NCBI RefSeq assembly: GCF_038618305.1
Contig: NZ_CP152017.1
Span: 845,501-909,500 of the forward strand
Direction: 5' to 3'
Length of the DNA stretch: 64,000 bases
Origin: Sporosarcina sp. FSL K6-2383
Lineage (GTDB): Bacteria > Bacillota > Bacilli > Bacillales_A > Planococcaceae
A model generated the notes under the pieces. It was not told the origin of the DNA and ran no database searches. It saw only the letters and a program-made list of their open reading frames with translations. Each line of letters begins with the position of its first letter. The first letter of the stretch is position 1. Shown in pieces: positions 1 to 64,000 of the stretch. Position numbers and translations under genes: made by a program.

Positions 1-466
1 CGCCTTCGAGTTTCTGCATGATGAAGCCTTCTCCACCGAAAAAGCCAGCACCAAGTTTACGTTGAAATTCGATGCCGACAGAAACCCCCTTCGCCGCAGC
101 AAGGAAAGCGTCTTTTTGACAGATGATTTTGCCTTTGTATTGACTCAAATCCATAGGGATAATTTTCCCGGGATAAGGCGATGCAAAATAGACATGCTTT
201 TTCCCGACGCCGTCATTGGTGAATGTCGTCATGAATAAACTTTCTCCTGTTAATACTCGTTTTCCAGCACCCATCAGTTTGCCCATGAGTCCGCCGGCGC
301 CAGATGATTTAGAACCATCTCCGAAAATGGTTTCCATCTTGATGCCGTCTACCATCATCATGAGGGAGCCCGCTTCTGCTACTACTGTTTCTTGCGGATC
401 GAGCTCGATTTCTACGAACTGCATGTCATCACCGTATAGCTTGTAATCAATTTCGTGATTGTTCAT
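1..466 (-). CDS. AIM24 / TIGR00266 family protein (3' end outside window)
   Basis: Reading the minus strand from the ATG at 466 gives 155 codons with no stop before the window edge, so the C-terminus is missing. The start follows a clear GGGGAGGAA ribosome site. The product begins [16 protein letters not shown] and has the glycine-rich, beta-rich pattern of the AIM24 family (motifs [27 protein letters not shown]). AIM24 is a mitochondrial biogenesis factor in yeast; the bacterial role is not established. A second, more distant member lies at 7406-8104. It sits downstream of the TetR gene on the same strand and might be co-transcribed with it. Confidence 0.85.
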
Positions 467-538
467 ATAACCTGATTCCTCCCCTATCATTTTAATTGAT
501 AATTAACCATACGTTTGAGGATGAGAAAAGTTTCGATG

Positions 539-1432
539 TCACTCATCTTTTTTTAACGTATCAATGAATTTCCATAAGTATGTAACGATTTCACGCGCAT
601 CCGATTCAAAGTTTGTATCGCTGAATGTCTCATGGAAAGAACGAGTGACCGTTTCTAAAATGAATACGCGAGGTTGTGCTGAACGAATTTCATCCAATAA
701 AAATTGTGTATACTGAACGTCACTTGGCATGGAATCGTTTTTAAACTGTTCAAGAAATCGAGTCAATTGCGTGATTAGCATAGTTTTTTCATCCAACTTT
801 GTTTCATCTGTAGACTGTAAATTATCGAACAAACCTGCCCCGAGTAATGTGTCACTTTTTTCCATCATATCACTAATAATGGCGTCAATACGTCTTGTTG
901 TAAATTGTGCGAGCCGCTGGATATCGATTTTCTCTGTTGAACTGGCATTCCAAAAATGAATGAGATGTTGCATCATGCCCATGAGAATAACTGCACAGTC
1001 AGGTGCATACGTTTGCGCCTCTTCCCCATAGACATCCACCAATCTTTCGGTCAACCAGGAAATCTCCATGAAATGATGCTTAACGATGAAGGATTTCAAG
1101 ACTTGGTCGCCCGAGTTGAAAACGGATTCGTAAATTGGTAGCAGATTATGCGCACGATTGACGTGCATACGAACAACAATTTGCTCAGCCAAGATATTTT
1201 TATCTCGAATGTCTTGCCCAATTAACAGCTCTCTTCTTTTAATGGTAGCTTCTTCGTGAGCATATTCTAACATCGCCATGAGGCATTCATTTTTTGATGT
1301 GAAATAATTATAAAAAGTCCCTTTGGAAATTTGGGAAGCATCTAAAATATCCTGTACAGATGTCGCTGTAAATCCTTTTTCTGCAAAAAGTCGGCGAGCA
1401 ACGACTAAAACCTGGCGTTTACGATTATTCAT
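539..1432 (-). CDS. TetR/AcrR-family transcriptional regulator
   Basis: A 297-residue protein with a typical TetR helix-turn-helix at about residues 5-50 (RRLFAEKGFTATSV, then ISKGTFYNYFTSKNECL). The remaining roughly 240 residues are a long ligand/dimer domain, longer than the usual TetR length of about 190. The start has an AAAGGTG ribosome site. It is divergent from the drug-efflux gene at 1677 and shares a 244-bp intergenic region with inverted repeats. By analogy with TetR-efflux pairs it probably represses the pump and itself; the ligand is unknown. Confidence 0.9.
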   Translation of the reverse strand: MNNRKRQVLVVARRLFAEKGFTATSVQDILDASQISKGTFYNYFTSKNECLMAMLEYAHEEATIKRRELLIGQDIRDKNILAEQIVVRMHVNRAHNLLPIYESVFNSGDQVLKSFIVKHHFMEISWLTERLVDVYGEEAQTYAPDCAVILMGMMQHLIHFWNASSTEKIDIQRLAQFTTRRIDAIISDMMEKSDTLLGAGLFDNLQSTDETKLDEKTMLITQLTRFLEQFKNDSMPSDVQYTQFLLDEIRSAQPRVFILETVTRSFHETFSDTNFESDAREIVTYLWKFIDTLKKDE

Positions 1433-1454
1433 AAAATCACCTTTTTCTTAAGAA

Positions 1455-1469
1455 TGGGTATCATACCCA
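1455..1469. promoter_or_regulatory. 15-bp inverted repeat, possible TetR operator
   Basis: TGGGTAT-C-ATACCCA is a perfect 7-bp inverted repeat about 20 bp upstream of the TetR start, between the divergent TetR and efflux genes. It has the size and symmetry of a TetR-family operator. The assignment is inference. Confidence 0.4.
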
Positions 1470-1496
1470 GTGAGTTCCTATGGTCAGTACACTGAA

Positions 1497-1533
1497 TTTG
1501 TACCGCTAGTATACCTATATCCTAGCGTACAAA
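1497..1533. promoter_or_regulatory. Imperfect long inverted repeat, possible operator
   Basis: TTTGTACCGCTAG and CTAGCGTACAAA form an inverted repeat interrupted by one extra base, with a 12-bp spacer. A related half, GTACCGAGAGTAC, recurs at 1627-1639 just upstream of the efflux gene. Repeated GTACCG-type half sites in a TetR/efflux intergenic region suggest regulator binding; no function is proven. Confidence 0.4.
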
Positions 1534-1676
1534 GATGATTATATCAATGAATAAAAGTTTTTTTGAATGAAAGCGATTACTAAGGTTGCTAATTTTGGAC
1601 TGACGGTATAAACTGTTCAACAGGGTGTACCGAGAGTACAAATTCTATACGTGAAGTAATAAATGGGGGAAGAAAG

Positions 1677-3185
1677 ATGGATATTAAAAAAATGCACGAG
1701 AAACCGCCTTATGGCATGATAGCGATTTTGTTTATAGGGGCATTCGTCGCTTTATTGAATAACACATTGTTGAACATTGCACTACCGACAATTATGGTTG
1801 AGTTCGATGTCAAACCATCTGTCGTCCAATGGTTGACGACGGGCTATATGCTGATCAACGGTATTTTAATACCGGCCAGCGCGTTCTTCATACAGAAGTT
1901 TACAAATCGTGGAGTATTTATAACAGCTATGGCGTCGTTCACATTAGGAACACTACTTGCCATGCTTGCACCGTCATTTGGGGTGTTGGTGGCTGCTCGA
2001 ATGATTCAAGCTGTAGGATCTGCGATGATGATGCCACTGCTTATGAACGTTATGCTAACGGCATTTCCGATTGAACGAAGAGGAACTGCGATGGGGATTT
2101 TTGGTCTTGTCATGTTTACGGCACCAGCGATTGGTCCAACGTTATCGGGCTGGGTTATTGAACATTACACATGGCGTACACTTTTCGGTATTGTTTTACC
2201 GTTTGCGATTTTGACACTCCTTTACGCATTCTTTAAATTGCGTAATATTACACCGAATCGTAACGTGAAATTAGATGTCTTTTCACTTGTTTTGTCGAGT
2301 GTTGGTTTTGGTGGTCTCCTTTACGGATTCAGTTCAGCGGGTGATAAAGGATGGGATGCGCCGATTGTTTATGGAACAATTATTATTGGTGTAATCGCAC
2401 TTGTAACCTTTATTGGGCGTCAGCTGTGGATGGATGATCCAATGTTGGATTTCAAGATTTACAAACATCCAATGTTTGCTTTATCATCAGCGATTTCAAT
2501 TGTTTTATCAATTGCGATGTTTTCAGGAATGATTCTGACACCACTTTATGTTCAGACGATACGTGGTATTTCACCATTCCACTCAGGCATTCTCATGTTG
2601 CCAGGTGCGATTGTTATGGGGCTAATGTCACCGATTACGGGCCGCTTATTTGATAAATATGGTCCGAAAGGTTTGGCGATTATTGGTCTTACCATTACAA
2701 CTGTTTCAACATACTATTTAAGTAAACTAGGTATGGAATCGGGTTATTACTATCTTATGATGATCTACACAGTCCGCATGTTCGGGATTTCTATGGTTAT
2801 GATGCCGATTATGACAAACGGATTGAATCAGCTGCCGATGATTTCAAATCCACATGGAACGGCTATGAATAATACATTGCAACAAGTGTCCGGTGCTATC
2901 GGATCTGCAGTTTTGTTAACAATTATGACGAAGCGGATGGAGTCAACAGGGGCTGGACTATTTGCTGAAGCTCAAGCATCTGGAAATGCTCCAACGACTG
3001 CTGAAGGGCTTGCGCTATTAAAGGAACAGATTGAAACGCAAGCAATGCTGGATGGCATTAACTTCTCGTTCTTTATATCAACAATCGTTGCAATTATTGC
3101 CTTAGTTTTAACGTTCTTCGTGAAGCGAGTTACACCGCCGAAGAATTCGATGTCGTTAGATAAATCACAGGAAATCAAAGCATAA
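1677..3185 (+). CDS. MFS multidrug efflux transporter, DHA2 (14-helix) family
   Basis: A 502-residue, strongly hydrophobic protein with the DHA2 layout of about 14 membrane segments. The N-terminus has the LNNTLLNIALPTIM signature, a TGYMLINGILIP segment, and the motif-C-like APAIGPTLSGWVIE around residues 140-155. It resembles LmrB/EmrB/QacA-type proton-coupled drug exporters of the cytoplasmic membrane. The start follows GGGGGAAG. It is divergent from a TetR regulator, which supports inducible efflux. The substrate cannot be read from sequence. Confidence 0.9.
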   Translation: MDIKKMHEKPPYGMIAILFIGAFVALLNNTLLNIALPTIMVEFDVKPSVVQWLTTGYMLINGILIPASAFFIQKFTNRGVFITAMASFTLGTLLAMLAPSFGVLVAARMIQAVGSAMMMPLLMNVMLTAFPIERRGTAMGIFGLVMFTAPAIGPTLSGWVIEHYTWRTLFGIVLPFAILTLLYAFFKLRNITPNRNVKLDVFSLVLSSVGFGGLLYGFSSAGDKGWDAPIVYGTIIIGVIALVTFIGRQLWMDDPMLDFKIYKHPMFALSSAISIVLSIAMFSGMILTPLYVQTIRGISPFHSGILMLPGAIVMGLMSPITGRLFDKYGPKGLAIIGLTITTVSTYYLSKLGMESGYYYLMMIYTVRMFGISMVMMPIMTNGLNQLPMISNPHGTAMNNTLQQVSGAIGSAVLLTIMTKRMESTGAGLFAEAQASGNAPTTAEGLALLKEQIETQAMLDGINFSFFISTIVAIIALVLTFFVKRVTPPKNSMSLDKSQEIKA

Positions 3186-3201
3186 GTACTAAATGAGTGT
3201 G

Positions 3202-3242
3202 AGCTCCGCATGGGTATGTTAATCCTGATGCGGAGCTTTTTT
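3202..3242 (+). terminator. Intrinsic terminator after the MFS gene
   Basis: AGCTCCGCAT and ATGCGGAGCT form a perfect 10-bp stem followed by a T-tract, 17 bases after the efflux stop codon. Confidence 0.9.
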
Positions 3243-3295
3243 GTGGCGTAATAATAAAGGGATATCGTGGGATATGTCGAAATGGTTAAGTAGGT

Positions 3296-3311
3296 TTGTA
3301 AGCGTTTTCAA
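3296..3311 (+). promoter_or_regulatory. CcpA cre box
   Basis: TTGTAAGCGTTTTCAA matches the Bacillus cre consensus WTGNAARCGNWWWCAW at every position. It lies 33 bp upstream of the first gene of the putative lysine-catabolic operon, so carbon catabolite control of that operon is likely. No obvious -10/-35 pair could be placed beside it. Confidence 0.7.
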
Positions 3312-3343
3312 TTAGATGCAGAGTAGAAAGGGGAAATGATGGC

Positions 3344-4822
3344 ATGCAACTGAACAACTATATCGGAGGCGCGTGGCAAGGTGCGGAGGGAGCAGATTAC
3401 ATAGCTGTTACCAATCCGGCAAATGGCGTGGAATTGGCACAGGTAAGGCTATCGACAGCAGAAGATGTGGATAGAGCAGTGAAGGCAGCGAAAGAGGCGC
3501 AGAAGAAATGGGCACTTGTTCCAGCACCGAAACGCGCAGATTATTTATATGAAATCGGACGTTTAATGAAAGATAAGAAAGAGCATCTAGCGCAAGTGTT
3601 GACGAAGGAAATGGGCAAGGTCATTGAAGAGGCTCGGGGAGAAGTGCAGGAAGGTATTGATATGGCACTTTATATGGCTGGTGAAGGGCGTCGTTTGTTT
3701 GGAGAAACAGTGCCGTCCGAGCTGCAAGATAAATTTGCGATGAGTGTGCGTGCGCCAATTGGGGTTGTTGGCCTGATCACACCGTGGAATTTTCCAGTAG
3801 CTATTGCGACATGGAAGTCATTCCCAGCAATTGTTGCGGGCAACACATTTGTCTGGAAACCAGCGACAGAAACACCGATGATGGCGTATGAAATGGCACT
3901 TATTTTTGAACAAGCAGGGCTGCCTGCTGGTGTTGCGAATATTGTATTTGGTGCGGGCTCAACGGTGGGCACTGCGATGATTGAACATCCTGACGTGCGT
4001 GTCATTTCATTCACGGGGTCAACGGAAACGGGGCGTCATGTGGCTGAAACGGGTGGACGTCATTTGAAAAAGGTCTCACTTGAAATGGGCGGGAAGAATG
4101 CGGTCATCGTGATGGATGATGCGGATATCGATCTCGCGGTGGAAGGGATTTTGTGGAGTGCTTTTGGTACAGCGGGTCAGCGTTGCACGGCATGCAGCCG
4201 TGTTATTGTGCATAAAGATGTGAAGAAGGAACTTGAGGAAAAGCTTGTGGCTGCGATGCAAGGCTTGTCGATTGGCGATGGATTAGACGAGTCGGTGAAG
4301 ATTGGTCCAGTTATTAATCACCAGGCGCTTGAGAAAATTCACAGCTATGTAGGCATTGGTCAAGAAGAAGGTGCGAAACTGCTGGCGGGGGGTAATATAC
4401 TGACAGACGGGGATCTTGCAACTGGGCATTATTATGAACCGACGTTATTTACAGATGTGAAATGGGATAGCAGGCTAGCACAGGAAGAAATTTTTGGACC
4501 AGTTGTGTCGTTGATTGAAATCAGTAGTTTAGATGAAGCGATTGAAGTGAATAACAGTGTGAAATATGGACTTTCAAGCTCGATTTTCTCGCGAGATGTC
4601 AATCAGGTGTTCCGAGCACAGCGTGATTTGGATACGGGAATTGTCTATATCAATGCCGGAACGACGGGGGCTGAAATTCATCTACCGTTCGGCGGAACAA
4701 AAGGGACGGGAAATGGTCACCGGGATTCGGGCGTAGCTGCACTTGACGTTTTTACAGAGTGGAAGAGTATCTATGTAGATTACAGTGGGAAATTGCAACG
4801 GGCGCAGATTGACACGGAATAA
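3344..4822 (+). CDS. Aldehyde dehydrogenase, probable alpha-aminoadipate semialdehyde dehydrogenase
   Basis: A 492-residue NAD(P)-dependent aldehyde dehydrogenase. Visible features are the cofactor-site segment [20 protein letters not shown], the catalytic Glu in LEMGGKNAV (about residue 247) and the nucleophilic Cys in [10 protein letters not shown] (about residue 281). Family membership is certain but the substrate is inferred. The next gene encodes a lysine 6-dehydrogenase, whose product (aminoadipate semialdehyde / piperideine-6-carboxylate) is oxidised by such enzymes. It is first in a three-gene operon with gaps of 24 and 15 bp, downstream of a cre box. Confidence 0.85.
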
Positions 4823-4846
4823 TATTCTAGGTAGGGGGATGAGTGC

Positions 4847-6013
4847 GTGAAAGTCGTTATACTTGGTGCAGGTTTGATGGGGAAAGAGGCGGCACGTGAT
4901 CTAGTGAAAAGTGACGATGTGGAGAGAGTCTATTTGGCCGACTTGAATGTACGTCAAGCAGAGAATTTTGCGGAAGAGCTGATGTCCGACAAACTTGATA
5001 TTCTTCTGTTGGATGCGACAAATGATGTGCAATTACGCGATGTCATGGCACTTGGCGATGTCGTTATCAATGCACTGTTCTATACATTCAATGAAAAAGT
5101 GGCAAGGCTAGCGGTGGAGATAGGTGTCCACTCCATTGATCTTGGCGGTCATATCGGTGGTGCAACGGATGCGGTTCTTGGGCTCGCAGAACAGGCGGCT
5201 GCGAAAGGTGTCACGATTATTCCTGATCTCGGGGTAGCACCAGGAATGATTAATATATTGACGGGCTATGGTGCAGAGAAGCTGGACAAAGTAGATTCCA
5301 TTAAATTATATGTGGGTGGTATTCCGGTGAATCCAGAGCCTCCGCTTAATTATAATGTTGTGTTTTCATTGGAGGGCGTGTTTGATCATTATACAGATTC
5401 TTCTCATGTCATTCGCGGTGGTCAGCTGTTGGAAGTCCCTTCATTATCCGAAGTTGAACCGATATATTTTGAAAAATACGGGGAATTGGAGGCATTCCAC
5501 ACATCAGGTGGCACGTCGACATTGACGAAGTCATTCCCGGATGTGACTACGCTTGAATATAAAACGATTCGCTATAAAGGCCATGCAGAAAAGTTTCAAT
5601 TGCTCGTTGATCTCGGTTTATTAGCACGTGATAGCGAGGTCGTTGTTGCGGGGAATAAAGTAAAGGTAAGAGATGTTATGAGGGAGCTGTTGTCGCCGCA
5701 ACTTAGACTTGGCGATAAATCGGATGCCGTGCTACTACGCGTAATTGTTAGTGGTGATAAGAATGGCTCCCCTGTGACATATGAATACGATTTGGTTACG
5801 GAAAAAGATACAACGGTCAATGAAACAGCGATGGCTCGAGCGACAGCGAATACCATTTCTGTTGTTGCACAGATGATTGGAAACGGGACGATTACCAAGC
5901 GCGGGGTTCATCCACCAGAAAATATTGTGCCGGGTGCATTATATATGGAGGAAATGAAAAAGCGTGGTGTCATTATTGTAGAAACAGTGGAGACGAATAA
6001 TGTTTCCGCTTGA
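4847..6013 (+). CDS. lysDH: L-lysine 6-dehydrogenase (saccharopine dehydrogenase-like)
   Basis: A 388-residue protein starting with a Rossmann motif, [17 protein letters not shown]. It matches throughout what I recall of Geobacillus lysine 6-dehydrogenase: [62 protein letters not shown]. That enzyme oxidatively deaminates the lysine epsilon-amino group with NAD to give aminoadipate semialdehyde, which cyclises. The start is GTG after AGGGGGATGAG. The upstream aldehyde dehydrogenase would take the product. The main alternative is another saccharopine-dehydrogenase-like reductase. Confidence 0.8.
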
Positions 6014-6028
6014 GGGAGGGCTAGCGTA

Positions 6029-7219
6029 ATGGATTTCGGATTCACGGAAGAACAGATTATGCTGAGGAAAACGGCACGTCAGTTTGTGGATGAAGAAATT
6101 ATGCCGCATATTCAGGGATGGGATGCGGATGGTGGGTTTGATCCTGCCATTTGGAAAAAGCTTGCGGATCTTGGTTTCATGGGTGTTTGTGTACCTGAAC
6201 AATACGGCGGTAGCGGCATGGATTATAATTCGCTGGCCATTTTATGTGAGGAATTAGAGCGTGGGGATACGGCGTTTCGAACCGCAGTATCTGTGCATAT
6301 CGGATTGAATTCGATGACGCTGATGCAGTGGGGGACGGAGGCGCAGAAACAGAAATACTTAATTCCGCAGGCGGAGGGTAAGAAAATTGGTGCCTTTGGA
6401 TTAACGGAGCCGGGTGCGGGGTCGGATGTTGCGGCGATGGCGACGACTGCTGTGCGCGACGGAGATGACTATGTGTTGAATGGCCAGAAGACATGGATTT
6501 CCCTTTGTGATGTGGCGGATCATTTCCTTGTTTTTGCTTACACGGATAAAGCAAAGAAACATCATGGTATTAGTGCATTCATCGTTGAGCGAACAACGCC
6601 GGGCTTTTCATCGAAAGCGATTAAAGGGAAGTACGGTATTCGGGCAGGCAACACGGGCGAGCTGTTTTTCGAGGATATGCGTGTGCCAGCTGCTAATTTG
6701 TTAGGGGCAGAAGGGGAAGGCTTCAAAATTGCGATGGCGGCACTTGATAATGGGCGCTTCACGGTGGCAGCGGGAGCGGTGGGGTTGATCATGGGCTGTC
6801 TTGAAGAAAGTGTGAAATATTGTCATGCACGCGAAACCTTTGGTAAGTCGATTGGTAAGCATCAGCTTGTTCAGCAAATGATTGCTAATATGGAGGCTGG
6901 TTATCAAATGAGCCGCCTACTTGTTTATCGAGCAGGTGACATGAAAAACAAAGGACTGCGCAATACGCGTGAAACGTCGTTGGCAAAGTGGCAGGCTTGT
7001 GATTTCGCCAATAAAGCAGCGGATGATGCCTTCCAAATTCATGGAGCTTATGGTTATTCGGATGAATACCCAGTTGCTCGGTTCCTACGCAATTCGAAGG
7101 CGCCTGTCATTTACGAAGGAACGCGTGAAATCCATACGATTATGCAGGCGGAATATGTGCTTGGCTATCGGGAGGATAAGAAGTTGAACAATATGTTGCC
7201 GGAATGGCCGTTTGAGTGA
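6029..7219 (+). CDS. Acyl-CoA dehydrogenase, possibly glutaryl-CoA dehydrogenase-like
   Basis: A 396-residue flavoprotein of the acyl-CoA dehydrogenase family. It has the FAD/substrate signature GAFGLTEPGAGSDVA, the C-terminal QIHGAYGYSDEYPVARFLR, and a probable catalytic Glu in IYEGTREIH (about residue 364). The FRTAVSVH segment recalls the Arg-Ser region of glutaryl-CoA dehydrogenases. Position behind lysine 6-dehydrogenase and an aldehyde dehydrogenase would fit the lysine-to-glutaryl-CoA route, but short-chain acyl-CoA dehydrogenase activity is equally possible. Last gene of the operon, followed by a weak terminator. Confidence 0.85.
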   Translation: MDFGFTEEQIMLRKTARQFVDEEIMPHIQGWDADGGFDPAIWKKLADLGFMGVCVPEQYGGSGMDYNSLAILCEELERGDTAFRTAVSVHIGLNSMTLMQWGTEAQKQKYLIPQAEGKKIGAFGLTEPGAGSDVAAMATTAVRDGDDYVLNGQKTWISLCDVADHFLVFAYTDKAKKHHGISAFIVERTTPGFSSKAIKGKYGIRAGNTGELFFEDMRVPAANLLGAEGEGFKIAMAALDNGRFTVAAGAVGLIMGCLEESVKYCHARETFGKSIGKHQLVQQMIANMEAGYQMSRLLVYRAGDMKNKGLRNTRETSLAKWQACDFANKAADDAFQIHGAYGYSDEYPVARFLRNSKAPVIYEGTREIHTIMQAEYVLGYREDKKLNNMLPEWPFE

Positions 7220-7224
7220 TAGTG

Positions 7225-7258
7225 AAATCCTGAGGGGAAGTCTCTTCGGGATTTTTTC
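7225..7258 (+). terminator. Weak intrinsic terminator
   Basis: AAATCCTGA pairs with TTCGGGATTT with one mismatch, followed by a run of six T, just after the acyl-CoA dehydrogenase stop. Confidence 0.6.
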
Positions 7259-7405
7259 TTGATGAAAGGATGCGTCAAAGATCAAGATGCGCTGAAAAGT
7301 GATAGATATGAGCGCTGATAACTCTTTTGAAGAATTTCAATTGAATCTTTCTTCATATTCCCACGTATGTATAGTCAGCGCGGATAACTGAAAGGGGCGA
7401 TTTAA

Positions 7406-8104
7406 GTGGGTAAGTATACGATTAGTGAATTCGTTAAAAAAACGAAGCAGGTTGAGCAAGTAAGAGAGAATTTCGATTTAGAAACACCTCGTATTTTGGA
7501 GGTCAATTTAACGGACCAGGTGTGGGCGAAGACGGGTTCAATGATTTCCTATACGGGTCAAATTAAATTCGAACGGGAAAGAATGCTGGAGCATGGCGTG
7601 GGCATGATGTTCAAGAAAGCACTCACGGGTGAGGGAACTTCATTGATGAAGGCAACGGGAAATGGGCGTCTCTACTTGGCGGATCAAGGTAAAAAGATCA
7701 CAATTTTCGACTTGAATAATGAGTCAATTACAGTCAATGGCAATGACCTTCTGGCATTCGAGCCAAGTATTGACTGGGATATTAAACTGATGCGTAAAGT
7801 GGCAGGGATGATGTCCGGTGGATTGTTTAACGTGACATTACAGGGCAAAGGGAAGGTTGCTATCACCACCCATTTTGAGCCATTAACGCTACTCGTCCGT
7901 CCGGGAGAGTCTGTCATTACGGATCCCAATGCAACTGTAGCTTGGTCTGGTCACTTAACGCCGGAATTCCGCACAGACGTTAGTTTTAGAACATTCATTG
8001 GTCGTGGTAGCGGGGAATCCATTCAAATGGAGTTTAAAGGTGAAGGTTTTGTTATCATTCAACCGTATGAAGAAGTGTATATGACGGGCAATAGTTCTTC
8101 CTAA
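7406..8104 (+). CDS. AIM24 / TIGR00266 family protein
   Basis: A 232-residue protein with the AIM24 pattern: an AKTGSMISYTGQIKFE repeat unit near residue 40, LTGEGTSLMKATGNG, a MSGGLFNVTLQGKG segment and VRPGESVITDPNATVAWS near the C-terminus. No signal peptide or membrane helix is visible. The start is GTG after AAAGGGGCGA. Function in bacteria is unknown; proteins of this fold form cyclic trimers. It is a paralogue of the fragment at the left edge of the window. It appears monocistronic. Confidence 0.85.
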   Translation: MGKYTISEFVKKTKQVEQVRENFDLETPRILEVNLTDQVWAKTGSMISYTGQIKFERERMLEHGVGMMFKKALTGEGTSLMKATGNGRLYLADQGKKITIFDLNNESITVNGNDLLAFEPSIDWDIKLMRKVAGMMSGGLFNVTLQGKGKVAITTHFEPLTLLVRPGESVITDPNATVAWSGHLTPEFRTDVSFRTFIGRGSGESIQMEFKGEGFVIIQPYEEVYMTGNSSS

Positions 8105-8224
8105 GGGAACAAAGGCGGCTTCAATGGAATCATTCTGGATGCCTTATACTTTTTTACATTAATCAATTGATGTGTGATAAACTATTCCATAAAACAATTT
8201 CCCACACACAAGGAGTGCTTTCCA

Positions 8225-9400
8225 TTGAAGATTGAACCTTCGTTAAAAATGTCTATCTTTGAACCAGCTATTTTTGGAGATTTAAAAGTAGCTGCCGAAG
8301 CAAAAAAATCGACAGGCGCTGAAGTGGTTGATTTAAGCCTCGGAAGTCCAGATCTTCCTCCAGATGAAAAGGTGAGAAGTGTTTTATCAGAACGGAGCGC
8401 TTTGGCGACTACATATGGCTATACACTGAGTGGCACAAAACGTTTTAATGAAGCTGTGGCAAATTATTACGAACGGCGCTCAGGTGTTACACTTAACCCG
8501 GACACAGAAATCATTCAAACAATGGGATCGCAAGAGGGACTTGTTCATTTACCTTTCGCCCTTTGCAATGAAGGGGATATCGTATTGACAACAAATCCGG
8601 CTTATGTCGCATATGATGCAGGTATTAAGCTCGCAGGCGCTGTGCCTTATTACATGCCATTGCGTGCGGAAAACAGATTTTTACCAAATTTAGATGATGT
8701 ACCAGAAGACGTTGCGCGAAAAGCGAAATTACTCATTTTGAATTTGCCGGGTAATCCTGTTCCGGCTTTACCTGATGCAACGTTTTTCGATAAAGTCGTT
8801 GCATTTGCTAAGAAGTACAACGTACCTGTCCTCCATGATGCCGCTTATTCGGAATATTATTTTGAGGGCGACTCGCCAAGTAGTTTCCTATCGACACCAG
8901 GGGCAATGGAAGTCGGCATGGAAATTAATTCATTATCGAAAAGTTTTAGTCTAGCAGGTGCTCGCATCGCTTATATTGTTGGTAATGCAGAGATGATTAG
9001 TATTATTAAGCAGCTGAAATCGAATTTGGATTATGGGATATTTGGACCGATTCAAGAGGCAGCGGCAACTGCGTTGGACAATGCCGAGGAAATTACGGAT
9101 CGTTTGCGTAAGGAGTTTTCACGGCGTCATAAGGTGTTAATGAATGGGTTAGCTGAAATTGGCTGGTCAGTGACACCTTCAAACGGGGGCATGTTTGTCT
9201 GGGCAAAATATCCGTTTGATTTGGACGATAAAGAATTTGTTTTCAAAGCTATCGAACAATGTGGTGTTGTCATGGTTCCGGGAAGTATCTTTGGTACGGA
9301 AGGTGCTCGATTTGTGCGGTTAGCACTTGTGCAAAAGGTCGGGGAATTACAAAAGGCAATTGAACAATTGAGTACATTAAATGTTTCCATAGGGAAGTAA
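8225..9400 (+). CDS. PLP-dependent class I/II aminotransferase
   Basis: A 391-residue fold-type I aminotransferase. The PLP-binding lysine is in SLSKSFSLAGARIAY. The Asp that pairs with the PLP nitrogen is in VLHDAAYSEYYF, and the Asn motif is NLPGNPVPAL instead of the usual NPNNPTG. I chose the TTG at 8225 because AAGGAGTG lies seven bases upstream; the frame remains open 17 codons further up but no ribosome site is there. The overall pattern resembles LL-diaminopimelate, aspartate or MtnE-like aminotransferases; the substrate is not determinable. It stands alone. Confidence 0.85.
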   Translation: MKIEPSLKMSIFEPAIFGDLKVAAEAKKSTGAEVVDLSLGSPDLPPDEKVRSVLSERSALATTYGYTLSGTKRFNEAVANYYERRSGVTLNPDTEIIQTMGSQEGLVHLPFALCNEGDIVLTTNPAYVAYDAGIKLAGAVPYYMPLRAENRFLPNLDDVPEDVARKAKLLILNLPGNPVPALPDATFFDKVVAFAKKYNVPVLHDAAYSEYYFEGDSPSSFLSTPGAMEVGMEINSLSKSFSLAGARIAYIVGNAEMISIIKQLKSNLDYGIFGPIQEAAATALDNAEEITDRLRKEFSRRHKVLMNGLAEIGWSVTPSNGGMFVWAKYPFDLDDKEFVFKAIEQCGVVMVPGSIFGTEGARFVRLALVQKVGELQKAIEQLSTLNVSIGK

Positions 9401-9520
9401 ATAAATGGCGGAGAGGATATGTGTTTCACAGTCCTTTCTGCCTTTTTGTCGTCTATGAATAACACGCATGCTATCATACAAGTAGTATAGACATCTAGGT
9501 TGATAGGTGAGAGGTTCTTA

Positions 9521-9598
9521 ATGTATACTTGCCTACTCACTAAAAAAGATTCAATAGATCGGAGTTGTGCACAATGGACAAAAAACAAGTCAGCTTAA
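9521..9598 (+). CDS. Possible 25-codon upstream ORF overlapping the bmrA start
   Basis: ATG at 9521 follows GGTGAGAGG and opens a 25-residue frame (begins MYTCLLTKKDS) ending TAA at 9596-9598, out of frame with and overlapping the first codons of the ABC exporter. It could be a leader peptide that couples translation to the transporter, but no attenuator hairpin is visible and the ORF may be chance. Confidence 0.3.
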   Translation: MYTCLLTKKDSIDRSCAQWTKNKSA

Positions 9599-11307
9599 AG
9601 CCGTTTTTCTCTCTTATTTTATCCACAGGCATTCCAAAGCTTGCTTTAGCTGTCGGTTTAACAGCAGGTGTGCTGACGACACTTGCAGGTTTGGTCGTAC
9701 CGTTGTTAACGAAAAATCTAGTAGATGGTTTTTCAGTAGCTTCACTAAGTGTCCCGATTATGATTGCGATTGGGATAGCGTTTATTCTCCAAGCAGTGAT
9801 AGATGGGGTATCTATTTATTTACTCAGTTATGTAGGGCAAAAAGTAGTGGCAAGGTTACGTGAAAAAATGTGGACCAAGCTCATTCGTTTGCCTGTTAGT
9901 CATTTCGATAAAGAATCGAGCGGCGAAACGGTTAGCCGTGTTGTCAATGATACGGGAATTGTGAAAGAACTGATTACGCAACATTTTCCGCAATTCATTA
10001 CGGGTATCATCTCGATTATTGGTGCAGTGATTATTTTACTTGTTATGGACTGGAAGATGACGCTGATCATGTTAATCTCAGTGCCGATTACAGTTGCTAT
10101 TATGATTCCACTGGGGACTAGAATGGCGAAAATTTCTCGTGGGTTACAGGATGAAACTGCTGTATTTACAGGTCATATTCAACAAACCCTTGGTGAGATT
10201 CGTTTAATGAAGGCCTCTAATGCTGAATTAAATGAAGAGGTGAGTGGTAAAGCTGGCATTGAGAAATTATTCAAGTTTGGTTTGAAGGAAGCACGTATTA
10301 CTGCGTTGATTGCTCCTTTTATGTATTTAGTTGTCATGGTCGTGATTGTCATGATTATCGGCTATGGGGGTATGCGTGTGGCGAGCGGCACGATGTCAAC
10401 AGGTGAACTTGTTGCCTTCCTGCTCTACCTATTCCAAATTATTTTCCCAATTACATCCTTTGCGATGTTCTTCACACAGCTGCAAAAAGCAAAAGGTGCA
10501 ACAGAGCGTATTATTGACATTTTAGAACTGCCATTGGAAGAAGGGCAGGATGGTTTGGCAATGGATATTGCGGGCAAACCCGTTCAAGTTGTGAATGTAT
10601 CATTTGCTTATGAGGAAGATGAGCCGGTCATCGGCAATGTGTCCTTCGAAGCTCAGCCTGGTGAAATGATTGCTTTTGCTGGACCAAGTGGCGGAGGAAA
10701 AACAACGATGTTCGGGTTGTTGGAACGTTTCTATGAACCAACAGCTGGTGAAATCCGCATTGGTGACACGCCCATCAAAGAGTTGTCGATGACGTCATGG
10801 CGTAGTCAAATCGGTTATGTTTCACAAGAAAGTGCCATGATGGCCGGAACGATTCGTGAAAACTTATGCTACGGTTTAGAAGATGGCGCAAGTATTTCGG
10901 ATGAACGGCTGTGGGAAGTCACTGAGATGGCCTATGCGGATGAATTTATTAAAGGCTTTACGATGGGTTTGGATACAGAGGTTGGCGAGCGCGGTGTGAA
11001 GCTTTCAGGAGGACAAAGGCAACGTATTGCCATTGCACGAGCCTTTTTACGGGATCCTAAAATATTAATGATGGACGAAGCAACCGCCAGTCTCGACAGC
11101 CAATCAGAGGGCGTTGTCCAAGATGCGCTGACACGCTTAATGGAAGGGCGTACGACATTTGTCATTGCCCACAGGCTATCAACAATTGTCGATGCGGATA
11201 AAATTATTTTCATCGAGAACGGGCAAGTGACAGGTAGTGGAACACATCAGGAATTGACACAATCACATGCTTTGTATCGTGAATTTGCTGAGCAGCAATT
11301 GGCGTAG
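9574..11307 (+). CDS. bmrA: BmrA-like homodimeric multidrug ABC exporter
   Basis: A 577-residue half-transporter: a six-helix exporter domain (residues about 15-310) and a C-terminal ATPase. The Walker A is GPSGGGKTT, the signature LSGGQRQRIAIARAF, the Walker B ILMMDEATASLDS and the switch His is in VIAHRLST. All catalytic motifs are canonical, as expected for a homodimer. The match to remembered B. subtilis BmrA is close over the whole length (LKPFF start, LPVSHFDKESSGETVSRV, VGERGVKLSGG). ATG 9574 is preferred because GGAG lies nine bases upstream. Followed by a terminator. Confidence 0.88.
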   Translation: MDKKQVSLKPFFSLILSTGIPKLALAVGLTAGVLTTLAGLVVPLLTKNLVDGFSVASLSVPIMIAIGIAFILQAVIDGVSIYLLSYVGQKVVARLREKMWTKLIRLPVSHFDKESSGETVSRVVNDTGIVKELITQHFPQFITGIISIIGAVIILLVMDWKMTLIMLISVPITVAIMIPLGTRMAKISRGLQDETAVFTGHIQQTLGEIRLMKASNAELNEEVSGKAGIEKLFKFGLKEARITALIAPFMYLVVMVVIVMIIGYGGMRVASGTMSTGELVAFLLYLFQIIFPITSFAMFFTQLQKAKGATERIIDILELPLEEGQDGLAMDIAGKPVQVVNVSFAYEEDEPVIGNVSFEAQPGEMIAFAGPSGGGKTTMFGLLERFYEPTAGEIRIGDTPIKELSMTSWRSQIGYVSQESAMMAGTIRENLCYGLEDGASISDERLWEVTEMAYADEFIKGFTMGLDTEVGERGVKLSGGQRQRIAIARAFLRDPKILMMDEATASLDSQSEGVVQDALTRLMEGRTTFVIAHRLSTIVDADKIIFIENGQVTGSGTHQELTQSHALYREFAEQQLA

Positions 11308-11313
11308 GAGTTG

Positions 11314-11352
11314 AAAAGAGTGCTGAAGCATTACGATTCGGCACTCTTTTTT
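11314..11352 (+). terminator. Intrinsic terminator after bmrA
   Basis: AAAAGAGTGC and GCACTCTTTT form a perfect stem around a 17-base loop, followed by further T residues. Confidence 0.9.
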
Positions 11353-11469
11353 GATTATATCAAACCGCGGACCAATGTTTTTTTAATCAACACTGCAAGA
11401 AAATAGTGTGAATTAATTTGGAAACATGTTAAACTATTCTTACTAGTAGTGAAACGGAGGTGAGGAATA

Positions 11470-11604
11470 ATGTTGGATACTGTGTATGCACGTGAAATTT
11501 TGTTGGAATATTTAGCTACTTCATGTGCGATTACGCATGAAATTACGCCTAACGGGATACGTCTGTCCTTTTTAGCCAATTTCAGTAATCACACAGCTGT
11601 TTAG
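11470..11604 (+). CDS. 44-residue leader peptide of the ABC-F gene
   Basis: ATG 11470 follows an excellent CGGAGGTGAGG ribosome site and opens a 44-codon frame (begins MLDTVYAREILLEYLATS) ending TAG at 11602-11604. It is followed after about 30 bases by a terminator hairpin and then the ABC-F gene. ABC-F ribosome-protection genes (vmlR, vga and relatives) are commonly controlled by leader-peptide attenuation, in which drug-stalled ribosomes prevent the terminator from forming. The peptide itself is not recognised. Confidence 0.65.
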   Translation: MLDTVYAREILLEYLATSCAITHEITPNGIRLSFLANFSNHTAV

Positions 11605-11632
11605 CACTTATTCCTTACAAAGATTTTAAGGG

Positions 11633-11660
11633 GGAGATCGCTTAAACGCGGTCTTTTTTT
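11633..11660 (+). terminator. Attenuator upstream of the ABC-F gene
   Basis: AGATCGC pairs with GCGGTCT (one G-U pair) around a six-base loop, followed by seven T. It lies between the leader peptide and the ABC-F start, where an intrinsic terminator only makes sense as a conditional attenuator. Confidence 0.75.
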
Positions 11661-11703
11661 AATGCTTCCAGCTGTGATAACAGAACGAAGGGAAGCGGAA
11701 AAT

Positions 11704-13563
11704 ATGATCTGTACAATTCAACAAATAAGCAAGATGCTTGGTGGTAATACGATATTTGAAAATCTTTCATTGGACATAAAAACAGGAGATAAATTAGGTG
11801 TTGTTGGACGCAATGGTAGCGGGAAAACGACTTTATTTAAGCTTATTGCGGGGGCGGAGCGACCAGATAGCGGCGCATTGCATTTTAAAAAGGGAACAAA
11901 AATTGGCTATTTAGCACAAATCCCTTCATTTGATAAAGAAACGACAGGCCTCGATGTACTGAATAGTGCTTTTGAAGAGTTAAAGGCTATGCAGGCGAAA
12001 ATGGCACTGCTAGAAGTCGAGCTTGCTGACACTAGAAATGAGGAAATGGATAAGCTACTTCATGTGTACGGAGATTTGCAGGAAGAGTTTGCCCGTCGAG
12101 ATGGTTATGCTATCGATTCAGAAATCGACAAGGTGATCAACGGCTTGCAATTACAAGCATTTGTCGGACGTTCTTTCTCACAATTAAGTGGTGGCGAACA
12201 AACAAAAATTATGCTCGGTAAGCTGTTATTGACGAAGCCTGATCTACTACTCTTGGATGAACCGACGAATCACTTGGATTTATTTGCGGTGGAATGGTTG
12301 GAGGGTTATTTAACAGACTATCCAGGAACAATCGTTATCGTTTCGCATGACCGTTACTTTTTAGATTGTGTCGTGACGAAGGTTGCGGATTTGGAAGAGG
12401 GAGAGCTCCATCTTTATTACGGGAATTATTCTTCTTTTATCCAGGAAAAAGAACAGCGTCTGATGCGAGAATTTCAAGATTATGAAGAGCAGCAAAAGAA
12501 GATTAAGAAAATGAGAGAAGCCATTAAGCGACTTCGGCTGTGGGCGAATGAGGCGAATCCACCGAATGCAGCATTGCACCGCCGAGCGCGCAATATGGAG
12601 CGGGCGTTGGAACGGATGGAGAAGGTGCGAAAACCGCTCATTGATCCGAAGAAAATGGCGTTGTCGTTTGAAGCTGCTCCACGCAGTGGCAAGGAAGTTG
12701 TTGTTATGGAGGGGATTACGAAATCTTTCGGGCAACAGCCACTATTGAAGGAGGCTGACTTTCATGTGTACTGGAAGGATCGGACTGCCATTGTTGGTCG
12801 CAATGGTAGCGGGAAATCAACAATCTTGAAAATTTTATTAGGCGAGTTACCGGTGGATAGTGGACTTAGCAAATTGGGGAGCAATGTGAAAGTAGGCTTT
12901 CTGTCGCAGCATTTTGAAATTGCCGATCCCAAAGCCCGTCTGATTGATGTTTTTCGGGCGGACGTCCAAGTAGAGGAAGGTGAATCGCGTCATCTACTAG
13001 CGAAATTCATGTTTTATGGACCAGATGTGTTCAAGCGCATTGGGGATTTAAGTGGTGGGGAACGGATGCGACTTCGTTTGGCGCAGCTGATGCACCAAGA
13101 TATCAATTGCCTCGTGTTGGATGAACCGACAAACCATCTGGATATAGAATCACGCGAGGTCCTCGAAGAAGCGTTGGAGGATTTCACGGGCACAATCATT
13201 GCCGTTTCCCATGACCGTTACTTTTTGAATAAATTATTCACACGCACAGCATGGCTGGAGAACGGTGCCATTACGACGTTTGACGGACCGTATAACTGGG
13301 CACGTGACAAATGGCAGGAGCTTCAAAGTCGGAGGGTAGTTGAAGTCGTGGAACCTGTTGTAGTGTCGAAACCCCAAAAAGAAGTGAAGGCTGTTAATAT
13401 GGAAGAAGAAATTGCGAAGTTGGAACTTGCCGTTATTTCATTAGAAACAGATATGGAATGTGAAACGGATTGGGAGAAGTATGAATCGCTAACGATGGAA
13501 GTGGCTAGTTTGAAAGAACAGCTGGCGTCTTGTTATGATAAGTGGATGAGTGAAATGGAGTAA
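11704..13563 (+). CDS. ABC-F family ATPase, probable translation/antibiotic-protection factor
   Basis: A 619-residue soluble protein with two ABC ATPase domains and no membrane segments. Walker A motifs are GRNGSGKTTL (about residue 37) and GRNGSGKSTI; signatures are LSGGEQTK and LSGGERMR; both Walker B motifs are LLDEPTNHLD/VLDEPTNHLD. The charged linker (residues about 240-305) is the ABC-F P-site tRNA interaction motif. The C-terminus is a coiled coil. ABC-F proteins act on the ribosome, some displacing antibiotics. ATG 11704 is chosen for its AAGGGAAG site; an earlier ATG abuts the attenuator. Leader and attenuator upstream favour a resistance role. Confidence 0.88.
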   Translation: MICTIQQISKMLGGNTIFENLSLDIKTGDKLGVVGRNGSGKTTLFKLIAGAERPDSGALHFKKGTKIGYLAQIPSFDKETTGLDVLNSAFEELKAMQAKMALLEVELADTRNEEMDKLLHVYGDLQEEFARRDGYAIDSEIDKVINGLQLQAFVGRSFSQLSGGEQTKIMLGKLLLTKPDLLLLDEPTNHLDLFAVEWLEGYLTDYPGTIVIVSHDRYFLDCVVTKVADLEEGELHLYYGNYSSFIQEKEQRLMREFQDYEEQQKKIKKMREAIKRLRLWANEANPPNAALHRRARNMERALERMEKVRKPLIDPKKMALSFEAAPRSGKEVVVMEGITKSFGQQPLLKEADFHVYWKDRTAIVGRNGSGKSTILKILLGELPVDSGLSKLGSNVKVGFLSQHFEIADPKARLIDVFRADVQVEEGESRHLLAKFMFYGPDVFKRIGDLSGGERMRLRLAQLMHQDINCLVLDEPTNHLDIESREVLEEALEDFTGTIIAVSHDRYFLNKLFTRTAWLENGAITTFDGPYNWARDKWQELQSRRVVEVVEPVVVSKPQKEVKAVNMEEEIAKLELAVISLETDMECETDWEKYESLTMEVASLKEQLASCYDKWMSEME

Positions 13564-13572
13564 TATGCGATG

Positions 13573-13607
13573 CCTGGAGAAGGAGGAATCCTTTTCCAGG
13601 TATTTTT
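13573..13607 (+). terminator. Intrinsic terminator after the ABC-F gene
   Basis: CCTGGAGAAGG pairs with CCTTTTCCAGG (one G-U) and is followed by TATTTTT. Confidence 0.85.
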
Positions 13608-13768
13608 GATGAGTCGAAGGTCTCGAAATATCGATGACGCTGTTGAATTGATCGATAACTTTTTTTCTAGACAGTATTGCAAGGTCATTTCCAATTAATG
13701 AAACCTATATCTCATTCAAACGTTTCAGTAGTAAGACTGTTTAGTGAAAAACGTAAGGGGGAACAAAT

Positions 13769-14083
13769 ATGATGGGTTGGCTGAATGTTGGTAGTCTCGT
13801 GCTTGGACTAATTGCGTGGATACTGCCAGTTGTGAGTCTCATGCGATATAAACAAGGTGGGCATAAGAATTGGGCCGCATTTTCTGTTATGAGTGTCAGT
13901 GCCTGTGCAATTTCGCTGTATTTTCAAATTTGTTATAACCACCACCTAGTCACGATTGAAGACTGGAGTGCCCTTATGGATACAACGGGTGCTCTGGTGA
14001 AAGTTGCTGCAATTCTTCTTATCGTTACGATCGTATTAAATGCATTGACGCTGATTGTGTATCGTGACAGAACAGTAAAGTAG
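13769..14083 (+). CDS. Small membrane protein, function unknown
   Basis: A 104-residue protein with three predicted membrane helices (residues about 5-25, 38-55 and 73-96) and short charged loops (MRYKQGGHKN; C-terminal YRDRTVK). The start follows AAGGGGGAAC. I do not recognise the family, although small Bacillales membrane proteins of this size are common. It lies just upstream of the yhgD-yhgE pair on the same strand, but that pair has its own promoter, so a functional link is uncertain. Confidence 0.75.
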   Translation: MMGWLNVGSLVLGLIAWILPVVSLMRYKQGGHKNWAAFSVMSVSACAISLYFQICYNHHLVTIEDWSALMDTTGALVKVAAILLIVTIVLNALTLIVYRDRTVK

Positions 14084-14107
14084 GATGCTGACTATCAAAT
14101 AATAAAC

Positions 14108-14169
14108 TTGCATAATTCCACCACGCGGAGTAATATAATGACTGTATGACTAAAAGTGTATTACAGTCA
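14108..14169 (+). promoter_or_regulatory. yhgD promoter with TetR-type operator
   Basis: A TTGCAT / 17-bp spacer / TAATAT sigma-A-like promoter (14108-14136) is followed by an inverted repeat, TGACTGTA (14139-14146) and TACAGTCA (14162-14169), with a 15-bp spacer. The repeat would cover the transcription start, as expected for autorepression by the TetR protein encoded next. Confidence 0.55.
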
Positions 14170-14201
14170 ATTTTCTAATCCCTTCAAAGTGAGGTGGAGA
14201 A

Positions 14202-14771
14202 ATGGATCGCAGACAAGAGATATTGGAAGCAGCGGCAAAGTCATTTTCGCTTTTCGGCTACAAGGCGACGACGATGGATCAAGTGGCCAAAATTGCGAAC
14301 GTTGGAAAAGGAACCATCTACACGTTTTTTGCCAACAAAGAAGAGCTATTCAATGCGATTGTTGTGAAAATGATTCATGAGATGCGAGCAGAGGCAGATT
14401 CAGTTTCTGTCGAAGGTGCACCTTTTGAGCAAAATGCCCACGCCAGGCTAATGCGCATGCTCAAATTCCGTGAAACACACCAATTGTACGCCATGCTTGT
14501 CGATGAAGAGAAAGAACTTCGGACGCCGGCAGTCATTGAAGTGTTAGAAACGATAGAAAAAGAAATCGTTTCTTATATAAAAACCAAGATTGAAAAAGCG
14601 GTTGCCAAGGGTGAGCTGAAGCCTTGTGACAGTGAGCTTGTCGCTTATCTGTTATTTAAAGCGTATATGGCACTTGTTGCTGACTGGGGAAAAACCCATG
14701 ATGCAGAGCTTGAAGAACAGCGCATTGTTGCGTTGCTGAGTGGGACAATTTTCAAAAGTCTCTTAGTCTGA
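14202..14771 (+). CDS. yhgD: TetR-family regulator, YhgD-like
   Basis: A 189-residue protein with an N-terminal TetR helix-turn-helix (ILEAAAKSFSLFGYKATTMDQ; then GKGTIYTFFANKEELF) and a C-terminal ligand domain of standard length. The start follows GAGGTGG. It is 69 bp upstream of a YhgE/Pip membrane protein, reproducing the yhgD-yhgE order known in B. subtilis. It probably represses itself and yhgE through the palindrome at 14139-14169. Confidence 0.85.
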   Translation: MDRRQEILEAAAKSFSLFGYKATTMDQVAKIANVGKGTIYTFFANKEELFNAIVVKMIHEMRAEADSVSVEGAPFEQNAHARLMRMLKFRETHQLYAMLVDEEKELRTPAVIEVLETIEKEIVSYIKTKIEKAVAKGELKPCDSELVAYLLFKAYMALVADWGKTHDAELEEQRIVALLSGTIFKSLLV

Positions 14772-14840
14772 GACTTATTTTTTTATTTTAAAATGACTGT
14801 TTGAGGAAAGTGGTCAACTAGTTCTGGAGAGGTGAGTATA

Positions 14841-17042
14841 ATGAAGAAATCAATGACTCGGGCGGAGTGGAAACAACTACTACGCTCACGGAAAATGCTT
14901 GTGCCGATGATTGCCATCTTGTTCATCCCTGTCTTGTATGCGGGAATGTTTTTGTGGGCGTTTTGGAATCCTTATGCCAATATGGATGATTTGCCCGTTG
15001 CGATTGTGGATTTAGACGAAGGGGCGGAAATGGATGGTGAGCAGCTGGCCTTGGGTCAGGAGCTGACCGATAAATTAATAGATAGTAAGCAGTTTGATTT
15101 CCAAAGAGTCAAGAAAGCAGAAGCGGAAAAAGGGCTCAAGAATCAGGAGTATTACGTAGTCATTGAAATACCGGAAAACTTTTCGGAGCATGCAACAACG
15201 CTACTGGATGATGAACCGGAAAAGTTGACAATTATTTATAAACCAAACGAGGGATTCAACTTCTTATCTGGACAAATTGGTGAGACAGCAATGGACCGGA
15301 TTCGCGCAGAAGTGAACGAAAAAGTTGCTTCAACATATGCGGGAAAGTTATTCGATTCCATTGTGGAATTGGGTGATGGCTTTGGCGAAGCAGCAGATGG
15401 TGCAGGTGAATTGCATGACGGTGCTACAAAATTAGCAGGCGGTGCCGACGAATTAAAAGGTTATCTTGAAACATTGGCCGGTAACACCATTACACTGGCA
15501 GACGGGTCCGATAAAATCGCAAAAGGAGCGGGCGATGCAGCTACAGGTGCGGATGAGTTGAATAAAGGGCTTGGCACTTTATCGCAAGGATCACAAGAGT
15601 TGTTGGCAGGGGCGCAAAAAGCCTTAGCTGGTGCTAGTGGATTGAAAGAAGGTCTCACAAACTATACAGCTGGCGTAGGCCAACTGACAGCAAGTTACGG
15701 ACAAATTGGTCAGAAGGAACAGGAATTCAATACAGCAGTAGGAACGTTGAATGAAAAATCACAGCAACTCAATGGGGCTGCGGGTCAACTAACGGGAGTA
15801 GCGGCTAATGTAGCGACTGGAATTGAAGGGTTATCAAAGCAGCTAGACCCTGTTTTGGAAGGACTTCCTACTGAGCAACAAAAAGCCATTGGAGAAGCAC
15901 TTGGTCAATTGAAACAAGGGAGTGCTCAACTATCAGGTGGTATGCAGGAGTTATCTACTGGGACTTCATCGTTAACGGAAGGTACTACTACTCTAAACGG
16001 CGCTGCCGGTCAACTTGCTGGCGCACATAGTGAAGCGCTGGCGGGACTTGGTAAATTGAATGGTTCTTCTGCCCAACTTCTTGAAGGAGCGAATGCTCTT
16101 GCAGCAGGAAACGGAGACCTTGCGGCAGGGATTACGCAATTAGCAGAAGGTGTAACAGCTGCGCAGCAAGGTTCATCAGATTTGACAACTGGTCTTACTT
16201 CATTGACAGAAGGAACAGGTACGCTGAAAGAGGGAACTGATACACTCGCATCAAAATCACAAGAACTCGCTGAAGGCTTTGTCACACTAGCTGATGGACT
16301 GGTGGAGTTGGATGAAGGAACATTGACGCTTCAAGAAAAACTAGCGGAAACAAATGAAGCCGCAAGTGAAGTGAACCCGACAGACAAAACATATGGCATG
16401 GTAGGTGCACCTGTGAATGTCGAGAAAGAAGGGATTAACCTTGTACCGAACTATGGTACAGGATTTGCACCATACTTCTTGTCGATGGGATTATTTATTG
16501 GAGCCTTATTGTTGTCTATCGTCTTCCCGCTTGTCGAGCCGGCGATGAAACCAATGGGCGCATTCAGATGGTTTACGAGTAAAGTATCTGTACTCGCCGT
16601 CGTAGGTTTGTTGCAGGCACTGATCGCGGTAGGGGTTGTGAAATTCGTACTTGGAATGGAAATCATCAACACACCGTTGTTCGTTCTAACGGCAATTATC
16701 ACGAGTTATACATTCATTGCGATTGTCCAACTATGCGTGTCTATCTTGGGAGATACAGGACGATTCGTTGCGATTATCATCCTCATTTTGCAGTTAACGA
16801 CAAGTGCAGGGACATTCCCGCTTGAATTGATCCCAGCACCACTGCAATTCTTCAATACATTCTTGCCGATGACGTATTCTGTCCAGGCGTTTAAAGGGGC
16901 TATCTCTACTGGTGATTTTGCGGCACTTTGGATGAACAATGGAATTCTGATTGGATTCATGGTTGCGTGTCTGGTAATTACGTTCGGATATTTTGCACTA
17001 TTATATAAGAAAAGATATTCAAGAGAAACAGTAGAAGCATAA
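14841..17042 (+). CDS. yhgE: YhgE/Pip-family ABC-2-type membrane protein
   Basis: A 733-residue protein: one N-terminal membrane helix (residues about 19-40, LVPMIAILFIPVLYAGMFLW), a large extracytoplasmic region of about 480 residues rich in Gly/Ala/Leu repeats with a G-x-x-x-L periodicity, and about six C-terminal helices ending in an ABC-2-like domain. This is the architecture of YhgE and the lactococcal phage infection protein Pip, a phage receptor; similar proteins (EsaA) belong to type VII secretion systems. ATG 14841 follows GGAGAGGTG. An upstream GTG in frame overlaps that site and is less likely. Confidence 0.88.
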   Translation: MKKSMTRAEWKQLLRSRKMLVPMIAILFIPVLYAGMFLWAFWNPYANMDDLPVAIVDLDEGAEMDGEQLALGQELTDKLIDSKQFDFQRVKKAEAEKGLKNQEYYVVIEIPENFSEHATTLLDDEPEKLTIIYKPNEGFNFLSGQIGETAMDRIRAEVNEKVASTYAGKLFDSIVELGDGFGEAADGAGELHDGATKLAGGADELKGYLETLAGNTITLADGSDKIAKGAGDAATGADELNKGLGTLSQGSQELLAGAQKALAGASGLKEGLTNYTAGVGQLTASYGQIGQKEQEFNTAVGTLNEKSQQLNGAAGQLTGVAANVATGIEGLSKQLDPVLEGLPTEQQKAIGEALGQLKQGSAQLSGGMQELSTGTSSLTEGTTTLNGAAGQLAGAHSEALAGLGKLNGSSAQLLEGANALAAGNGDLAAGITQLAEGVTAAQQGSSDLTTGLTSLTEGTGTLKEGTDTLASKSQELAEGFVTLADGLVELDEGTLTLQEKLAETNEAASEVNPTDKTYGMVGAPVNVEKEGINLVPNYGTGFAPYFLSMGLFIGALLLSIVFPLVEPAMKPMGAFRWFTSKVSVLAVVGLLQALIAVGVVKFVLGMEIINTPLFVLTAIITSYTFIAIVQLCVSILGDTGRFVAIIILILQLTTSAGTFPLELIPAPLQFFNTFLPMTYSVQAFKGAISTGDFAALWMNNGILIGFMVACLVITFGYFALLYKKRYSRETVEA

Positions 17043-17046
17043 TGAA

Positions 17047-17093
17047 AGAAGCCCCTAACAGCATGAAATTCATGTTGTTAGGGGCTTCTTCTT
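17047..17093 (+). terminator. Strong terminator hairpin, probably bidirectional
   Basis: GAAGCCCCTAACAGCATGAA pairs with TTCATGTTGTTAGGGGCTTC along 20 bp with one wobble, followed by TTCTTT. It ends the yhgE transcript and overlaps the end of the lipoprotein remnant on the other strand. Confidence 0.9.
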
Positions 17094-17242
17094 TAAAAAA
17101 TCAGTTGCCTGTAATTGGATTTCCTCCAAAGTTATTTTGCTCTGAGGGTCGACGGTGCTCAATTTTTCTTTGTCACTGCTACAGCCTATCAAAAAAAGGT
17201 TGGAGATATCAGGATGCAAAGTGATAATACCCATACTTTCAT
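17070..17242 (-). pseudogene. Frameshifted, truncated lipoprotein remnant
   Basis: On the minus strand ATG 17242 follows AGGAGATG and encodes a signal peptide, MKVWVLSLCILISPTFF, that hits a stop. One extra T in the seven-T run (A-run at 17191-17197) would restore LIGCSSDKEKL, a lipobox with its cysteine, and continue for about 30 residues to a stop inside the yhgE terminator. It is therefore a lipoprotein gene broken by a one-base deletion (or a base-calling error in a homopolymer) and truncated. The family is not recognised. Confidence 0.55.
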
Positions 17243-17252
17243 AATAAAACAT

Positions 17253-17560
17253 CTCCTATTTTAAAATAATCACATGTCCGACTAGTTGAATAAGGGTATC
17301 TAACTATTGATCTTTCATCAAGTAATTCCCTCCTAGACAATTGACTCATAAAGAAACTATTCACTCTTGATTAATGAATTAAACGGAAAATGATAAGAGG
17401 ACTAGAATTTAACTGCTTTCGGCATAGATAATATGTGAGTAAAGGATTTTTCGTGTGTAAATAAAATCCAACCACTCAGAAAGTTTTTCCTTTTAGTGTA
17501 ACCAAATCATCTCAGAGCAGTCTAATGAGGTAACAAACGAAAAAGAAAGGGTTGGTCAAT
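17253..17560. other. Intergenic region without a convincing gene
   Basis: About 300 bp of AT-rich sequence between the lipoprotein remnant and the beta-propeller gene. On the minus strand a good GGAGGG site precedes only a four-codon ORF (MKDQ, then a stop) in line with the remnant, which may be further decay. I see no structured RNA or clear promoter. Confidence 0.4.
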
Positions 17561-19702
17561 TTGAGAAAATCGACAATGGGGTTCATTGCGGCTATTTTGA
17601 TTATAGCAGGTACCATTACTTCTTCTGTTTTCATCCAACAAGGGGAAGTAGTAGCAGCGACTGATACGACTACAAATCAAGGATGGAGCAAGGTTTTTTT
17701 CAAAACTGTTAAAAAGAGCGATCTCTTCGTCACGAATGATCAAGGAAAACGAGTGGCGGCGGAAATTACAGTGAGTAACAAAGGAAAGACGGCTCATATA
17801 AAAGGAATCGAACCAGGTTCTTACACACTTCATGTCAAGCCAAGGACGGTAGATGGTAATCAATACGGCACACATACATTCAAGTTCAGGATGGATGAAG
17901 TACTGCCGAAGGTTGCTACAGAAAAGGAGTTAGTCGCCTATTTTGAGCGTGTGAAAAAACAACAGTCTATTTTGTTTAATGCGCCGCAAGAAGCAGCTAA
18001 AGAAAAATTGGAAACGGCGGACTCTGCAAAAGAAAGCTCTGCAGGCTCTTCTGACCATTCGACGACGAATAACCAAGTCGCCGGTGTTGATGAAGCTGAC
18101 ATGGTCAAAACAGATGGCGAATATATTTACGCAGTTGTTGGGGAAGGGAAAGTAACGATAACAGACATCCGTGATTCGAAAAACATCCAAATGGCTACGA
18201 GTATCAAAATGGAAGAGGGCTTTTATCCGTCACAATTATTTCTTCACGGCAAAACGCTAGTCGTTCTTGGGGAGAAGCATACGCCTTATCGGGAGGGAAA
18301 ACAAGCAGCCTCCAGTGATAGAATGATGCCAGTCAATAGTATGACGACAGTGCGATTGTATGATGTTTCGAATCCGAAAAGTCCATCCCTACTCCGGGAA
18401 TTTGGAGCGGAGGGCTATTTGAGCGGTGCGCGAAAAGCAGGAGATATGCTGTACTTTGTCACAAATGTCCATCCATATTTCTGGACGATGGACCAGTTTG
18501 ATGGAGATGTATTGCGCCCGAGTATGTACGATTCTAAAGAAAGCTCAGACAAACAGCTAATCGATTATAAAAATATTACGATTTTACCAGGTGCGACAGA
18601 GCCTTCGTATTCTGTTATTACGGCTATCAATTTATCCTCGCCGACTACGAATAAAGTTGTGACAAAAGGGTATTTAGGTAGTAGTGAACAGCTGTATATG
18701 TCGAAAGACAATCTTTATCTGACTGCTACAACTTACGAACAACAGCAAGCTTCAAATACAGGTACTTCGAATATGACGATGATGTGGAATCCAGGTGTGG
18801 CAAACACCGAGTTGTTCAAATTCACATTAAAAGGAACCGATGTGACATTCCACAGTTCTGCAGAGCTCAAGGGTAGATTGCTCAACCAATTTTCAATGGA
18901 TGAGTATAAAGGTAATTTCCGTGTTGTCATGACAGAAGGAACTATGTGGGATGACAAAAATCCGTCTAAAAATCATCTGTTCATTTTGGATCAAAACATG
19001 AAGATGACAGGCTCTGTTGAAGGACTTGCGAAGGGAGAACGCATCTATTCGGCACGTTTCATGGGGGATAAAGCGTATATGGTGACGTTCCGTGAAACGG
19101 ATCCACTCTTTGTCATTGATGTAGCGAACCCTAGGGCGCCAAAGGTACTTGGAGAACTGAAAATCCCTGGCTTCAGTAATTACTTGCATCCACTGGATGA
19201 GAATCATCTCATCGGATTCGGTTATGAAACAGTTGCCGAGAAGAATCCAAACGGTGGTGAGCCATTCATTTTGACGATGGGTATGAAGATTTCACTGTTT
19301 GACATTACTGATTTTACTAATCCAAAAGAACAGGACACAGAAATTATTGGTGGCCGAGGAACGTATTCGCCAATTCAATATGATCATAAGGCGTTGTTCC
19401 AGCATAAGGACCGTAGCTTGTATGGTTTTCCAGTTATGGTTTACGATGAAATCGGAAAAGATCATTATGTTGAACTTCAAAGCATGGGAGCACTTGTTTA
19501 CGAAATTACGCCTGAAAATGGAATTGTTCTGAAGGGCGATCTATTAACAAAAAATACACGTGGTGAACAGTATATGGAGTGGGAAGAACAAATTCATCGT
19601 ATGCTTTACAGCAAAGATGAATTGTATACGATTTCGATGAAGGGGATAAACAATTATTCATTGGATACATTTGCTCCTATCGGTAGCGTGAAGATTGATT
19701 GA
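17561..19702 (+). CDS. Secreted beta-propeller domain protein
   Basis: A 713-residue exported protein: an N-terminal signal/anchor (MGFIAAILIIAGTITSSVF), then a small domain (to about residue 110), a low-complexity Ser/Glu/Lys linker and a long propeller. Diagnostic is NNQVAGVDEADMVKTDGEYIY, followed by repeated blades ending in phrases such as RLYDVSNPKSPSLL and FVIDVANPRAPKVLG. This is the bacterial Beta_propel family, of unknown extracellular function. The start is probably TTG 17561 (AAAGG ten bases upstream). It is followed by a perfect terminator, so it is monocistronic. Confidence 0.85.
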   Translation: MRKSTMGFIAAILIIAGTITSSVFIQQGEVVAATDTTTNQGWSKVFFKTVKKSDLFVTNDQGKRVAAEITVSNKGKTAHIKGIEPGSYTLHVKPRTVDGNQYGTHTFKFRMDEVLPKVATEKELVAYFERVKKQQSILFNAPQEAAKEKLETADSAKESSAGSSDHSTTNNQVAGVDEADMVKTDGEYIYAVVGEGKVTITDIRDSKNIQMATSIKMEEGFYPSQLFLHGKTLVVLGEKHTPYREGKQAASSDRMMPVNSMTTVRLYDVSNPKSPSLLREFGAEGYLSGARKAGDMLYFVTNVHPYFWTMDQFDGDVLRPSMYDSKESSDKQLIDYKNITILPGATEPSYSVITAINLSSPTTNKVVTKGYLGSSEQLYMSKDNLYLTATTYEQQQASNTGTSNMTMMWNPGVANTELFKFTLKGTDVTFHSSAELKGRLLNQFSMDEYKGNFRVVMTEGTMWDDKNPSKNHLFILDQNMKMTGSVEGLAKGERIYSARFMGDKAYMVTFRETDPLFVIDVANPRAPKVLGELKIPGFSNYLHPLDENHLIGFGYETVAEKNPNGGEPFILTMGMKISLFDITDFTNPKEQDTEIIGGRGTYSPIQYDHKALFQHKDRSLYGFPVMVYDEIGKDHYVELQSMGALVYEITPENGIVLKGDLLTKNTRGEQYMEWEEQIHRMLYSKDELYTISMKGINNYSLDTFAPIGSVKID

Positions 19703-19722
19703 GTTGAAAAGATAGTTTGTCT

Positions 19723-19751
19723 ACAGCCTAGCGTAAATGCTAGGCTGTTTT
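19723..19751 (+). terminator. Intrinsic terminator
   Basis: ACAGCCTAGC and GCTAGGCTGT form a perfect 10-bp stem with a six-base loop, followed by a short T run. Confidence 0.88.
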
Positions 19752-19888
19752 AATGTTTTACCCTATGGTTTTGTACCTTTGAAGTATGACGTTTTGGTGA
19801 TAACTGCATTGTTTTGCAACTTGACATTGTCATTTGTGGTTTGCTTCGTTAAGATTATTCAAAAGGACTTTCAAGGGGGGGACAGAGG

Positions 19889-20635
19889 TTGTTGATAGTG
19901 GATAAAGAAATGGCGATAGATTGTTGTCTGCTTGCGGGACGATTGATGATGGAGGCTGGCGCTGAAACGTATCGTGTAGAGGATACGATGGAACGCATAG
20001 CCGTCACGCAGAAGCTATCTGCGACACATAGTTTTGTAACGCCGACAGGCATTATTTTTACGCCAGGGAGTCCGTATCATACAAAACTAATACGGATTAA
20101 AAGACGGTCGACGGATCTTGAAAAAGTGGCGCTTGTCAATGATGTTTCTCGCAGGTTATCTGCGGATGAATATACACTCGAAGAAGCTTATGCCAAGCTA
20201 CAAGAAATCGAACAAACAAATGTCATGTTCCCATTGTGGTTACAAATCATTGCGGCGGCCGTTGCAAGCGGCTGTTTTCTTATTTTATACGAAGGTGTTT
20301 GGTCGGATGTTCCTGCGGCATTTTTCGCAGGTGGTGTTGGATTTATCATTGCTACAAAAATCCAAGAGCTAACGAAAGTAAGTTTTTTCGCCGAGTTCAT
20401 TGCGGCATTGTTTATCGGTCTCATTGGTTTCAGCGCAATCTCTGTAGGGCTTGGTACCGAGTTGGATAAAATCATTATCGGGTCAGTCATGCCACTCGTT
20501 CCGGGTCTGCTCATAACAAACGCAGTACGGGATTTGATGGCAGGTCATTTTGTCTCTGGATTATCGAAAGGTGCCGAGGCATTTTTGACGGCTTTTGCAA
20601 TTGGTGCTGGCGTGGCACTTGTATTATCTTTTTGA
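19889..20635 (+). CDS. Threonine/serine exporter ThrE-family subunit, YjjP-like
   Basis: A 248-residue protein with the ThrE N-terminal domain (CLLAGRLMMEAGAETYRVEDTM; THSFVTPTGI; RIKRRSTDLEKV) followed by about five membrane helices from residue 115. It corresponds to the first half of ThrE and to E. coli YjjP. The next gene encodes the second half, so the two form a split exporter for threonine/serine or, as proposed for YjjPB, small dicarboxylates. The start is TTG 19889 or 19892, with AAGGGGGGG and GAGG upstream. Confidence 0.85.
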   Translation: MLIVDKEMAIDCCLLAGRLMMEAGAETYRVEDTMERIAVTQKLSATHSFVTPTGIIFTPGSPYHTKLIRIKRRSTDLEKVALVNDVSRRLSADEYTLEEAYAKLQEIEQTNVMFPLWLQIIAAAVASGCFLILYEGVWSDVPAAFFAGGVGFIIATKIQELTKVSFFAEFIAALFIGLIGFSAISVGLGTELDKIIIGSVMPLVPGLLITNAVRDLMAGHFVSGLSKGAEAFLTAFAIGAGVALVLSF

Positions 20636-20694
20636 AGTTTGGTGTCTAGTCTTCGGGCGCCCTGCACTTTTCCTGAGAAATGAGGTGAAGAAAG

Positions 20695-21150
20695 TTGACG
20701 TGGGTTATACAGGCGATTTTTAGTTTTCTTGCAGCTATGGGTTTTGGAATAATTTTTAATGCGCCACGCAGGATGTTATTCTATTGTGGTTTTGTAGGGA
20801 TGACGGGCTGGCTTGTTTATAGTGTGTTTAATGCATATTCGGGAGATCCGATGCAAGCTTCTTTCCTTGGTGCATTTGCGGTAGCTATTGTTGCGCATCT
20901 TTTTGCGAAACGCTTCAAAATGCCGATGATTATCTTTAGTGTTGCGGGCATAATTCCACTTGTACCGGGAGGGTCGGCGTATAATGCGATGCGTCATATT
21001 GTTGAAAATGATTTTTTAACATCTATGTCCTTTGCTTCGCGTGCCTTCATGGTTTCAGGTGCGATTGCGATGGGGCTTGTGTTTGCCGAAGTGATCATTC
21101 AGTTGTTTTTCCAATCAATGACCAAAAGGAGAAAAGGGAGTGCTCTTTGA
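20695..21150 (+). CDS. Threonine/serine exporter ThrE-family subunit, YjjB-like
   Basis: A 151-residue membrane protein with about five helices and the ThrE_2 pattern (GFGIIFNAPRR; GGSAYNAMRHIVENDF). It is the partner of the upstream YjjP-like subunit. The start is TTG after GAGGTGAAG. The 59-bp gap between the two contains no terminator, so they are probably one transcript. The stop codon lies inside the terminator stem. Confidence 0.85.
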   Translation: MTWVIQAIFSFLAAMGFGIIFNAPRRMLFYCGFVGMTGWLVYSVFNAYSGDPMQASFLGAFAVAIVAHLFAKRFKMPMIIFSVAGIIPLVPGGSAYNAMRHIVENDFLTSMSFASRAFMVSGAIAMGLVFAEVIIQLFFQSMTKRRKGSAL

Positions 21151-21169
21151 ATTTCAAGGCACTCCCTTT
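21133..21169. terminator. Bidirectional terminator between convergent genes
   Basis: AAAGGGAGTGC and GCACTCCCTTT form a perfect stem between the ThrE_2 gene and the convergent EAL gene. The T-tract on the plus side and the A-tract on the other allow use in both directions. Confidence 0.85.
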
Positions 21170-21174
21170 CTGTA

Positions 21175-22836
21175 TTAATCCAATACAATCATATCTGCGC
21201 TAATCGGGGCACTAATATAATAACCTTGGACAGCGTCTATGCCCATTGCTTTGAGCAATTCGAATTGTTCCTCGGTTTCGACACCTTCGGCCACAACATA
21301 CAAGCCCAATGATTTTCCTAGTTTAATCATTCCTTCGACGAGTTGCTGCGTCTTGGAATGTGTCAGTAAAGAACGGATGAATAGCTTATCGATTTTAATC
21401 TTTGAAATTGGTAAACTCTGAAGAAAACGGAATGATGCATAGCCCGTTCCGAAATCATCCAATGCAAACTGGATACCTTCGTCTTGTAATTCTTTCATCT
21501 GAAGAATGATAGATTGTTCCTCTTCGGCTTGGAGTGCGAATTTCTCAGTAATTTCAAGCTGAATGCTACTTGCAGGACAGCCTGTTTCTTCAAGGATTTT
21601 GGAGATCTTTTCTTTCATATGAGAGTTTTTAAACTCACGTACAGATGAGTTGACCGCGATGCTTAAGGTCTGCCCTTCGGCGTTCCATTTTGTCGCTAAA
21701 TTAGCAGATTCCTCGAGCACAAACGCACCGATATCATGGATAAGTCCATTTTCCTCTGCGATGGGAATAAGTTCGTCTGGTGAAATGTAGCCGAGTTCAG
21801 CATCTTCCCATCTGACGAGTGCTTCGTACATATTAATTTTGTTTGCAGCAACATCAAATTGGGGCTGATAGACAACTTGTAAATTATTATGGTTGAGTGC
21901 GGTGAGCAATTTACGATCAATGATAGCTCGCCTATTCAATCCTTGGTGTGACGCTGAGGATAGTGAAGCAATTTTCTTCCCGCCATGATCTATCACTTCT
22001 TTCGTTGCGACAAGTGCAGCTTTCATCAAATGATTGTATGTCGATTGGTCTTCAGGGTAACGGACAATGCCTCCACTAACGGACAATGGCAATGCGCTGT
22101 TATCGATATAAATCGGTTGTTGCTCTAAAAATTGCAGGAATCCTTGTACATACCAATCGCCAAACGGTGTAAGCACAACGAATTCATTGACACCAATTCT
22201 AGCAATCGGGTTATCCTGAAAAAATCGTTTCAATCGATTGGTAAAGGATTTAATAAGTTCTTTTTCCGATTCGGGGGATTGTAAATCTTTCAATGTATAA
22301 AAGTGGTCAATCATTATGTAAACGAATGAGAAATGCTTATCTTCTGCAATGGCTTCATTGACAGCTGTTTCAAGCTTATAGCGACTCATCAATCCCGTTT
22401 CGTAGTCGATAAATGCAATTTCCTGAAGCTGCTCACGTAAATGGACTTCGTCTGTATTGTCTAATTCAAGAAACGTGACAGAAATCAGCTTGCCATCCGA
22501 TTGCATAGATGGAATGGCGATCAGCGTAACGAAGTAAGGTTCAGCCAAGCGTGTTATTTTTTCGGCATTTCCGAACCACGTTTTGCCGTTTGTAACGGTG
22601 TTCCAAATAGCGTGAGCCTGATTTTGACCGGCATCCGTTTCAGGAAACATTTGCCATAATGTCTTTCCAAGGATACGCTTAGGAGTCCATTTACTTGTGT
22701 CTAAAAAATTCTTGTTTATATAAGTGATGGAGCCATCACTATCCGTTCGGTTCACCATATAAAATTGTTCGAGACTTTTCATGATGTCCGGTAGTTCAAG
22801 TGAATCCGGCATGAGTTGCTCATTTTGTGAATTCAT
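21175..22836 (-). CDS. PAS - degenerate GGDEF - EAL protein, probable c-di-GMP phosphodiesterase
   Basis: A 553-residue cytoplasmic protein. A PAS domain (about 20-130) is followed by a GGDEF-like domain (about 135-290), whose signature is RIGVNEF instead of GGDEF, so cyclase activity is unlikely. An EAL domain (about 300-550) keeps all catalytic residues: YEALVRW, VNSSVREF, LEITE, LDDFGTGYAS, KIDK, VAEGVET and QGYY. It should hydrolyse c-di-GMP to pGpG, with the inactive GGDEF and PAS domains as regulators. The start follows GGAGGAG. No transmembrane segment. Confidence 0.92.
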   Translation of the reverse strand: MNSQNEQLMPDSLELPDIMKSLEQFYMVNRTDSDGSITYINKNFLDTSKWTPKRILGKTLWQMFPETDAGQNQAHAIWNTVTNGKTWFGNAEKITRLAEPYFVTLIAIPSMQSDGKLISVTFLELDNTDEVHLREQLQEIAFIDYETGLMSRYKLETAVNEAIAEDKHFSFVYIMIDHFYTLKDLQSPESEKELIKSFTNRLKRFFQDNPIARIGVNEFVVLTPFGDWYVQGFLQFLEQQPIYIDNSALPLSVSGGIVRYPEDQSTYNHLMKAALVATKEVIDHGGKKIASLSSASHQGLNRRAIIDRKLLTALNHNNLQVVYQPQFDVAANKINMYEALVRWEDAELGYISPDELIPIAEENGLIHDIGAFVLEESANLATKWNAEGQTLSIAVNSSVREFKNSHMKEKISKILEETGCPASSIQLEITEKFALQAEEEQSIILQMKELQDEGIQFALDDFGTGYASFRFLQSLPISKIKIDKLFIRSLLTHSKTQQLVEGMIKLGKSLGLYVVAEGVETEEQFELLKAMGIDAVQGYYISAPISADMIVLD

Positions 22837-22968
22837 AATAATGTCTCCTCCTGGATGTACTATACTCCTATTATAGAGAAAATTTACCGTCTGTACACTA
22901 TAAAGTGAGGAAACAGATGACGTATTACTTATATTGATAATAAATTGCTACTGAAAGGGGGTAAAAAG

Positions 22969-23868
22969 GTGGAGAGGCTAAAAGGGATTATCCTGATTGT
23001 TTCGGGTGCAATGCTTTGGGGTACCACAGGACCTATGATTGAGTGGCTTCTGTTAAATAGCGACATGACGGTCTCCTACATGCTGACGGTCCGCCTACTT
23101 ATTGCGGGAACATGTCTACTCGTGATGTTAAAAATGCAGGGCAAACGAATAAGTCTTCCATGGAAGCATAAGGTTTGGGCACGGCAGTTATTGATTTTTG
23201 GAGTATTTGGTATGCTTGGCGTTCAATACACATTCGTAGCCTCTATTGAATCAAGTAATGCAGTCATTGCAACTTTATTTCAATTTCTCGCACCGGTTTT
23301 CATTATTATATTTGTGACGTTTAGGCAAAAAACATGGCCGCCTGTCGTACAGGTATTGGGCATGTTCGTGACACTAATTGGGTTATTTTTACTACTCACA
23401 AATGGCTCGTTTTCTGGATTTGCTTTGAGCCAATGGGCAGTGATTTGGGGAATCGCACTCGGATTCGCCTTTTCATTTTATACACTGCACCCAGTCCGAC
23501 TCATGCAAGAATGGGGTGTTTTGCTAGTCGTCGGTTGGGCAATGATTATCGGTGGCACGACACTTTTCCTGACGAACCCTTTGCAAATCATCAGGCATCT
23601 CGACTACCTGAAAGAATGGAATATATCGGCTATGCTCTTTCTCGTCATCGTTGTTGGGACACTAGCATTCGTATTATTCTTGAGTAGCATGAAATACATA
23701 ACTCCAGTCGAAACGAGTATATTATCGAGCTTTGAACCACTGACGGCGATGGTGATTTCGGTGTTGTGGTTTGGACAAGTACTTGGTATGTGGCAATTGG
23801 CAGGAGGGATTGTCATGCTGATTGGTGTGACGTGGTTGTCGATTGCGGGGAGTAAGGCGAAAGAATAA
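22969..23868 (+). CDS. EamA/DMT-family transporter
   Basis: A 299-residue integral membrane protein with about ten helices in two EamA repeats, the usual drug/metabolite transporter layout. Typical segments are GAMLWGTTGPMIEW near the N-terminus, SNAVIATLFQFLAPVF at the end of the first repeat and SILSSFEPLTAMVIS in the second. GTG 22969 is chosen because AAAGGGGG lies seven bases upstream; the frame extends eight codons further to a TTG with no site. Substrate unknown. Single gene with its own terminator. Confidence 0.88.
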   Translation: MERLKGIILIVSGAMLWGTTGPMIEWLLLNSDMTVSYMLTVRLLIAGTCLLVMLKMQGKRISLPWKHKVWARQLLIFGVFGMLGVQYTFVASIESSNAVIATLFQFLAPVFIIIFVTFRQKTWPPVVQVLGMFVTLIGLFLLLTNGSFSGFALSQWAVIWGIALGFAFSFYTLHPVRLMQEWGVLLVVGWAMIIGGTTLFLTNPLQIIRHLDYLKEWNISAMLFLVIVVGTLAFVLFLSSMKYITPVETSILSSFEPLTAMVISVLWFGQVLGMWQLAGGIVMLIGVTWLSIAGSKAKE

Positions 23869-23870
23869 TG

Positions 23871-23907
23871 AAAGGACCGAAGCCTGTTAGGGGTCGGTCC
23901 TTTTGTT
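23871..23907 (+). terminator. Intrinsic terminator
   Basis: AAAGGACCGA and TCGGTCCTTT form a perfect 10-bp stem followed by TTGTT, directly after the DMT transporter. Confidence 0.88.
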
Positions 23908-24104
23908 AAAATGTGCGTATTAGTTTTTCAATTCCTGTAAGTTGAATAGATGAATAAATTGAATTAATCTAGCGCCGTAGCAATCTACAATAGAAGTTAC
24001 TTGCTAACGAGTATATTGGACTTCCCATATATCCGAAGTATCCCGCAATTCAGTAAGATTGACTATACACAACCCAATGGCTGTGGGATAATAGGGTCTA
24101 CTAA

Positions 24105-24193
24105 TCAAACACGCCTTGGAGTGTTGGCGGCCAGATTTTGAATTGAGCTTGCTCAATTAACTCCCTTCAAAATCTGTGACATCCGCCGGAGGC
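24105..24193 (-). repeat. Intergenic stem-loop repeat, copy R1 (minus orientation)
   Basis: Read on the minus strand this has GCCTCCGGCGGATGTCAC, then AGATTTTGA... GAGCAAGCTC ...TCAAAATC, then a terminal hairpin (AACACTCC / GGCGTGTT, one mismatch). It is nearly identical to the copy at 43550-43640 and related to copies at 37.8, 38.7 and (degenerate) 45.1 kb. Non-coding. Confidence 0.75.
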
Positions 24194-24245
24194 TTAAATC
24201 AACAGAAGGAAGGATTGCACTATATCCTTCCTTCTGTTGATTTAA
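24194..24245. repeat. 22-bp perfect inverted repeat upstream of an ABC exporter operon
   Basis: A 22-bp arm (24194-24215, ending GAAGGAAGGAT) is exactly complementary to 24224-24245 around an eight-base loop. There is no T-tract on either side, so it is not a standard terminator. It directly abuts repeat R1 and lies 38 bp before the ABC gene start; it could be part of the repeat or a leader structure. Confidence 0.7.
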
Positions 24246-24283
24246 TGGTTCGTAAAACGAAAGAGTTTTCTGGGGGTCAAAAA

Positions 24284-26026
24284 ATGAGAACAATATTTTC
24301 TTACGCAAAGCCATATAAATGGCCAATTGCCATTGCGCTAATTCTAATGTTAATGGAACTGGCTGTTGAACTTATCCAACCATTACTCATTCAAAAGATT
24401 ATTGATGATGGTATTATTGCTGGCGATGCAGAAGTTATTTGGACGTGGGGGAGCGCGATGATGGCACTCGCCTTCGTTGCTTTATTTTCCGGCGTTATCA
24501 ACTCTTACTTCGCCGCACATGTGGCGCAAGGCTTTGGCTATGATTTACGTCAGGCATTATTTCGCCAAGTGCAAGCCTTCTCGATGGCGACTTTCCTCCG
24601 TTTTCCGACGGCTGGTCTCATTACTCGCCTTACAAGTGATGTAACAATGACGCAAAACGTTTTATTTATGGGGCTTCGCATTATGATGCGTGCACCTTTG
24701 CTCGTTATCGGAAGTTTAATCATGGCGTTCTTCGTCAATGTCAAACTCGCCTTTTTTTTAGTTATCGGCGCTCCGTTTCTACTCGTATTCCTATATTTCA
24801 TGGCTAAAAAAGGGGTCGGTTATTTTGCAGGGGTGCAGCAACGATTAGATCGAGTAAACCGTGTTATTCAGGAGAATTTACAGGCAGTCAGGCTAATCAA
24901 AGCCTATTTACGTGGGATGTACGAGGCCAGTCGTTTTTCAAAAGTATCTGATTTACTTAGAAAAGACACGGTCAAAGCGATGCGCATGATGGAACTCATC
25001 TTACCTGTATTGCTACTTGTGATGAACGGCAGTTTAATGGCTGTGCTGTGGTTTGGTGCAGTTGAGGTTAGTAATGATCGCGCGCAAGTGGGGGAACTTG
25101 TCGCTATTGTCAACTACGCGATGCGCATGACAGGCGCATTCTCGATGTTTGCCTTCATCATTATTGCGTTTTCACGTGCAAAGGCATCAGCAGAGCGGAT
25201 GGAAGAAGTACTACTTGCGAATGAAGACTTAGAAATTCACGAAACAGAAAGTTCTGGACTAGGGCGATTGGAAGGTGACTTACGCTTTGAGAATGTTTCG
25301 TTTAACTATCCGGGGAAGTCGACACCTATACTGGATAATGTATCATTCCATATAGCAACAGGTGAAAAGCTCGCAATTATGGGGGAAACTGGCTCTGGAA
25401 AATCAACCCTGCTGAACTTAATCCCGCGCATATTTGAAGCGACGAGTGGGGAGATTTTTGTCAGCGGAACAGAAGTAAAGGAATGGGCGTTGAAGGATTT
25501 GCGCGATACGATCGGACTTGTACCGCAGCAATCCATTTTATTTACGGGATCAATCTTAGAAAACCTGTCGTGGGGTGATACAGAAGCAGATGTCGATGAG
25601 TTGGAACAGGCTGCGAAGAAAGCGCAAATTCATGAATCGATTGATTTGTTCCCGCAAAAGTATGGCACCCGAGTTGGGCAAAAAGGCGTAAACTTATCCG
25701 GTGGACAAAAGCAACGGCTATCCATTGCGCGGGCACTCGTCCGCAAACCATCGATTTTAATATTAGATGACAGTACAAGTGCGCTGGATGTTAAAACGGA
25801 AACGGCATTATGGGATGCTCTCGAAGGAGAGGCCGCAACGATGCTTGTTGTGACGCAAAAAATTCGTACCGCGCAAGGAGCAGACAAAATCCTTCTCCTT
25901 GATGAAGGAAAGGTTGTCGGCTATGGAACGCATGACGACTTAATGGAACAATCTACGCTCTATCAAAAAATAGCACAATCTCAGTCGGGAGAGGCGGTGG
26001 CGTCCGATGCTACGCGTAATTCGTAA
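24284..26026 (+). CDS. Heterodimeric ABC exporter, subunit with degenerate ATP site
   Basis: A 580-residue half-transporter: six-helix membrane domain (about 15-310) and an ATPase with Walker A GETGSGKST and signature LSGGQKQRLSIARAL. Walker B is followed by Asp instead of Glu (ILILDDSTSALD) and the switch His is replaced by Gln (VVTQKIRTA). This pattern marks the non-catalytic half of an asymmetric exporter. Start ATG 24284 follows TGGGGGTC. It overlaps the next half-transporter gene by 20 bp, so the two form one dimer, reminiscent of B. subtilis YfiB/YfiC. Multidrug export is plausible but unproven. Confidence 0.87.
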   Translation: MRTIFSYAKPYKWPIAIALILMLMELAVELIQPLLIQKIIDDGIIAGDAEVIWTWGSAMMALAFVALFSGVINSYFAAHVAQGFGYDLRQALFRQVQAFSMATFLRFPTAGLITRLTSDVTMTQNVLFMGLRIMMRAPLLVIGSLIMAFFVNVKLAFFLVIGAPFLLVFLYFMAKKGVGYFAGVQQRLDRVNRVIQENLQAVRLIKAYLRGMYEASRFSKVSDLLRKDTVKAMRMMELILPVLLLVMNGSLMAVLWFGAVEVSNDRAQVGELVAIVNYAMRMTGAFSMFAFIIIAFSRAKASAERMEEVLLANEDLEIHETESSGLGRLEGDLRFENVSFNYPGKSTPILDNVSFHIATGEKLAIMGETGSGKSTLLNLIPRIFEATSGEIFVSGTEVKEWALKDLRDTIGLVPQQSILFTGSILENLSWGDTEADVDELEQAAKKAQIHESIDLFPQKYGTRVGQKGVNLSGGQKQRLSIARALVRKPSILILDDSTSALDVKTETALWDALEGEAATMLVVTQKIRTAQGADKILLLDEGKVVGYGTHDDLMEQSTLYQKIAQSQSGEAVASDATRNS

Positions 26027-27836
26027 ACCATTTGGCTATGAGCCTATCATTACAAAAGATGATTTAAAAGATCCAAAAAAGAAAAAGGGTGAGCGCGCGA
26101 GTAACTGGAAGTCAGTACTTTACCGAATTTGGAAGCTTGTTGATGAACAACGCGGTCTTCTCATCACAGTGCTAGCACTTGTTTTTGTGAGTTCTGTATT
26201 GACGCTACTCGGACCACTGATGATAGGGAAAATCATTGATAATTTCATCATTCCGATGCAATTTGATGGTCTTGGCGTTCAAATCGGTTTGCTGATTGTC
26301 ATTTATCTCGGTTTATCATCGGCGACTTATTTTCAAAGTTTCTGGATGGTTGGGATTGCACAGCAAACGATTTTCCGTTTGCGAACAAGTTTGTTTGCCC
26401 ATCTTCAAAAATTGCCAGTGACATTTTTCGATAAACGACAGCACGGTGAATTGATGAGCCGGGTGACGAATGATATCGAAAACGTCAGTCAGACGTTAAA
26501 CTCTTCTTTTATCCAAGTGTTTTCTAGTATTTTGACCCTGACAGGAACACTGGCAGTCATGCTGTATCTAAGTCCATTGTTAACACTGTTGACGATGATT
26601 ATCGTGCCTCTGATGTTTGTGGCAATGCGTTGGATTACACGTCGTACAGGGTTATTGTTTAAGGAACAACAGCAAGCAGTTGGTGAATTGAACGGTATGA
26701 TTGAGGAAACAATTTCTGGTCAGCGCATCGTTAAAGCCTTCTCGCAGGAACAGCGTGTCATGGAAGAGTTCGCGGAGAAAAGTGATCGACTTCGCCGGAC
26801 TGGGTTCTGGGCATTGACGTATTCTGGTTTTATCCCCAAGGTAATGAACATGTTGAATAATGCTGCTTTTGCAGTCGTTGCCGGTGTCGGTGGATTGCTG
26901 GCACTTAAAGGGGATGGTGCTGTGACAATTGGGACGATTGTTATTTTCTCTGAGTTTGCACGCCAGTTCACACGTCCGCTCAATGATCTTGCGAATCAGT
27001 TTAATACGGTGTTATCGGCGATTGCTGGAGCAGAGCGTGTGTTTAAGATTATGGATGAGCCAGTTGAAGACGATGAGGCAATAGAACATGCAGATACAAT
27101 TTTACAAGGGGATGTTGAATTTCGCGATGTGTCATTCGGTTATGCGGTGGAAACGGATGGCTATACAGTAGACGGGGTTTCATTCGATGTAAAAGCAGGG
27201 GAAACGGTAGCTTTTGTTGGTGCTACGGGGGCAGGGAAAACGACGATTATGCAATTACTGGCTAGATTTTATGAGGTCGATCAAGGAGAAATCTATATTG
27301 ATGGTATCCCAATTAGTGAGTTCCCGCGAAAAACATTGCGTAGTCAGACGGCGTTTGTGTTACAGGATCCGTTTCTATTTGAAGCGACCGTTCTTGAAAA
27401 TATTCGCTATGGCAAGCTTGATGCGACAGTTGAAGAAGTTATTGCAGCGGCGAAAAAGGCCAATGCACATAGCTTCATCAGTCGGCTGGAAGATGGATAT
27501 GACACGCTTTTGACAGCGGACGGCGGCGAAATATCACAGGGGCAGAAGCAGTTGTTGTCTATTGCGAGGGCGCTTGTCGCCGATCCTGTTCTCCTATTGT
27601 TAGATGAAGCGACAAGTAGTATTGACACAGTGACCGAGCTACAAATTCAAGAAGCATTAGAGCGTTTGATGGCAGGTAGAACAAGTTTCGTCATTGCACA
27701 TAGATTGAATACGGTACGAAAAGCAGATACAGTTTACGTCATGGAACGAGGGAAACTGATTGAGTCTGGGAGCCAGCAGCAATTAATTGAACGACAAGGT
27801 GTTTATTTCAATATGTTGGCGGAATCGAAAGTATAA
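26007..27836 (+). CDS. Heterodimeric ABC exporter, catalytic subunit
   Basis: A 609-residue half-transporter with a hydrophilic N-terminus, six helices (about 55-340) and an ATPase with Walker A GATGAGKTT, canonical Walker B LLLLDEATSSID and switch His in VIAHRLNT. Its signature is degenerate, ISQGQKQLLSIARAL. The Asp-type Walker B of the upstream subunit plus this degenerate signature would form the inactive site, while this subunit's Walker B and the upstream LSGGQ form the active one, exactly the asymmetry of TM287/288-like exporters. Start ATG 26007 inside the upstream gene. Confidence 0.88.
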   Translation: MLRVIRKPFGYEPIITKDDLKDPKKKKGERASNWKSVLYRIWKLVDEQRGLLITVLALVFVSSVLTLLGPLMIGKIIDNFIIPMQFDGLGVQIGLLIVIYLGLSSATYFQSFWMVGIAQQTIFRLRTSLFAHLQKLPVTFFDKRQHGELMSRVTNDIENVSQTLNSSFIQVFSSILTLTGTLAVMLYLSPLLTLLTMIIVPLMFVAMRWITRRTGLLFKEQQQAVGELNGMIEETISGQRIVKAFSQEQRVMEEFAEKSDRLRRTGFWALTYSGFIPKVMNMLNNAAFAVVAGVGGLLALKGDGAVTIGTIVIFSEFARQFTRPLNDLANQFNTVLSAIAGAERVFKIMDEPVEDDEAIEHADTILQGDVEFRDVSFGYAVETDGYTVDGVSFDVKAGETVAFVGATGAGKTTIMQLLARFYEVDQGEIYIDGIPISEFPRKTLRSQTAFVLQDPFLFEATVLENIRYGKLDATVEEVIAAAKKANAHSFISRLEDGYDTLLTADGGEISQGQKQLLSIARALVADPVLLLLDEATSSIDTVTELQIQEALERLMAGRTSFVIAHRLNTVRKADTVYVMERGKLIESGSQQQLIERQGVYFNMLAESKV

Positions 27837-27884
27837 GTTGAAAAGGCTACAAGGATATTTATATCCTTGTAGCCTTTTCAACTT
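27835..27884. terminator. Terminator hairpin after the ABC exporter operon
   Basis: Perfect 24-bp inverted repeat (core AAAAGGCTACAAGGATAT / ATATCCTTGTAGCCTTTT) starting at the stop codon. The T-rich second arm suits plus-strand termination; the A-rich first arm may also stop minus-strand transcripts from the lipoprotein gene. Confidence 0.85.
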
Positions 27885-27925
27885 GAATCCGTAAAAAAAG
27901 ATGGAGTTACCTAGGGGATAATGGA

Positions 27926-28396
27926 TTATTGCACTTCGTTAATATCGAGCTTTGTTCCATCATCAAAGTCAACTTCCAAATCGAAATGAGAGTAACTGTC
28001 TAACTGATACCATTTTAGAATTTTATCGATTACTTCTTGCGGTGGTGTATCCTTGGTGATGAGAATATCCATAAAAAGCTTCCCGATTTCATTCATAGCT
28101 TCGCTGTCTTTCAATTTGGTGTTGGTTAGTCTATTTTCATAATTTGCATCTAACTTTTTTTCCGTCTTATATTCGGTTTCAATCGCGTCTTTGCCATCGA
28201 CTTCGATATCAAGATCGAAGGATGTAAATCCGAAACCATCCCCAGTTTCAAGCGATCCTCCAGCTTTCTCATCTTCATGAATAATAGTCGCATCTTCCCT
28301 GTTTGGTTTATCGGCATTTTTCCCGAAGTTGCCACATCCGCCGAGTATTAAAGCACTTGATAGGGCTGCAGCACCAAATAATGTAAGTTTATGCAT
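27926..28396 (-). CDS. YusW-like lipoprotein
   Basis: A 156-residue lipoprotein. ATG 28396 follows GGAGGG; the signal peptide ends in a lipobox (ALILGGC, Cys at about residue 21). A charged linker precedes a C-terminal domain with the alternation FDLDIEVDGKDAIETEY and FDLEVDFDDGTKLDINEV, which I associate with the YusW-like family of unknown function. Anchored on the outer face of the membrane. It is monocistronic, with its promoter in the 28400-28480 gap. Confidence 0.8.
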   Translation of the reverse strand: MHKLTLFGAAALSSALILGGCGNFGKNADKPNREDATIIHEDEKAGGSLETGDGFGFTSFDLDIEVDGKDAIETEYKTEKKLDANYENRLTNTKLKDSEAMNEIGKLFMDILITKDTPPQEVIDKILKWYQLDSYSHFDLEVDFDDGTKLDINEVQ

Positions 28397-28481
28397 TTCA
28401 AACAAACCCTCCAAATAGATTTCTTGTTCTTAGTTTACCTAAAATACGGGTGAACTAAACAAAAGAATGTTTTGTACAATG

Positions 28482-28505
28482 AAAAAACCGGCTTTTGGGC
28501 CGGCG
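28482..28505 (-). terminator. Intrinsic terminator of the DUF2804 gene
   Basis: On the minus strand GCCGGC-CCAAAA-GCCGG is followed by six T, 36 bases after the stop codon of the DUF2804 gene. Confidence 0.88.
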
Positions 28506-28541
28506 TTAAAATAATCTATAATGGCAAAGTTTGTCGCTGGA

Positions 28542-29561
28542 TTACCATTTCGCGACATGTTCTTCCGAGCAACCAAGCATATTACGGATGTGTAGTGTGG
28601 AGCCGTCGACGAGTTGAACGGTACCGTTGAAATAGCCAACGAGTTGGTGAACTTTAGTCTGCACAACTTTAACATTGGTAGCTGCTATACGTTCAAAAAA
28701 GGGTGAAAAAGTGATGTCGACTGCCTTCGAAAACTTCGTTTGGATTTTCCAAGGATTCATAAAATTATTTTTATCATAGCTAAAAAGGACATCTTCATGA
28801 ATTTTAGTCATCCGTCCATCTATAAAAACCGCATTCTCTGTCATTCCAGTACCATCCGTCCACTTCCCGCCAAAATTCAATCCAATCCGACGATTGCCGA
28901 GGCGCTGTGACGCCATCGCCCAATTCCATTCTGCCCTGCGCGGCCAAATGCCTCGTCCATAATCGAGTACAGCGAAACTGTAATCAGGGTTGAAATCATA
29001 TCGTTTATCGCCGATTTTAACAAAGCCAGAAGTCGGCAACGAATGATGCTTCGCAGTGAATTGAAAAATATCGCGGCTTTTGGGTATGACAACATTTAAT
29101 GATTCATCACCCGGTGGATGAGTGATGTGTAGATCAGCATGGAGTACTTCATTATCAAAATCCTGGATAGTGACAGATAGATGTGTTTCTCCTTGAATAT
29201 TGACAATCTGGACAGTTAAGCTCTCATTGACAAATTTAACGCTACCGAGAACGTCCTCCGGCATTTTGACACTGCGCCCTATTGGAATCGTAATTTGCTT
29301 TTCAAAAAATCGTTGTGTCTCATAATCCAAAATATAGACAAAGCAGACAGCGGCATAATCGATATGGCTAATTGTTGCAGAAAATAATAGATCCTCTCCG
29401 TATACACACCAATAATTCCATTTCTTCTTTCGCATAAAGTGGCCCGTCAAATTGCTCTGGATGACAGGCTGCCGTGCAAATCCGATTGCTTCTGGATTCA
29501 ATAGCCCCTTGCCGTCACAAAGCGCGACGGGTTCGGTGAATTCTCTTTCTGCATGTTGCAT
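28542..29561 (-). CDS. DUF2804 family protein
   Basis: A 339-residue soluble protein without a signal peptide. It begins MQHAEREFTEPVALCDGKG, and has WNYWCVYGEDLLFSATI, a central LDYGRGIWPRRAEWNWAM motif, and a C-terminal domain with KKNN/WKI-type strands ending NMLGCSEEH. This is the DUF2804 pattern, whose function is unknown; the GRGxWP motif is its hallmark. ATG 29561 follows GGGGGAC. The frame is open further upstream but without a ribosome site. Confidence 0.85.
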   Translation of the reverse strand: MQHAEREFTEPVALCDGKGLLNPEAIGFARQPVIQSNLTGHFMRKKKWNYWCVYGEDLLFSATISHIDYAAVCFVYILDYETQRFFEKQITIPIGRSVKMPEDVLGSVKFVNESLTVQIVNIQGETHLSVTIQDFDNEVLHADLHITHPPGDESLNVVIPKSRDIFQFTAKHHSLPTSGFVKIGDKRYDFNPDYSFAVLDYGRGIWPRRAEWNWAMASQRLGNRRIGLNFGGKWTDGTGMTENAVFIDGRMTKIHEDVLFSYDKNNFMNPWKIQTKFSKAVDITFSPFFERIAATNVKVVQTKVHQLVGYFNGTVQLVDGSTLHIRNMLGCSEEHVAKW

Positions 29562-29629
29562 GAAGACGTCCCCCTGCCTATTGTCTTTTATGTACCTTAT
29601 TGCTATAATTCTTATTGTATCAAATTTTC

Positions 29630-29702
29630 GGGGCATTAGCTCAGCTGGGAGAGTGTCACGCTGGCAGTGTGAAGGTCAGGGGTTCGAGCCCCCTATGCTC
29701 CA
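29630..29702 (+). tRNA. tRNA-Ala (anticodon GGC)
   Basis: A 73-base cloverleaf: acceptor GGGGCAT/ATGCTCC (one G-U), D arm GCTC...GAGT, anticodon stem TCACG/TGTGA with loop CTGGCAG giving anticodon GGC, variable loop AGGTC, T arm AGGGG-TTCGAGC-CCCCT, discriminator A. The CCA end is not encoded. Its 3' end is the attachment site of the island that follows. Confidence 0.93.
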
Positions 29703-29808
29703 TATGAAATAATTAAAAGTATCCATTAGGATACTTTTTTTGATTGGAAAGCGGAAATGAATCTTGTTCAGTTTTCAGACTAATGTTCTAGTATGAAATC
29801 CCTATAAT
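29681..29808 (+). repeat. Left 128-bp direct repeat (attL) with tRNA 3' end
   Basis: From GGTTCGAGCCC of the tRNA T arm to CCCTATAAT. The same 128 bases recur at 36171-36298 with three differences (two in the tRNA acceptor/T-arm region, one further on). It includes the tRNA terminator. Far longer than a usual att core. Confidence 0.9.
29715..29741 (+). terminator. tRNA-Ala terminator
   Basis: AAAAGTATCC-ATTA-GGATACTTTTTTT: a 9-10 bp stem and U-tract just after the tRNA. Also duplicated in the right repeat. Confidence 0.9.
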
Positions 29809-29914
29809 TGTTGGAAGGAATAGTAGGATCTTTCGAGTTAATAATAAAGATCGGTTTCTATTTCCTCTAAGGAATAATACAAAATATAAGATTTCGTAAT
29901 AGATTCAATAGGCA

Positions 29915-29954
29915 AAGGCAACTACCCATTTAATTATAGGTGGTCGCCTTTTTT
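29915..29954 (+). terminator. Terminator hairpin at the island's left side
   Basis: AAGGCAACTACC pairs with GGTGGTCGCCTT (two G-U) and is followed by TTTT on the plus strand. It lies just beyond the end of the convergent small peptide gene and could terminate transcripts from either side. Confidence 0.7.
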
Positions 29955-29973
29955 ACTTTGATGTTCTTTTCAG

Positions 29974-30054
29974 TCAAGAAGCAGACTGTCCACCGAGTAG
30001 GACTAACGCAATTACCAACACTGCTAAAAGTAAATATTTTACGATAGTTGACAT
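29974..30054 (-). CDS. 26-residue hydrophobic peptide
   Basis: ATG 30054 follows GGGAGGTTTTATTGAA and encodes MSTIVKYLLLAVLVIALVLL plus six residues, a single membrane helix. Size, hydrophobicity and an upstream hairpin resemble type I toxin peptides, but also small membrane regulators. I do not recognise it. No antisense RNA gene can be proven, although terminators on the opposite strand (29915, 30286) leave room for one. Confidence 0.55.
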   Translation of the reverse strand: MSTIVKYLLLAVLVIALVLLGGQSAS

Positions 30055-30106
30055 TTCAATAAAACCTCCCTTTTTCGCATTTCTGATGTATTCCGAATCA
30101 GAGCGC

Positions 30107-30177
30107 AAAAAAAGCCTTTGGTTCTGATTGTTAAACGGACATACCTGTCCCTTTGACACAATCAGCCCAAAGGCCTT
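30107..30177 (-). terminator. Leader hairpin/attenuator upstream of the small peptide
   Basis: Minus strand: AAGGCCTTTGGGCTGATTGT pairs with ACAATCAG..CCAAAGGC and is followed by seven T; an internal GGACA-GGTA-TGTCC hairpin makes it branched. It sits about 50 bp before the peptide start, so it is either a separate small RNA's terminator or a conditional attenuator. Confidence 0.65.
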
Positions 30178-30387
30178 AATTAGTCATCAACCGCTCGGTC
30201 CCGCATGGGTCCAACCATAAAAGAAAATCAATATACAATTAATCTAACATCTTTTAATTTCTTTAGCAATTATTTTTATGTTGGCAGCATCTCCCTCAAG
30301 GTGCTTTTTCTCTTGCAATATGAACAAGTAAAAGCGGGGTGCAGTTCAGGGTAGGTCGCTTTTTTTGTCAAGTTTTGTCGAAAGTCT
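30178..30387. other. Non-coding stretch of the island with terminator-like hairpins
   Basis: No credible ORF. On the plus strand AGCATCT-CCCTCA-AGGTGCT followed by five T (30286-30310) is a terminator nearly identical to those at 32078 and 35614. A weaker stem AAAGCG/CGCTTT with a long T-tract ends near 30366. A small plus-strand RNA could end here; none is proven. Confidence 0.5.
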
Positions 30388-30416
30388 TTGAATGCAATTT
30401 TTTTCTGTTATATTAG
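30388..30416 (+). promoter_or_regulatory. Possible sigma-A promoter of the two-gene island operon
   Basis: TTGAAT (30388-30393), 17-bp spacer, TATTAG (30411-30416). A second AT-rich TATAAT lies at about 30464 without a matched -35. Confidence 0.4.
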
Positions 30417-30491
30417 ACCTATATTCAGAATATAGTTACTATACATAACTTGTTGTTTTAAAAATATAATATGGAAAGGAGTATGGAGAGG

Positions 30492-30875
30492 ATGCCTTTT
30501 AAAGAAGAAAACTTCCCTGAACAATGCCCTCCATTTGATGCAATAGAGCAGGATATTAATCCTATATACAGAATCATAGAAAATGATACAGTTCAAGAAA
30601 TTGATTTTTTAAATCATAGGGAAAGAAAAAAACCATATCCACAAAATAAGACGTGTGAAGCGCTTGCGATATCATTTTTCACTACTGCTAAAGCAGCTAG
30701 CGATGCAACCAAAAGATTTAAAAATTTAAGGAATAAAAAGTTTGTTGGAGGAATTATTACTTCAAAAAGTGGTATACATAAAACGGAGAATGTTCATTTG
30801 AATTTATGGTTATATAAAGATGTTGATATGGTAAAAGTGTTTCTAGGAGAGGGAGATGGTAATGAGAATAAATAA
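30492..30875 (+). CDS. Unrecognised 127-residue island protein, first of a pair
   Basis: Encodes a soluble protein with a proline-rich N-terminus (EENFPEQCPPFDAIEQD), a DFLNHRERKKP segment, then CEALAISFFTTAKAA and a C-terminal HLNLWLYKDVDMVKVF. I do not recognise the family. ATG 30492 is chosen because GGAGAGG and AAAGGAG lie upstream; two in-frame ATGs at 30471 and 30483 are possible. It overlaps the next gene by 14 bases, implying translational coupling and a shared function. Confidence 0.65.
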   Translation: MPFKEENFPEQCPPFDAIEQDINPIYRIIENDTVQEIDFLNHRERKKPYPQNKTCEALAISFFTTAKAASDATKRFKNLRNKKFVGGIITSKSGIHKTENVHLNLWLYKDVDMVKVFLGEGDGNENK

Positions 30876-32079
30876 ATACTCTGAACTAGAAGCGCTTGAA
30901 ATTGTACATATTTTTGACTACTATGATTTCCCATTGTTTTTTATTTCCAAGTCATTAAAATCGGAATACTATTTAAACTACTACATTGAAGAAATTCAAG
31001 AACATGTCGATAAATGGTTCTTCAGTAGAATTTCTAATAAAGAGAGAGTCAATTTAATAGAGCAACGAATATCCGTAGTAAAACTGCTGAACAGACTTTT
31101 AAAAAATGGCAGATTACATCACCTATTTATTGATTCTTTATTAGAGGCTTCTGAAGTGAAAATAGTTCTTGAAGTAGTGGATGAAAGTAATTTCGAGATA
31201 GATAGCTATCCGGAAGAAGATTTCGTGGTTGATTACGACTACATAAGTAAAGAAAGTTTAAATAAGGTCAATGAAACGATTATTGATAGTTCAAGGTTTA
31301 AATTAGTATTTAAAGACGAGTCGAATAATCACGATATAGATTTAAATTTATTTATGGATTTAATGCAAAAATTCAATAAAACATATGATGGATTATTGCA
31401 ATTGAAAAATAAATTAATTAATGAGAGGGTGATTGATGCTAACTACTCAATGAATTTGAAGATTGATTCATTTCAACCTTCTTCGTTCGGAGTATGGTTG
31501 AAAACAGATCCGTTTGAAGCGGATTTGTTCGAGATACCAGAAAGATCTTTGAGTTCTTTTTATGATTTAGTTAATGAAGTTAAAGAAAACAATGGAATAG
31601 TGATAGAAGAATCTCTTGAAGTAGATGAAGAATACAATATTGAAACTATCAAAGACATGAAAAACTTTTTGAAAGAAATATCTTCAAATAAATTAACTTT
31701 TACTCTTGAAGCGCAAAATAAATCCGATAACAATGAAATTAAAACAGTAGTATTTGATAAAAATAATTACTCGAAAATCGAAGTATTGAATGATATTTTA
31801 GTGAAAAATAGTAACGAAAAATCTGAAGTAATAGAAATAGAAGGGATATTAACTTCTATAAATATTCCTAATAATAAATTTAGATTGACTTCCGATGAAT
31901 ATGGAGAAATACAGGGTAGTATGTCTAAAACTCTTAGGGATGCCGTAAAAGATTCTTTTGACCAGCAATTTAAAGTACCAGGTAAAATCAAAACACAAAT
32001 TGAGAGGAAAATAATTAATAATCACTTGGATGAGGAATATACAACAAAAAATAAAATGATTTCTTTTACTCAGGATTAA
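30862..32079 (+). CDS. Unrecognised 405-residue island protein, second of a pair
   Basis: A large, acidic, Asn/Glu/Lys-rich soluble protein without membrane segments. The N-terminal third (EALEIVHIFDYYDFPLFF; EEIQEHVDKWFFSRIS) looks like a distinct globular domain; the middle has charged helices; the C-terminal part (EVIEIEGILTSINIPNNKF, then RLTSDEYGEIQG) looks beta-rich, perhaps OB- or SH3-like. Function not assignable. ATG 30862 has GGGAG eight bases upstream. It starts inside the preceding gene and is followed by a terminator. The two-gene, island-borne layout would suit a defence or toxin-antitoxin pair, but nothing catalytic is visible. Confidence 0.7.
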   Translation: MRINKYSELEALEIVHIFDYYDFPLFFISKSLKSEYYLNYYIEEIQEHVDKWFFSRISNKERVNLIEQRISVVKLLNRLLKNGRLHHLFIDSLLEASEVKIVLEVVDESNFEIDSYPEEDFVVDYDYISKESLNKVNETIIDSSRFKLVFKDESNNHDIDLNLFMDLMQKFNKTYDGLLQLKNKLINERVIDANYSMNLKIDSFQPSSFGVWLKTDPFEADLFEIPERSLSSFYDLVNEVKENNGIVIEESLEVDEEYNIETIKDMKNFLKEISSNKLTFTLEAQNKSDNNEIKTVVFDKNNYSKIEVLNDILVKNSNEKSEVIEIEGILTSINIPNNKFRLTSDEYGEIQGSMSKTLRDAVKDSFDQQFKVPGKIKTQIERKIINNHLDEEYTTKNKMISFTQD

Positions 32080-32102
32080 GCATCTCTCGCGAGGTGCTTT
32101 TT
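32078..32102 (+). terminator. Terminator after the two-gene island operon
   Basis: AAGCATCTC-TCGC-GAGGTGCTT followed by TTT. Nearly identical hairpins are at 30286 and 35614. The GAGGTG of the second arm also serves as a ribosome site for the ATG at 32103. Confidence 0.85.
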
Positions 32103-32354
32103 ATGTGCTTTACACACGAACATTTATTCTATATAGTTGGTAGAAAAGGAGATAAGACTATAACTTTACGAATAGTAAAAGGTGTTCCTGGAATAATAGA
32201 ATACCTCAAATCACACGGTGTGGAACTAAGCACATCGACAGTTAGTAGGTTGATCCGTGAAGAGGAAATGCCGTTCAAACGCATCGACACACAAATCCTT
32301 TTGTTCGACTTAGACAAGATTGATAAGTGGATTGTTGGTGATGATTATCAATAA
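32103..32354 (+). CDS. Small excisionase-like HTH protein, copy 1
   Basis: An 83-residue protein whose C-terminal 55 residues (GVPGIIEYLKSHGVELSTST, then VSRLIREEEMPFKRI and ILLFDLDKIDKWI) match the winged-helix excisionase/MerR-type HTH used by mobile elements. Related copies follow at 32388 and 32899. The start is uncertain: ATG 32103 uses a GAGGTG inside the preceding terminator, and a good AAAGGAG at about 32147 has no standard start codon after it. Confidence 0.65.
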   Translation: MCFTHEHLFYIVGRKGDKTITLRIVKGVPGIIEYLKSHGVELSTSTVSRLIREEEMPFKRIDTQILLFDLDKIDKWIVGDDYQ

Positions 32355-32387
32355 TCAGTAGAAGGAGTAGAATGGGGTGATTATAAA

Positions 32388-32774
32388 ATGACTGAAGAAA
32401 ACATACGTAAAGAAATGGAACAGTTAGGTATCAGCGAAGAGACCGTGAATAGTATGAAACGTCTATTCTTGAAAATGTCAGTACCGAGGTTCATTGAGGA
32501 AAAACGGAAAGAAGAAGAAAGAGAAAGGTTGGCTTTGGATTATGCTGATAATCAGCTTGAAGCTAAAAGGTTGCCTATGCGACGTATAAGAGGCGTGAAG
32601 TCACTTGTGGAATATCTTGAATCCATTGACTGCCCAATATCGGAATCTACTATATATCGACTAGTGAGGGTCAAAACAATTCCGTTTAGGAGACCATCCC
32701 CACAGGTTCTAATATTTGATTTAGATGACATTGATTATTGGTTGAGTTCTGACTATGAGGAAGCAAGTCAATGA
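32388..32774 (+). CDS. Excisionase-like HTH protein, copy 2
   Basis: A 128-residue protein. Residues about 1-60 are charged and helical (LFLKMSVPRFIEEKRKEEER). Residues about 68-125 are the same HTH as copy 1 (GVKSLVEYLESIDCPISEST; then YRLVRVKTIPFRRPSPQ and LIFDLDDIDYWL). GGGGTGA lies nine bases before ATG. The stop overlaps the next small ORF as ATGA. A DNA-binding regulator or recombination directionality factor is likely; its target is unknown. Confidence 0.75.
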   Translation: MTEENIRKEMEQLGISEETVNSMKRLFLKMSVPRFIEEKRKEEERERLALDYADNQLEAKRLPMRRIRGVKSLVEYLESIDCPISESTIYRLVRVKTIPFRRPSPQVLIFDLDDIDYWLSSDYEEASQ

Positions 32775-32896
32775 TCTCTATACGTACTAAGAGAGAGAGG
32801 CACGAATTCTTTTTAAGAACTTCGGCACCGCGTATAGCTACTAAGATGGAGCAAGAACAGCGAGAGCAGGAAGAAGGTAAGAAAAGGGAGGAGTAA
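32771..32896 (+). CDS. 41-residue ORF resembling the N-terminal part of the HTH protein
   Basis: Starts at an ATGA overlap with the preceding gene and encodes a charged peptide with FFLRTSAPRIATKMEQEQRE, similar to LFLKMSVPRFIEEKRKEEER in copy 2. It stops two bases before the next HTH ORF. Copy 3 is thus split into an N-terminal ORF and an HTH ORF. It could be translated, or part of a decayed duplicate. Confidence 0.5.
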   Translation: MISIRTKRERHEFFLRTSAPRIATKMEQEQREQEEGKKREE

Positions 32897-32898
32897 TC

Positions 32899-33089
32899 AT
32901 GCGAAGGGTACGCGGAACAAAAGCGCTAGTCGAATACCTGGTATCTATCGGTTGTCCAATGTCGGAAGCTACAATTTATAAGCTGTTACGTGAGAAGCGC
33001 ATTCCGGCAATCCGTCCAGCGATCGTATCTTACTTTTTGACCTGGATGCAATTGATCGATGGCTTACTGTAGACGAAAGTGAGGTGTAA
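32899..33089 (+). pseudogene. Frameshifted excisionase-like HTH, copy 3
   Basis: ATG 32899 follows GGGAGGAG and reads MRRVRGTKALVEYLVSIGCP then SEATIYKLLREKRIPAIRP, matching copies 1 and 2. It then leaves frame and stops at 33072. Another frame restores LLFDLDAIDRWLTVDESEV up to TAA at 33087-33089. A single missing base near 33018-33022 explains the break. Confidence 0.65.
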
Positions 33090-33125
33090 AACTACTTGTG
33101 GGGGCCGCGTGTTATCAATATGAGA

Positions 33126-33153
33126 TTGCCCTATTATTGTAGATTGGTATAAT
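33126..33153 (+). promoter_or_regulatory. Sigma-A-type promoter before the island membrane protein
   Basis: TTGCCC, 16-bp spacer, TATAAT, about 100 bp upstream of the membrane-protein ORF. Confidence 0.5.
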
Positions 33154-33270
33154 AGAGCTTATTATTTGAACTGTACTAAAATATTGGATTGTGAGGCATC
33201 GAGGTAAGATCAAGTGGATGCGGAGGGAAGAGGGTGAGGAGTTCTGAAGTTACAATATTGGATAATAAAT

Positions 33271-33918
33271 TTGTTTTTACTTGTATTTGTAATGGTAGAT
33301 ATTTTTCTTGGGGAGACAAGCGGTAAAGGTGTTAAAGTACAAATAATTAGTTACGTAATACTCTTTGTTGGGACTAACGCTATTGTTATTATTGTTCAGT
33401 TTTTAGTTACTAAGTTATTGGATAAATTATTCATTTGGATTGATAAAAGGAAAATGGATAAATATTCATTGTATGAATGGTCAGGAGAGCCTATCTGGTT
33501 AGAGTTTCATGAGCAACTGTCATCTATTAAAGAATTTAATCCTAAAAATTTAAGTGAAAACTATGAGAAAATCAAGGAAGAAATAAAAAAGTCATTTAAT
33601 AATCGTAAACAGCTTAATGCATTTAAAATATATTTAGAGGTCAAATGTGAAAGTACTAGGTTGAATAGCCTGTTAAATTCGACACAAGCAATCTTTGTAG
33701 CACTGATTACATTTTCTTTAGTAACAATAGTGAATTTTACAGAATTGACTCAGATGAAAAGCATATTTTTCATAGTTGTTTTTGTAGTTGTATGGTTTGG
33801 CCTGCTGATGGTTATTGATTTTGTAAGTAAACAAATAGATCGGAATAAGGTTCTTCTAAAGTTAGTATCCGAGTGTTTAGAAGAGAAAGAGTCTAAAAGA
33901 AAAAACAAAAAAAGATAA
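33271..33918 (+). CDS. Island membrane protein with two hairpin membrane regions
   Basis: Up to 215 residues. Helices lie at about 1-14, 24-50, 138-158 and 163-185, flanking a hydrophilic 85-residue domain that begins WIDKRKMDKYSLYEWSGE; the C-terminus is very basic (KESKRKNKKR). Family not recognised. The start is uncertain: TTG 33271 lacks a ribosome site, while GGTGAGGAG at 33233-33240 is followed in frame by CTG 33244. It has its own promoter and a downstream terminator. Membrane proteins of this kind occur as effectors in defence islands, but no such role is shown. Confidence 0.6.
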   Translation: MFLLVFVMVDIFLGETSGKGVKVQIISYVILFVGTNAIVIIVQFLVTKLLDKLFIWIDKRKMDKYSLYEWSGEPIWLEFHEQLSSIKEFNPKNLSENYEKIKEEIKKSFNNRKQLNAFKIYLEVKCESTRLNSLLNSTQAIFVALITFSLVTIVNFTELTQMKSIFFIVVFVVVWFGLLMVIDFVSKQIDRNKVLLKLVSECLEEKESKRKNKKR

Positions 33919-34023
33919 AAGTCCTCCCGTCCAACCAAAGGACAACGATTGATTGCAGCACTGCGACGTGTCATTTGTCATATTCAGTGCGATATAACTT
34001 GATTGATAAAACAGTAAAGCAAA

Positions 34024-34058
34024 AAGCGTCTACTCTTAATTGAGTTGGCGCCTTTTTT
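34024..34058 (+). terminator. Terminator after the island membrane protein
   Basis: GCGTCTACTC pairs with GAGTTGGCGC (one mismatch, one G-U), followed by six T. Confidence 0.7.
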
Positions 34059-34150
34059 ATTATCTAAAATGTCGAATATAATTAAAGGTATTTCTCTTTA
34101 ATTGTAGAATACTCAGATATATATAATTATATTAATGGGGGAGTTCTTAT

Positions 34151-35458
34151 ATGACTGCTGAAATATGTCTAATAAATAAAATGGGAATTGCCCTGGCTGC
34201 CGATAGTGCAGTTACGATTGGTGGCGGAAATAAGATTTACAATAGCGCTAATAAATTATTTGCGCTATCAAAATACCAGCCTGTTGGTGTAATGATTTAT
34301 GGAAATGCAAATTTCTTACGAGTGCCTTGGGAAACGATTATAAAATTATATAGAGAAAAATTAGGGAAGAAGGAGTTTGAAAGACTCGAAGAATACTATA
34401 ATGATTTTAAATCTTTTTTAGAAGAGAATGAATATGAAGAGTTGACATCAACTAAAGAAGAAGAAAGGTATAACCTGGCAGTAATAGAGCAAATACTTTC
34501 TAATCAATACGACGATTTGATGCGTACAGTTAAAAGTTTTCTTGATGAACATTCCGAGATTCTTCAAGAAAACCTTCATGATATTACAGCAGATTTATTT
34601 AAAGAAAGAATTAAAAAAGTTTTAAGAGTGCTAGATAATCGGGATTACATCGGGGAATTTTCGAGTCAACAACATAAATTTCTATCGGAGAAATATGATG
34701 ATCATATAATACATATAATTGAACATTACTTTAATGAGATAAATGTTTATAGCGAGCAATATGAGGACTTAAAAGAAATTGTAAAACAGTTGTTACTAAA
34801 AGAGTTTTCAAAACACTCATCAGGCTTAGTAATTGCTGGCTTTGGTAGGAAGGATATATATCCTGTTATGATTGCCCATACATTTGATGGGAAAATAGCA
34901 AATATGATAAAAGTATCAAAAACCGCCCAATCAGAAATAGGAGAAAAATCAGATGCAGGAATTTACCCTTTTGCCCAAAGTGAAATGGTACACTCTTTTC
35001 TGGAGGGGATAGATCCAGAAATGAAGAGTCTCTCAGATAATTATCTCCATCAAACGTTTCACGAGATATCAGATATCTTTATCAATCAACTTGAGGATGC
35101 ATTAAAAGAAGGAATAAATAAAGAAGACTTGGAATTGAGTATTAAAAGCGAATTTATTAAAGTTTTTGAAAGATATAACGAAACAATTGAAGGCTTCCAA
35201 AAAAGAGAGTTTACGGACCCTACTTTAGCAATAGTTCGCAGTCTTCCTAAGGGGGAACTTGCAGAGATGGCTGAGTCATTGGTTAATTTAACTTCATTTC
35301 GGAGAAAGGCGTCAGGAAGTTTAGAGACGGTTGGTGGACCGATTGACGTCGCAGTTATCACTAAAGGCGATGGACTTGTTTGGATAAAAAGAAAGTATTA
35401 TTTTGATCCGGATAGAAATCAACATTTTTATACAAACTACTTCGAGGAGGAGATTTAA
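34151..35458 (+). CDS. Proteasome-fold (Ntn hydrolase-like) protein with large helical insertion
   Basis: A 435-residue protein. After Met removal the N-terminus would be Thr (MTAEICL). Proteasome-like features follow: Asp in ALAADSAVTIGG at the place of Asp17, a Lys in NKLFAL close to the place of Lys33, and a VGVMIYGNA strand. Residues about 70-220 are a helical insertion. The fold resumes at HSSGLVIAGFGRKDIYPVMI and ends with GGPIDVAVITKGDGLVWIKR, the usual last strands of proteasome beta/HslV. It is not HslV or Anbu by length or pattern. GGGGGAG precedes ATG; a small coupled gene follows. Protease or amidase activity is inferred only from these residues. Confidence 0.7.
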   Translation: MTAEICLINKMGIALAADSAVTIGGGNKIYNSANKLFALSKYQPVGVMIYGNANFLRVPWETIIKLYREKLGKKEFERLEEYYNDFKSFLEENEYEELTSTKEEERYNLAVIEQILSNQYDDLMRTVKSFLDEHSEILQENLHDITADLFKERIKKVLRVLDNRDYIGEFSSQQHKFLSEKYDDHIIHIIEHYFNEINVYSEQYEDLKEIVKQLLLKEFSKHSSGLVIAGFGRKDIYPVMIAHTFDGKIANMIKVSKTAQSEIGEKSDAGIYPFAQSEMVHSFLEGIDPEMKSLSDNYLHQTFHEISDIFINQLEDALKEGINKEDLELSIKSEFIKVFERYNETIEGFQKREFTDPTLAIVRSLPKGELAEMAESLVNLTSFRRKASGSLETVGGPIDVAVITKGDGLVWIKRKYYFDPDRNQHFYTNYFEEEI

Positions 35459-35608
35459 ATGAAGGAATTATTAAAGTTGTCGATGATGTCAAAGTTCGGT
35501 AAAAAAGAAAGCATTGCAGATATGAAAGTTAAAGAAAAAGAAAATGTGAAAGAATTGGGTGCTTCTATGGCTAAGGAATCAATGATGAAAGTGCTTGTGA
35601 AAATTTAG
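35459..35608 (+). CDS. 49-residue protein coupled to the Ntn-hydrolase-like gene
   Basis: ATG 35459 follows the preceding TAA without a gap, with GAGGAGGAG six bases upstream. It encodes a Met/Lys/Glu-rich peptide (MKELLKLSMMSKFGKKESIA ... SMMKVLVKI) with no membrane helix. Immediate coupling suggests a partner, substrate or regulator of the upstream protein. A terminator follows. Family unknown. Confidence 0.65.
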   Translation: MKELLKLSMMSKFGKKESIADMKVKEKENVKELGASMAKESMMKVLVKI

Positions 35609-35613
35609 TTGAT

Positions 35614-35640
35614 AAAGCATCTCTCACGAGGTGCTTTTTT
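35614..35640 (+). terminator. Terminator of the Ntn-hydrolase operon
   Basis: AAGCATCTC-TCAC-GAGGTGCTT followed by TTTT; third copy of the island's terminator hairpin. Confidence 0.88.
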
Positions 35641-35687
35641 ATTTATCTAATCAATCGAAGATAATATTAATAAGGAGGAAATAGGAT

Positions 35688-35846
35688 ATGAAAAAGAAAT
35701 ACACGTTTCGGCATTTTATGATTGTGGACGGAAAACGGGTAGAAATCGATCCAACGAAAGTTAGCAGAATAGCCGACGGATGCAAGTTGTTATGGGCTAA
35801 TATCTCGACAGGAAAAGAACATGTACTTGTGAAAAAAGGAAAATGA
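35688..35846 (+). CDS. 52-residue basic island protein
   Basis: ATG 35688 follows AAGGAGGAA and encodes a 52-residue protein (begins MKKKYTFRHFMIVDGKRVE; has DPTKVSRIADGCKLLWANIS), with no hydrophobic segment. Small proteins of this type occur in phages and integrative elements. Function unknown. Confidence 0.6.
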   Translation: MKKKYTFRHFMIVDGKRVEIDPTKVSRIADGCKLLWANISTGKEHVLVKKGK

Positions 35847-36042
35847 TGCAGATTTAGGAAATAATAGTTAGGCGTGGTAAATAAAGTTTGTGACAGACAA
35901 AAAAACACCTCTATATCAGAGATGCCGAACATCCCTATTTAATTGCCCTTGCCCTATTTTAAGTACAATCATTGAATCGTATTCAAACCTAATTTTTTAA
36001 CCAACCGTAGTCAAACCCGTATTCACTGGAAAATAAAAACGC
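35847..36042. other. Non-coding right end of the island
   Basis: AT-rich sequence between the last small gene and the tandem repeat. No credible ORF, promoter or hairpin of note. Confidence 0.4.
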
Positions 36043-36138
36043 TTGTAACCCCTTGTAACCCCTTGTAACCCCTTGTAACCCCTTGTAACCCCTTGTAACC
36101 CCTTGTAACCCCTTGTAACCCCTTGTAACCCCTTGTAA
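36043..36138 (+). repeat. Tandem repeat of TTGTAACCCC, about 9.6 copies
   Basis: The 10-bp unit TTGTAACCCC is repeated with no change for nine units plus a partial one, ending 33 bp before the right att repeat. A 10-bp period matches one DNA helical turn, so all units face the same side, as with iterons or recombinase arm sites. Confidence 0.95.
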
Positions 36139-36170
36139 AGCTTGCTATTATTGGACTTTAGGGTGGGGTT

Positions 36171-36298
36171 GGTTCGAGCCCGGTATGCTCCATATGAAAT
36201 AATTAAAAGTATCCATTAGGATACTTTTTTTGATTGGAAAGCGGAAATGAATCTTGTTCAGTTTTTAGACTAATGTTCTAGTATGAAATCCCTATAAT
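36171..36298 (+). repeat. Right 128-bp direct repeat (attR) with truncated tRNA-Ala end
   Basis: Copy of 29681-29808 with three substitutions. It begins with the last 22 bases of the tRNA (GGTTCGAGCCCGGTATGCTCCA, two bases changed) and includes the tRNA terminator. It is not a functional tRNA. Confidence 0.9.
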
Positions 36299-36379
36299 AA
36301 ATGGTATATTTAATTGATGTGAAATTTTCAAAAAACTCATAACTGCTTGTTAAGAAGGGAAATAGGGGTGTTCTGTGAT

Positions 36380-37675
36380 ATGGTATTACCTTTTGATACT
36401 ACTTTAATGGAAGTGCTCGCTGATATGGTATTTATCGCGAAGGTTGAAAAAAATTCAATGTTTACCTATGCTTATTTCAATCATCTGGCACTTAGTCATG
36501 CCAATGTAGATCAAGCTGCGATTGGTAAAACCTTTGGTGAAGTGCATGATACAGAGCTTAGTGCATGCTTGGATTATCAATATGGCAAAGTACTACAAAC
36601 TAAAAAAGTAGTAATCTATGAAGATTCCTATTTGTCGCCTTCGGGGATCCGTCAGTATTCGCATACTCGATTGACGCCTTTATTTGACAAGATAGGTAAA
36701 CTTACCTATATTATGGGCGTTGTACAAAATATTACGAATGAAAAAATTGCACAGATTGAAAGTGAAAACTCATGGAGTGAGCTCGTTCAAAGCGAAAAAC
36801 AATTTCGAATCATTGCAGAAAATGCACAGGATGTTATTGTGTTGATCAATGACCAGTATGAGTATACGTATGTCTCACCTTCGAGTCAGGAGGTTTTTGG
36901 ATTTGGCTCGCAGGATTATATTGGAAAGCCAGCGCTTTGGCCTATACATCCTGATGATGTGGAACGATTAACGAAAACATTTATAAAAGCGAAGCTAAAT
37001 ACCAAAACCTACAGTTTGCGTGTAAGGATCACACATAAAGTCGACGGTTGGCTATGGTCGGAGTTGAAGGCGAGTCCTGTGTATGATAAGTGGAATAATT
37101 TTAAACATATGGTAGTAATTATTCGCGATGTGACGATGCAAAAAAAGAACGAGGACAAGCTGGAGTACTTTGCAAATCATGACTTTTTGACAGACTTGCC
37201 CAATCGTCGCCTACTTACCAATCGTTTGTCAGTTGAATTGAATCAATTTCGAGAAGAAGGGAATGGGTTTGCAGTTTATTTGCTTGATATCGACAGTTTT
37301 AAAAGCATCAACGATCAATTTGGTCATGATGTCGGTGATTCTGTCATTCAGGAATTTGGCAGGAGATTATCTGTCGGCGCAAGTCCAGATTCGATAGTAG
37401 CACGCCTTGGTGGCGATGAGTTTGTTCTATTATCGCCGCATGTCGAGACTGAAGCATTTGCGCGAGAAAATGCAATAGCCATTCAATCTGAGATGATGAA
37501 AGCACCGTGGCCGATGATGAAGCATGCGGAGCTGAATGTAACGACTAGCATTGGGGTTGCGCTCGTTGCATCAACGAATGCAACAGTGACCTCGGTTTTG
37601 AAAGATGTAGATGATGCAATGTATGAAGCGAAAAAGTCAGGGAAGAACTGTTTCCATATTGTCCATTCTGAGTGA
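36380..37675 (+). CDS. PAS-PAS-GGDEF diguanylate cyclase
   Basis: About 431 residues. Two PAS domains (about 5-125 and 145-255; the second has EYTYVSPSSQEVFGFGSQDY and a PAC end VVIIRDVTMQKKNED) precede a GGDEF domain (about 268-430) with intact RLGGDEFVLLS. Supporting motifs are DFLTDLPNRR, LLDIDSFKSINDQFGHDVGD and ATTSIG-type TTSIGVALV. It should make c-di-GMP in response to an unknown signal. No membrane segment. No RxxD inhibitory site was noted. ATG 36380 or GTG 36368 are both plausible starts. It begins 80 bp beyond the island. Confidence 0.9.
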   Translation: MVLPFDTTLMEVLADMVFIAKVEKNSMFTYAYFNHLALSHANVDQAAIGKTFGEVHDTELSACLDYQYGKVLQTKKVVIYEDSYLSPSGIRQYSHTRLTPLFDKIGKLTYIMGVVQNITNEKIAQIESENSWSELVQSEKQFRIIAENAQDVIVLINDQYEYTYVSPSSQEVFGFGSQDYIGKPALWPIHPDDVERLTKTFIKAKLNTKTYSLRVRITHKVDGWLWSELKASPVYDKWNNFKHMVVIIRDVTMQKKNEDKLEYFANHDFLTDLPNRRLLTNRLSVELNQFREEGNGFAVYLLDIDSFKSINDQFGHDVGDSVIQEFGRRLSVGASPDSIVARLGGDEFVLLSPHVETEAFARENAIAIQSEMMKAPWPMMKHAELNVTTSIGVALVASTNATVTSVLKDVDDAMYEAKKSGKNCFHIVHSE

Positions 37676-37700
37676 GTACCTGGTCTAATCAGGTACTTTA
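37675..37700 (+). terminator. Terminator after the diguanylate cyclase
   Basis: AGTACCTG-GTCTAAT-CAGGTACT followed by TTA, overlapping the stop codon. Confidence 0.8.
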
Positions 37701-37990
37701 TCTGATTTCAGCAAATGCTTTTGTACTGAAAGCGAAGCGTCAGCTACAGAAAACCCCCACTTCCTTAAGTGGCAGGATGAATGTGATGCTTTTACTGTTC
37801 AGTGGGGGTTCAACCCCGGCTGAACTCAGATAAAGCCTCCGGCGGATGTCAGGGATTTTGAAAGGAGTAAAGGAAGGCAGTCTAAGTTCGCGACGTCCTG
37901 TCGCGGTGACTGCATGACCTACATCCTGTAGGCCTCAAGCTCAATTCAAAATCCCGACGCAATTACGCCAAGGCGTAATTGATTATCTGA
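37698..37990 (+). repeat. Intergenic stem-loop repeat, copy R2 (longest)
   Basis: Two modules. Module A (37698-37834) has TATCTGATTTCAG...CTGAACTCAGATAA ends and an inner AACCCCCACT/AGTGGGGGTT stem. Module B (37835-37983) has GCCTCCGGCGGATGTCA, GGGATTTTGA...TCAAAATCCC and CAATTACGCC-AA-GGCGTAATTG. An extra segment of about 50 bp with GCGACGTCCTGTCGC lies inside module B. No ORF. Confidence 0.75.
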
Positions 37991-38013
37991 ACTCAAACAA
38001 TCATCTATGTATG

Positions 38014-38050
38014 CCCTCCTCCCGTCATTCATAAAATGACAGGAGGAGGG
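38014..38050 (+). promoter_or_regulatory. Hairpin sequestering the ribosome site of the amidase gene
   Basis: CCCTCCTCC..TCAT pairs with ATGA..GGAGGAGGG. The second arm is the Shine-Dalgarno sequence of the gene at 38059, so the folded RNA would hide it. It might instead be a terminator of upstream transcripts (ATTTTAC follows). Confidence 0.6.
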
Positions 38051-38058
38051 ATTTTACT

Positions 38059-38544
38059 ATGTACGACAGGGAAGCTGCTGTCCGTTATGCAAACGAATGG
38101 TGGAACGGTCGTAATCCGGCGTTTCCATCATTTGACGTGGATTGTACCAATTTTATATCTCAATGCTTGTTAGCAGGTGGTGCGCCCATGCATGGTTATC
38201 CAAATAGAGAACGAGGCTGGTGGCTGCAAAGGGGGACATGGAGCTTTAGCTGGTCAGTTGCTCATTCACTGCGCTGGTATTTAGCTACCTCGAAACAAGG
38301 ACTGACGGCCACGCAAGTATCATCAGCCGAACAGTTGGGGCTAGGCGATGTCATTGCCTATGACTTTGAAGGTGATGGTCGCTACGATCACTCTACCATT
38401 GTCACAAGCAAAGTAGGCTCTGTTCCGTTTGTCAATGCACATACATTCGACGCGCAGCATCGCCTGTGGGACTATAAAGATTCTTATATGTTCTCACCCA
38501 ACGCCAAGTACATCTTTTTCAAAATCGACGATCAATTTTCATAA
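38059..38544 (+). CDS. Amidase-domain (Amidase_6) protein, cysteine hydrolase
   Basis: A 161-residue single-domain protein. YDREAAVRYANEWWNGRNPA and DVDCTNFISQCLLAGG contain the conserved Asp-Cys of this papain/NlpC-like family (Cys at about residue 31), and DHSTIVTSK carries the probable catalytic His. No signal peptide is visible, so it is cytoplasmic, spore-related or exported otherwise. Family members often cleave cell-wall amides; the real substrate is unknown. GGAGGAGGG precedes ATG but lies in a hairpin. Confidence 0.85.
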   Translation: MYDREAAVRYANEWWNGRNPAFPSFDVDCTNFISQCLLAGGAPMHGYPNRERGWWLQRGTWSFSWSVAHSLRWYLATSKQGLTATQVSSAEQLGLGDVIAYDFEGDGRYDHSTIVTSKVGSVPFVNAHTFDAQHRLWDYKDSYMFSPNAKYIFFKIDDQFS

Positions 38545-38546
38545 CA

Positions 38547-38583
38547 AAAGGCAGTCTGTCTCATATAGACGGACTGCCTTTAT
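38547..38583 (+). terminator. Intrinsic terminator
   Basis: AAAGGCAGTCTGTC pairs with GACGGACTGCCTTT, one mismatch, around a seven-base loop. Confidence 0.85.
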
Positions 38584-38804
38584 CTGAATTCCGCAAATGT
38601 ATTTATACTGAAAGTGAAGCTTTTGCTAGAGAAGACCCCGCTTCAACAAGTGGAGGAATGAATGCGAAAAGCTTTTCGTTCAGTGGGAGTCCTAATACCT
38701 GCTGAATTCAGATAAAGCCTCCGGCGGATGTCACGGATTTTTTAGGGTAGCTTTTCGAGCAAGCTCGAAAAAATCCGGACGCAATCACGCCGAGGCGTGA
38801 TTGA
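38580..38804 (+). repeat. Intergenic stem-loop repeat, copy R3
   Basis: Module A is bounded by TATCTGAATTC (38581-38591) and GAATTCAGATA (38704-38714). Module B has GCCTCCGGCGGATGTCAC, GGATTTTTT...AAAAAATCC with an inner GAGCAAGCTC, and CAATCACGCC-GA-GGCGTGATTG. Compared with R2 and R4, stem bases differ on both arms in matching ways. Confidence 0.78.
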
Positions 38805-38808
38805 TCAA

Positions 38809-39654
38809 TCAATCAAACCACAAAACAGCAAGCGTACCCTCTCCCGCATGAACAGCCAAAACAGAACTAATATCCCCGATCTTAACATCTAAATCGGGTA
38901 CTTGCTCGGTGATTAGATTTTTTAAGTGGGTAGCTTGATCTAAGACATTACCATGCATAAGATAAACACTCTTTTTGTTCGTATGTTTGCTAGCGACTAC
39001 TTTATCGACCAAATATTGTAGCGCCTTTTTCTCGGAACGTACTTTATCAATCGCCAGCAATTCGCCTTCACTCGAAATTTGAACAATCGGTTTTACCTTT
39101 AACAAGCTGCCAAGGAAAAATTGCACACCACTCATCCTACCACCTTTATATAATTGGTCTAGCTGGCCGATCAAAATGAAGTTCTGCAACGTCCCTGCCA
39201 TTTTTTCGAGCTCAGCTTTAATGTCTGAGACGCTTGCTCCGTTATCATACAGTTCCATGCCTCTTTCGATTAACCCTGTAATTCCATAGGATAGGGCCAT
39301 GGAGTCGATAAAGGTTACAGGAAATTCAGCAAGTTCAGCCCCGGCAGTCGATGAGGTGAGTGTACCACTTAATTTGCTCGATACATGAATGGCGATGGCT
39401 TGTTCATACTGCTCTGCAATCACTTTAAAACGCTCGGAAAACTCGCCAGCGGAAGGCTGAGACGTTTTTGGAAAATCTTCTGCATTTTTTATTTTAGCGT
39501 ATAATTGTTCAGGATTTAGGTCGACACCATCGACAAACTGTTTTTCACCGAAATGTATATTCAAAGGAACTGAAAAAAAGTCAGGATGTTGTTTGAGTTC
39601 CTCAGAAACATAGGCAGTGCTGTCTACAATCCATGCAAGCGGTTTTTTATTCAT
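38809..39654 (-). CDS. DegV-family fatty-acid-binding protein
   Basis: A 281-residue protein with the DegV two-domain pattern: IVDSTAYVSEEL at the N-terminus, FPKTSQPSAGEF (Thr/Ser lipid-carboxylate site), SSKLSGTLTSS, FIDSMALSYG and GRMSGVQFFLGSLLKVKPIV. DegV/FakB proteins bind fatty acids and, where FakA is present, present them for phosphorylation; no fakA is in the window. ATG 39654 is preferred to an upstream in-frame TTG that overlaps the ribosome site. The stop lies at the edge of repeat R3. Confidence 0.88.
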   Translation of the reverse strand: MNKKPLAWIVDSTAYVSEELKQHPDFFSVPLNIHFGEKQFVDGVDLNPEQLYAKIKNAEDFPKTSQPSAGEFSERFKVIAEQYEQAIAIHVSSKLSGTLTSSTAGAELAEFPVTFIDSMALSYGITGLIERGMELYDNGASVSDIKAELEKMAGTLQNFILIGQLDQLYKGGRMSGVQFFLGSLLKVKPIVQISSEGELLAIDKVRSEKKALQYLVDKVVASKHTNKKSVYLMHGNVLDQATHLKNLITEQVPDLDVKIGDISSVLAVHAGEGTLAVLWFD

Positions 39655-39830
39655 AAAATAAATCAATCCTTATCACTAATTTTTTGATTGTTATTACTAT
39701 ACCATGAAAAGTAATCGAAATGTATTCTGATAGTTGACAGTAGAGTGACACTCGGAGGATGTAGCGGCAAACGAAAGACAGAGTACATGTGAATTCTCTC
39801 GGTTATCATAGCATGAATGCAAAATGTAAC

Positions 39831-39862
39831 AAAAAACCGGACTCCCTTAACGAGAATCCGGC
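39831..39862 (-). terminator. Terminator of the M20 dipeptidase gene
   Basis: Minus strand CCGGATTCTC-GTTAAG-GGAGTCCGG followed by six T, just after the stop codon. Confidence 0.85.
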
Positions 39863-39869
39863 ATCGTGT

Positions 39870-41267
39870 TTATTTCTTCAATTCATCCTTCGAAAAGTTA
39901 GCAATTTCATAATAATAATCACCGATGACGCGTAGTCCTTGATCGAAGTTTTCTAAATGGAAATGCTCATTAGGGGCATGGAAGTTTTCCGATGCAAGCC
40001 CAAAGCCCATTAGGACAACAGGTAGCTGTAAGATTTCATCGAAAGCCGCAACAATCGGAATCGATCCGCCACCACGGATATATGCAGTCGGCACATGATA
40101 CACTTTTTCATACGAGCGACCCGCAGCTTGAATAGCGGGGTGGTCAAACGGTGTAATGAACGGCTTTCCTTTGTCGAACTCACTCACTGTCACCGTTACA
40201 CCTGCCGGTTTATGCTGTTCGATATGCGCTTTCAACTTGTCAATGATGTCGTCTGGATCTTGGTCTGGAACGAGGCGACAAGTGATTTTTGCGCCAGCTT
40301 CTGCGGGCAATACAGTTTTAATACCTTCGCCTGAAAATCCACCGAATACGCCATTCACTTCAAGTGTTGGACGGGTCCAAGTACGCTCCAAATGGGTAAA
40401 TCCTTTTTCTCCGAACAACTCTGTTACGCCGATCTCTTCTTTCAATGCGTCTTCATTGAAACCTAGCGCTTTGTAAGCCTCGCGTTCCTCGTCGGCCAGT
40501 GGACGAACTTGGTCGTAAAACCCTTCAATCGCAATCGTTCCCTCTTTATCGCGGAACGAGGCCAATACCTCTGCTAGTGCATGAATCGGATTGGCTACGC
40601 CACCGCCATACAAGCCAGAATGCAAATCACTTTTCGCGCCTTGCACATCGATTTGTACACCGCATAATCCGCGCAAACCATAACAAACCGCGGGGTGTCC
40701 CGGACCTTGCATACCCGTATCCGAAATAACAATGATGTCGGCCGCCAACTTGTCCTTATTCGCTTTAATATATTTCTCTAAATTGGGACTGCCGACCTCT
40801 TCTTCTCCCTCGATGAAAAACTTAACGTTAACCGGTAAGCTGCCTGTCTTCTGCATCAGCGCTTCAACCGCTTTCACATGCATGAACACTTGTCCCTTAT
40901 CATCACTCGCACCGCGAGCAAATAATTTATTATCCCGCACCTCAGGTTCAAATGGAGCGCTTTCCCATAGATGTAACGGGTCAACGGGCTGTACATCGTA
41001 ATGACCATAAACTAAAATCGTCGGTTTATCCTCTGCATGAAGCCAATCACCATACACAACCGGATGCCCATCCGTTTCGTCAATCGACAAATTTTCGAGC
41101 CCCGCTTTTTCGAACGAATCCTTTAGCCACTCTGCCGCCTTTTGCATATCACCCTTATGTTCGGATAAAGAGCTGATACTTGGAATACGAAGGAATTCCT
41201 TTAGTTGTTCAAGGTGTTCATCTCGCTGCTCTGTAAAATAACCGTCAAGTGTCTCTAAGTGTGTCAA
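39870..41267 (-). CDS. M20-family metallodipeptidase
   Basis: A 465-residue zinc peptidase. Metal ligands and catalytic residues appear in order: YGHYDVQPV (His, Asp), ARGASDDKGQ (bridging Asp), EGEEEVGS (catalytic Glu and ligand), ISDTGMQ (Asp) and the C-terminal ENFHAPNEHF (His). The dimerisation insert around residues 200-360 is present. It resembles cytosolic carnosinase/CNDP-like dipeptidases rather than PepV. The start is TTG after AGAGGGATTG. Likely role: intracellular peptide degradation. Confidence 0.9.
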   Translation of the reverse strand: MTHLETLDGYFTEQRDEHLEQLKEFLRIPSISSLSEHKGDMQKAAEWLKDSFEKAGLENLSIDETDGHPVVYGDWLHAEDKPTILVYGHYDVQPVDPLHLWESAPFEPEVRDNKLFARGASDDKGQVFMHVKAVEALMQKTGSLPVNVKFFIEGEEEVGSPNLEKYIKANKDKLAADIIVISDTGMQGPGHPAVCYGLRGLCGVQIDVQGAKSDLHSGLYGGGVANPIHALAEVLASFRDKEGTIAIEGFYDQVRPLADEEREAYKALGFNEDALKEEIGVTELFGEKGFTHLERTWTRPTLEVNGVFGGFSGEGIKTVLPAEAGAKITCRLVPDQDPDDIIDKLKAHIEQHKPAGVTVTVSEFDKGKPFITPFDHPAIQAAGRSYEKVYHVPTAYIRGGGSIPIVAAFDEILQLPVVLMGFGLASENFHAPNEHFHLENFDQGLRVIGDYYYEIANFSKDELKK

Positions 41268-41418
41268 TGCAATCCCTCTTTTCGAAATAATATCGCTAAT
41301 AGAAATAGTATAGCAGAACAGGCAGAAATAGAGGAAGTAAGTCGGACGTAAATATGAATATTATGGTATGCTATCTTAACTAGCTAATAATCGGAAACTA
41401 ATATTGGAGGAAGCGCTT

Positions 41419-42651
41419 TTGTTTATTGCACTAGGATTCTTTTTATTCATGTCGTTTTTCCTATCTGGAAGTGAAACGGCGCTCACAGCAGTGAACAGGA
41501 TGAAGGTCCAGTTTCGCGCAGATCAGGGAGATGGGCAAGCAATTCGGCTACAGCAACTGATTTCGAAACCGGACCGTATGATTACAGCCATTTTAATCGG
41601 TAATAATATTGCCAATATTATGATGCCGACAATCGTGACGATGATTGCCATTGACAAAGGTTTGAGTGTCGGTATTTGGACAGGGGTCCTAACGGTCATT
41701 ATTATCGTTTTTGGTGAAGTGCTGCCGAAAACCATTGCTGCGACATTTGCTGACAATGTTGCTTATATCGTTGCACCGCCAATCACGCTATTCGTAAAAG
41801 TTCTAACACCACTGACTGCTACTCTGTCTTTATTCACAAATATTTTCATTCGCATCATTTCGAAGGGTGCTGTGACGGAAGCGAAGCTGACGAAGGATGA
41901 TGTAAAGTCGATGGTGGACATTGCTTCTATAGAGGGAACGTTTAAACAGGAGGAGTCAGATCGTTTGAAGGAAGTGCTCGATTTTCCTGGAAAGGATGTA
42001 TCTGATGTCCTTGAAACGCATCGAACGGACATTGTCGGCATATCAATACAGGCAACATATGAAGAAGTGCGGGGAACAATATTAGAACATTTCTATACAC
42101 GCTATCCAGTATATGAAGACAATATGGATACAATTGTGGGTATGTTTTATTCCAAAATGTTCATTGAATGGTCTATGAATCCTGATAAACAACTAGGTGA
42201 GCTAATTGACCGCAATCCACTATATGTTGTGCAGTCTGCCAGTGTCGAGAAAGTGTTCAAGCTGATGCTTGCAAAGAAAAAACATATGGCAATTGTGTTG
42301 GACGAATATGGCGGGACGCTTGGTATTGTGACACATGAAGATATTATCGAAGAGATGATTGGTCAGGATATTGAGGATGAAACGGATATTGATGAAGAAG
42401 TATTAGTCTATGAACAAACGGTGAATAAGTTAGTTTGTCATGGACGGCTCGAGATTATTGAAGCGATGGAGCTGCTCGGTATCGAATTGCCGACCGATCA
42501 TGATACGCTCGGTGGGTTGGTTTTACAAGAGTTGGGCCATGTACCTGAGCCGGGTGAGCGATTCACATATGGCCATCTGCTTTTTGAAATCGAGAAAATG
42601 GAACGAAGTCGAATTATCCGAATGACGATTACAATTCGGGAAGATGAATAA
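41419..42651 (+). CDS. CNNM (DUF21) - CBS - CorC/HlyC-domain membrane protein
   Basis: A 410-residue protein: four-helix DUF21/CNNM domain (about 1-175, with FLSGSETALTAVNRMK and ILIGNNIANIMM), a CBS pair (about 195-320, KHMAIVLDEYGGTLGIVT) and a C-terminal CorC_HlyC domain (about 340-410, DTLGGLVLQELGHVPEPGE). The family (CorC, MpfA, CNNM) is linked to magnesium efflux; older annotations call it hemolysin. TTG 41419 has GGAGGAAG six bases upstream. Followed by a terminator. Confidence 0.9.
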   Translation: MFIALGFFLFMSFFLSGSETALTAVNRMKVQFRADQGDGQAIRLQQLISKPDRMITAILIGNNIANIMMPTIVTMIAIDKGLSVGIWTGVLTVIIIVFGEVLPKTIAATFADNVAYIVAPPITLFVKVLTPLTATLSLFTNIFIRIISKGAVTEAKLTKDDVKSMVDIASIEGTFKQEESDRLKEVLDFPGKDVSDVLETHRTDIVGISIQATYEEVRGTILEHFYTRYPVYEDNMDTIVGMFYSKMFIEWSMNPDKQLGELIDRNPLYVVQSASVEKVFKLMLAKKKHMAIVLDEYGGTLGIVTHEDIIEEMIGQDIEDETDIDEEVLVYEQTVNKLVCHGRLEIIEAMELLGIELPTDHDTLGGLVLQELGHVPEPGERFTYGHLLFEIEKMERSRIIRMTITIREDE

Positions 42652-42657
42652 AATAGG

Positions 42658-42698
42658 AATCCCTGTCGCTAGCTCATTATCTAGTTACAGGGATTTTC
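42658..42698 (+). terminator. Intrinsic terminator
   Basis: AATCCCTGT pairs with ACAGGGATT around a 20-base loop that has its own CTAG palindromes, followed by TTTC. Confidence 0.8.
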
Positions 42699-42724
42699 TT
42701 GTAGATACGCAATGTTCACCTAGC

Positions 42725-42761
42725 CTTACAAGTTTGTAAGTAAACTGAAAGAGAATACAAT
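42725..42761 (+). promoter_or_regulatory. Promoter with overlapping palindrome before the sigma-factor gene
   Basis: CTTACAA-GT-TTGTAAG (42725-42740) is a perfect inverted repeat whose right half contains the -35 TTGTAA; after a 16-bp spacer comes TACAAT (42756-42761). A repressor binding the palindrome would block the -35. Confidence 0.5.
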
Positions 42762-42823
42762 GGTTTGAAATGTTGAGATTGGCGATAATAGGGACAACAG
42801 ATAGAAGACGGAGGCGTTACCCT

Positions 42824-43369
42824 ATGAAAATAAATCTTAACGAGTTGTATGAAGAATATGGTCGATACATATATCATCTATGCCTTAAATTAACACGTAA
42901 TAAAGAAGAGGCAGAGGATCTGATGCAGGATGTCTGGTTGAAGGTTGTTCGCTATAGCGAGCGAATGGACAGTGTCGATCATATGAAAGCATGGCTGACG
43001 ACAATTTGCATGAATACGTTCCGCGATCGTTATCGCAAAGATGTGAGAAGAAGTAAGCATGTTCTGAATCAACCAGATACACTCGATGTGCCAATTCTTG
43101 ATCTTGTACCGAGTGATAGTTTAACACCGGCGGAAATGCTGGAGCAAAATGATATTCAATCACTTGTTCAACAAAAAATCGGTGAGCTCGACGCTATTTA
43201 TAGAAAAACCATCGAGTATTTCTATGTCCATCAATATTCGCTTATTGAAATTGCTGAAGCGATGAAAGTATCCATTGGAACGGTAAAGTCCCGTTTATTC
43301 CGCGCTAAGAAATATTTGAAAGAGCTAATGATGGAAGATAATGCAGTACGTGAATACGTGATTGCGTAA
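42824..43369 (+). CDS. ECF-type RNA polymerase sigma factor
   Basis: A 181-residue sigma-70 protein: region 2 (YGRYIYHLCLKLTRNKEEAE, then DLMQDVWLKVVRYSERM and the DNA-melting part RDRYRKDVRR) and region 4 (YSLIEIAEAMKVSIGTVKSR). ATG 42824 follows GGAGGCG. No anti-sigma gene lies next to it: the following gene is on the other strand beyond a terminator and a repeat. The signal and regulon are unknown; the promoter at 42725 looks sigma-A-like. Confidence 0.9.
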   Translation: MKINLNELYEEYGRYIYHLCLKLTRNKEEAEDLMQDVWLKVVRYSERMDSVDHMKAWLTTICMNTFRDRYRKDVRRSKHVLNQPDTLDVPILDLVPSDSLTPAEMLEQNDIQSLVQQKIGELDAIYRKTIEYFYVHQYSLIEIAEAMKVSIGTVKSRLFRAKKYLKELMMEDNAVREYVIA

Positions 43370-43398
43370 AAGCACAGCCGACTTGAGGCTGTGCTTTC
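43368..43398 (+). terminator. Terminator after the sigma-factor gene
   Basis: AAAGCACAGCC-GACTTGA-GGCTGTGCTTT, overlapping the stop codon. A second perfect hairpin, AAGGCTATCC-TCA-GGATAGCCTT, follows at 43484-43506. Confidence 0.85.
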
Positions 43399-43513
43399 TG
43401 TTTGGAGATTGTAAGGTAGCTCAGTTCTTCGAATAGGTAGCCCAGTTTCCCTGGGGTTGCATAATTCACTTATATAACAACAAAAGGCTATCCTCAGGAT
43501 AGCCTTCAACTTT

Positions 43514-43640
43514 ATTCAGCAGGATCCAAATACCTGCTGAATGAAGTTGAGCCTCCGGCGGATGTCACAGATTTTGAGAGGAGTTAATTGAGCAAGCTCA
43601 ATTCAAAATCCGGACGCAAATACGCCAAGGCGTATTTGAT
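43514..43640 (+). repeat. Intergenic stem-loop repeat, copy R4
   Basis: Short module A hairpin TTCAGCAGG/CCTGCTGAA (43514-43541), then GCCTCCGGCGGATGTCAC, AGATTTTGA..TTGAGCAAGCTCAA..TCAAAATC and CAAATACGCC-AA-GGCGTATTTG. Ends exactly at the stop of the convergent small gene. Confidence 0.78.
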
Positions 43641-43826
43641 TTATTCAAATTCCGCAAGCTGCTTATTCAATTCTGCTAATTTTTCTTCCATAGTAGCAAG
43701 ACGTATCTCCGCTTTTTTGACGAAACTATTGTTCCCTGTCGATTCTAGTTTCTCAATATCACCTTGTAGATTGATATAATCCATTTTAAGTTCAACAATC
43801 GCATTTTCTACTTGCCGTTTATTCAT
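43641..43826 (-). CDS. Small coiled-coil protein, SE1832-like
   Basis: A 61-residue, highly charged helical protein (MNKRQVENAIVELKMDYINL; ends KLAELNKQLAEFE), with heptad spacing typical of a coiled coil. It resembles the small SE1832 family of Firmicutes, of unknown function. GCGAGGTG precedes ATG 43826. It lies 24 bp downstream of the PseG-like gene's stop on the same strand side by side, but is upstream-independent. Confidence 0.75.
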   Translation of the reverse strand: MNKRQVENAIVELKMDYINLQGDIEKLESTGNNSFVKKAEIRLATMEEKLAELNKQLAEFE

Positions 43827-43850
43827 AGGGAAACACCTCGCAATTTTCCC

Positions 43851-44918
43851 CTAGTGTAGCATATTTAACGTTTCTTTTCCTGCGGGTCGCTTCGGGTACT
43901 CGAGGTAGTAGCGAATTGCTTCGCAGACGGCATCCTTACCATCACCAATGCCGAGCGCAGTTTGTCGTGCAATGGCTTTTTTTCGTAGTGGTTCGTGTAG
44001 CAGTGGTTCCATGACAGCGTTTAGCAAGCTGGATTGTTTTATTTTCCGACCGAGACCAAGATGAATGAACCCATGCTGTTCTTTCGGAAAAGCGAGTCCA
44101 AGCTCAAAATCATTTTGTGCCAGAACGACGCAAGGAATACCCATCACCGCTACCTCATAGGGCATATAACCGGAAGCGCATAGAACGACGTCTGCATCTG
44201 CATATATTTCGGAAAAATGATGTGGGTGCTCCACTATAATTGTGTTACGTCTGCCAAGGGCCATCATGCGTAGTGTGCTTGTATCATGTGCATACTGTTT
44301 ACCGATGATAACAGTCACTTTCAGAGGAATTTGGAGCTGCATCATATGACGCAGGGCACGATACGTCAAATTACCAGCATCTTCATCGCCGAATGAAATC
44401 ACGAGATGAGGGAGAGGACCCGGTCTTTCTTTCCGAAGCCCGATTTGTTTCAGTGAAACGATCTCATCATCAGCCATGTAGCTCTCGATTCCAACGACAT
44501 AATGGTCAGGCACTTTATCATTGGAGTCAGCATACAATGTTTGGAATACAAGGTCAGCCGAATTACCACCGTCACCGAAATCATCGAAATGGATGATGGA
44601 AGGGACGAGCTCCCGAATTTGTTCTACTTCCTCGCGGAAAGTGGAGCCGCTATCGCGAATTAAAAGGTCGGGTTTCATTGCTGTAATTGCTTGTAAAAAG
44701 GCTGTGCTGTTCGCGATTGATAGTGTTCTAAATCCATCGGGAGCTGAAGGTGAGTCTGCTCCGCATAAAAATATGATATCTGCTTCATCAGCCAAATTAT
44801 GTGCAATCATAGCTGCCCTGCGTGCTGGGTATGTCCCTTTTCCTTCTGATTGGGAGAGGTAGATAGCGATTCTTTTCTTTTCTTGTCCGTCTATTGGAAT
44901 CACCCTTTCATGCAACAT
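43851..44918 (-). CDS. PseG-like GT-B fold protein (UDP-sugar hydrolase/glycosyltransferase family)
   Basis: A protein of about 355 residues. The N-terminal half has RIAIYLSQSEGKGTYPARRA, DLLIRDSGSTFREE and SIIHFDDFGDGG-SADLVFQ, analogous to the PseG segment in which a conserved Asp precedes the ADLV motif. The C-terminal half has VISFGDEDAGNLTYRAL, VIIGKQY and ADVVLCASGYMPYEVAVMGIPCVV, the MurG/PseG-type nucleotide-sugar site. It may act in nonulosonic acid or surface-sugar synthesis, but no other pse genes are here. Start ATG 44918 or 44930 (the latter abuts GAGGG). Confidence 0.7.
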   Translation of the reverse strand: MLHERVIPIDGQEKKRIAIYLSQSEGKGTYPARRAAMIAHNLADEADIIFLCGADSPSAPDGFRTLSIANSTAFLQAITAMKPDLLIRDSGSTFREEVEQIRELVPSIIHFDDFGDGGNSADLVFQTLYADSNDKVPDHYVVGIESYMADDEIVSLKQIGLRKERPGPLPHLVISFGDEDAGNLTYRALRHMMQLQIPLKVTVIIGKQYAHDTSTLRMMALGRRNTIIVEHPHHFSEIYADADVVLCASGYMPYEVAVMGIPCVVLAQNDFELGLAFPKEQHGFIHLGLGRKIKQSSLLNAVMEPLLHEPLRKKAIARQTALGIGDGKDAVCEAIRYYLEYPKRPAGKETLNMLH

Positions 44919-45052
44919 TGATAAACCCATCCCTCTACGGTATGTTATGGGAATCGTACATATGCGTATTCAGTAATGAATCCTCGACAATCTATCTAAA
45001 TCAGGTGGATTGAAACAGCCTTTATGGTAAACTAACATTATTTAAATTTATT

Positions 45053-45137
45053 CAACGGGATTAAACCCCACCAAATGAATGAAAAGCCTCTGGTGGACGC
45101 CATAAAGTTCGAATGTAATTACGCGGAGGTATAATTG
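45053..45137 (+). repeat. Degenerate intergenic repeat, copy R5
   Basis: AAGCCTCTGGTGGACGCCA aligns with GCCTCCGGCGGATGTCA, and AATTACGCGGAGGTATAATTGA with the terminal hairpin of R2. The middle stem is missing. The preceding AACGGG..ACCCCACC part recalls module A. It provides the GGAGGT before the antiporter gene. Confidence 0.5.
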
Positions 45138-45155
45138 AAGGGTAGGGTGATGCTA

Positions 45156-47081
45156 ATGTTTGATTCACTATTGTTTGATTTAATGCTAGTTGTGCTCATA
45201 GGGATATTATCGCAATGGGTGGCATGGCGGTTCCGGATGCCGGCAATTGTTGTGATGTCAGTAGCGGGGTTATTGGTAGGGCCAATCTTTGGTTTGATTA
45301 ACCCGCAAGAGAGTATGGGGGAGCTTTTTAGTCCGATTATTACGTTCGCGGTCGCGATTATTTTGTTCGAGGGCAGTTTGAATCTCGATTTTAAAGAAAT
45401 TAGAGGGTTTAGTAAACCAGTTGCGCGTATTGTTACAGTCGGTGCATTCATTGCGTGGATTGCGGGGTCTCTTGCAGCGCATTATTTAGCGGGTCTATCA
45501 TGGGCAGTTGCTTTTATTATTGGTGGTTTGTTTATTGTGACGGGTCCGACTGTTATTTTGCCGTTACTAAGGCAGGCGAAGCTGAAGCCGCGCCCGGCAG
45601 CCATTTTGAAATGGGAAGGGATTGTTGTCGATCCATTCGGTGCGCTTCTAGCGGTATTTGCTTTCGAGTTCATTAAATTTTTGAACAAGGAAGCGACATT
45701 GACGGCGTTGCTGTTATTCTTTGCCGCATCTGCTTTTGCAGTTGTTTTGGGGTGGGGTGTTGCGCGCATCGTTGGCAATGCATTTGAAAAAGGTGGCATC
45801 CCTGAATTTTTAAAAGCGCCAGTACTTTTTGCACTCGTCATTTTCACCTTCGTTTTTGCAGATGAAATTATGCATGAAACCGGGCTGCTTGCAGTTACGG
45901 CAATGGGGATGACGATGGCCAATATGCGTTTGACGACGTTGAATGACATCCGTCATTTTAAGGAAAATATATCTGTTCTGCTGATTTCGGGGATTTTTGT
46001 CATGTTGACGGCATCACTTAATCCAAAAGTGCTAATTGAAATTTTTAATCCACATATCATTTTGTATGTCTTAGCAATGCTGTTTATTGTGAGACCATTG
46101 TCGATTTGGATTTCAACAATGGGGACAGAGCTGAATAATCGTGAAAAGCATCTCATTGGATGGATTGCTCCACGGGGGATTGTTGCCCTTACGGTATCCG
46201 GCTATTTTGCGACAATTCTACTTGAAAATGGCTATAAGGATGCCGAACTATTAACAGCCTTAACGTTCGCGCTTGTATTCTCGACGGTTGTCCTGCATGG
46301 TTTCACAATTGGTTTTCTGGCCAAAAAGTTAAATCTTACGACGACGGATGAATCGGGTGTACTGATTGTAGGTGGCACTCGTTTTGCAGCTGAACTGGCA
46401 CAATCGGTAAAAGACACGGGAAATGAAGTGTTACTAATCGACCAATCATGGGCAGGCTTGTCATATGCTAGGAAACTGGGATTGAACAGTTTTGTGGGAG
46501 ATATTCTTTCTGAACAAGTCGAATACCATATCGATTTAACGCCGTATCGCTACATTCTTGCGATGACGAAAGCTGATATATATAATGCACATATTTGTGC
46601 GGATTTTGCGCCGGATATTGGAGGTGACTATTTATTCCAGACTGCATTTCAGGTGGATAATGATGTGGAGTCGTTTACAATTACTGGGGGTCAAATGCTG
46701 TTTTCACCTGCCATTTCAATCTATGAGTTGGAAGAGCGGATGAGTGCAGGGCATGTTATTCGAAAAACATTACTGACCAAGCAGTACAGCTACACACAAT
46801 ACTTACGCGAACGGGATGATAAATCAATCCTTCTTTATATTCTTAGGGCAGACGGTATGATTGAATTTTTCACGCCGGAAATTGAACGCAAGGCTTCCGC
46901 GGGCGATGCTGTAATTTCCCTAACCTCCCCCGCGAAAATAATTGAACGCGTAAAAGAAAGACTTGAGGAAGAAAACGGGGAAATGACGATTCGGTATGAG
47001 GAGATAGAAGAACAGTTTATGGGAGAGGACAGAATGGGGAAACCGATGATTCCAGGTGAAGCACCTCTTTCAGCAAAATGA
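45156..47081 (+). CDS. CPA1-type cation:proton antiporter with TrkA-like C-terminus
   Basis: About 641 residues. The first roughly 400 form a Na+/H+ exchanger domain with about 12 helices (FEGSLNLDF; TGPTVILPLLRQ; EGIVVDPFGALLAV with the ion-binding Asp; IAPRGIVALTVSGYFA). A Rossmann TrkA_N-like domain (about 405-520, SGVLIVGGTRFAAELA) and a TrkA_C-like tail follow, so activity is probably gated by nucleotide or by intracellular ions. Start uncertain among TTG 45135, ATG 45150 and ATG 45156; I prefer the last. Confidence 0.88.
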   Translation: MFDSLLFDLMLVVLIGILSQWVAWRFRMPAIVVMSVAGLLVGPIFGLINPQESMGELFSPIITFAVAIILFEGSLNLDFKEIRGFSKPVARIVTVGAFIAWIAGSLAAHYLAGLSWAVAFIIGGLFIVTGPTVILPLLRQAKLKPRPAAILKWEGIVVDPFGALLAVFAFEFIKFLNKEATLTALLLFFAASAFAVVLGWGVARIVGNAFEKGGIPEFLKAPVLFALVIFTFVFADEIMHETGLLAVTAMGMTMANMRLTTLNDIRHFKENISVLLISGIFVMLTASLNPKVLIEIFNPHIILYVLAMLFIVRPLSIWISTMGTELNNREKHLIGWIAPRGIVALTVSGYFATILLENGYKDAELLTALTFALVFSTVVLHGFTIGFLAKKLNLTTTDESGVLIVGGTRFAAELAQSVKDTGNEVLLIDQSWAGLSYARKLGLNSFVGDILSEQVEYHIDLTPYRYILAMTKADIYNAHICADFAPDIGGDYLFQTAFQVDNDVESFTITGGQMLFSPAISIYELEERMSAGHVIRKTLLTKQYSYTQYLRERDDKSILLYILRADGMIEFFTPEIERKASAGDAVISLTSPAKIIERVKERLEEENGEMTIRYEEIEEQFMGEDRMGKPMIPGEAPLSAK

Positions 47082-47095
47082 GTTCCAATAAGAAG

Positions 47096-47137
47096 TGGTT
47101 GTCTGAGCCGATGTATGGGTCGGCAACCATTATTTTT
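47096..47137 (+). terminator. Terminator after the antiporter
   Basis: TGGTTGTCTGA pairs with TCGGCAACCA (one bulge/mismatch), followed by TTATTTTT. Confidence 0.75.
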
Positions 47138-47179
47138 GGTACGATGGAGTAGGATTATTAGTTATTAGGAGGATTGTCA

Positions 47180-47746
47180 TTGAAAGTTTTGTTTGTGGAC
47201 GGGACCATTATCGGTAGCAAAACAGGTGCTGTTCTCGAAACGGTCAAAGGTTATATTGAAGAAACGGGTTGCGGCTATGAATTAGAGTACTTAAATTTTG
47301 CAGATTATACGCATCAAATTGTCGATGGTCGCCCTTTGGCTGAATATAACGATGATATGCAAAGGCTCGTTAAAAAATTTGAAGATGCAGATGGCTATAT
47401 ATTGGCATCGCCGATATTCCAGGGGTCGATTCCAGGTGTGTTGAAAAATGCGTTCGACATGCTACATCCGCACACGATGCGCTACAAACCCGTATCTATC
47501 GTTGCAAATGGCGGTACATATCAACATCATCTCGTTGTCGAAAACCAGCTAAAGCCCATTTTAGACTACTTCCGTTGCCTCGTAACTCCGAACTACGTCT
47601 ACACGCATATGAGCCATTTCGATAAAGACAACACGATTATCGATGATGATGTGCATAATCGTTTGCGAGAGCTTGCAAGAGTTTTCGTGAAATATGCTGA
47701 AATGAGTCAAGGTTTATCAAAAGATGTATTAGATGAAGAAAAATAA
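47180..47746 (+). CDS. NADPH-dependent FMN reductase family protein
   Basis: A 188-residue flavodoxin-fold protein: LFVDGTIIGSKTGAVLE (phosphate loop), DADGYILASPIFQGSIPGVLK (flavin-site loop), KPVSIVANGGTYQHH and LKPILDYFRCLVTPNYVYTH. The pattern is that of NAD(P)H:FMN reductases such as SsuE/azoreductase relatives. TTG 47180 lies seven bases after AGGAGG. Cytoplasmic; the electron acceptor is unknown. Single gene with terminators on both sides. Confidence 0.85.
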   Translation: MKVLFVDGTIIGSKTGAVLETVKGYIEETGCGYELEYLNFADYTHQIVDGRPLAEYNDDMQRLVKKFEDADGYILASPIFQGSIPGVLKNAFDMLHPHTMRYKPVSIVANGGTYQHHLVVENQLKPILDYFRCLVTPNYVYTHMSHFDKDNTIIDDDVHNRLRELARVFVKYAEMSQGLSKDVLDEEK

Positions 47747-47755
47747 GATATGAAT

Positions 47756-47803
47756 AAACCCCGCTCTCACACTGAGTAGAAAATAGTGTGAGAGCGGGGT
47801 TTT
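47756..47803. terminator. Strong terminator between convergent genes
   Basis: AAACCCCGCTCTCACACT and AGTGTGAGAGCGGGGTTT form a perfect 18-bp stem. It serves the flavin reductase gene and probably, on the other strand, the peptide/RRNPP operon. Confidence 0.9.
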
Positions 47804-47821
47804 GGTTTGCGCGAGTAGTGC

Positions 47822-47944
47822 TTACATCCAATCAGGTGCTACTGCGTGAGGAAGCCCAACCTCCTCTTCATCAGCAATATTAGTGTTGGGTCCATTAGCA
47901 ACAAGCCCGATTAACAATAGCATAACAATAAAAAGTTTTTTCAT
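47822..47944 (-). CDS. Putative secreted quorum-sensing propeptide of the RRNPP regulator
   Basis: ATG 47944 follows GGGAGATG, 16 bp after the stop of the RRNPP gene. It encodes 40 residues: a basic start and hydrophobic signal (MKKLFIVMLLLIGLVANG), an acidic middle (ADEEEVG) and the tail LPHAVAPDWM. Signal peptide plus short C-terminal tail directly behind an HTH-TPR receptor is the hallmark of Phr/NprX/PapR-type signals, processed outside and re-imported. The mature peptide is probably in the last 5-10 residues. Confidence 0.75.
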   Translation of the reverse strand: MKKLFIVMLLLIGLVANGPNTNIADEEEVGLPHAVAPDWM

Positions 47945-47960
47945 TTTAAAACATCTCCCT

Positions 47961-49223
47961 TTAACTATTTTTTGTAGCAAGTAAACATAATTTAGTAAGC
48001 TCATAGGCTTTTTTATATTGTTTCTTTTGGGCATAATACTCCGCTAACTCCACTGAAATATCTTTTAAAGACTTCCATTTCTTATTTTCGAAATAATAGT
48101 CAACGCACTCTTGTATCAATTTTACATAATCGGAGTCGCGGCTTTGTAATAAACATAGTTGACCTTCAATAACTTGTAAATGTATTTTATCTAGCGTAGA
48201 TTTACAAACATCTCGTGCTGATTCAATGACATTTAGTATCGTTTCAGTATCACCAATTTTAAGTAAGATAGTAAGTTTAGCTCGATAAGAAATAAATAGA
48301 GCACCGGGATTGTGGCTTTGCTTTAATAAAAGACATTTTTGGATTAACTCTAGTGCTTCATCGTACTGTTTTCTCACTGTATAGATAAGTGTAAGATTGT
48401 GTAAAAGTTTTAAATAAATTTCCCCGGGCTCATTATTTAAAATATGTAAACCTTTATGAATATAAAATTCTGCAAGCTCCAGATTATTTATTGATTTATA
48501 AAGTACAGCCATTAGATTATAGCAGTCGGCTGTCTTGTACCAATCATGTAAATCCAAGTATAACCTCTTTGACTCTTTAACAAATTCCAATGCAGAAGCA
48601 TAATGGTGAAGACGGAAATTAGCCAATGCGATATTAAAATTAAGTCGTGCCTCAATCAGGGGATTTTCATTTGATTTTAAAACGTTAATAAAAAATGGGA
48701 TACAAGGCTGATACTCAGCCTTCATATAATAGTATAATCCTGAAATATAATTATATAATTCTTGAATATGAGGGCTTAGATTATGTAATGTATCTTGGTC
48801 TACGTAAGGTGCAATTTTTTCTGTATAGCATTGCCCGAAGGCTTTAAGTTCTCTAGTTTTAAAAAGATTAAAGCAACGTAATAATTTAAAATGTAATTCC
48901 TGATGTAATGACTGAATATATGTGAAGCTTTTCTCATGGGCTTCACGAAAAGACAATGCCTCTTCCAAACGATCTTCATTCAAAATACTCTCATATTTCT
49001 TCAATAGAATTGCAAACTTTTTATCCTTCACATGTCCATTGGTTAAGTAGGCTGAAGGTACGGACAATCGCTTTGCTAATAATAGCAATATGTCCTCTGA
49101 AGGTGCAAAATGACCACCCTCAATATTACTGTAATGAGGGGCAGATGTGATCCCATGACTTAATGTAGCCTGTGTCATACCTTTTAAGTTGCGTAGCTCT
49201 TTCAATCTTGTACCGATATGCAA
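47961..49223 (-). CDS. RRNPP-family HTH-TPR quorum-sensing receptor/transcription factor
   Basis: A 420-residue protein: an N-terminal XRE-type HTH (residues about 5-60, RLKELRNLKGMTQATLSHGI) and then about 350 helical residues in TPR-like repeats (for example YNYISGLYYYMKAEYQPCIP, AEFYIHKGLHIL, YDEALELIQKCLLL, YAQKKQYKKAYELTKLCLL). This is the PlcR/NprR architecture, where a re-imported peptide binds the TPR groove and switches DNA binding. TTG 49223 follows AGGAG by seven bases. The adjacent propeptide gene supports the assignment. Target genes are not evident. Confidence 0.88.
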   Translation of the reverse strand: MHIGTRLKELRNLKGMTQATLSHGITSAPHYSNIEGGHFAPSEDILLLLAKRLSVPSAYLTNGHVKDKKFAILLKKYESILNEDRLEEALSFREAHEKSFTYIQSLHQELHFKLLRCFNLFKTRELKAFGQCYTEKIAPYVDQDTLHNLSPHIQELYNYISGLYYYMKAEYQPCIPFFINVLKSNENPLIEARLNFNIALANFRLHHYASALEFVKESKRLYLDLHDWYKTADCYNLMAVLYKSINNLELAEFYIHKGLHILNNEPGEIYLKLLHNLTLIYTVRKQYDEALELIQKCLLLKQSHNPGALFISYRAKLTILLKIGDTETILNVIESARDVCKSTLDKIHLQVIEGQLCLLQSRDSDYVKLIQECVDYYFENKKWKSLKDISVELAEYYAQKKQYKKAYELTKLCLLATKNS

Positions 49224-49512
49224 AGGAACACTCCTACTTTCTTCGATAAATCGGAGGAAGAAAAACAGGGATAAATTATTAACTTTAGTTCTAAATATTC
49301 CCTATAATTATCATAATATAGGTGTAATACGACCTAGTCAAGAGGAAAGAGAAAAGAAACAGGGTGGTGTACCTACGCATTTTATGAATAAAACAGGCTT
49401 AAATTGTTGTTTTTTATCGAACCTTTGTATTTTGACAAAGGTTGTCTTGATTTAGGGTCTTTAAATGAAGGAAATCAGCATAATATATAATATTTTTTTG
49501 TAATATTTAATC

Positions 49513-49549
49513 TGCTATAATTATGCTATATTAAGGGTGTTGTACAACA
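49513..49549 (+). promoter_or_regulatory. Extended -10 promoter with downstream palindrome
   Basis: TGCTATAAT (49513-49521) is a good extended -10. TGTTGTACAACA (49538-49549) is a perfect 12-bp palindrome at about +10, a possible operator. The -35 is not convincing. Confidence 0.4.
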
Positions 49550-49646
49550 AGCTATAAGTTAGGTCAGTTATGTAGGAAAACCCACTGAATGAAGAAATAT
49601 GAGTTGAGAGGGTGATGTTACTACTTATTATTCAATAATAATGTCT

Positions 49647-49691
49647 GCATGAGCCTTCCAGTGTTCGCTAACGGGAGGGCTTATGCTTTTT
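49647..49691 (+). terminator. Terminator upstream of topB
   Basis: GCATGAGCCTTCC pairs with GGGAGGGCTTATGC (small mismatches), followed by TTTTT. It lies 80 bp before topB with no gene just upstream, so it ends a short leader or small RNA. Confidence 0.7.
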
Positions 49692-49772
49692 GTCGTTTGA
49701 CAGAAGGTCCGGTGACGAGCAAATAACCTGGTTTTCCTATATAATTGTCATAGGAAGAAAGGGGATTTACCG

Positions 49773-51938
49773 ATGTCTAAATCACTTATATTAGCTGAAA
49801 AGCCGTCCGTAGCACGCGATATTGCGCGGGTGCTCGGCTGCAATAAAAAAGGAAATGGATTTCTTGAGGGAAGCAATTATATTGTTACATGGGCGCTAGG
49901 CCATCTTGTAACACATGCAGATCCAGAAGGGTATGGCAATGAATTTAAGGAGTGGAAGCTCGAGCATTTACCAATTATTCCAGAGCCTTTTAAGCTTGTG
50001 CCGATTCGTCAAACGTCGAAGCAATTTAATGCGGTAAAAGCACAGTTGAAGCGTAATGATGTTAAAGATGTCATTATTGCAACGGATGCGGGACGTGAAG
50101 GAGAGCTTGTGGCACGCTGGATTTTGGAGCAGGCGAAAGTTCGTAAGCCTGTGAAACGGTTGTGGATTTCTTCGGTTACGGATAAAGCAATTAAAGATGG
50201 CTTTAATAATTTGAAAGACGGTCGTGCTTATGAAAACTTGTATGAGGCGGCGGTTGCCCGTGCGGAAGCGGACTGGGTGGTCGGCATTAATGCGACGCGC
50301 GCACTGACGGTGAAATACAATGCCCAATTATCGACAGGACGCGTACAGACACCGACGCTTGCCATGATTGCGGAGCGTGAGAAGCAGATTCGTGATTTTA
50401 AGCCGAAATCATTTTATGGGTTGCAGGCACTAACAGAAACTGCGAAATTTACCTGGCATGATAAAGCGGGCCAAACGCAATCATTCGACAAGGAAACGGT
50501 TGAGAAGTTGATGGGCAAGTTGGATGGGGTTCATGCAGGAAAGGTAACAGACGTAAAAATGACGCCTAAGTCCCAACCCGCACCGCATTTATTTGATTTA
50601 ACGGAGCTGCAAAAAGAAGCACATCGTCGGTGGTCATGGTCTGCGAAAGAGACGCTATCAACGTTACAAAATTTATATGAGCGCCATAAAGCCGTAACGT
50701 ACCCGCGTACGGATTCGAAGCATTTGACATCGGATATGGAGAGTACGCTGAAAGAGCGTATTAAAGCTGTGGATATTGGGCCATATCGCAAAGCGGTTAA
50801 CACGCTACTGCGTTCAGGAGCGGTTAAACCACAGAAGGGTGTTATCGACGATAAGCGTGTGTCGGATCACCATGCAATCATTCCGACAGAGGAAACGCCA
50901 ATTCTACAAAATTTATCAGATAAAGAACAGCGTCTCTATGATTTAATTGTTAAACGCTTTCTGGCCGTGTTCTTTGGTTCGTTCCGTTTTGATCAGGTCA
51001 CAGCGGAATTTGCAGTTGGTGGAGAAATGTTCAAGGCAAAGGGCCGCACGATTACAGATGAAGGTTGGAAAAAGGTTTATTCGACGGATGAGGAAGAAGT
51101 CGATACAGATACACTTCCTTCATTTAAAAAAGGTGATGAGGTGAGTATTCGTGCCATTGTGATGACGGATGGAAAAACGAAACCACCTGCTCGTTTTAAC
51201 GAAGGAACATTGCTTGCGGCGATGGAAAATCCTGCACAGTTTATGCAAGGTGAATCTAAAGAGCTGATCAAGACGATTGGTGAAACGGGCGGACTGGGAA
51301 CAGTTGCGACACGTGCGGATGTCATTGAACGATTATTCAATTCGTTTGTGATGGAGAAAAAGGGTAACGATATTTACACGACGTCAAAAGGACGTCAGCT
51401 GCTTGAACTTGTTCCGGAGGATTTAAAATCACCGGCATTGACGGCAGAGTGGGAGCAAGGGCTGACGAAAATCGCCAACGGTCAGATGAAAAAAGCTGCC
51501 TTCATGAAGGATATGATTGCTTTTTCGAAGCGTACTGTAACAGAAATTAAAACGGATGACAAAAAGTTCAAGCATGATAACGTCACGGGGAAAACATGTC
51601 CAGATTGTGGAAAACTTTTACTAGAAGTCAATGGCAAGCGTGGCAAAATGCTTGTTTGTCAGGATCGTGATTGCGGTCATCGTAAAAATGTATCGACATT
51701 AACGAACGCAAGATGCCCAGTTTGTAAAAAGAAATTGGAATTGCGTGGGGAAGGCGATGGCAGGATTTTCGTCTGCAAATGTGGTCATCGTGAAAAGCTG
51801 TCGGCATTCGAAAAACGCCGTGCAAACTCGGGTGGCAAGAAAGCTGATAAACGCGACGTTCAAAAATACATGAATAAGCAGGAAGAACCAGAAGATACAG
51901 CAATGGCAGATGCGCTGAAAAAATTATTTGAAAAATAA
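49773..51938 (+). CDS. topB: DNA topoisomerase III (type IA)
   Basis: A 721-residue type IA topoisomerase. The Toprim domain starts LILAEKPSVARDIARVLG and has the metal-binding IATDAGREGELVAR. The active-site Tyr is in VTYPRTDSKHLT, with STGRVQTPTLAMI before it. Two C-terminal Cys4 zinc ribbons (CPDCGKL...CQDRDCGHR and CPVCKKK...CKCGHR) and a charged tail complete it. It relaxes and decatenates DNA in the nucleoid. GAAAGGGG precedes ATG. Confidence 0.95.
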   Translation: MSKSLILAEKPSVARDIARVLGCNKKGNGFLEGSNYIVTWALGHLVTHADPEGYGNEFKEWKLEHLPIIPEPFKLVPIRQTSKQFNAVKAQLKRNDVKDVIIATDAGREGELVARWILEQAKVRKPVKRLWISSVTDKAIKDGFNNLKDGRAYENLYEAAVARAEADWVVGINATRALTVKYNAQLSTGRVQTPTLAMIAEREKQIRDFKPKSFYGLQALTETAKFTWHDKAGQTQSFDKETVEKLMGKLDGVHAGKVTDVKMTPKSQPAPHLFDLTELQKEAHRRWSWSAKETLSTLQNLYERHKAVTYPRTDSKHLTSDMESTLKERIKAVDIGPYRKAVNTLLRSGAVKPQKGVIDDKRVSDHHAIIPTEETPILQNLSDKEQRLYDLIVKRFLAVFFGSFRFDQVTAEFAVGGEMFKAKGRTITDEGWKKVYSTDEEEVDTDTLPSFKKGDEVSIRAIVMTDGKTKPPARFNEGTLLAAMENPAQFMQGESKELIKTIGETGGLGTVATRADVIERLFNSFVMEKKGNDIYTTSKGRQLLELVPEDLKSPALTAEWEQGLTKIANGQMKKAAFMKDMIAFSKRTVTEIKTDDKKFKHDNVTGKTCPDCGKLLLEVNGKRGKMLVCQDRDCGHRKNVSTLTNARCPVCKKKLELRGEGDGRIFVCKCGHREKLSAFEKRRANSGGKKADKRDVQKYMNKQEEPEDTAMADALKKLFEK

Positions 51939-51962
51939 ATAGCGTTACGAATGATAAAAATG

Positions 51963-52004
51963 GGTGTTCTTTCAGTTGTAAATCGACTGGAGAGCACCTC
52001 TTTA
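51963..52004 (+). terminator. Terminator after topB
   Basis: GGTGTTCT and AGAGCACC pair, with an inner CAGT/ACTG stem, followed by TCTTT. Confidence 0.75.
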
Positions 52005-52127
52005 AAATGAAAAGTAAGGAGCTAAGTGTATGAATACTTTTGAAACGTAGTTTACTTACCGCCAAATCTTCTATATACTTGGTACGGAATACATAACATT
52101 AAAAAAAGAATAATTGAGAAATAGGTT

Positions 52128-52300
52128 TTTTGAATGGTTGAAAAATAACTGTTTAAAACGAAGAGGGAAGTTGGTGTGAATCCAACACGATCCCGTCACT
52201 GTAAGCGTTTATGGCGACTAAAGAAAATCCACTGTGCATATTGCATGGGAAGGAATTAGTTTGCCGATGAGACGTAAGTCAGGAGACCTGCCTATTTTGA
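52128..52300 (+). ncRNA. Cobalamin (B12) riboswitch
   Basis: Conserved elements in order: AGAGGGAAGTTGGTGTGAATCC, CCCGTCACTGTAAGC and, near the 3' end, AAGTCAGGAGACCTGCC (the B12 box). The spacing is as in adenosylcobalamin riboswitches. It lies about 190 bp before btuF, with a terminator between, and should shut the B12 uptake operon off when cobalamin is abundant. Confidence 0.93.
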
Positions 52301-52488
52301 TTTTAAGCTTCCTCGAGGAAGGGATGTTTAAAGTGTTTTATCATCTTATTTGGGTATGGCTTCATGATGGAGTTTTCCCAGATGAATCTCTTTTTTTGTT
52401 GTAAGAGATTTGTTGATAACGCTTTTCTCTGTGCGCCTTCTTCTAAAGAAGAGCGCTTTTTTTGATGTCAAAAAGAGGAGAGATTATA
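52301..52488 (+). promoter_or_regulatory. Riboswitch expression platform
   Basis: Between the aptamer and btuF: a CTTCCTCGAGGAAG hairpin, AATCTC...GAGATT pairing (about 52386-52412) that may form the alternative structure, and the terminator at 52433-52463. Nothing coding. Confidence 0.55.
52433..52463 (+). terminator. Riboswitch-controlled terminator
   Basis: GCGC..TCTTC-TAAA-GAAGA-GCGC (two-base bulge) followed by seven T, 26 bp before the btuF start. Confidence 0.8.
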
Positions 52489-53487
52489 TTGAAGGATTTA
52501 TTTCAAAGATGGGTTTTTTTAAGTTTTGTGTTTGTTTTTATGCTTGCTATTTTGACAGCGTGTGGCACAGATAATGGTTCGACTGGTACAGTGCAAGGTG
52601 AGGGTACTGATGAAGGGGCAGCTAAGGTTACTGGAGAAGTCATCGAAGCGTTTCCAGTTACCATTACGGACGATGCAGGCCGAGAAGTGACAATAGAGAG
52701 CGAACCACAATCGATTGTGTCGATTCAAACGAGCAATACAGAAATTTTGTATGCACTTGGTGTAGGCGAACGCATGATAGGTGTTTCCGATTACTGTAAC
52801 TATCCCGAAGAAGCGTTAAGCGTACAAAAAGTGGGTGGCCAGGATATGGATGCGGAGCTTATTCTTTCGCTCTTACCTGATATTGTTTTTGTCACGACGT
52901 ACCATCACGATACGCATGGCAATATTCTGAAGCAATATGAGGAAGCAGGCATTACAGTCGTTGTGACGGGCAGTGCTTCAACTTTTGATGATGTTTATAA
53001 AACGATGGGTATGATTGCGCAGGCAACGGGAACGTCTGAAAAAGCAGATGAAATCATTGACGACATGAAAGACCGACGTGCAGCAGTTGAAGACAAAGTA
53101 AAAGGGATTACAGATAAAAAGAAAGTATGGGTAGAAGTTGCCCCTGCTCCAGACATTTTTACAACAGGGCAAAATACATTCATGCATGAAATGTTGGAAG
53201 CAATTAACGCAACAAATGCTGCTGAAGATCAAGATGGTTGGGTGAAGATGACAGAAGAAGAGATTGTACAGTTGAACCCGGATGTCATTATTACGACATA
53301 TGGTTACTATATTGACAATCCAGCTGAACAAGTTTTAGCACGCGATGGTTGGGCAGAAGTAACTGCGATAAAAAATGAACAAGTATTTGATGTAGATAGT
53401 GATACGGTCACTCGCCCAGGACCTCGTTTGATTGAAGGAGTAGAGACGCTTGCAAAGATCATTTATCCGGAAGTTTTTGGGGAGTAA
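52489..53487 (+). CDS. btuF: Cobalamin ABC transporter substrate-binding lipoprotein
   Basis: A 332-residue lipoprotein with signal peptide and lipobox LAILTAC (Cys about residue 25), a short Gly/Thr/Glu linker and a class III periplasmic-binding fold (VTITDDAGREVTIESEPQSI; TSNTEILYALGVGERMIGV; LLPDIVFVTTYHHD; LNPDVIITTYGYY). It captures B12 or corrinoids outside the membrane. TTG 52489 lies six to eight bases after AGAGGAGAG. First gene of a riboswitch-led operon with btuC, btuD, cbiA and the adenosyltransferase. Confidence 0.9.
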   Translation: MKDLFQRWVFLSFVFVFMLAILTACGTDNGSTGTVQGEGTDEGAAKVTGEVIEAFPVTITDDAGREVTIESEPQSIVSIQTSNTEILYALGVGERMIGVSDYCNYPEEALSVQKVGGQDMDAELILSLLPDIVFVTTYHHDTHGNILKQYEEAGITVVVTGSASTFDDVYKTMGMIAQATGTSEKADEIIDDMKDRRAAVEDKVKGITDKKKVWVEVAPAPDIFTTGQNTFMHEMLEAINATNAAEDQDGWVKMTEEEIVQLNPDVIITTYGYYIDNPAEQVLARDGWAEVTAIKNEQVFDVDSDTVTRPGPRLIEGVETLAKIIYPEVFGE

Positions 53488-54520
53488 GATTGGCTGGCTT
53501 TACTTACTAAGTATTGGGTTTGTGCTGTGTACGCTGTTACTTGGTCTATTCATCAGCAGCGTACAGTTTCCGATCATGACTATTTTGCATATTGTGTTGG
53601 ATAAATCATTTGGTATTGGTTGGCTTGAAAATATTCCGCGTAATGAAGAGTTGATCATTTGGAATATTCGACTGCCACGGGTTTTACTGGCCCTTTGTGT
53701 CGGCGCTTCGCTTTCGTTAGCGGGTGCCGCATTTCAAGGGCTTTTACGTAACCCGTTAGCGGATCCCTATACAATCGGTGTTTCGTCAGGTGCTGCCTTA
53801 GGGGCGGTATTTGTTCTATTTTTTCAATTCACGATTATTGGTCTTGGGAGTTTTACATTACCAGTCGTCTCAATTGTTAGTGGATTTATTACGCTTATGA
53901 TTGTTTTTGGATTAGTTCGTTTGAGCAGCAGGAGTCTTGCGATTGAAACGATTGTCTTGGCAGGAATTATCGTTGGCTCATTTATCGGTTCAATTACATC
54001 ACTGCTCATTTCCTTAGGTGATAAGGATTCGATGACGCAAATTATGTATTGGCTTTATGGCAGTGTAGGGATGAGAGGATGGAGCCACGTTCAGCTTGTT
54101 GTGCCATTTATGATTATTGGGACGATTATTTTACTCATGCATTATCGTGAATTGAATGCGCTTGCACTTGGTGAGGAAGCGGCAGATCATATTGGTGTCA
54201 ATGTTAAAAGAGGTAAAACCATGATTTTGATTGGTGCCTCATTGTTGACGGGGGCAGCGGTAGCGGTGTCGGGTTCAATCGGGTTTGTTGGTCTTGTTAT
54301 CCCACATCTAGTTCGTTTACTGACAGGGCCGAATCACCGACATCTTCTGCCATTGTCGATGTTGTTCGGAGGTTCTTTTCTTATATTGGCAGATTTGTTG
54401 GCCAGGACAATTATTGCGCCGAGGGAATTGCCAATTGGTGTCATCACCGCATTGATTGGCGCGCCTGTTTTTGCTTTTCTGCTGATTAGGGAAAGAATCG
54501 GAAGAGGTGAACGAGGATGA
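53450..54520 (+). CDS. btuC: Cobalamin ABC transporter permease (FecCD family)
   Basis: A 356-residue protein with about ten helices and FecCD motifs: RLPRVLLALCVGASLSLAGA, FQGLLRNPLADPYTIGVSSG, GSVGMRGWSHVQLV, GEEAADHIGVNVKR and SGSIGFVGLVIPHLVR. It forms the membrane channel with BtuD. The start is uncertain: TTG 53450 (AAGGAG upstream) overlaps btuF by 38 bases; TTG 53477 or the ATT at 53489, behind GGGGAG, are alternatives. Its stop overlaps the btuD start as ATGA. Confidence 0.9.
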   Translation: MQRSFIRKFLGSKIGWLYLLSIGFVLCTLLLGLFISSVQFPIMTILHIVLDKSFGIGWLENIPRNEELIIWNIRLPRVLLALCVGASLSLAGAAFQGLLRNPLADPYTIGVSSGAALGAVFVLFFQFTIIGLGSFTLPVVSIVSGFITLMIVFGLVRLSSRSLAIETIVLAGIIVGSFIGSITSLLISLGDKDSMTQIMYWLYGSVGMRGWSHVQLVVPFMIIGTIILLMHYRELNALALGEEAADHIGVNVKRGKTMILIGASLLTGAAVAVSGSIGFVGLVIPHLVRLLTGPNHRHLLPLSMLFGGSFLILADLLARTIIAPRELPIGVITALIGAPVFAFLLIRERIGRGERG

Positions 54521-55926
54521 TTAAAGTCGATCGACTCGCAGGCGGCTATGGGAAGAAACCAATTGTCAAAGACATTAGTTTAGACATAAAACAAGGAGAG
54601 TTTTTTGCATTACTTGGCCCGAACGGTAGTGGAAAGACGACCCTTTTTAAATTAATTACAGGGCAATTGCCCGTCATTTCAGGTGATATTTTCATTGATG
54701 GGAAAGCGATGTCGAAATTAACGAAGTTGGAGAAGGCGAAAAAAGTAGCAGTACTTTCTCAGGAAGTTCAAATGACGTTCGATTACACTGTCGAGGAAAT
54801 CATTAGCCTTGGACGATATCCGCACCAAAAGGGCATGTTGAAAACGTTATCGGCCTATGATCGTGAAGTGATTGATGCGGTGATGGAGATTTCTAAAGTC
54901 GAACGTTATCGCAAGACGCAATTTCGCTTGTTGAGCGGGGGAGAAAAACAACGGGTTTTGTTGGCAAAAGCATTGGCACAGGAGCCTGAGATTTTACTAT
55001 TGGATGAACCGACAAACCACCTGGATATTAAGCATACTTTTCAAATGTTGGATTTGCTGAAAGAGTGGCAACAGACGAAGGGATTGACCATATTTGCGAT
55101 TTTGCATGATTTGAACGTGGCATCGCTGTATGCAGACCGGGTTGCGCTGCTTTACGAAGGTTCATTTTTAGAGGTTGGTGACGTGAATACGTTACGTAAG
55201 GAAGAGCAGTTGAAAAAAGTGTATGAAGTTGAAGTTAAGACGCAAGCACACCCGCTTGTTCCGAAACCTCAGCTTCATTTGACGCCAACCCATTCATACA
55301 GTGCAGACCCGACGCCGTTGTTAGATAGCTTTCAAGTCGAACGAAATGAAAGTTCGGTTCATCTACGCTTCGAACAACCTTTACGCACGCTATCAAATGC
55401 GGATGTAGGAGAAGGAGTGCAGTGGTTGCAGCATTTTTGTTTAGTAGCCAGCCATTCAGTCGGTGAAAAATCGCCGTCTGCATGGTTGGGTAATTATGGT
55501 ATTCCGTCTGAGCAAGCAGCGGCTATTGCAACGACTGGGAATATAGAGGATGTTGTTCTGATCGAGCAACGACTGATGGGTATTCAACTAATGATTGTGG
55601 TAGCGATTGAAGTGGATGTTCATAAGTATAAAAGCTTGGATGGTGTTCATCTACTATTGTTTGTAGATGGACATTTACAAGACAAAGCGTTGTTTGATTG
55701 TTATATGACAGTTATAGAGGCGAAGGTGAAAGTTTGTCAGCAGCTAAACCTGCAATCGGTTCATTCGGCAAGAGATGTGGTAGTCATTGCTGCCAACCAG
55801 CAGGAAAATCAACTAGGTCATCGCGAATACAAAGATGACATGCGAAAAGGTATTGAACAGCTTATTACGACAGCTATGATAGAGGCGATAGAGAAGAAGT
55901 TTATTAAGAACGGTATCATGTTGTAA
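54517..55926 (+). CDS. btuD: Cobalamin ABC transporter ATPase fused to a CbiZ-like domain
   Basis: A 469-residue fusion. Residues about 1-245 are an ABC ATPase: Walker A GPNGSGKTTLF, signature LLSGGEKQRVLLA, Walker B LLLDEPTNHLDI, His in AILHDLNVA. Residues about 270-465 resemble CbiZ, the adenosylcobinamide amidohydrolase of corrinoid salvage (GIPSEQAAAIATTGNIEDV; YMTVIEAKVKVCQQ), though weakly conserved. B. subtilis BtuD (YvrA) has the same fusion. The domain would cut the side chain of imported cobinamide-type corrinoids. The start overlaps btuC by four bases. Confidence 0.88.
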   Translation: MIKVDRLAGGYGKKPIVKDISLDIKQGEFFALLGPNGSGKTTLFKLITGQLPVISGDIFIDGKAMSKLTKLEKAKKVAVLSQEVQMTFDYTVEEIISLGRYPHQKGMLKTLSAYDREVIDAVMEISKVERYRKTQFRLLSGGEKQRVLLAKALAQEPEILLLDEPTNHLDIKHTFQMLDLLKEWQQTKGLTIFAILHDLNVASLYADRVALLYEGSFLEVGDVNTLRKEEQLKKVYEVEVKTQAHPLVPKPQLHLTPTHSYSADPTPLLDSFQVERNESSVHLRFEQPLRTLSNADVGEGVQWLQHFCLVASHSVGEKSPSAWLGNYGIPSEQAAAIATTGNIEDVVLIEQRLMGIQLMIVVAIEVDVHKYKSLDGVHLLLFVDGHLQDKALFDCYMTVIEAKVKVCQQLNLQSVHSARDVVVIAANQQENQLGHREYKDDMRKGIEQLITTAMIEAIEKKFIKNGIML

Positions 55927-55956
55927 TGGTTATGACAGAGGGTGGGGGAAGTTTCG

Positions 55957-57345
55957 ATGACTGAACGAAGGCTCGTAATAGCGGGAACGGGTAGTGGAGT
56001 TGGGAAAACGACTGTAACAATTGGTTTGATGTCCGCTTTGAAACAAAGGGGATTCGTGGTCCAAGGATTTAAGTGTGGACCGGATTATATCGATCCCTCT
56101 TACCATACTGCGGTGACCAAACGTATTTCACGGAATCTAGATAGCTGGATGTTTGGAGAAGAGACGGTTCTTGATATTTTTAATCATGGAAGTGAAGGTG
56201 CGGATATTTCCATCATGGAAGGGGTTATGGGACTCTATGATGGAAGAGACCCTACAAATGATAAAGGAAGCACGGCAGAGATTAGTGTAATGACTAAGAG
56301 TCCTGTCTTGCTCGTCGTGAATTGTGCAAGTGTGGCGCGAAGTGCGGCGGCGATTGTGAAAGGATTTCAAACACTGTCAAGTGAGCCTAACATCGTTGGC
56401 ATCATTGCCAATCGGGTAGGGAGTGACAGACATTTTGAAATTGTGAAAACAGCAATTGAACAAGAATGTCGAATACCCGTTATCGGCTATTTGAAGCGAG
56501 AACAAGGGATTGAAATACCTGAAAGAAGTCTCGGACTTGTCCCATCGATTGAAAGGGGAGATCTTGATCCTTTTTTCAAACGCTTAGGTCAATTGGTGCT
56601 TGAAACGATCGATGTGGATAAGTTATTGGAGATTTCGTTGGCGCAGCCTTTAAACGTGAAGAAAGCGACTTCGTTTTTTGAAAGTAAAAAAGAACCTATT
56701 GTGCGAATTGCTGTGGCGAAGGATGCCGCATTTAATTCGTATTATATTGAGAATTTGGAGATTTTAGAGTCGACTGGTGCGGAGCTCGTTTACTTTTCGC
56801 CGTTAGCAGATGAAACATTACCCGATAATATTGACGGACTTTATATTGGCGGTGGACTCCCCGAAGAGTTTGTCAGTTCGCTTAGTCAAAATGAGGCGAT
56901 CAAGCAGGCATTAAGAGTGGCATTTGAAGAAGGAGTTCCGACATTTGCTGAAGGTGGCGGATTTATGTATTTGACGCATTCAGTCGAAACGGCGGCTGAA
57001 GAAACATTTGACATGGTCGGCTATATTCCGGGGAATATAAAAATGCATACTACTTTACAAGCAATTGGCTATCGAGAAATTAGTGGGCATCAAGACAACT
57101 TTTTACTCAATGAGCACCAAAAAGCAAGAGGACATGAATTTCACTACTCTACATTCCGTCCTGTGGAATCATTTCAACATGCTTATGAGACAACTGGGAT
57201 GCGTGGTACAAAGACAGATGGTTATGTAACAGATAATGTGGTTGCTGGTTATACGCAATTCCATTTTGCAACATGTGTAGGGATGGTTGAAAAATGGATT
57301 GAAGTTTGCTTAACCTACCAAAAAATTAGAGGAGGCACACAATGA
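55957..57345 (+). CDS. cbiA: Cobyrinate a,c-diamide synthase
   Basis: A 462-residue amidotransferase: an N-terminal DTB-synthetase-like ATPase with P-loop IAGTGSGVGKTTVTIGL and KCGPDYIDPSYH, then MEGVMGLYDG, and a C-terminal class I glutamine amidotransferase-like domain (GLYIGGGLPEEFVSSLSQN; TFAEGGGFMYLT; HEFHYSTF). The usual nucleophilic Cys motif (AECGG) reads FAEGGGFMYL here, so the canonical Cys is not visible at that place. It amidates the a and c side chains of cobyrinate. GGGGGAAG precedes ATG 55957. Confidence 0.87.
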   Translation: MTERRLVIAGTGSGVGKTTVTIGLMSALKQRGFVVQGFKCGPDYIDPSYHTAVTKRISRNLDSWMFGEETVLDIFNHGSEGADISIMEGVMGLYDGRDPTNDKGSTAEISVMTKSPVLLVVNCASVARSAAAIVKGFQTLSSEPNIVGIIANRVGSDRHFEIVKTAIEQECRIPVIGYLKREQGIEIPERSLGLVPSIERGDLDPFFKRLGQLVLETIDVDKLLEISLAQPLNVKKATSFFESKKEPIVRIAVAKDAAFNSYYIENLEILESTGAELVYFSPLADETLPDNIDGLYIGGGLPEEFVSSLSQNEAIKQALRVAFEEGVPTFAEGGGFMYLTHSVETAAEETFDMVGYIPGNIKMHTTLQAIGYREISGHQDNFLLNEHQKARGHEFHYSTFRPVESFQHAYETTGMRGTKTDGYVTDNVVAGYTQFHFATCVGMVEKWIEVCLTYQKIRGGTQ

Positions 57346-57884
57346 GTAAAAATCAAAAAGGACTTACACTTGTGTACACGGGTCATGGTAAAGGAAAAAC
57401 AACAGCTGCATTAGGATTGGCTTTGCGTAGCACAGGAAGAGGACTAAGTGTTAAGATTTATCAATTTATTAAATCACCACAACGGTCCTACGGAGAGCAA
57501 ATTGCGTTGAAAAAACTCGGTGTGGAAATGGTACAACTCGGCATTGGTTTTACATGGACAAAAACACCTGAAGAGCATCGGGAAGCGCTCAAGAAAGCAT
57601 GGCCACAAGCGAGAGATGCTGTCATGAGTGGCGAGTATGATGTTGTGATTTTAGATGAATTGAATAACGCTTTAGCAATCGATAAGTTTCCGATCGATGA
57701 CGTTCTTCCGCTGAATGAAATCATCGATATGATTAAAAATAGACCACCACATGTTCACCTCGTCATTACAGGAAGAGATGCTCTGACTGAAATCAAGGAA
57801 ATCGCTGACTTAGTTTCAGTGGTAGAGCCTGAAAAACATTATTATGATGAAGGTGTAGAAGCAGTAAAAGGCATAGAATTTTAA
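57342..57884 (+). CDS. btuR: Cob(I)alamin/corrinoid adenosyltransferase (CobA/CobO type)
   Basis: A 180-residue P-loop protein: LTLVYTGHGKGKTTAALGLA, KIYQFIKSPQRSYGEQ, DVVILDELNNAL and LVITGRDAL. It transfers the adenosyl group of ATP to the cobalt of Co(I) corrinoids, making coenzyme B12. The start overlaps the cbiA stop by four bases (ATGA), behind AGAGGAGG. Last gene of the B12 operon. It is the CobA family, not the unrelated PduO type. Confidence 0.92.
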   Translation: MSKNQKGLTLVYTGHGKGKTTAALGLALRSTGRGLSVKIYQFIKSPQRSYGEQIALKKLGVEMVQLGIGFTWTKTPEEHREALKKAWPQARDAVMSGEYDVVILDELNNALAIDKFPIDDVLPLNEIIDMIKNRPPHVHLVITGRDALTEIKEIADLVSVVEPEKHYYDEGVEAVKGIEF

Positions 57885-57911
57885 TAATCAGATTTTAGAA
57901 CTTTCGTAGGG

Positions 57912-57940
57912 TTTATTTGGAAGGAGAATTCCGGTATAAT
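57912..57940 (+). promoter_or_regulatory. Sigma-A promoter
   Basis: TTTATT, 17-bp spacer, TATAAT, about 50 bp upstream of the hypothetical gene at 57989. Confidence 0.6.
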
Positions 57941-57988
57941 AGTTAGACTAGTATATTTCGGAGAATAGCACTACGGAGGTGAAGGTAC

Positions 57989-58591
57989 ATGAATGCTGTA
58001 ATGACATTCGCGACGGCAAGTGATCAATTGCAACGTTATGATGCGATTCGGCGTAAAAATGCTGAAAATGCATATGATCGTAATGTGCAATATAATGGAC
58101 AAAACCAAAAAACACTGGAAGAACTTGAGGCTTTATTGATGGGGAAGGACGAGCTGGAAGTCGTTCAACCGGAGCATCAGGAATTACAGGAACTTGGCGC
58201 AGGACAGATGAAGCAAGTCGAACTTCCAATCGGTAAGACGCTTGAAGAGACAATTGATCTTTGGCGGGATGTGCGGACGGATGCAGTTTCTGTGCCGGAA
58301 CCAACAACTGCAGATTATCAGCTTGCAGCTACGGCGTCTGCAAAAATTATACAAACAGAAACGCAAATTGCATTACAAAAATTGGCGCAATCTGAATTTG
58401 AGGCAACTATGGCAAGACGTGAAGCTGAAACGGGAAATATCGTTTCTTTTGAAGTGCCGGTAGGTGTGGATAGGGAAGCGTTTATGATGAGAAAGCGTTT
58501 CGAACAAGCTATTTCAACCTATTCGATTCAAGCTGAGGCGAAGCAAAAAGGTTATAGTTTAGAGGAACCACAGTTTTCTAGAGTAGCGTAA
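57989..58591 (+). CDS. Hypothetical soluble protein, 200 residues
   Basis: A Gln/Glu/Ala-rich protein with predicted helices at both ends (RYDAIRRKNAENAYDRNVQY; ATASAKIIQTETQIALQKLA) and a charged middle with ELPIGKTLEETIDLWRDVRT. No cysteine, signal peptide or membrane segment. ACGGAGGTGAAGG is an excellent ribosome site. Not recognised with confidence; the helical ATASAKIIQTE part faintly recalls SprA-like sequences, which lack support here. Confidence 0.8.
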   Translation: MNAVMTFATASDQLQRYDAIRRKNAENAYDRNVQYNGQNQKTLEELEALLMGKDELEVVQPEHQELQELGAGQMKQVELPIGKTLEETIDLWRDVRTDAVSVPEPTTADYQLAATASAKIIQTETQIALQKLAQSEFEATMARREAETGNIVSFEVPVGVDREAFMMRKRFEQAISTYSIQAEAKQKGYSLEEPQFSRVA

Positions 58592-58599
58592 TGCGTTGG

Positions 58600-58625
58600 A
58601 AGGTCACCTCATTGGTGGCCTTTTC
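58600..58625 (+). terminator. Intrinsic terminator
   Basis: AAGGTCACC-TCATT-GGTGGCCTT (one mismatch/wobble) followed by TTC. Confidence 0.75.
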
Positions 58626-58648
58626 TTCTATTGGAGGGAAGAAGAGAG

Positions 58649-59143
58649 ATGGCAAAGCAGAGTCGGGCAGCAAAGACCAACGCAGTCAGAATAGTAGAAG
58701 GAGCAGGCATTCACTATGACCTGATGGAATACGATGCGACAGATGGCTTACTAGATGGTGTGTCAGTCGCAGGGAAAACGGGACAGACTGTGGCGAGCGT
58801 CTATAAAACATTAGTGACAATTGCAGGTCCCCGAGAGTTATTTGTTTTTTTAGTGCCGGTGGTGCTTGAGTTGGATTTGAAGAAAGCAGCAAAAGCTGCA
58901 GGAGTAAAGAAGCTGGATATGCTGCCTTTGAAGGATTTGATGAAAGAAACAGGCTATGTGCGCGGAGGTTGTTCGGCTATTGGTATGAAAAAGAAATATC
59001 CGACATTCATTGACCAGTCAGCAGAAAGCTTGGAATCAATGATTGTCAGTGCAGGGAAAGTGGGCTTGCAGATGAGGGTAGCCCCTAAAGAATTGGCAAA
59101 TATAACAGAAGCAGCTTTTTGTGATGTTGTAAAATACAGTTAA
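58649..59143 (+). CDS. ybaK: Cys-tRNA(Pro)/Cys-tRNA(Cys) deacylase, YbaK/EbsC family
   Basis: A 164-residue YbaK-type trans-editing protein. It has TVASVYKTLVTIAG with the catalytic Lys, FLVPVVLELDLKKAAKAAGV, and the hallmark GYVRGGCSAIGMKKKYPTFID near residues 100-120. It hydrolyses Cys mischarged on tRNA-Pro. ATG 58649 has GGAGGGAAG nine bases upstream. Confidence 0.9.
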   Translation: MAKQSRAAKTNAVRIVEGAGIHYDLMEYDATDGLLDGVSVAGKTGQTVASVYKTLVTIAGPRELFVFLVPVVLELDLKKAAKAAGVKKLDMLPLKDLMKETGYVRGGCSAIGMKKKYPTFIDQSAESLESMIVSAGKVGLQMRVAPKELANITEAAFCDVVKYS

Positions 59144-59246
59144 TCTATATAGTGGATCATAGCATGTTATAATAAGAGGATTGAAAACTTGGCATTCATG
59201 GGGACCGTGCATGAATGTTCTTTGACGTGTAGAGAGAAGGATTCGA

Positions 59247-59879
59247 ATGCGAAAAGTTTTAATGTGGAGATGGATTTTTTATTTTGCAGGACTATTAGTG
59301 ATGGCTCTTGGGGTTTCGATGACTATTAAAGGCCAAGAGGTAGGAATTGGTCCATGGGATGTACTGCATGTTGGGCTGTATAAGCATTTTGGTTTGACGA
59401 TAGGTACATGGGGAATCATTACTGGGTTTGTAATTATCCTCGCGACAGCCGCAGTTTTGAAAGAATGGCCGAAAATCGGTACGTGGCTCAATATGCTGTT
59501 ACTTGGTATTTTTATCGATATTTTTAACTGGCTACTGCCTGACTTTACGACATTCGGAGCACAACTGATTATTTTTATATTCGGTGTGATTGTTATGGGC
59601 TATGGGGCTGGTATGTATATATCGCCTAATATTGGGGCGGGGCCTCGAGATAGTCTCATGTTGTTATTTGTTAAAAAGACAGGGATGAGCATTAAGAAAG
59701 TGCGAACAACTATCGAAGTGATCGTCGCTCTTGTGGGCTGGTTATTTGGTGGTCCGATTGGGGTTGGTACGGTGTTAATCGCATTATTTTTGGGGCAAAT
59801 GATTCATTACACATTGCCGCAAAATCGTAGGGTTTTGATGAAAATAATTGGAGAGCAGGATGAAAAAGTTCTGCTGTAA
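59247..59879 (+). CDS. YczE/YyaS/YitT-type membrane protein
   Basis: A 210-residue protein with five to six helices and the repeated G-x-G-P-W-D/G-P-R-D signature: KGQEVGIGPWDVLHVGL near residue 30 and NIGAGPRDSLMLLFVKK near residue 130, typical of YczE-like proteins. Function unknown (B. subtilis YczE affects non-ribosomal peptide production). GAGAGAAGG precedes ATG. An inverted repeat CATTCAT/ATGAATG lies at about 59193-59217. Confidence 0.85.
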   Translation: MRKVLMWRWIFYFAGLLVMALGVSMTIKGQEVGIGPWDVLHVGLYKHFGLTIGTWGIITGFVIILATAAVLKEWPKIGTWLNMLLLGIFIDIFNWLLPDFTTFGAQLIIFIFGVIVMGYGAGMYISPNIGAGPRDSLMLLFVKKTGMSIKKVRTTIEVIVALVGWLFGGPIGVGTVLIALFLGQMIHYTLPQNRRVLMKIIGEQDEKVLL

Positions 59880-59888
59880 TAGTTTTTC

Positions 59889-59920
59889 AAAGCACGGGCA
59901 ACGATGCCGTGCTTTTTTTT
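59889..59920 (+). terminator. Intrinsic terminator
   Basis: AAAGCACGG-GCAACGATG-CCGTGCTTT followed by eight T in total. Confidence 0.92.
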
Positions 59921-59966
59921 GTTGTTCGTGCATAGGCTAATCGTATGTAAAGAAAGGATGGTCGAC

Positions 59967-61034
59967 ATGTACGGAACAATTACTCAATATATGGGGACAG
60001 CCTATACGGGTTGTGGGATTTCTCATAAATACGATACATTGATAGCATCAGCTGTGGAGACATTTTTTTTGAAATGTCCACCGACAAATATGCTATCAAC
60101 AGTCTTGCATGAACTGGCTACGAATTATGTGAAACGCGGCTATGATGTCGATAAATTCATGGATCCTGTGCAACCTGAAAAAACCGATGCTATCTTTGTG
60201 AAGGGACCTAATTTATTTTTCATCCAAGCCTCGCATCCTGTTGCACTTGAGCCCGCAGAAATAGGAGGGCGACATCGTGTAATTAGCTTTTATGATGTCT
60301 ATGATGAAGACCAGTTGCGTGACTGGAACGGTTTGATAGTTGAGGAGTTGGAAGAGGCAGAGGAGGCACTAAAAAAAGCGTTGAAATCACTCGCTGATGC
60401 GAAAGGAATTCATGATGAATGGGAAGCTGTCAATATACAGCGAATGATGTGGGAGCAACATGAAAACCTAATTCTGTCGTTGAAGGAAGAGTTGTTTGGT
60501 ACGATTCGCTTGAATAAGGCAACGACTGTTTCGCATCGGCTTATCGGCTCGTTGACATCTGGCGGGGCACAGGATTTTATCCCCTCCATTACGAAACGTT
60601 TAGAACGAAGAATACTCATTAAGGGACTTCCTGGTACAGGGAAATCAACGCTAATGAAGGCAATTGGTACCGAAGCGGAAAGGCGGGGCTTCGATGTTCT
60701 GTACGGCTGGTGTGGTTTAGATCCGTTAGGGGTCGACCTCGTCCAAATCCCTGAGTTATCAATTTGTCTGCTTGATGCAACGCAGCCGCATGTCTATGAT
60801 GTAGAACGTCCGGGGGATGAATTGCTTGATCTTGTCTCTATGTGTGTAAAAGATGCCGAGGCGGAACGGGAAATTGATTTGATTCGGGAGACGTATACAG
60901 AAAAGATTTTGGATGCGACGGGTTATATGCAGGCCTATGCACAGGCTGAAAATAGAATGAAAGTAACAATGGATTCAGCTATTAAGCATGCGATATTTGA
61001 ATTGAAATCGAAGATATTATTGGAATTGCCATAA
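59967..61034 (+). CDS. Tandem P-loop ATPase-like protein (PRK06851-like), first P-loop degenerate
   Basis: A 355-residue protein made of two related halves. The second half (from about residue 215) has an intact P-loop, RILIKGLPGTGKSTLMKAIG, then GFDVLYGWCGLDPLGVDLVQ and LDATQPHVYD. The first half aligns with it, FFLKCPPTNMLSTVLHELAT, KRGYDV and FFIQASHPVALEP, but has lost the GxxGxGK[ST] residues. It resembles the PRK06851 family of Firmicutes; function unknown. ATG 59967 lies nine bases after AAAGAAAGG. Confidence 0.75.
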   Translation: MYGTITQYMGTAYTGCGISHKYDTLIASAVETFFLKCPPTNMLSTVLHELATNYVKRGYDVDKFMDPVQPEKTDAIFVKGPNLFFIQASHPVALEPAEIGGRHRVISFYDVYDEDQLRDWNGLIVEELEEAEEALKKALKSLADAKGIHDEWEAVNIQRMMWEQHENLILSLKEELFGTIRLNKATTVSHRLIGSLTSGGAQDFIPSITKRLERRILIKGLPGTGKSTLMKAIGTEAERRGFDVLYGWCGLDPLGVDLVQIPELSICLLDATQPHVYDVERPGDELLDLVSMCVKDAEAEREIDLIRETYTEKILDATGYMQAYAQAENRMKVTMDSAIKHAIFELKSKILLELP

Positions 61035-61052
61035 CGGGAATAGTCATTATTC

Positions 61053-61071
61053 CACGATTGGGCCAATCGTG
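61053..61071. promoter_or_regulatory. 19-bp perfect palindrome upstream of kbl
   Basis: CACGATTGG-G-CCAATCGTG has perfect 9-bp arms, followed by GTGATAAAAT rather than a T-tract, so an operator is more likely than a terminator. It lies 42 bp before the kbl start. Confidence 0.5.
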
Positions 61072-61112
61072 TGATAAAATGAAAGCATCATTCGTTTGAA
61101 AGGAAGATTGTT

Positions 61113-62303
61113 TTGTCCAAAATACTCGATACTTTTTTACAGGAAAACTTAAAGGATCTCCGCGACCAAGGGTTATACAATGAAATTGAACCTGTCGAAG
61201 GTCCAAATGGCCCAATTATTAAAATTAAAGGTAAAGATTTGATTAACTTGTCTTCTAATAACTATCTTGGATTGGCGACAGACGAAGATTTGAAAAAGTT
61301 AGCAATCGCAGCAACGACTAAATACGGTGTTGGTGCAGGAGCAGTTCGCACAATTAACGGGACGCTTGATATTCATATTGAGCTTGAAAAAAAGCTTGCG
61401 GAATTTAAAGGGACAGAAGCTGCAATTTCTTATCAATCCGGCTTCAACTGTAATATGGCGGCAATTTCAGCTGTTATGAGTAAAAAAGATGCAATTCTGT
61501 CGGATGAATTAAATCATGCTTCCATCATCGACGGCTGCCGTTTATCGGGCGCGAAAATCATTCGCTTGAAGCACCAAGATATGGACGATTTACGTGCGAA
61601 AGCGAAGGAAGCAACAGAGTCCGGCTTATATGAAAAAGTGATGTATATTACGGATGGTGTGTTTTCGATGGACGGCAATATCGCCAACCTCCCAGAAGTC
61701 GTGAAAATCGCGAAGGAATTCGATTTGATCACGTACGTGGATGATGCGCATGGTTCGGGTGTAACAGGTAAAGGAAAAGGGACTGTGAAGCATTTCGGTC
61801 TTGAAAAAGAAATCGACTTCCAAATTGGCACATTGTCAAAGGCAATCGGTGTTGTAGGTGGATACGTTGCGGGCTCACAGCAATTGATTGACTGGTTGAA
61901 AGTTCGTTCTCGTCCATTCCTATTCTCGACTGCATTGCCAGCAGGTGACGTTGCGGCGATTATGGGCGCACTCGACAAAATTACAGAATCTACAGTGCTG
62001 CATGACAAGCTATGGGACAACGGTAATTACTTGAAAGAAGGACTTGCTAAGCTTGGCTTTAACATTGGTGCTTCTGAAACGCCGATTACACCATGCATTA
62101 TTGGTGAAGAAAAGCTTACACAACAATTTTCAAGTCGTCTTGCAGAAGAAGGCGTCTATGCAAAATCAATTATTTTCCCAACAGTTGCTAAAGGAAAAGG
62201 GCGCGTCCGCAATATGCCAATCGCAGCTCACACGAAAGAAATGCTCGATGAAGCACTTGCTGTTTACGAAAAAGTGGGTAAAGAGCTCGGTGTTATTTCA
62301 TAA
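61113..62303 (+). CDS. kbl: Glycine C-acetyltransferase (2-amino-3-ketobutyrate CoA ligase)
   Basis: A 396-residue alpha-oxoamine synthase with [67 protein letters not shown] and the PLP-lysine in [17 protein letters not shown]. It cleaves 2-amino-3-ketobutyrate with CoA to glycine and acetyl-CoA, following threonine dehydrogenase, encoded downstream at 62603. The start is TTG after AAAGGAAG. kbl and tdh are separated by a terminator and a promoter, so they are two transcripts. Confidence 0.9.
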
Positions 62304-62312
62304 TGAATTACG

Positions 62313-62350
62313 AATCCCGGATGGCTAATAGGCTGTCCGGGTTTATTTTT
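62313..62350 (+). terminator. Terminator after kbl
   Basis: AATCCCGGA...TCCGGGTTT with an inner GGCT/AGGCT-type loop, followed by ATTTTTT. Confidence 0.82.
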
Positions 62351-62480
62351 TAGTACGGGCTTTGTTAATAAAAAACTGAATGAAGCACATACTCCTATGA
62401 ACAGAAAATTTCTGTCGATAAGAGGGGATTTTTATTATAGTTAGTGATTTGTCAGACATTCACTTATATTTTAAAATGCA

Positions 62481-62509
62481 TTGTCTTTTCCCTGAGAACG
62501 TTCTATAAT
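62481..62509 (+). promoter_or_regulatory. Sigma-A promoter of tdh
   Basis: TTGTCT, 17-bp spacer, TATAAT; about 94 bp upstream of the tdh start. The rest of the 62351-62602 gap holds no other clear element and no T-box. Confidence 0.75.
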
Positions 62510-62602
62510 GAATTTGATTGATAGAATCAATGAAATTATAAAATTAACGAAATGGTGTACTCTCCAAAAATACAAACGTTCACAGGCGAGGAGCAATTGA
62601 AA

Positions 62603-63547
62603 ATGAAGAAAATTATCGTAACAGGGGCACTGGGTCAAATCGGTTCAGAATTGATTACAAAGCTTCGTTCAGAATATGGCATGGATAATGTTTTAGCGAC
62701 AGATATTCGATGCACGGATGCTATGACGGAGGGGCCATTTGAAGTACTGGATGTAACAGATGCCGCTAAAATGTATACGCTTGCAAAAGATTTTGGTGCT
62801 GATACGATGATGCATATGGCGGCACTATTGTCTGCGAAAGCAGAGGAAGAGCCATTATTTGCATGGAATCTTAATATGGGCGGTCTGATGAATGCGCTTG
62901 AGGTATCACGTGAACTAGATTTGCAATTTTTCACCCCAAGTTCAATCGGTGCATTTGGTCCCTCGACTCCGAAAATAGATACGCCGCAGGATACACTGCA
63001 ACGTCCAACGACGATGTATGGTGTCAATAAAGTGGCTGGGGAACTATTATGCGATTATTATTTCCATAAGTTTGGACTCGATACACGTGGTGTTCGATTC
63101 CCCGGTCTTATTTCATATGTAGCACAACCAGGCGGTGGTACAACGGATTATGCGGTGGACATTTATTATAAGGCGCTTGAATCAGGGAAGTACACATCAT
63201 ATATTGAGGAAGGTACATATATGGATATGATGTATATGCCTGATGCTTTGCAGGCAATTGTAGGTCTAATGGAGGCGGATTCATCGAAATTAATCCACCG
63301 TAATGCATTTAACGTGACGGCGATGAGTTTTGAGCCTTCACAAATTGCGGCTTCAATACGCAAGCAAATGCCATCATTTGAAATGGCTTACGATGTTGAT
63401 CCGGTGCGCCAAGCTATTGCGAATAGTTGGCCAGATTCAATCGATCCAACGGCGGCTATAACGGAATGGGGATTCAAAGCTGATTACGATTTAGACAAAA
63501 TGACTGTCGATATGCTTTCGAAGCTGAAAGTAAAATTGAATAGCTAA
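62603..63547 (+). CDS. tdh: L-threonine 3-dehydrogenase, SDR/epimerase type
   Basis: A 314-residue extended SDR: Rossmann motif [20 protein letters not shown] after strand 2, [11 protein letters not shown], a Ser/Thr region [11 protein letters not shown] and catalytic [25 protein letters not shown] is the signature of the NAD-dependent UDP-galactose-epimerase-like threonine dehydrogenases. It oxidises threonine to 2-amino-3-ketobutyrate, which Kbl splits. ATG 62603 lies ten bases after CGAGGAG. Confidence 0.88.
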
Positions 63548-63553
63548 CACGAA

Positions 63554-63585
63554 AAAGACTTCGCAACGAATCGCGAAGTCTTTTA
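63554..63585. terminator. Terminator between convergent tdh and YjiH-like genes
   Basis: AAAGACTTCGC-AACGAATC-GCGAAGTCTTT, with A and T tracts on the outsides, usable in both directions. Confidence 0.88.
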
Positions 63586-63605
63586 TATTTCATCGAAACA
63601 TTTCA

Positions 63606-64000
63606 TCAAAACAGTAAATGGGCAATCCCTGCAATGATAGGCAGTGAAATCAGTGTACGCAATAGGAAGATAACGACCAAATCTAGGAAGTTAACCGGAA
63701 TTTTTGATCCGAGTAAGAGCCCACCAACTTCAGCCATGAAAATCAATTGTGTCACGGATACTGTTGCAACGACGAACAATGTCAATTCAGATGTGATAAG
63801 ACCCTCTGCCAAAATAACAGGTAGGAACATGTCCGTGAATCCGACAACCATAAGTTGCGCAGCGTCTGCCGCTTGTGGGATGCCGAGGACGGATAGAATG
63901 GGTTCAAACGGTTTTCCTAAAATTGTGAAGATGCTTGTGTACTCCGCAAGAATAAGTGCAACTGTACCGAAAGCCATGACAATGGGAATAACGCCAATCC
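63606..64000 (-). CDS. YjiH-like (nucleoside-recognition/gate family) membrane protein, 5' end outside window
   Basis: The C-terminal 130 or so residues of a membrane protein; the frame stays open to the window edge (ATG 63977 is internal, preceded in frame by IGVIPIV). At least three helices are visible, with TSIFTILGKPFEPILSVLGI, VVGFTDMFLPVILAEGL and VTQLIFMAEVGGLLLGSKIP, the pattern of YjiH-like proteins with a nucleoside-recognition gate domain. Function and start cannot be determined here. Confidence 0.75.
   Translation of the reverse strand, partial: IGVIPIVMAFGTVALILAEYTSIFTILGKPFEPILSVLGIPQAADAAQLMVVGFTDMFLPVILAEGLITSELTLFVVATVSVTQLIFMAEVGGLLLGSKIPVNFLDLVVIFLLRTLISLPIIAGIAHLLF

Follow-up and report, generated by a model that had tools for sequence, protein, structure and literature searches.

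The window analysed here, a 64,000-nt stretch of contig NZ_CP152017.1 of Sporosarcina sp. FSL K6-2383, carries a gene for a 435-residue proteasome-like Ntn-hydrolase (34151..35458, + strand), recognised by its open reading frame, a match to phrog_5990, its modelled fold and the conservation of its catalytic triad, and directly behind it a 49-codon partner gene (35459..35608, + strand). Computation establishes the predicted fold and conserved triad of the enzyme, the coupling of the two genes and their mobility. It is an evenly balanced proposition that the pair constitutes a mobile two-gene module, in which a threonine hydrolase and a regulatory or targeting small subunit would give the carrier an edge against other mobile elements.

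All of the motifs that an earlier note had claimed for the enzyme are present, namely Met-Thr at the start, AADSAVT (with D18), NKLF (with K35), SSGLVIAGFG and IDVAVITKGDG, and the Met-Thr start without a propeptide is likewise borne out by the sequence. The catalytic codons T2 (34154-34156), D18 (34202-34204) and K35 (34253-34255) are read directly from the + strand; removal of Met1 renumbers the residues to T1, D17 and K34, the last corresponding approximately to proteasome K33, and in the model a low-confidence loop (residues 23-31) lies between D17 and K34. The suggested invariance was found in 254 distinct enzymes, the window enzyme among them, where T2 is kept in 249 of 250, D18 in 252 of 252 and K35 in 253 of 253, gapped positions excluded. 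By its N-terminal Thr, Asp17 and Lys33 the enzyme is a proteasome-like Ntn-hydrolase with putative catalytic activity. The PHROG family phrog_5990 matches residues 1-430 (E 1.6e-117), a full-length likeness to a family that is itself unnamed and of unknown function, and scans of the enzyme against Pfam, NCBIfam and PADLOC gave zero matches above cut-offs. A protein search found 6375 relatives at E <= 0.001 among the 7998 scored candidates sharing most words, and relatives on viral contigs were recovered with an alignment-based scan.

The predicted model has the Ntn sandwich, in line with its Foldseek matches, and fold comparison upholds the claim that the enzyme shares its fold and the order of its catalytic residues with the 20S proteasome beta subunit, HslV and Anbu. 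By their order in the chain, helices 60-71 and 79-91 were assigned as H1/H2. A helical insertion (model helices 96-217) then runs to about residue 221, the second sheet contributes the next strands, and a further long stretch of helix (289-388) surrounds the helices assigned, again by order, as H3/H4. The insertion of about 150 helical residues proposed earlier is indeed helical, but it is not a single one: insertion 1 (about residues 95-221; 34433..34813, + strand) was delimited by DSSP on the model and by low conservation, and insertion 2 (about residues 289-366; 35015..35248, + strand) by the model and by low conservation. The mean top-residue fraction is 0.28 in insertion 1 (residues 90-221) and 0.26 in insertion 2 (residues 290-356), while the core (0.66) and the C-terminal tail (0.67) are both well conserved. 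The tail, RKYYFDPDRNQHFYTNYFEEEI (35390..35455, + strand), was identified by conservation and follows the family pattern RKHYFxxxLNxxFFxNYxR. It is absent in three Bacillaceae enzymes ending WVK[RK]K (L013, L051 and L052), which are probably one clade and are also without a partner. A regex test of tail against partner gave a Fisher p of 0.0098; however, the association is only a hint, because the regex called nine partner-bearing enzymes tail-less, yet only 4 of the 254 enzymes lack residue 417, and the three informative cases probably represent one clade. A PDB sequence search with the enzyme found no clear relative. In the profile search with alignment A1, the top PDB matches were cullin-3 chains (positions 82-159, in the helical insertion, E 0.0022), a likeness attributed to chance resemblance between helical repeats, and the Thermoplasma acidophilum proteasome beta subunit matched at E 0.061 over 18 positions only.

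Anbu chains are also among the Foldseek matches listed for the enzyme model, but the proteasome and Anbu chains in that list have about 180-250 residues and lack these insertions. With its 435 residues and two insertions the enzyme falls outside the compact-subunit class of HslV, Anbu and proteasome beta, whose members have about 170-250 residues and no large insertions. No AAA+ match of the kind expected for an HslU operon was found in the seven other island ORFs scanned; among 127 scanned neighbours of enzyme relatives, AAA_16 (Pfam) occurs in two. Fuchs, Alva and Lupas described 22 new proteasome homologues in 2021 (PMC8665760), and in the available part of that account only PMI-3 and PMI-4 are named for both insertion sites, that is, after H1/H2 and between H3/H4, both of which are present in the enzyme, as described for PMI-4. 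PMI-3 is known there from few sequences, not from Firmicutes or phages, and these two groups are tabulated for PMI-4 only (PMC8665760). Since the enzyme has both insertion sites and occurs in Firmicutes and phages, it is taken by description and elimination to be of the PMI-4 type; the assignment, a probable one, follows the published description rather than PMI-4 sequences, of which HDY66466.1 is the representative (PMC8665760). The earlier statement that the enzyme fits none of the types with which it was compared is therefore corrected: the two insertion sites match a published type of proteasome homologue. The likeness to PMI-4 as described in the available text extends to the proteasome beta-like core, the Thr/Asp/Lys residues, the absence of a propeptide, the same two insertion sites and a range that takes in many phyla of bacteria as well as Euryarchaeota and phages. 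This part of the PMI-4 account does not mention the coupled small gene, and in it genomic context and co-occurrence of the PMI homologues suggested nothing about function (PMC8665760).

The archaeal protein ligase connectase is likewise proteasome-like, with a helical insertion and, on its own side, a specific substrate, but it is described as lacking H1/H2 and carrying a two-helix insertion between S3 and S4 (PMC8665760). The model of the enzyme has H1/H2 (60-71 and 79-91) and its insertions lie elsewhere, which rules out the connectase class. In Actinobacteria, the Pup gene, encoding a small protein, lies beside a proteasome-type gene, and the present pair resembles this arrangement; it differs in that no Pup-type C-terminus is seen in the partner alignment rows shown.

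The coupled 49-residue gene is real: the enzyme stop codon TAA is followed at once by ATG, and a Shine-Dalgarno-like GAGGAGGAG (35444..35452, + strand) stands just before it, within the last codons of the enzyme. A terminator-like hairpin with a T run (35614..35637, + strand) marks the end of the two-gene unit, though it is weak evidence alone (one found, shuffle mean 0.8). Conservation of this arrangement was assessed in 87 loci, comprising the best 80 of 492 relatives, taken at one genome per species, six annotated records and the window. Eighty-three were assessable, with L055 and L066 (broken enzyme) and L057 and L002 (contig end) left out. A partner, defined as an ORF of 40-90 residues starting from 35 nt before to 80 nt after the enzyme stop, directly follows the enzyme in 78 of the 83 loci versus 400 of 1067 control ORFs, and a partner with a ribosome-site-like motif in 68 of 83 versus 109 of 1067, the controls being other mechanical ORFs of at least 150 residues from the same loci, spurious ones included. 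On viral contigs, the best 80 of 159 relatives gave 59 distinct enzymes, some nearly alike and three at contig ends; a partner ORF follows 54 of 56 (35-95 residues, -40 to +100 nt; limits slightly wider than those of the main sample, to which the control rate belongs). In the class draw, five of six full enzymes beyond that of the window have one (limits -70 to +100). Constant adjacency, raised as a question in the earlier note, thus holds nearly but not strictly, at 78/83, 54/56 and 5/6 in three samples of which the last two have wider limits.

The misses as counted are L013, L051, L052, L064 and L071 among the 83 loci, L091 and L100 on viral contigs and L187 in the class draw. The enzyme of L064 is broken, and a partner lies behind its true end; in L100 a frame reading KEFFPKKYERE overlaps the enzyme more deeply. 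Both are still counted as misses. L071 looks degraded. No clear partner was found in L013, L051, L052, L071 and L091, whose enzymes keep the Thr-Asp-Lys triad. Beyond the three samples, a partner ORF is present in L180, L183, L184, L194, L196 and L197, plasmid locus L181 has no clear partner, L182 has an ORF of 35 residues only, L178 and L179 end at the enzyme and L195 is broken. The enzymes lacking a partner (L013, L051, L052, L071, L091, L181 and L187) indicate that it is not strictly needed. No natural enzyme-partner fusion was found among 14 candidates inspected, no other neighbour family that could represent a third constant gene extends beyond 5 of the 87 loci (a few reach four or five), and inspection of the strand arrangement of neighbours revealed no clear pattern.

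The partner family was described by a profile of 44 partners picked by a motif rule, the window partner being excluded, which was searched against 19,060 ORFs of 30-200 residues from the loci. All of the hits better than E 1.5 lie directly behind an enzyme and none is non-adjacent; they include partners outside the profile, in L055 (2.7e-20), L066 (8.5e-20), L040 (3.8e-16) and L020 (3.2e-12). The window protein scores 12.7 bits (E 0.1), ahead of all non-adjacent ORFs and above each of 5000 shuffles (best 9.0 bits), through a match that covers the C-terminal helix only and runs through KEKENVKELGASMAKESMMKV; the helix motif common to the family occupies codons 25-45 (35531-35593, + strand). The separately found partners of L185 and L088 score 51.1 and 32.4 bits, L186 (8.3 bits) and L189 (2.2 bits) match weakly, being equalled by 7 and 99 of 5000 shuffles respectively, and the profile has no match in the partners of E. 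coli, L188 and L190. As several types are unmatched or weak, they are regarded as equivalents by position, not as proven homologues. The core consensus is roughly KVYRSxxEFxKxFFPxS...DPxxxGxxLAxExL. The 106 non-redundant partners of all types have a median length of 59 residues, 88% are net positive and ten have no proline; the pattern [FYW][FYNL]P, chosen after looking, occurs in 44 of them (shuffle mean 3.0, maximum 8). The window partner has zero prolines. Curated families (NCBIfam, Pfam and PHROGs) gave scattered weak hits only, none convincing, a PDB search with the partners matched no chain, and a database search with them found 22 proteins. One partner modelled alone is helical at 14-21, 23-31 and 37-57 (pLDDT 80), with no confident fold (pTM 0.37).

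The first two samples comprise 131 enzyme-partner pairs, of which 110 fall below 90% identity in the enzyme core. Over the 5995 pairs of these 110 loci, partner and enzyme distances correlate with a Spearman coefficient of 0.49, and the partial correlations given the core are 0.32 for insertion 1, 0.21 for insertion 2 and 0.13 for the tail, each exceeding 500 of 500 permutations in statistics that ignore phylogeny. For the core, the partial correlation given the other enzyme regions is still 0.24, and the value for insertion 1 may come partly from its fast evolution. With all three regions above the permutations and the core at 0.24, the docking site is only a guess.

The pair lies in an island of about 6.5 kb next to a tRNA-Ala gene (GGC, 29630..29702, + strand, from a tRNA call), the integration site. 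The tRNA 3' end and its flank form a left att-like repeat (29681..29808, + strand; 128 nt), 98% identical to a right copy of 128 nt (36171..36298, + strand), so the earlier tRNA island stands as an island, but with just one tRNA, whose 3' end is repeated at 36171. In a same-genus genome (L170) the flanks meet over a single repeat copy at one tRNA-Ala, and from this empty site it follows that 6490 bp probably entered by site-specific recombination. The G+C content falls from about 0.42 outside to 0.28-0.39 inside. The scanned island ORFs include no recognisable integrase, and none of the families of PADLOC-DB 2.0.0 matched the four island proteins scanned, even at E <= 1; neither the enzyme nor its partner is known to PADLOC. 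Two island ORFs have an HTH_17-like motif, both under the curated cut-off, and ORFs of 41 and 57 residues (32771-33072) appear by eye to be a split copy of the HTH_17-like gene at 32388-32774. Overlapping genes of 134 and 407 residues (30471-32079) have low G+C; no significant match was found for either in Pfam, nor for the 407-residue protein in PHROGs, NCBIfam and PADLOC, and the two are possibly another cargo unit. A terminator-like repeat occurs in two copies, 93% alike, at 32074-32102 after the 407-residue gene and at 35611-35639 after the enzyme-partner unit, with a weaker third copy (72%) at 30281-30309, a pattern that would fit an exchange of units in the form of cassettes. Just inside the right att-like repeat (36045-36138), the 10-bp CCCTTGTAAC is repeated in tandem about nine times.

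Relatives of the enzyme span bacteria, archaea and phages, with a patchy distribution. In the draw of relatives, one genome among 61 carries the family, that of the window itself, and none of 36 others of the genus does; the family occurs in 8 of 398 genomes of the class and 3 of 398 of the phylum (the draws overlap), in 13 of 50,697 phage records and in 10 of 72,556 plasmid records, and one viral-contig version in 9 of 5426 E. coli genomes. The records viewed were eight of the phage or satellite relatives and seven of the plasmid relatives, and in the eight, as in two E. coli loci, the enzyme stands among phage or satellite genes. The pair represents the last genes in three of four Streptococcus satellites, seven genes following it in the fourth, and in a Streptococcus prophage the enzyme gene is last. 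In a Providencia phage the pair has the Q and methylase genes on one side and the holin on the other, and in a Porphyromonas phage it lies among structural genes. In the two E. coli loci the enzyme lies in a prophage on the opposite strand, with Q on one side and the methylase, tRNA and holin genes on the other; a 49-codon partner frame with a ribosome site is present but unannotated (L183 13308-13457 and L184 7308-7457), and the partner in satellite Javan421 is also unannotated (L003 10509-10673). Anti-phage hotspots have been documented in phages and satellites (PMC9122126, as far as available).

A multiubiquitin - ThiF - DUF6527 gene group is found about 1.2-1.5 kb away from the enzyme gene in four of the seven plasmid loci viewed, all on rhizobial plasmids (L181, L194, L195 and L197); three of the four have an annotated ClpP-like gene. 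The Mesorhizobium copy (L181) has another arrangement and is about 38% identical, and tblastn found multiubiquitin and ThiF genes at none of the remaining loci. For cellular flanks, 127 of 273 eligible neighbours were scanned; they share no common theme, as none of their 187 Pfam families occurs in more than three genes. At E <= 1e-5 the scan matched 167 PADLOC families, none of them in more than 2 of the 127 genes; these are raw counts that make no case for enrichment in defence islands. Restriction-modification enzymes are among the 25 shown.

In the proposed mechanism, methionine aminopeptidase would strip Met1 and expose the threonine as nucleophile, with Asp17 and Lys33/34 in support. Stacking into the usual rings is unlikely given the two helical insertions, and the enzyme probably forms a small assembly with a short list of specific substrates. 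Translation of the small gene behind it is probably coupled to that of the enzyme and would give a basic, helical partner of roughly 50-60 residues, which on the most likely view would dock at insertion 1, perhaps also at the tail, the site itself being a guess. The docked partner may act as a regulatory or targeting subunit that steers or gates the active site, near which the aromatic-proline motif of many partners may sit. The module, which is carried by phages, phage satellites, plasmids and tRNA islands, would most likely give its carrier an edge against other mobile elements. We infer the activity of the enzyme, the docking, the regulation and the defence role; a role in phage defence is plausible and fits the distribution.

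Instead of a subunit, the small protein could be the dedicated substrate of the enzyme, cut at the aromatic-proline motif or ligated there onto targets, as connectase does, or serving as a tag like Pup. Connectase offers a precedent, being a proteasome homologue that acts at KD-PGA in a substrate that holds KDPGA, with PGA at P1'-P3' (PMC11745163, as far as available). The one-to-one coupling of the genes and the enrichment of the motif point the same way; however, the window partner has no proline, nor do ten of the 106 non-redundant partners, the strict motif is found in 44 only, and partner sequences are more divergent than would be expected of a fixed cleavage site. Pup has a C-terminal Gly or Glu, neither of which is conserved in the partner alignment rows shown, and the enzyme has H1/H2, unlike connectase, so that a substrate role is considered unlikely. 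A widespread phage-borne tagging system, with the enzyme as a connectase-like ligase that has a tag of its own, is considered very unlikely; in it the threonine would form an acyl link to the partner at the aromatic-proline motif, and the linked piece would be transferred, independently of any ATPase, to proteins of an invading phage or of the host. We also doubt a toxin-antitoxin type of pair, with the enzyme as a harmful protease and the small protein as an inhibitor from which it is freed on phage infection. Such a pair would be consistent with the coupling on mobile elements, with a fast-evolving basic helical partner and with a small gene beside the Fic effector SoFic in the available part of a study of SoFic regulation (PMC12249575). 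Against it, the enzymes of L013, L051, L052, L071 and L091 keep the triad without a recognisable partner and should not exist if a lethal enzyme had to be restrained. In toxin-antitoxin pairs, moreover, the toxin-first order, here enzyme first, is the less usual one.

An ordinary role in protein turnover or metabolism, with accidental carriage on mobile elements, agrees with the broad spread, archaea included, and with the cellular neighbours, the 25 most frequent of whose 187 Pfam families are mainly metabolic; it seems improbable in view of the very patchy occurrence, as in 8 of 398 class genomes and, for one viral-contig version, 9 of 5426 E. coli genomes, and of the setting among phage or satellite genes in the eight records and two E. 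coli loci viewed. That the downstream frames are chance ORFs or unrelated genes is hardly credible: short ORFs are common (400 of 1067 controls) and many partner types cannot be aligned, but the frequencies of 94% versus 37%, and with a ribosome-site-like motif of 82% versus 10%, against mechanical controls, the specificity of the profile for adjacent ORFs, the motif enrichment and the absence of any of 5000 shuffles at the window score all argue for a genuine partner.

Most likely, the enzyme adds a member to a subfamily already described. The new element appears to be the partner gene, near-constant in the bacterial, archaeal and viral-contig loci examined, of which no report was found in the open-access literature searched. 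The words 'proteasome', 'Ntn' and 'protease' are absent from the available main texts of two defence-discovery papers (PMC13092281 and PMC9519451). The 2021 list of proteasome relatives with large insertions gave no clue to function. The partner gene now provides a handle, and a near-constant coupled partner suggests a two-part machine. If the proposed defence module is true, it would be the first proteasome-fold enzyme in such use, as far as the literature searched shows, and would also bear on proteasome-type proteases working without ATPases.
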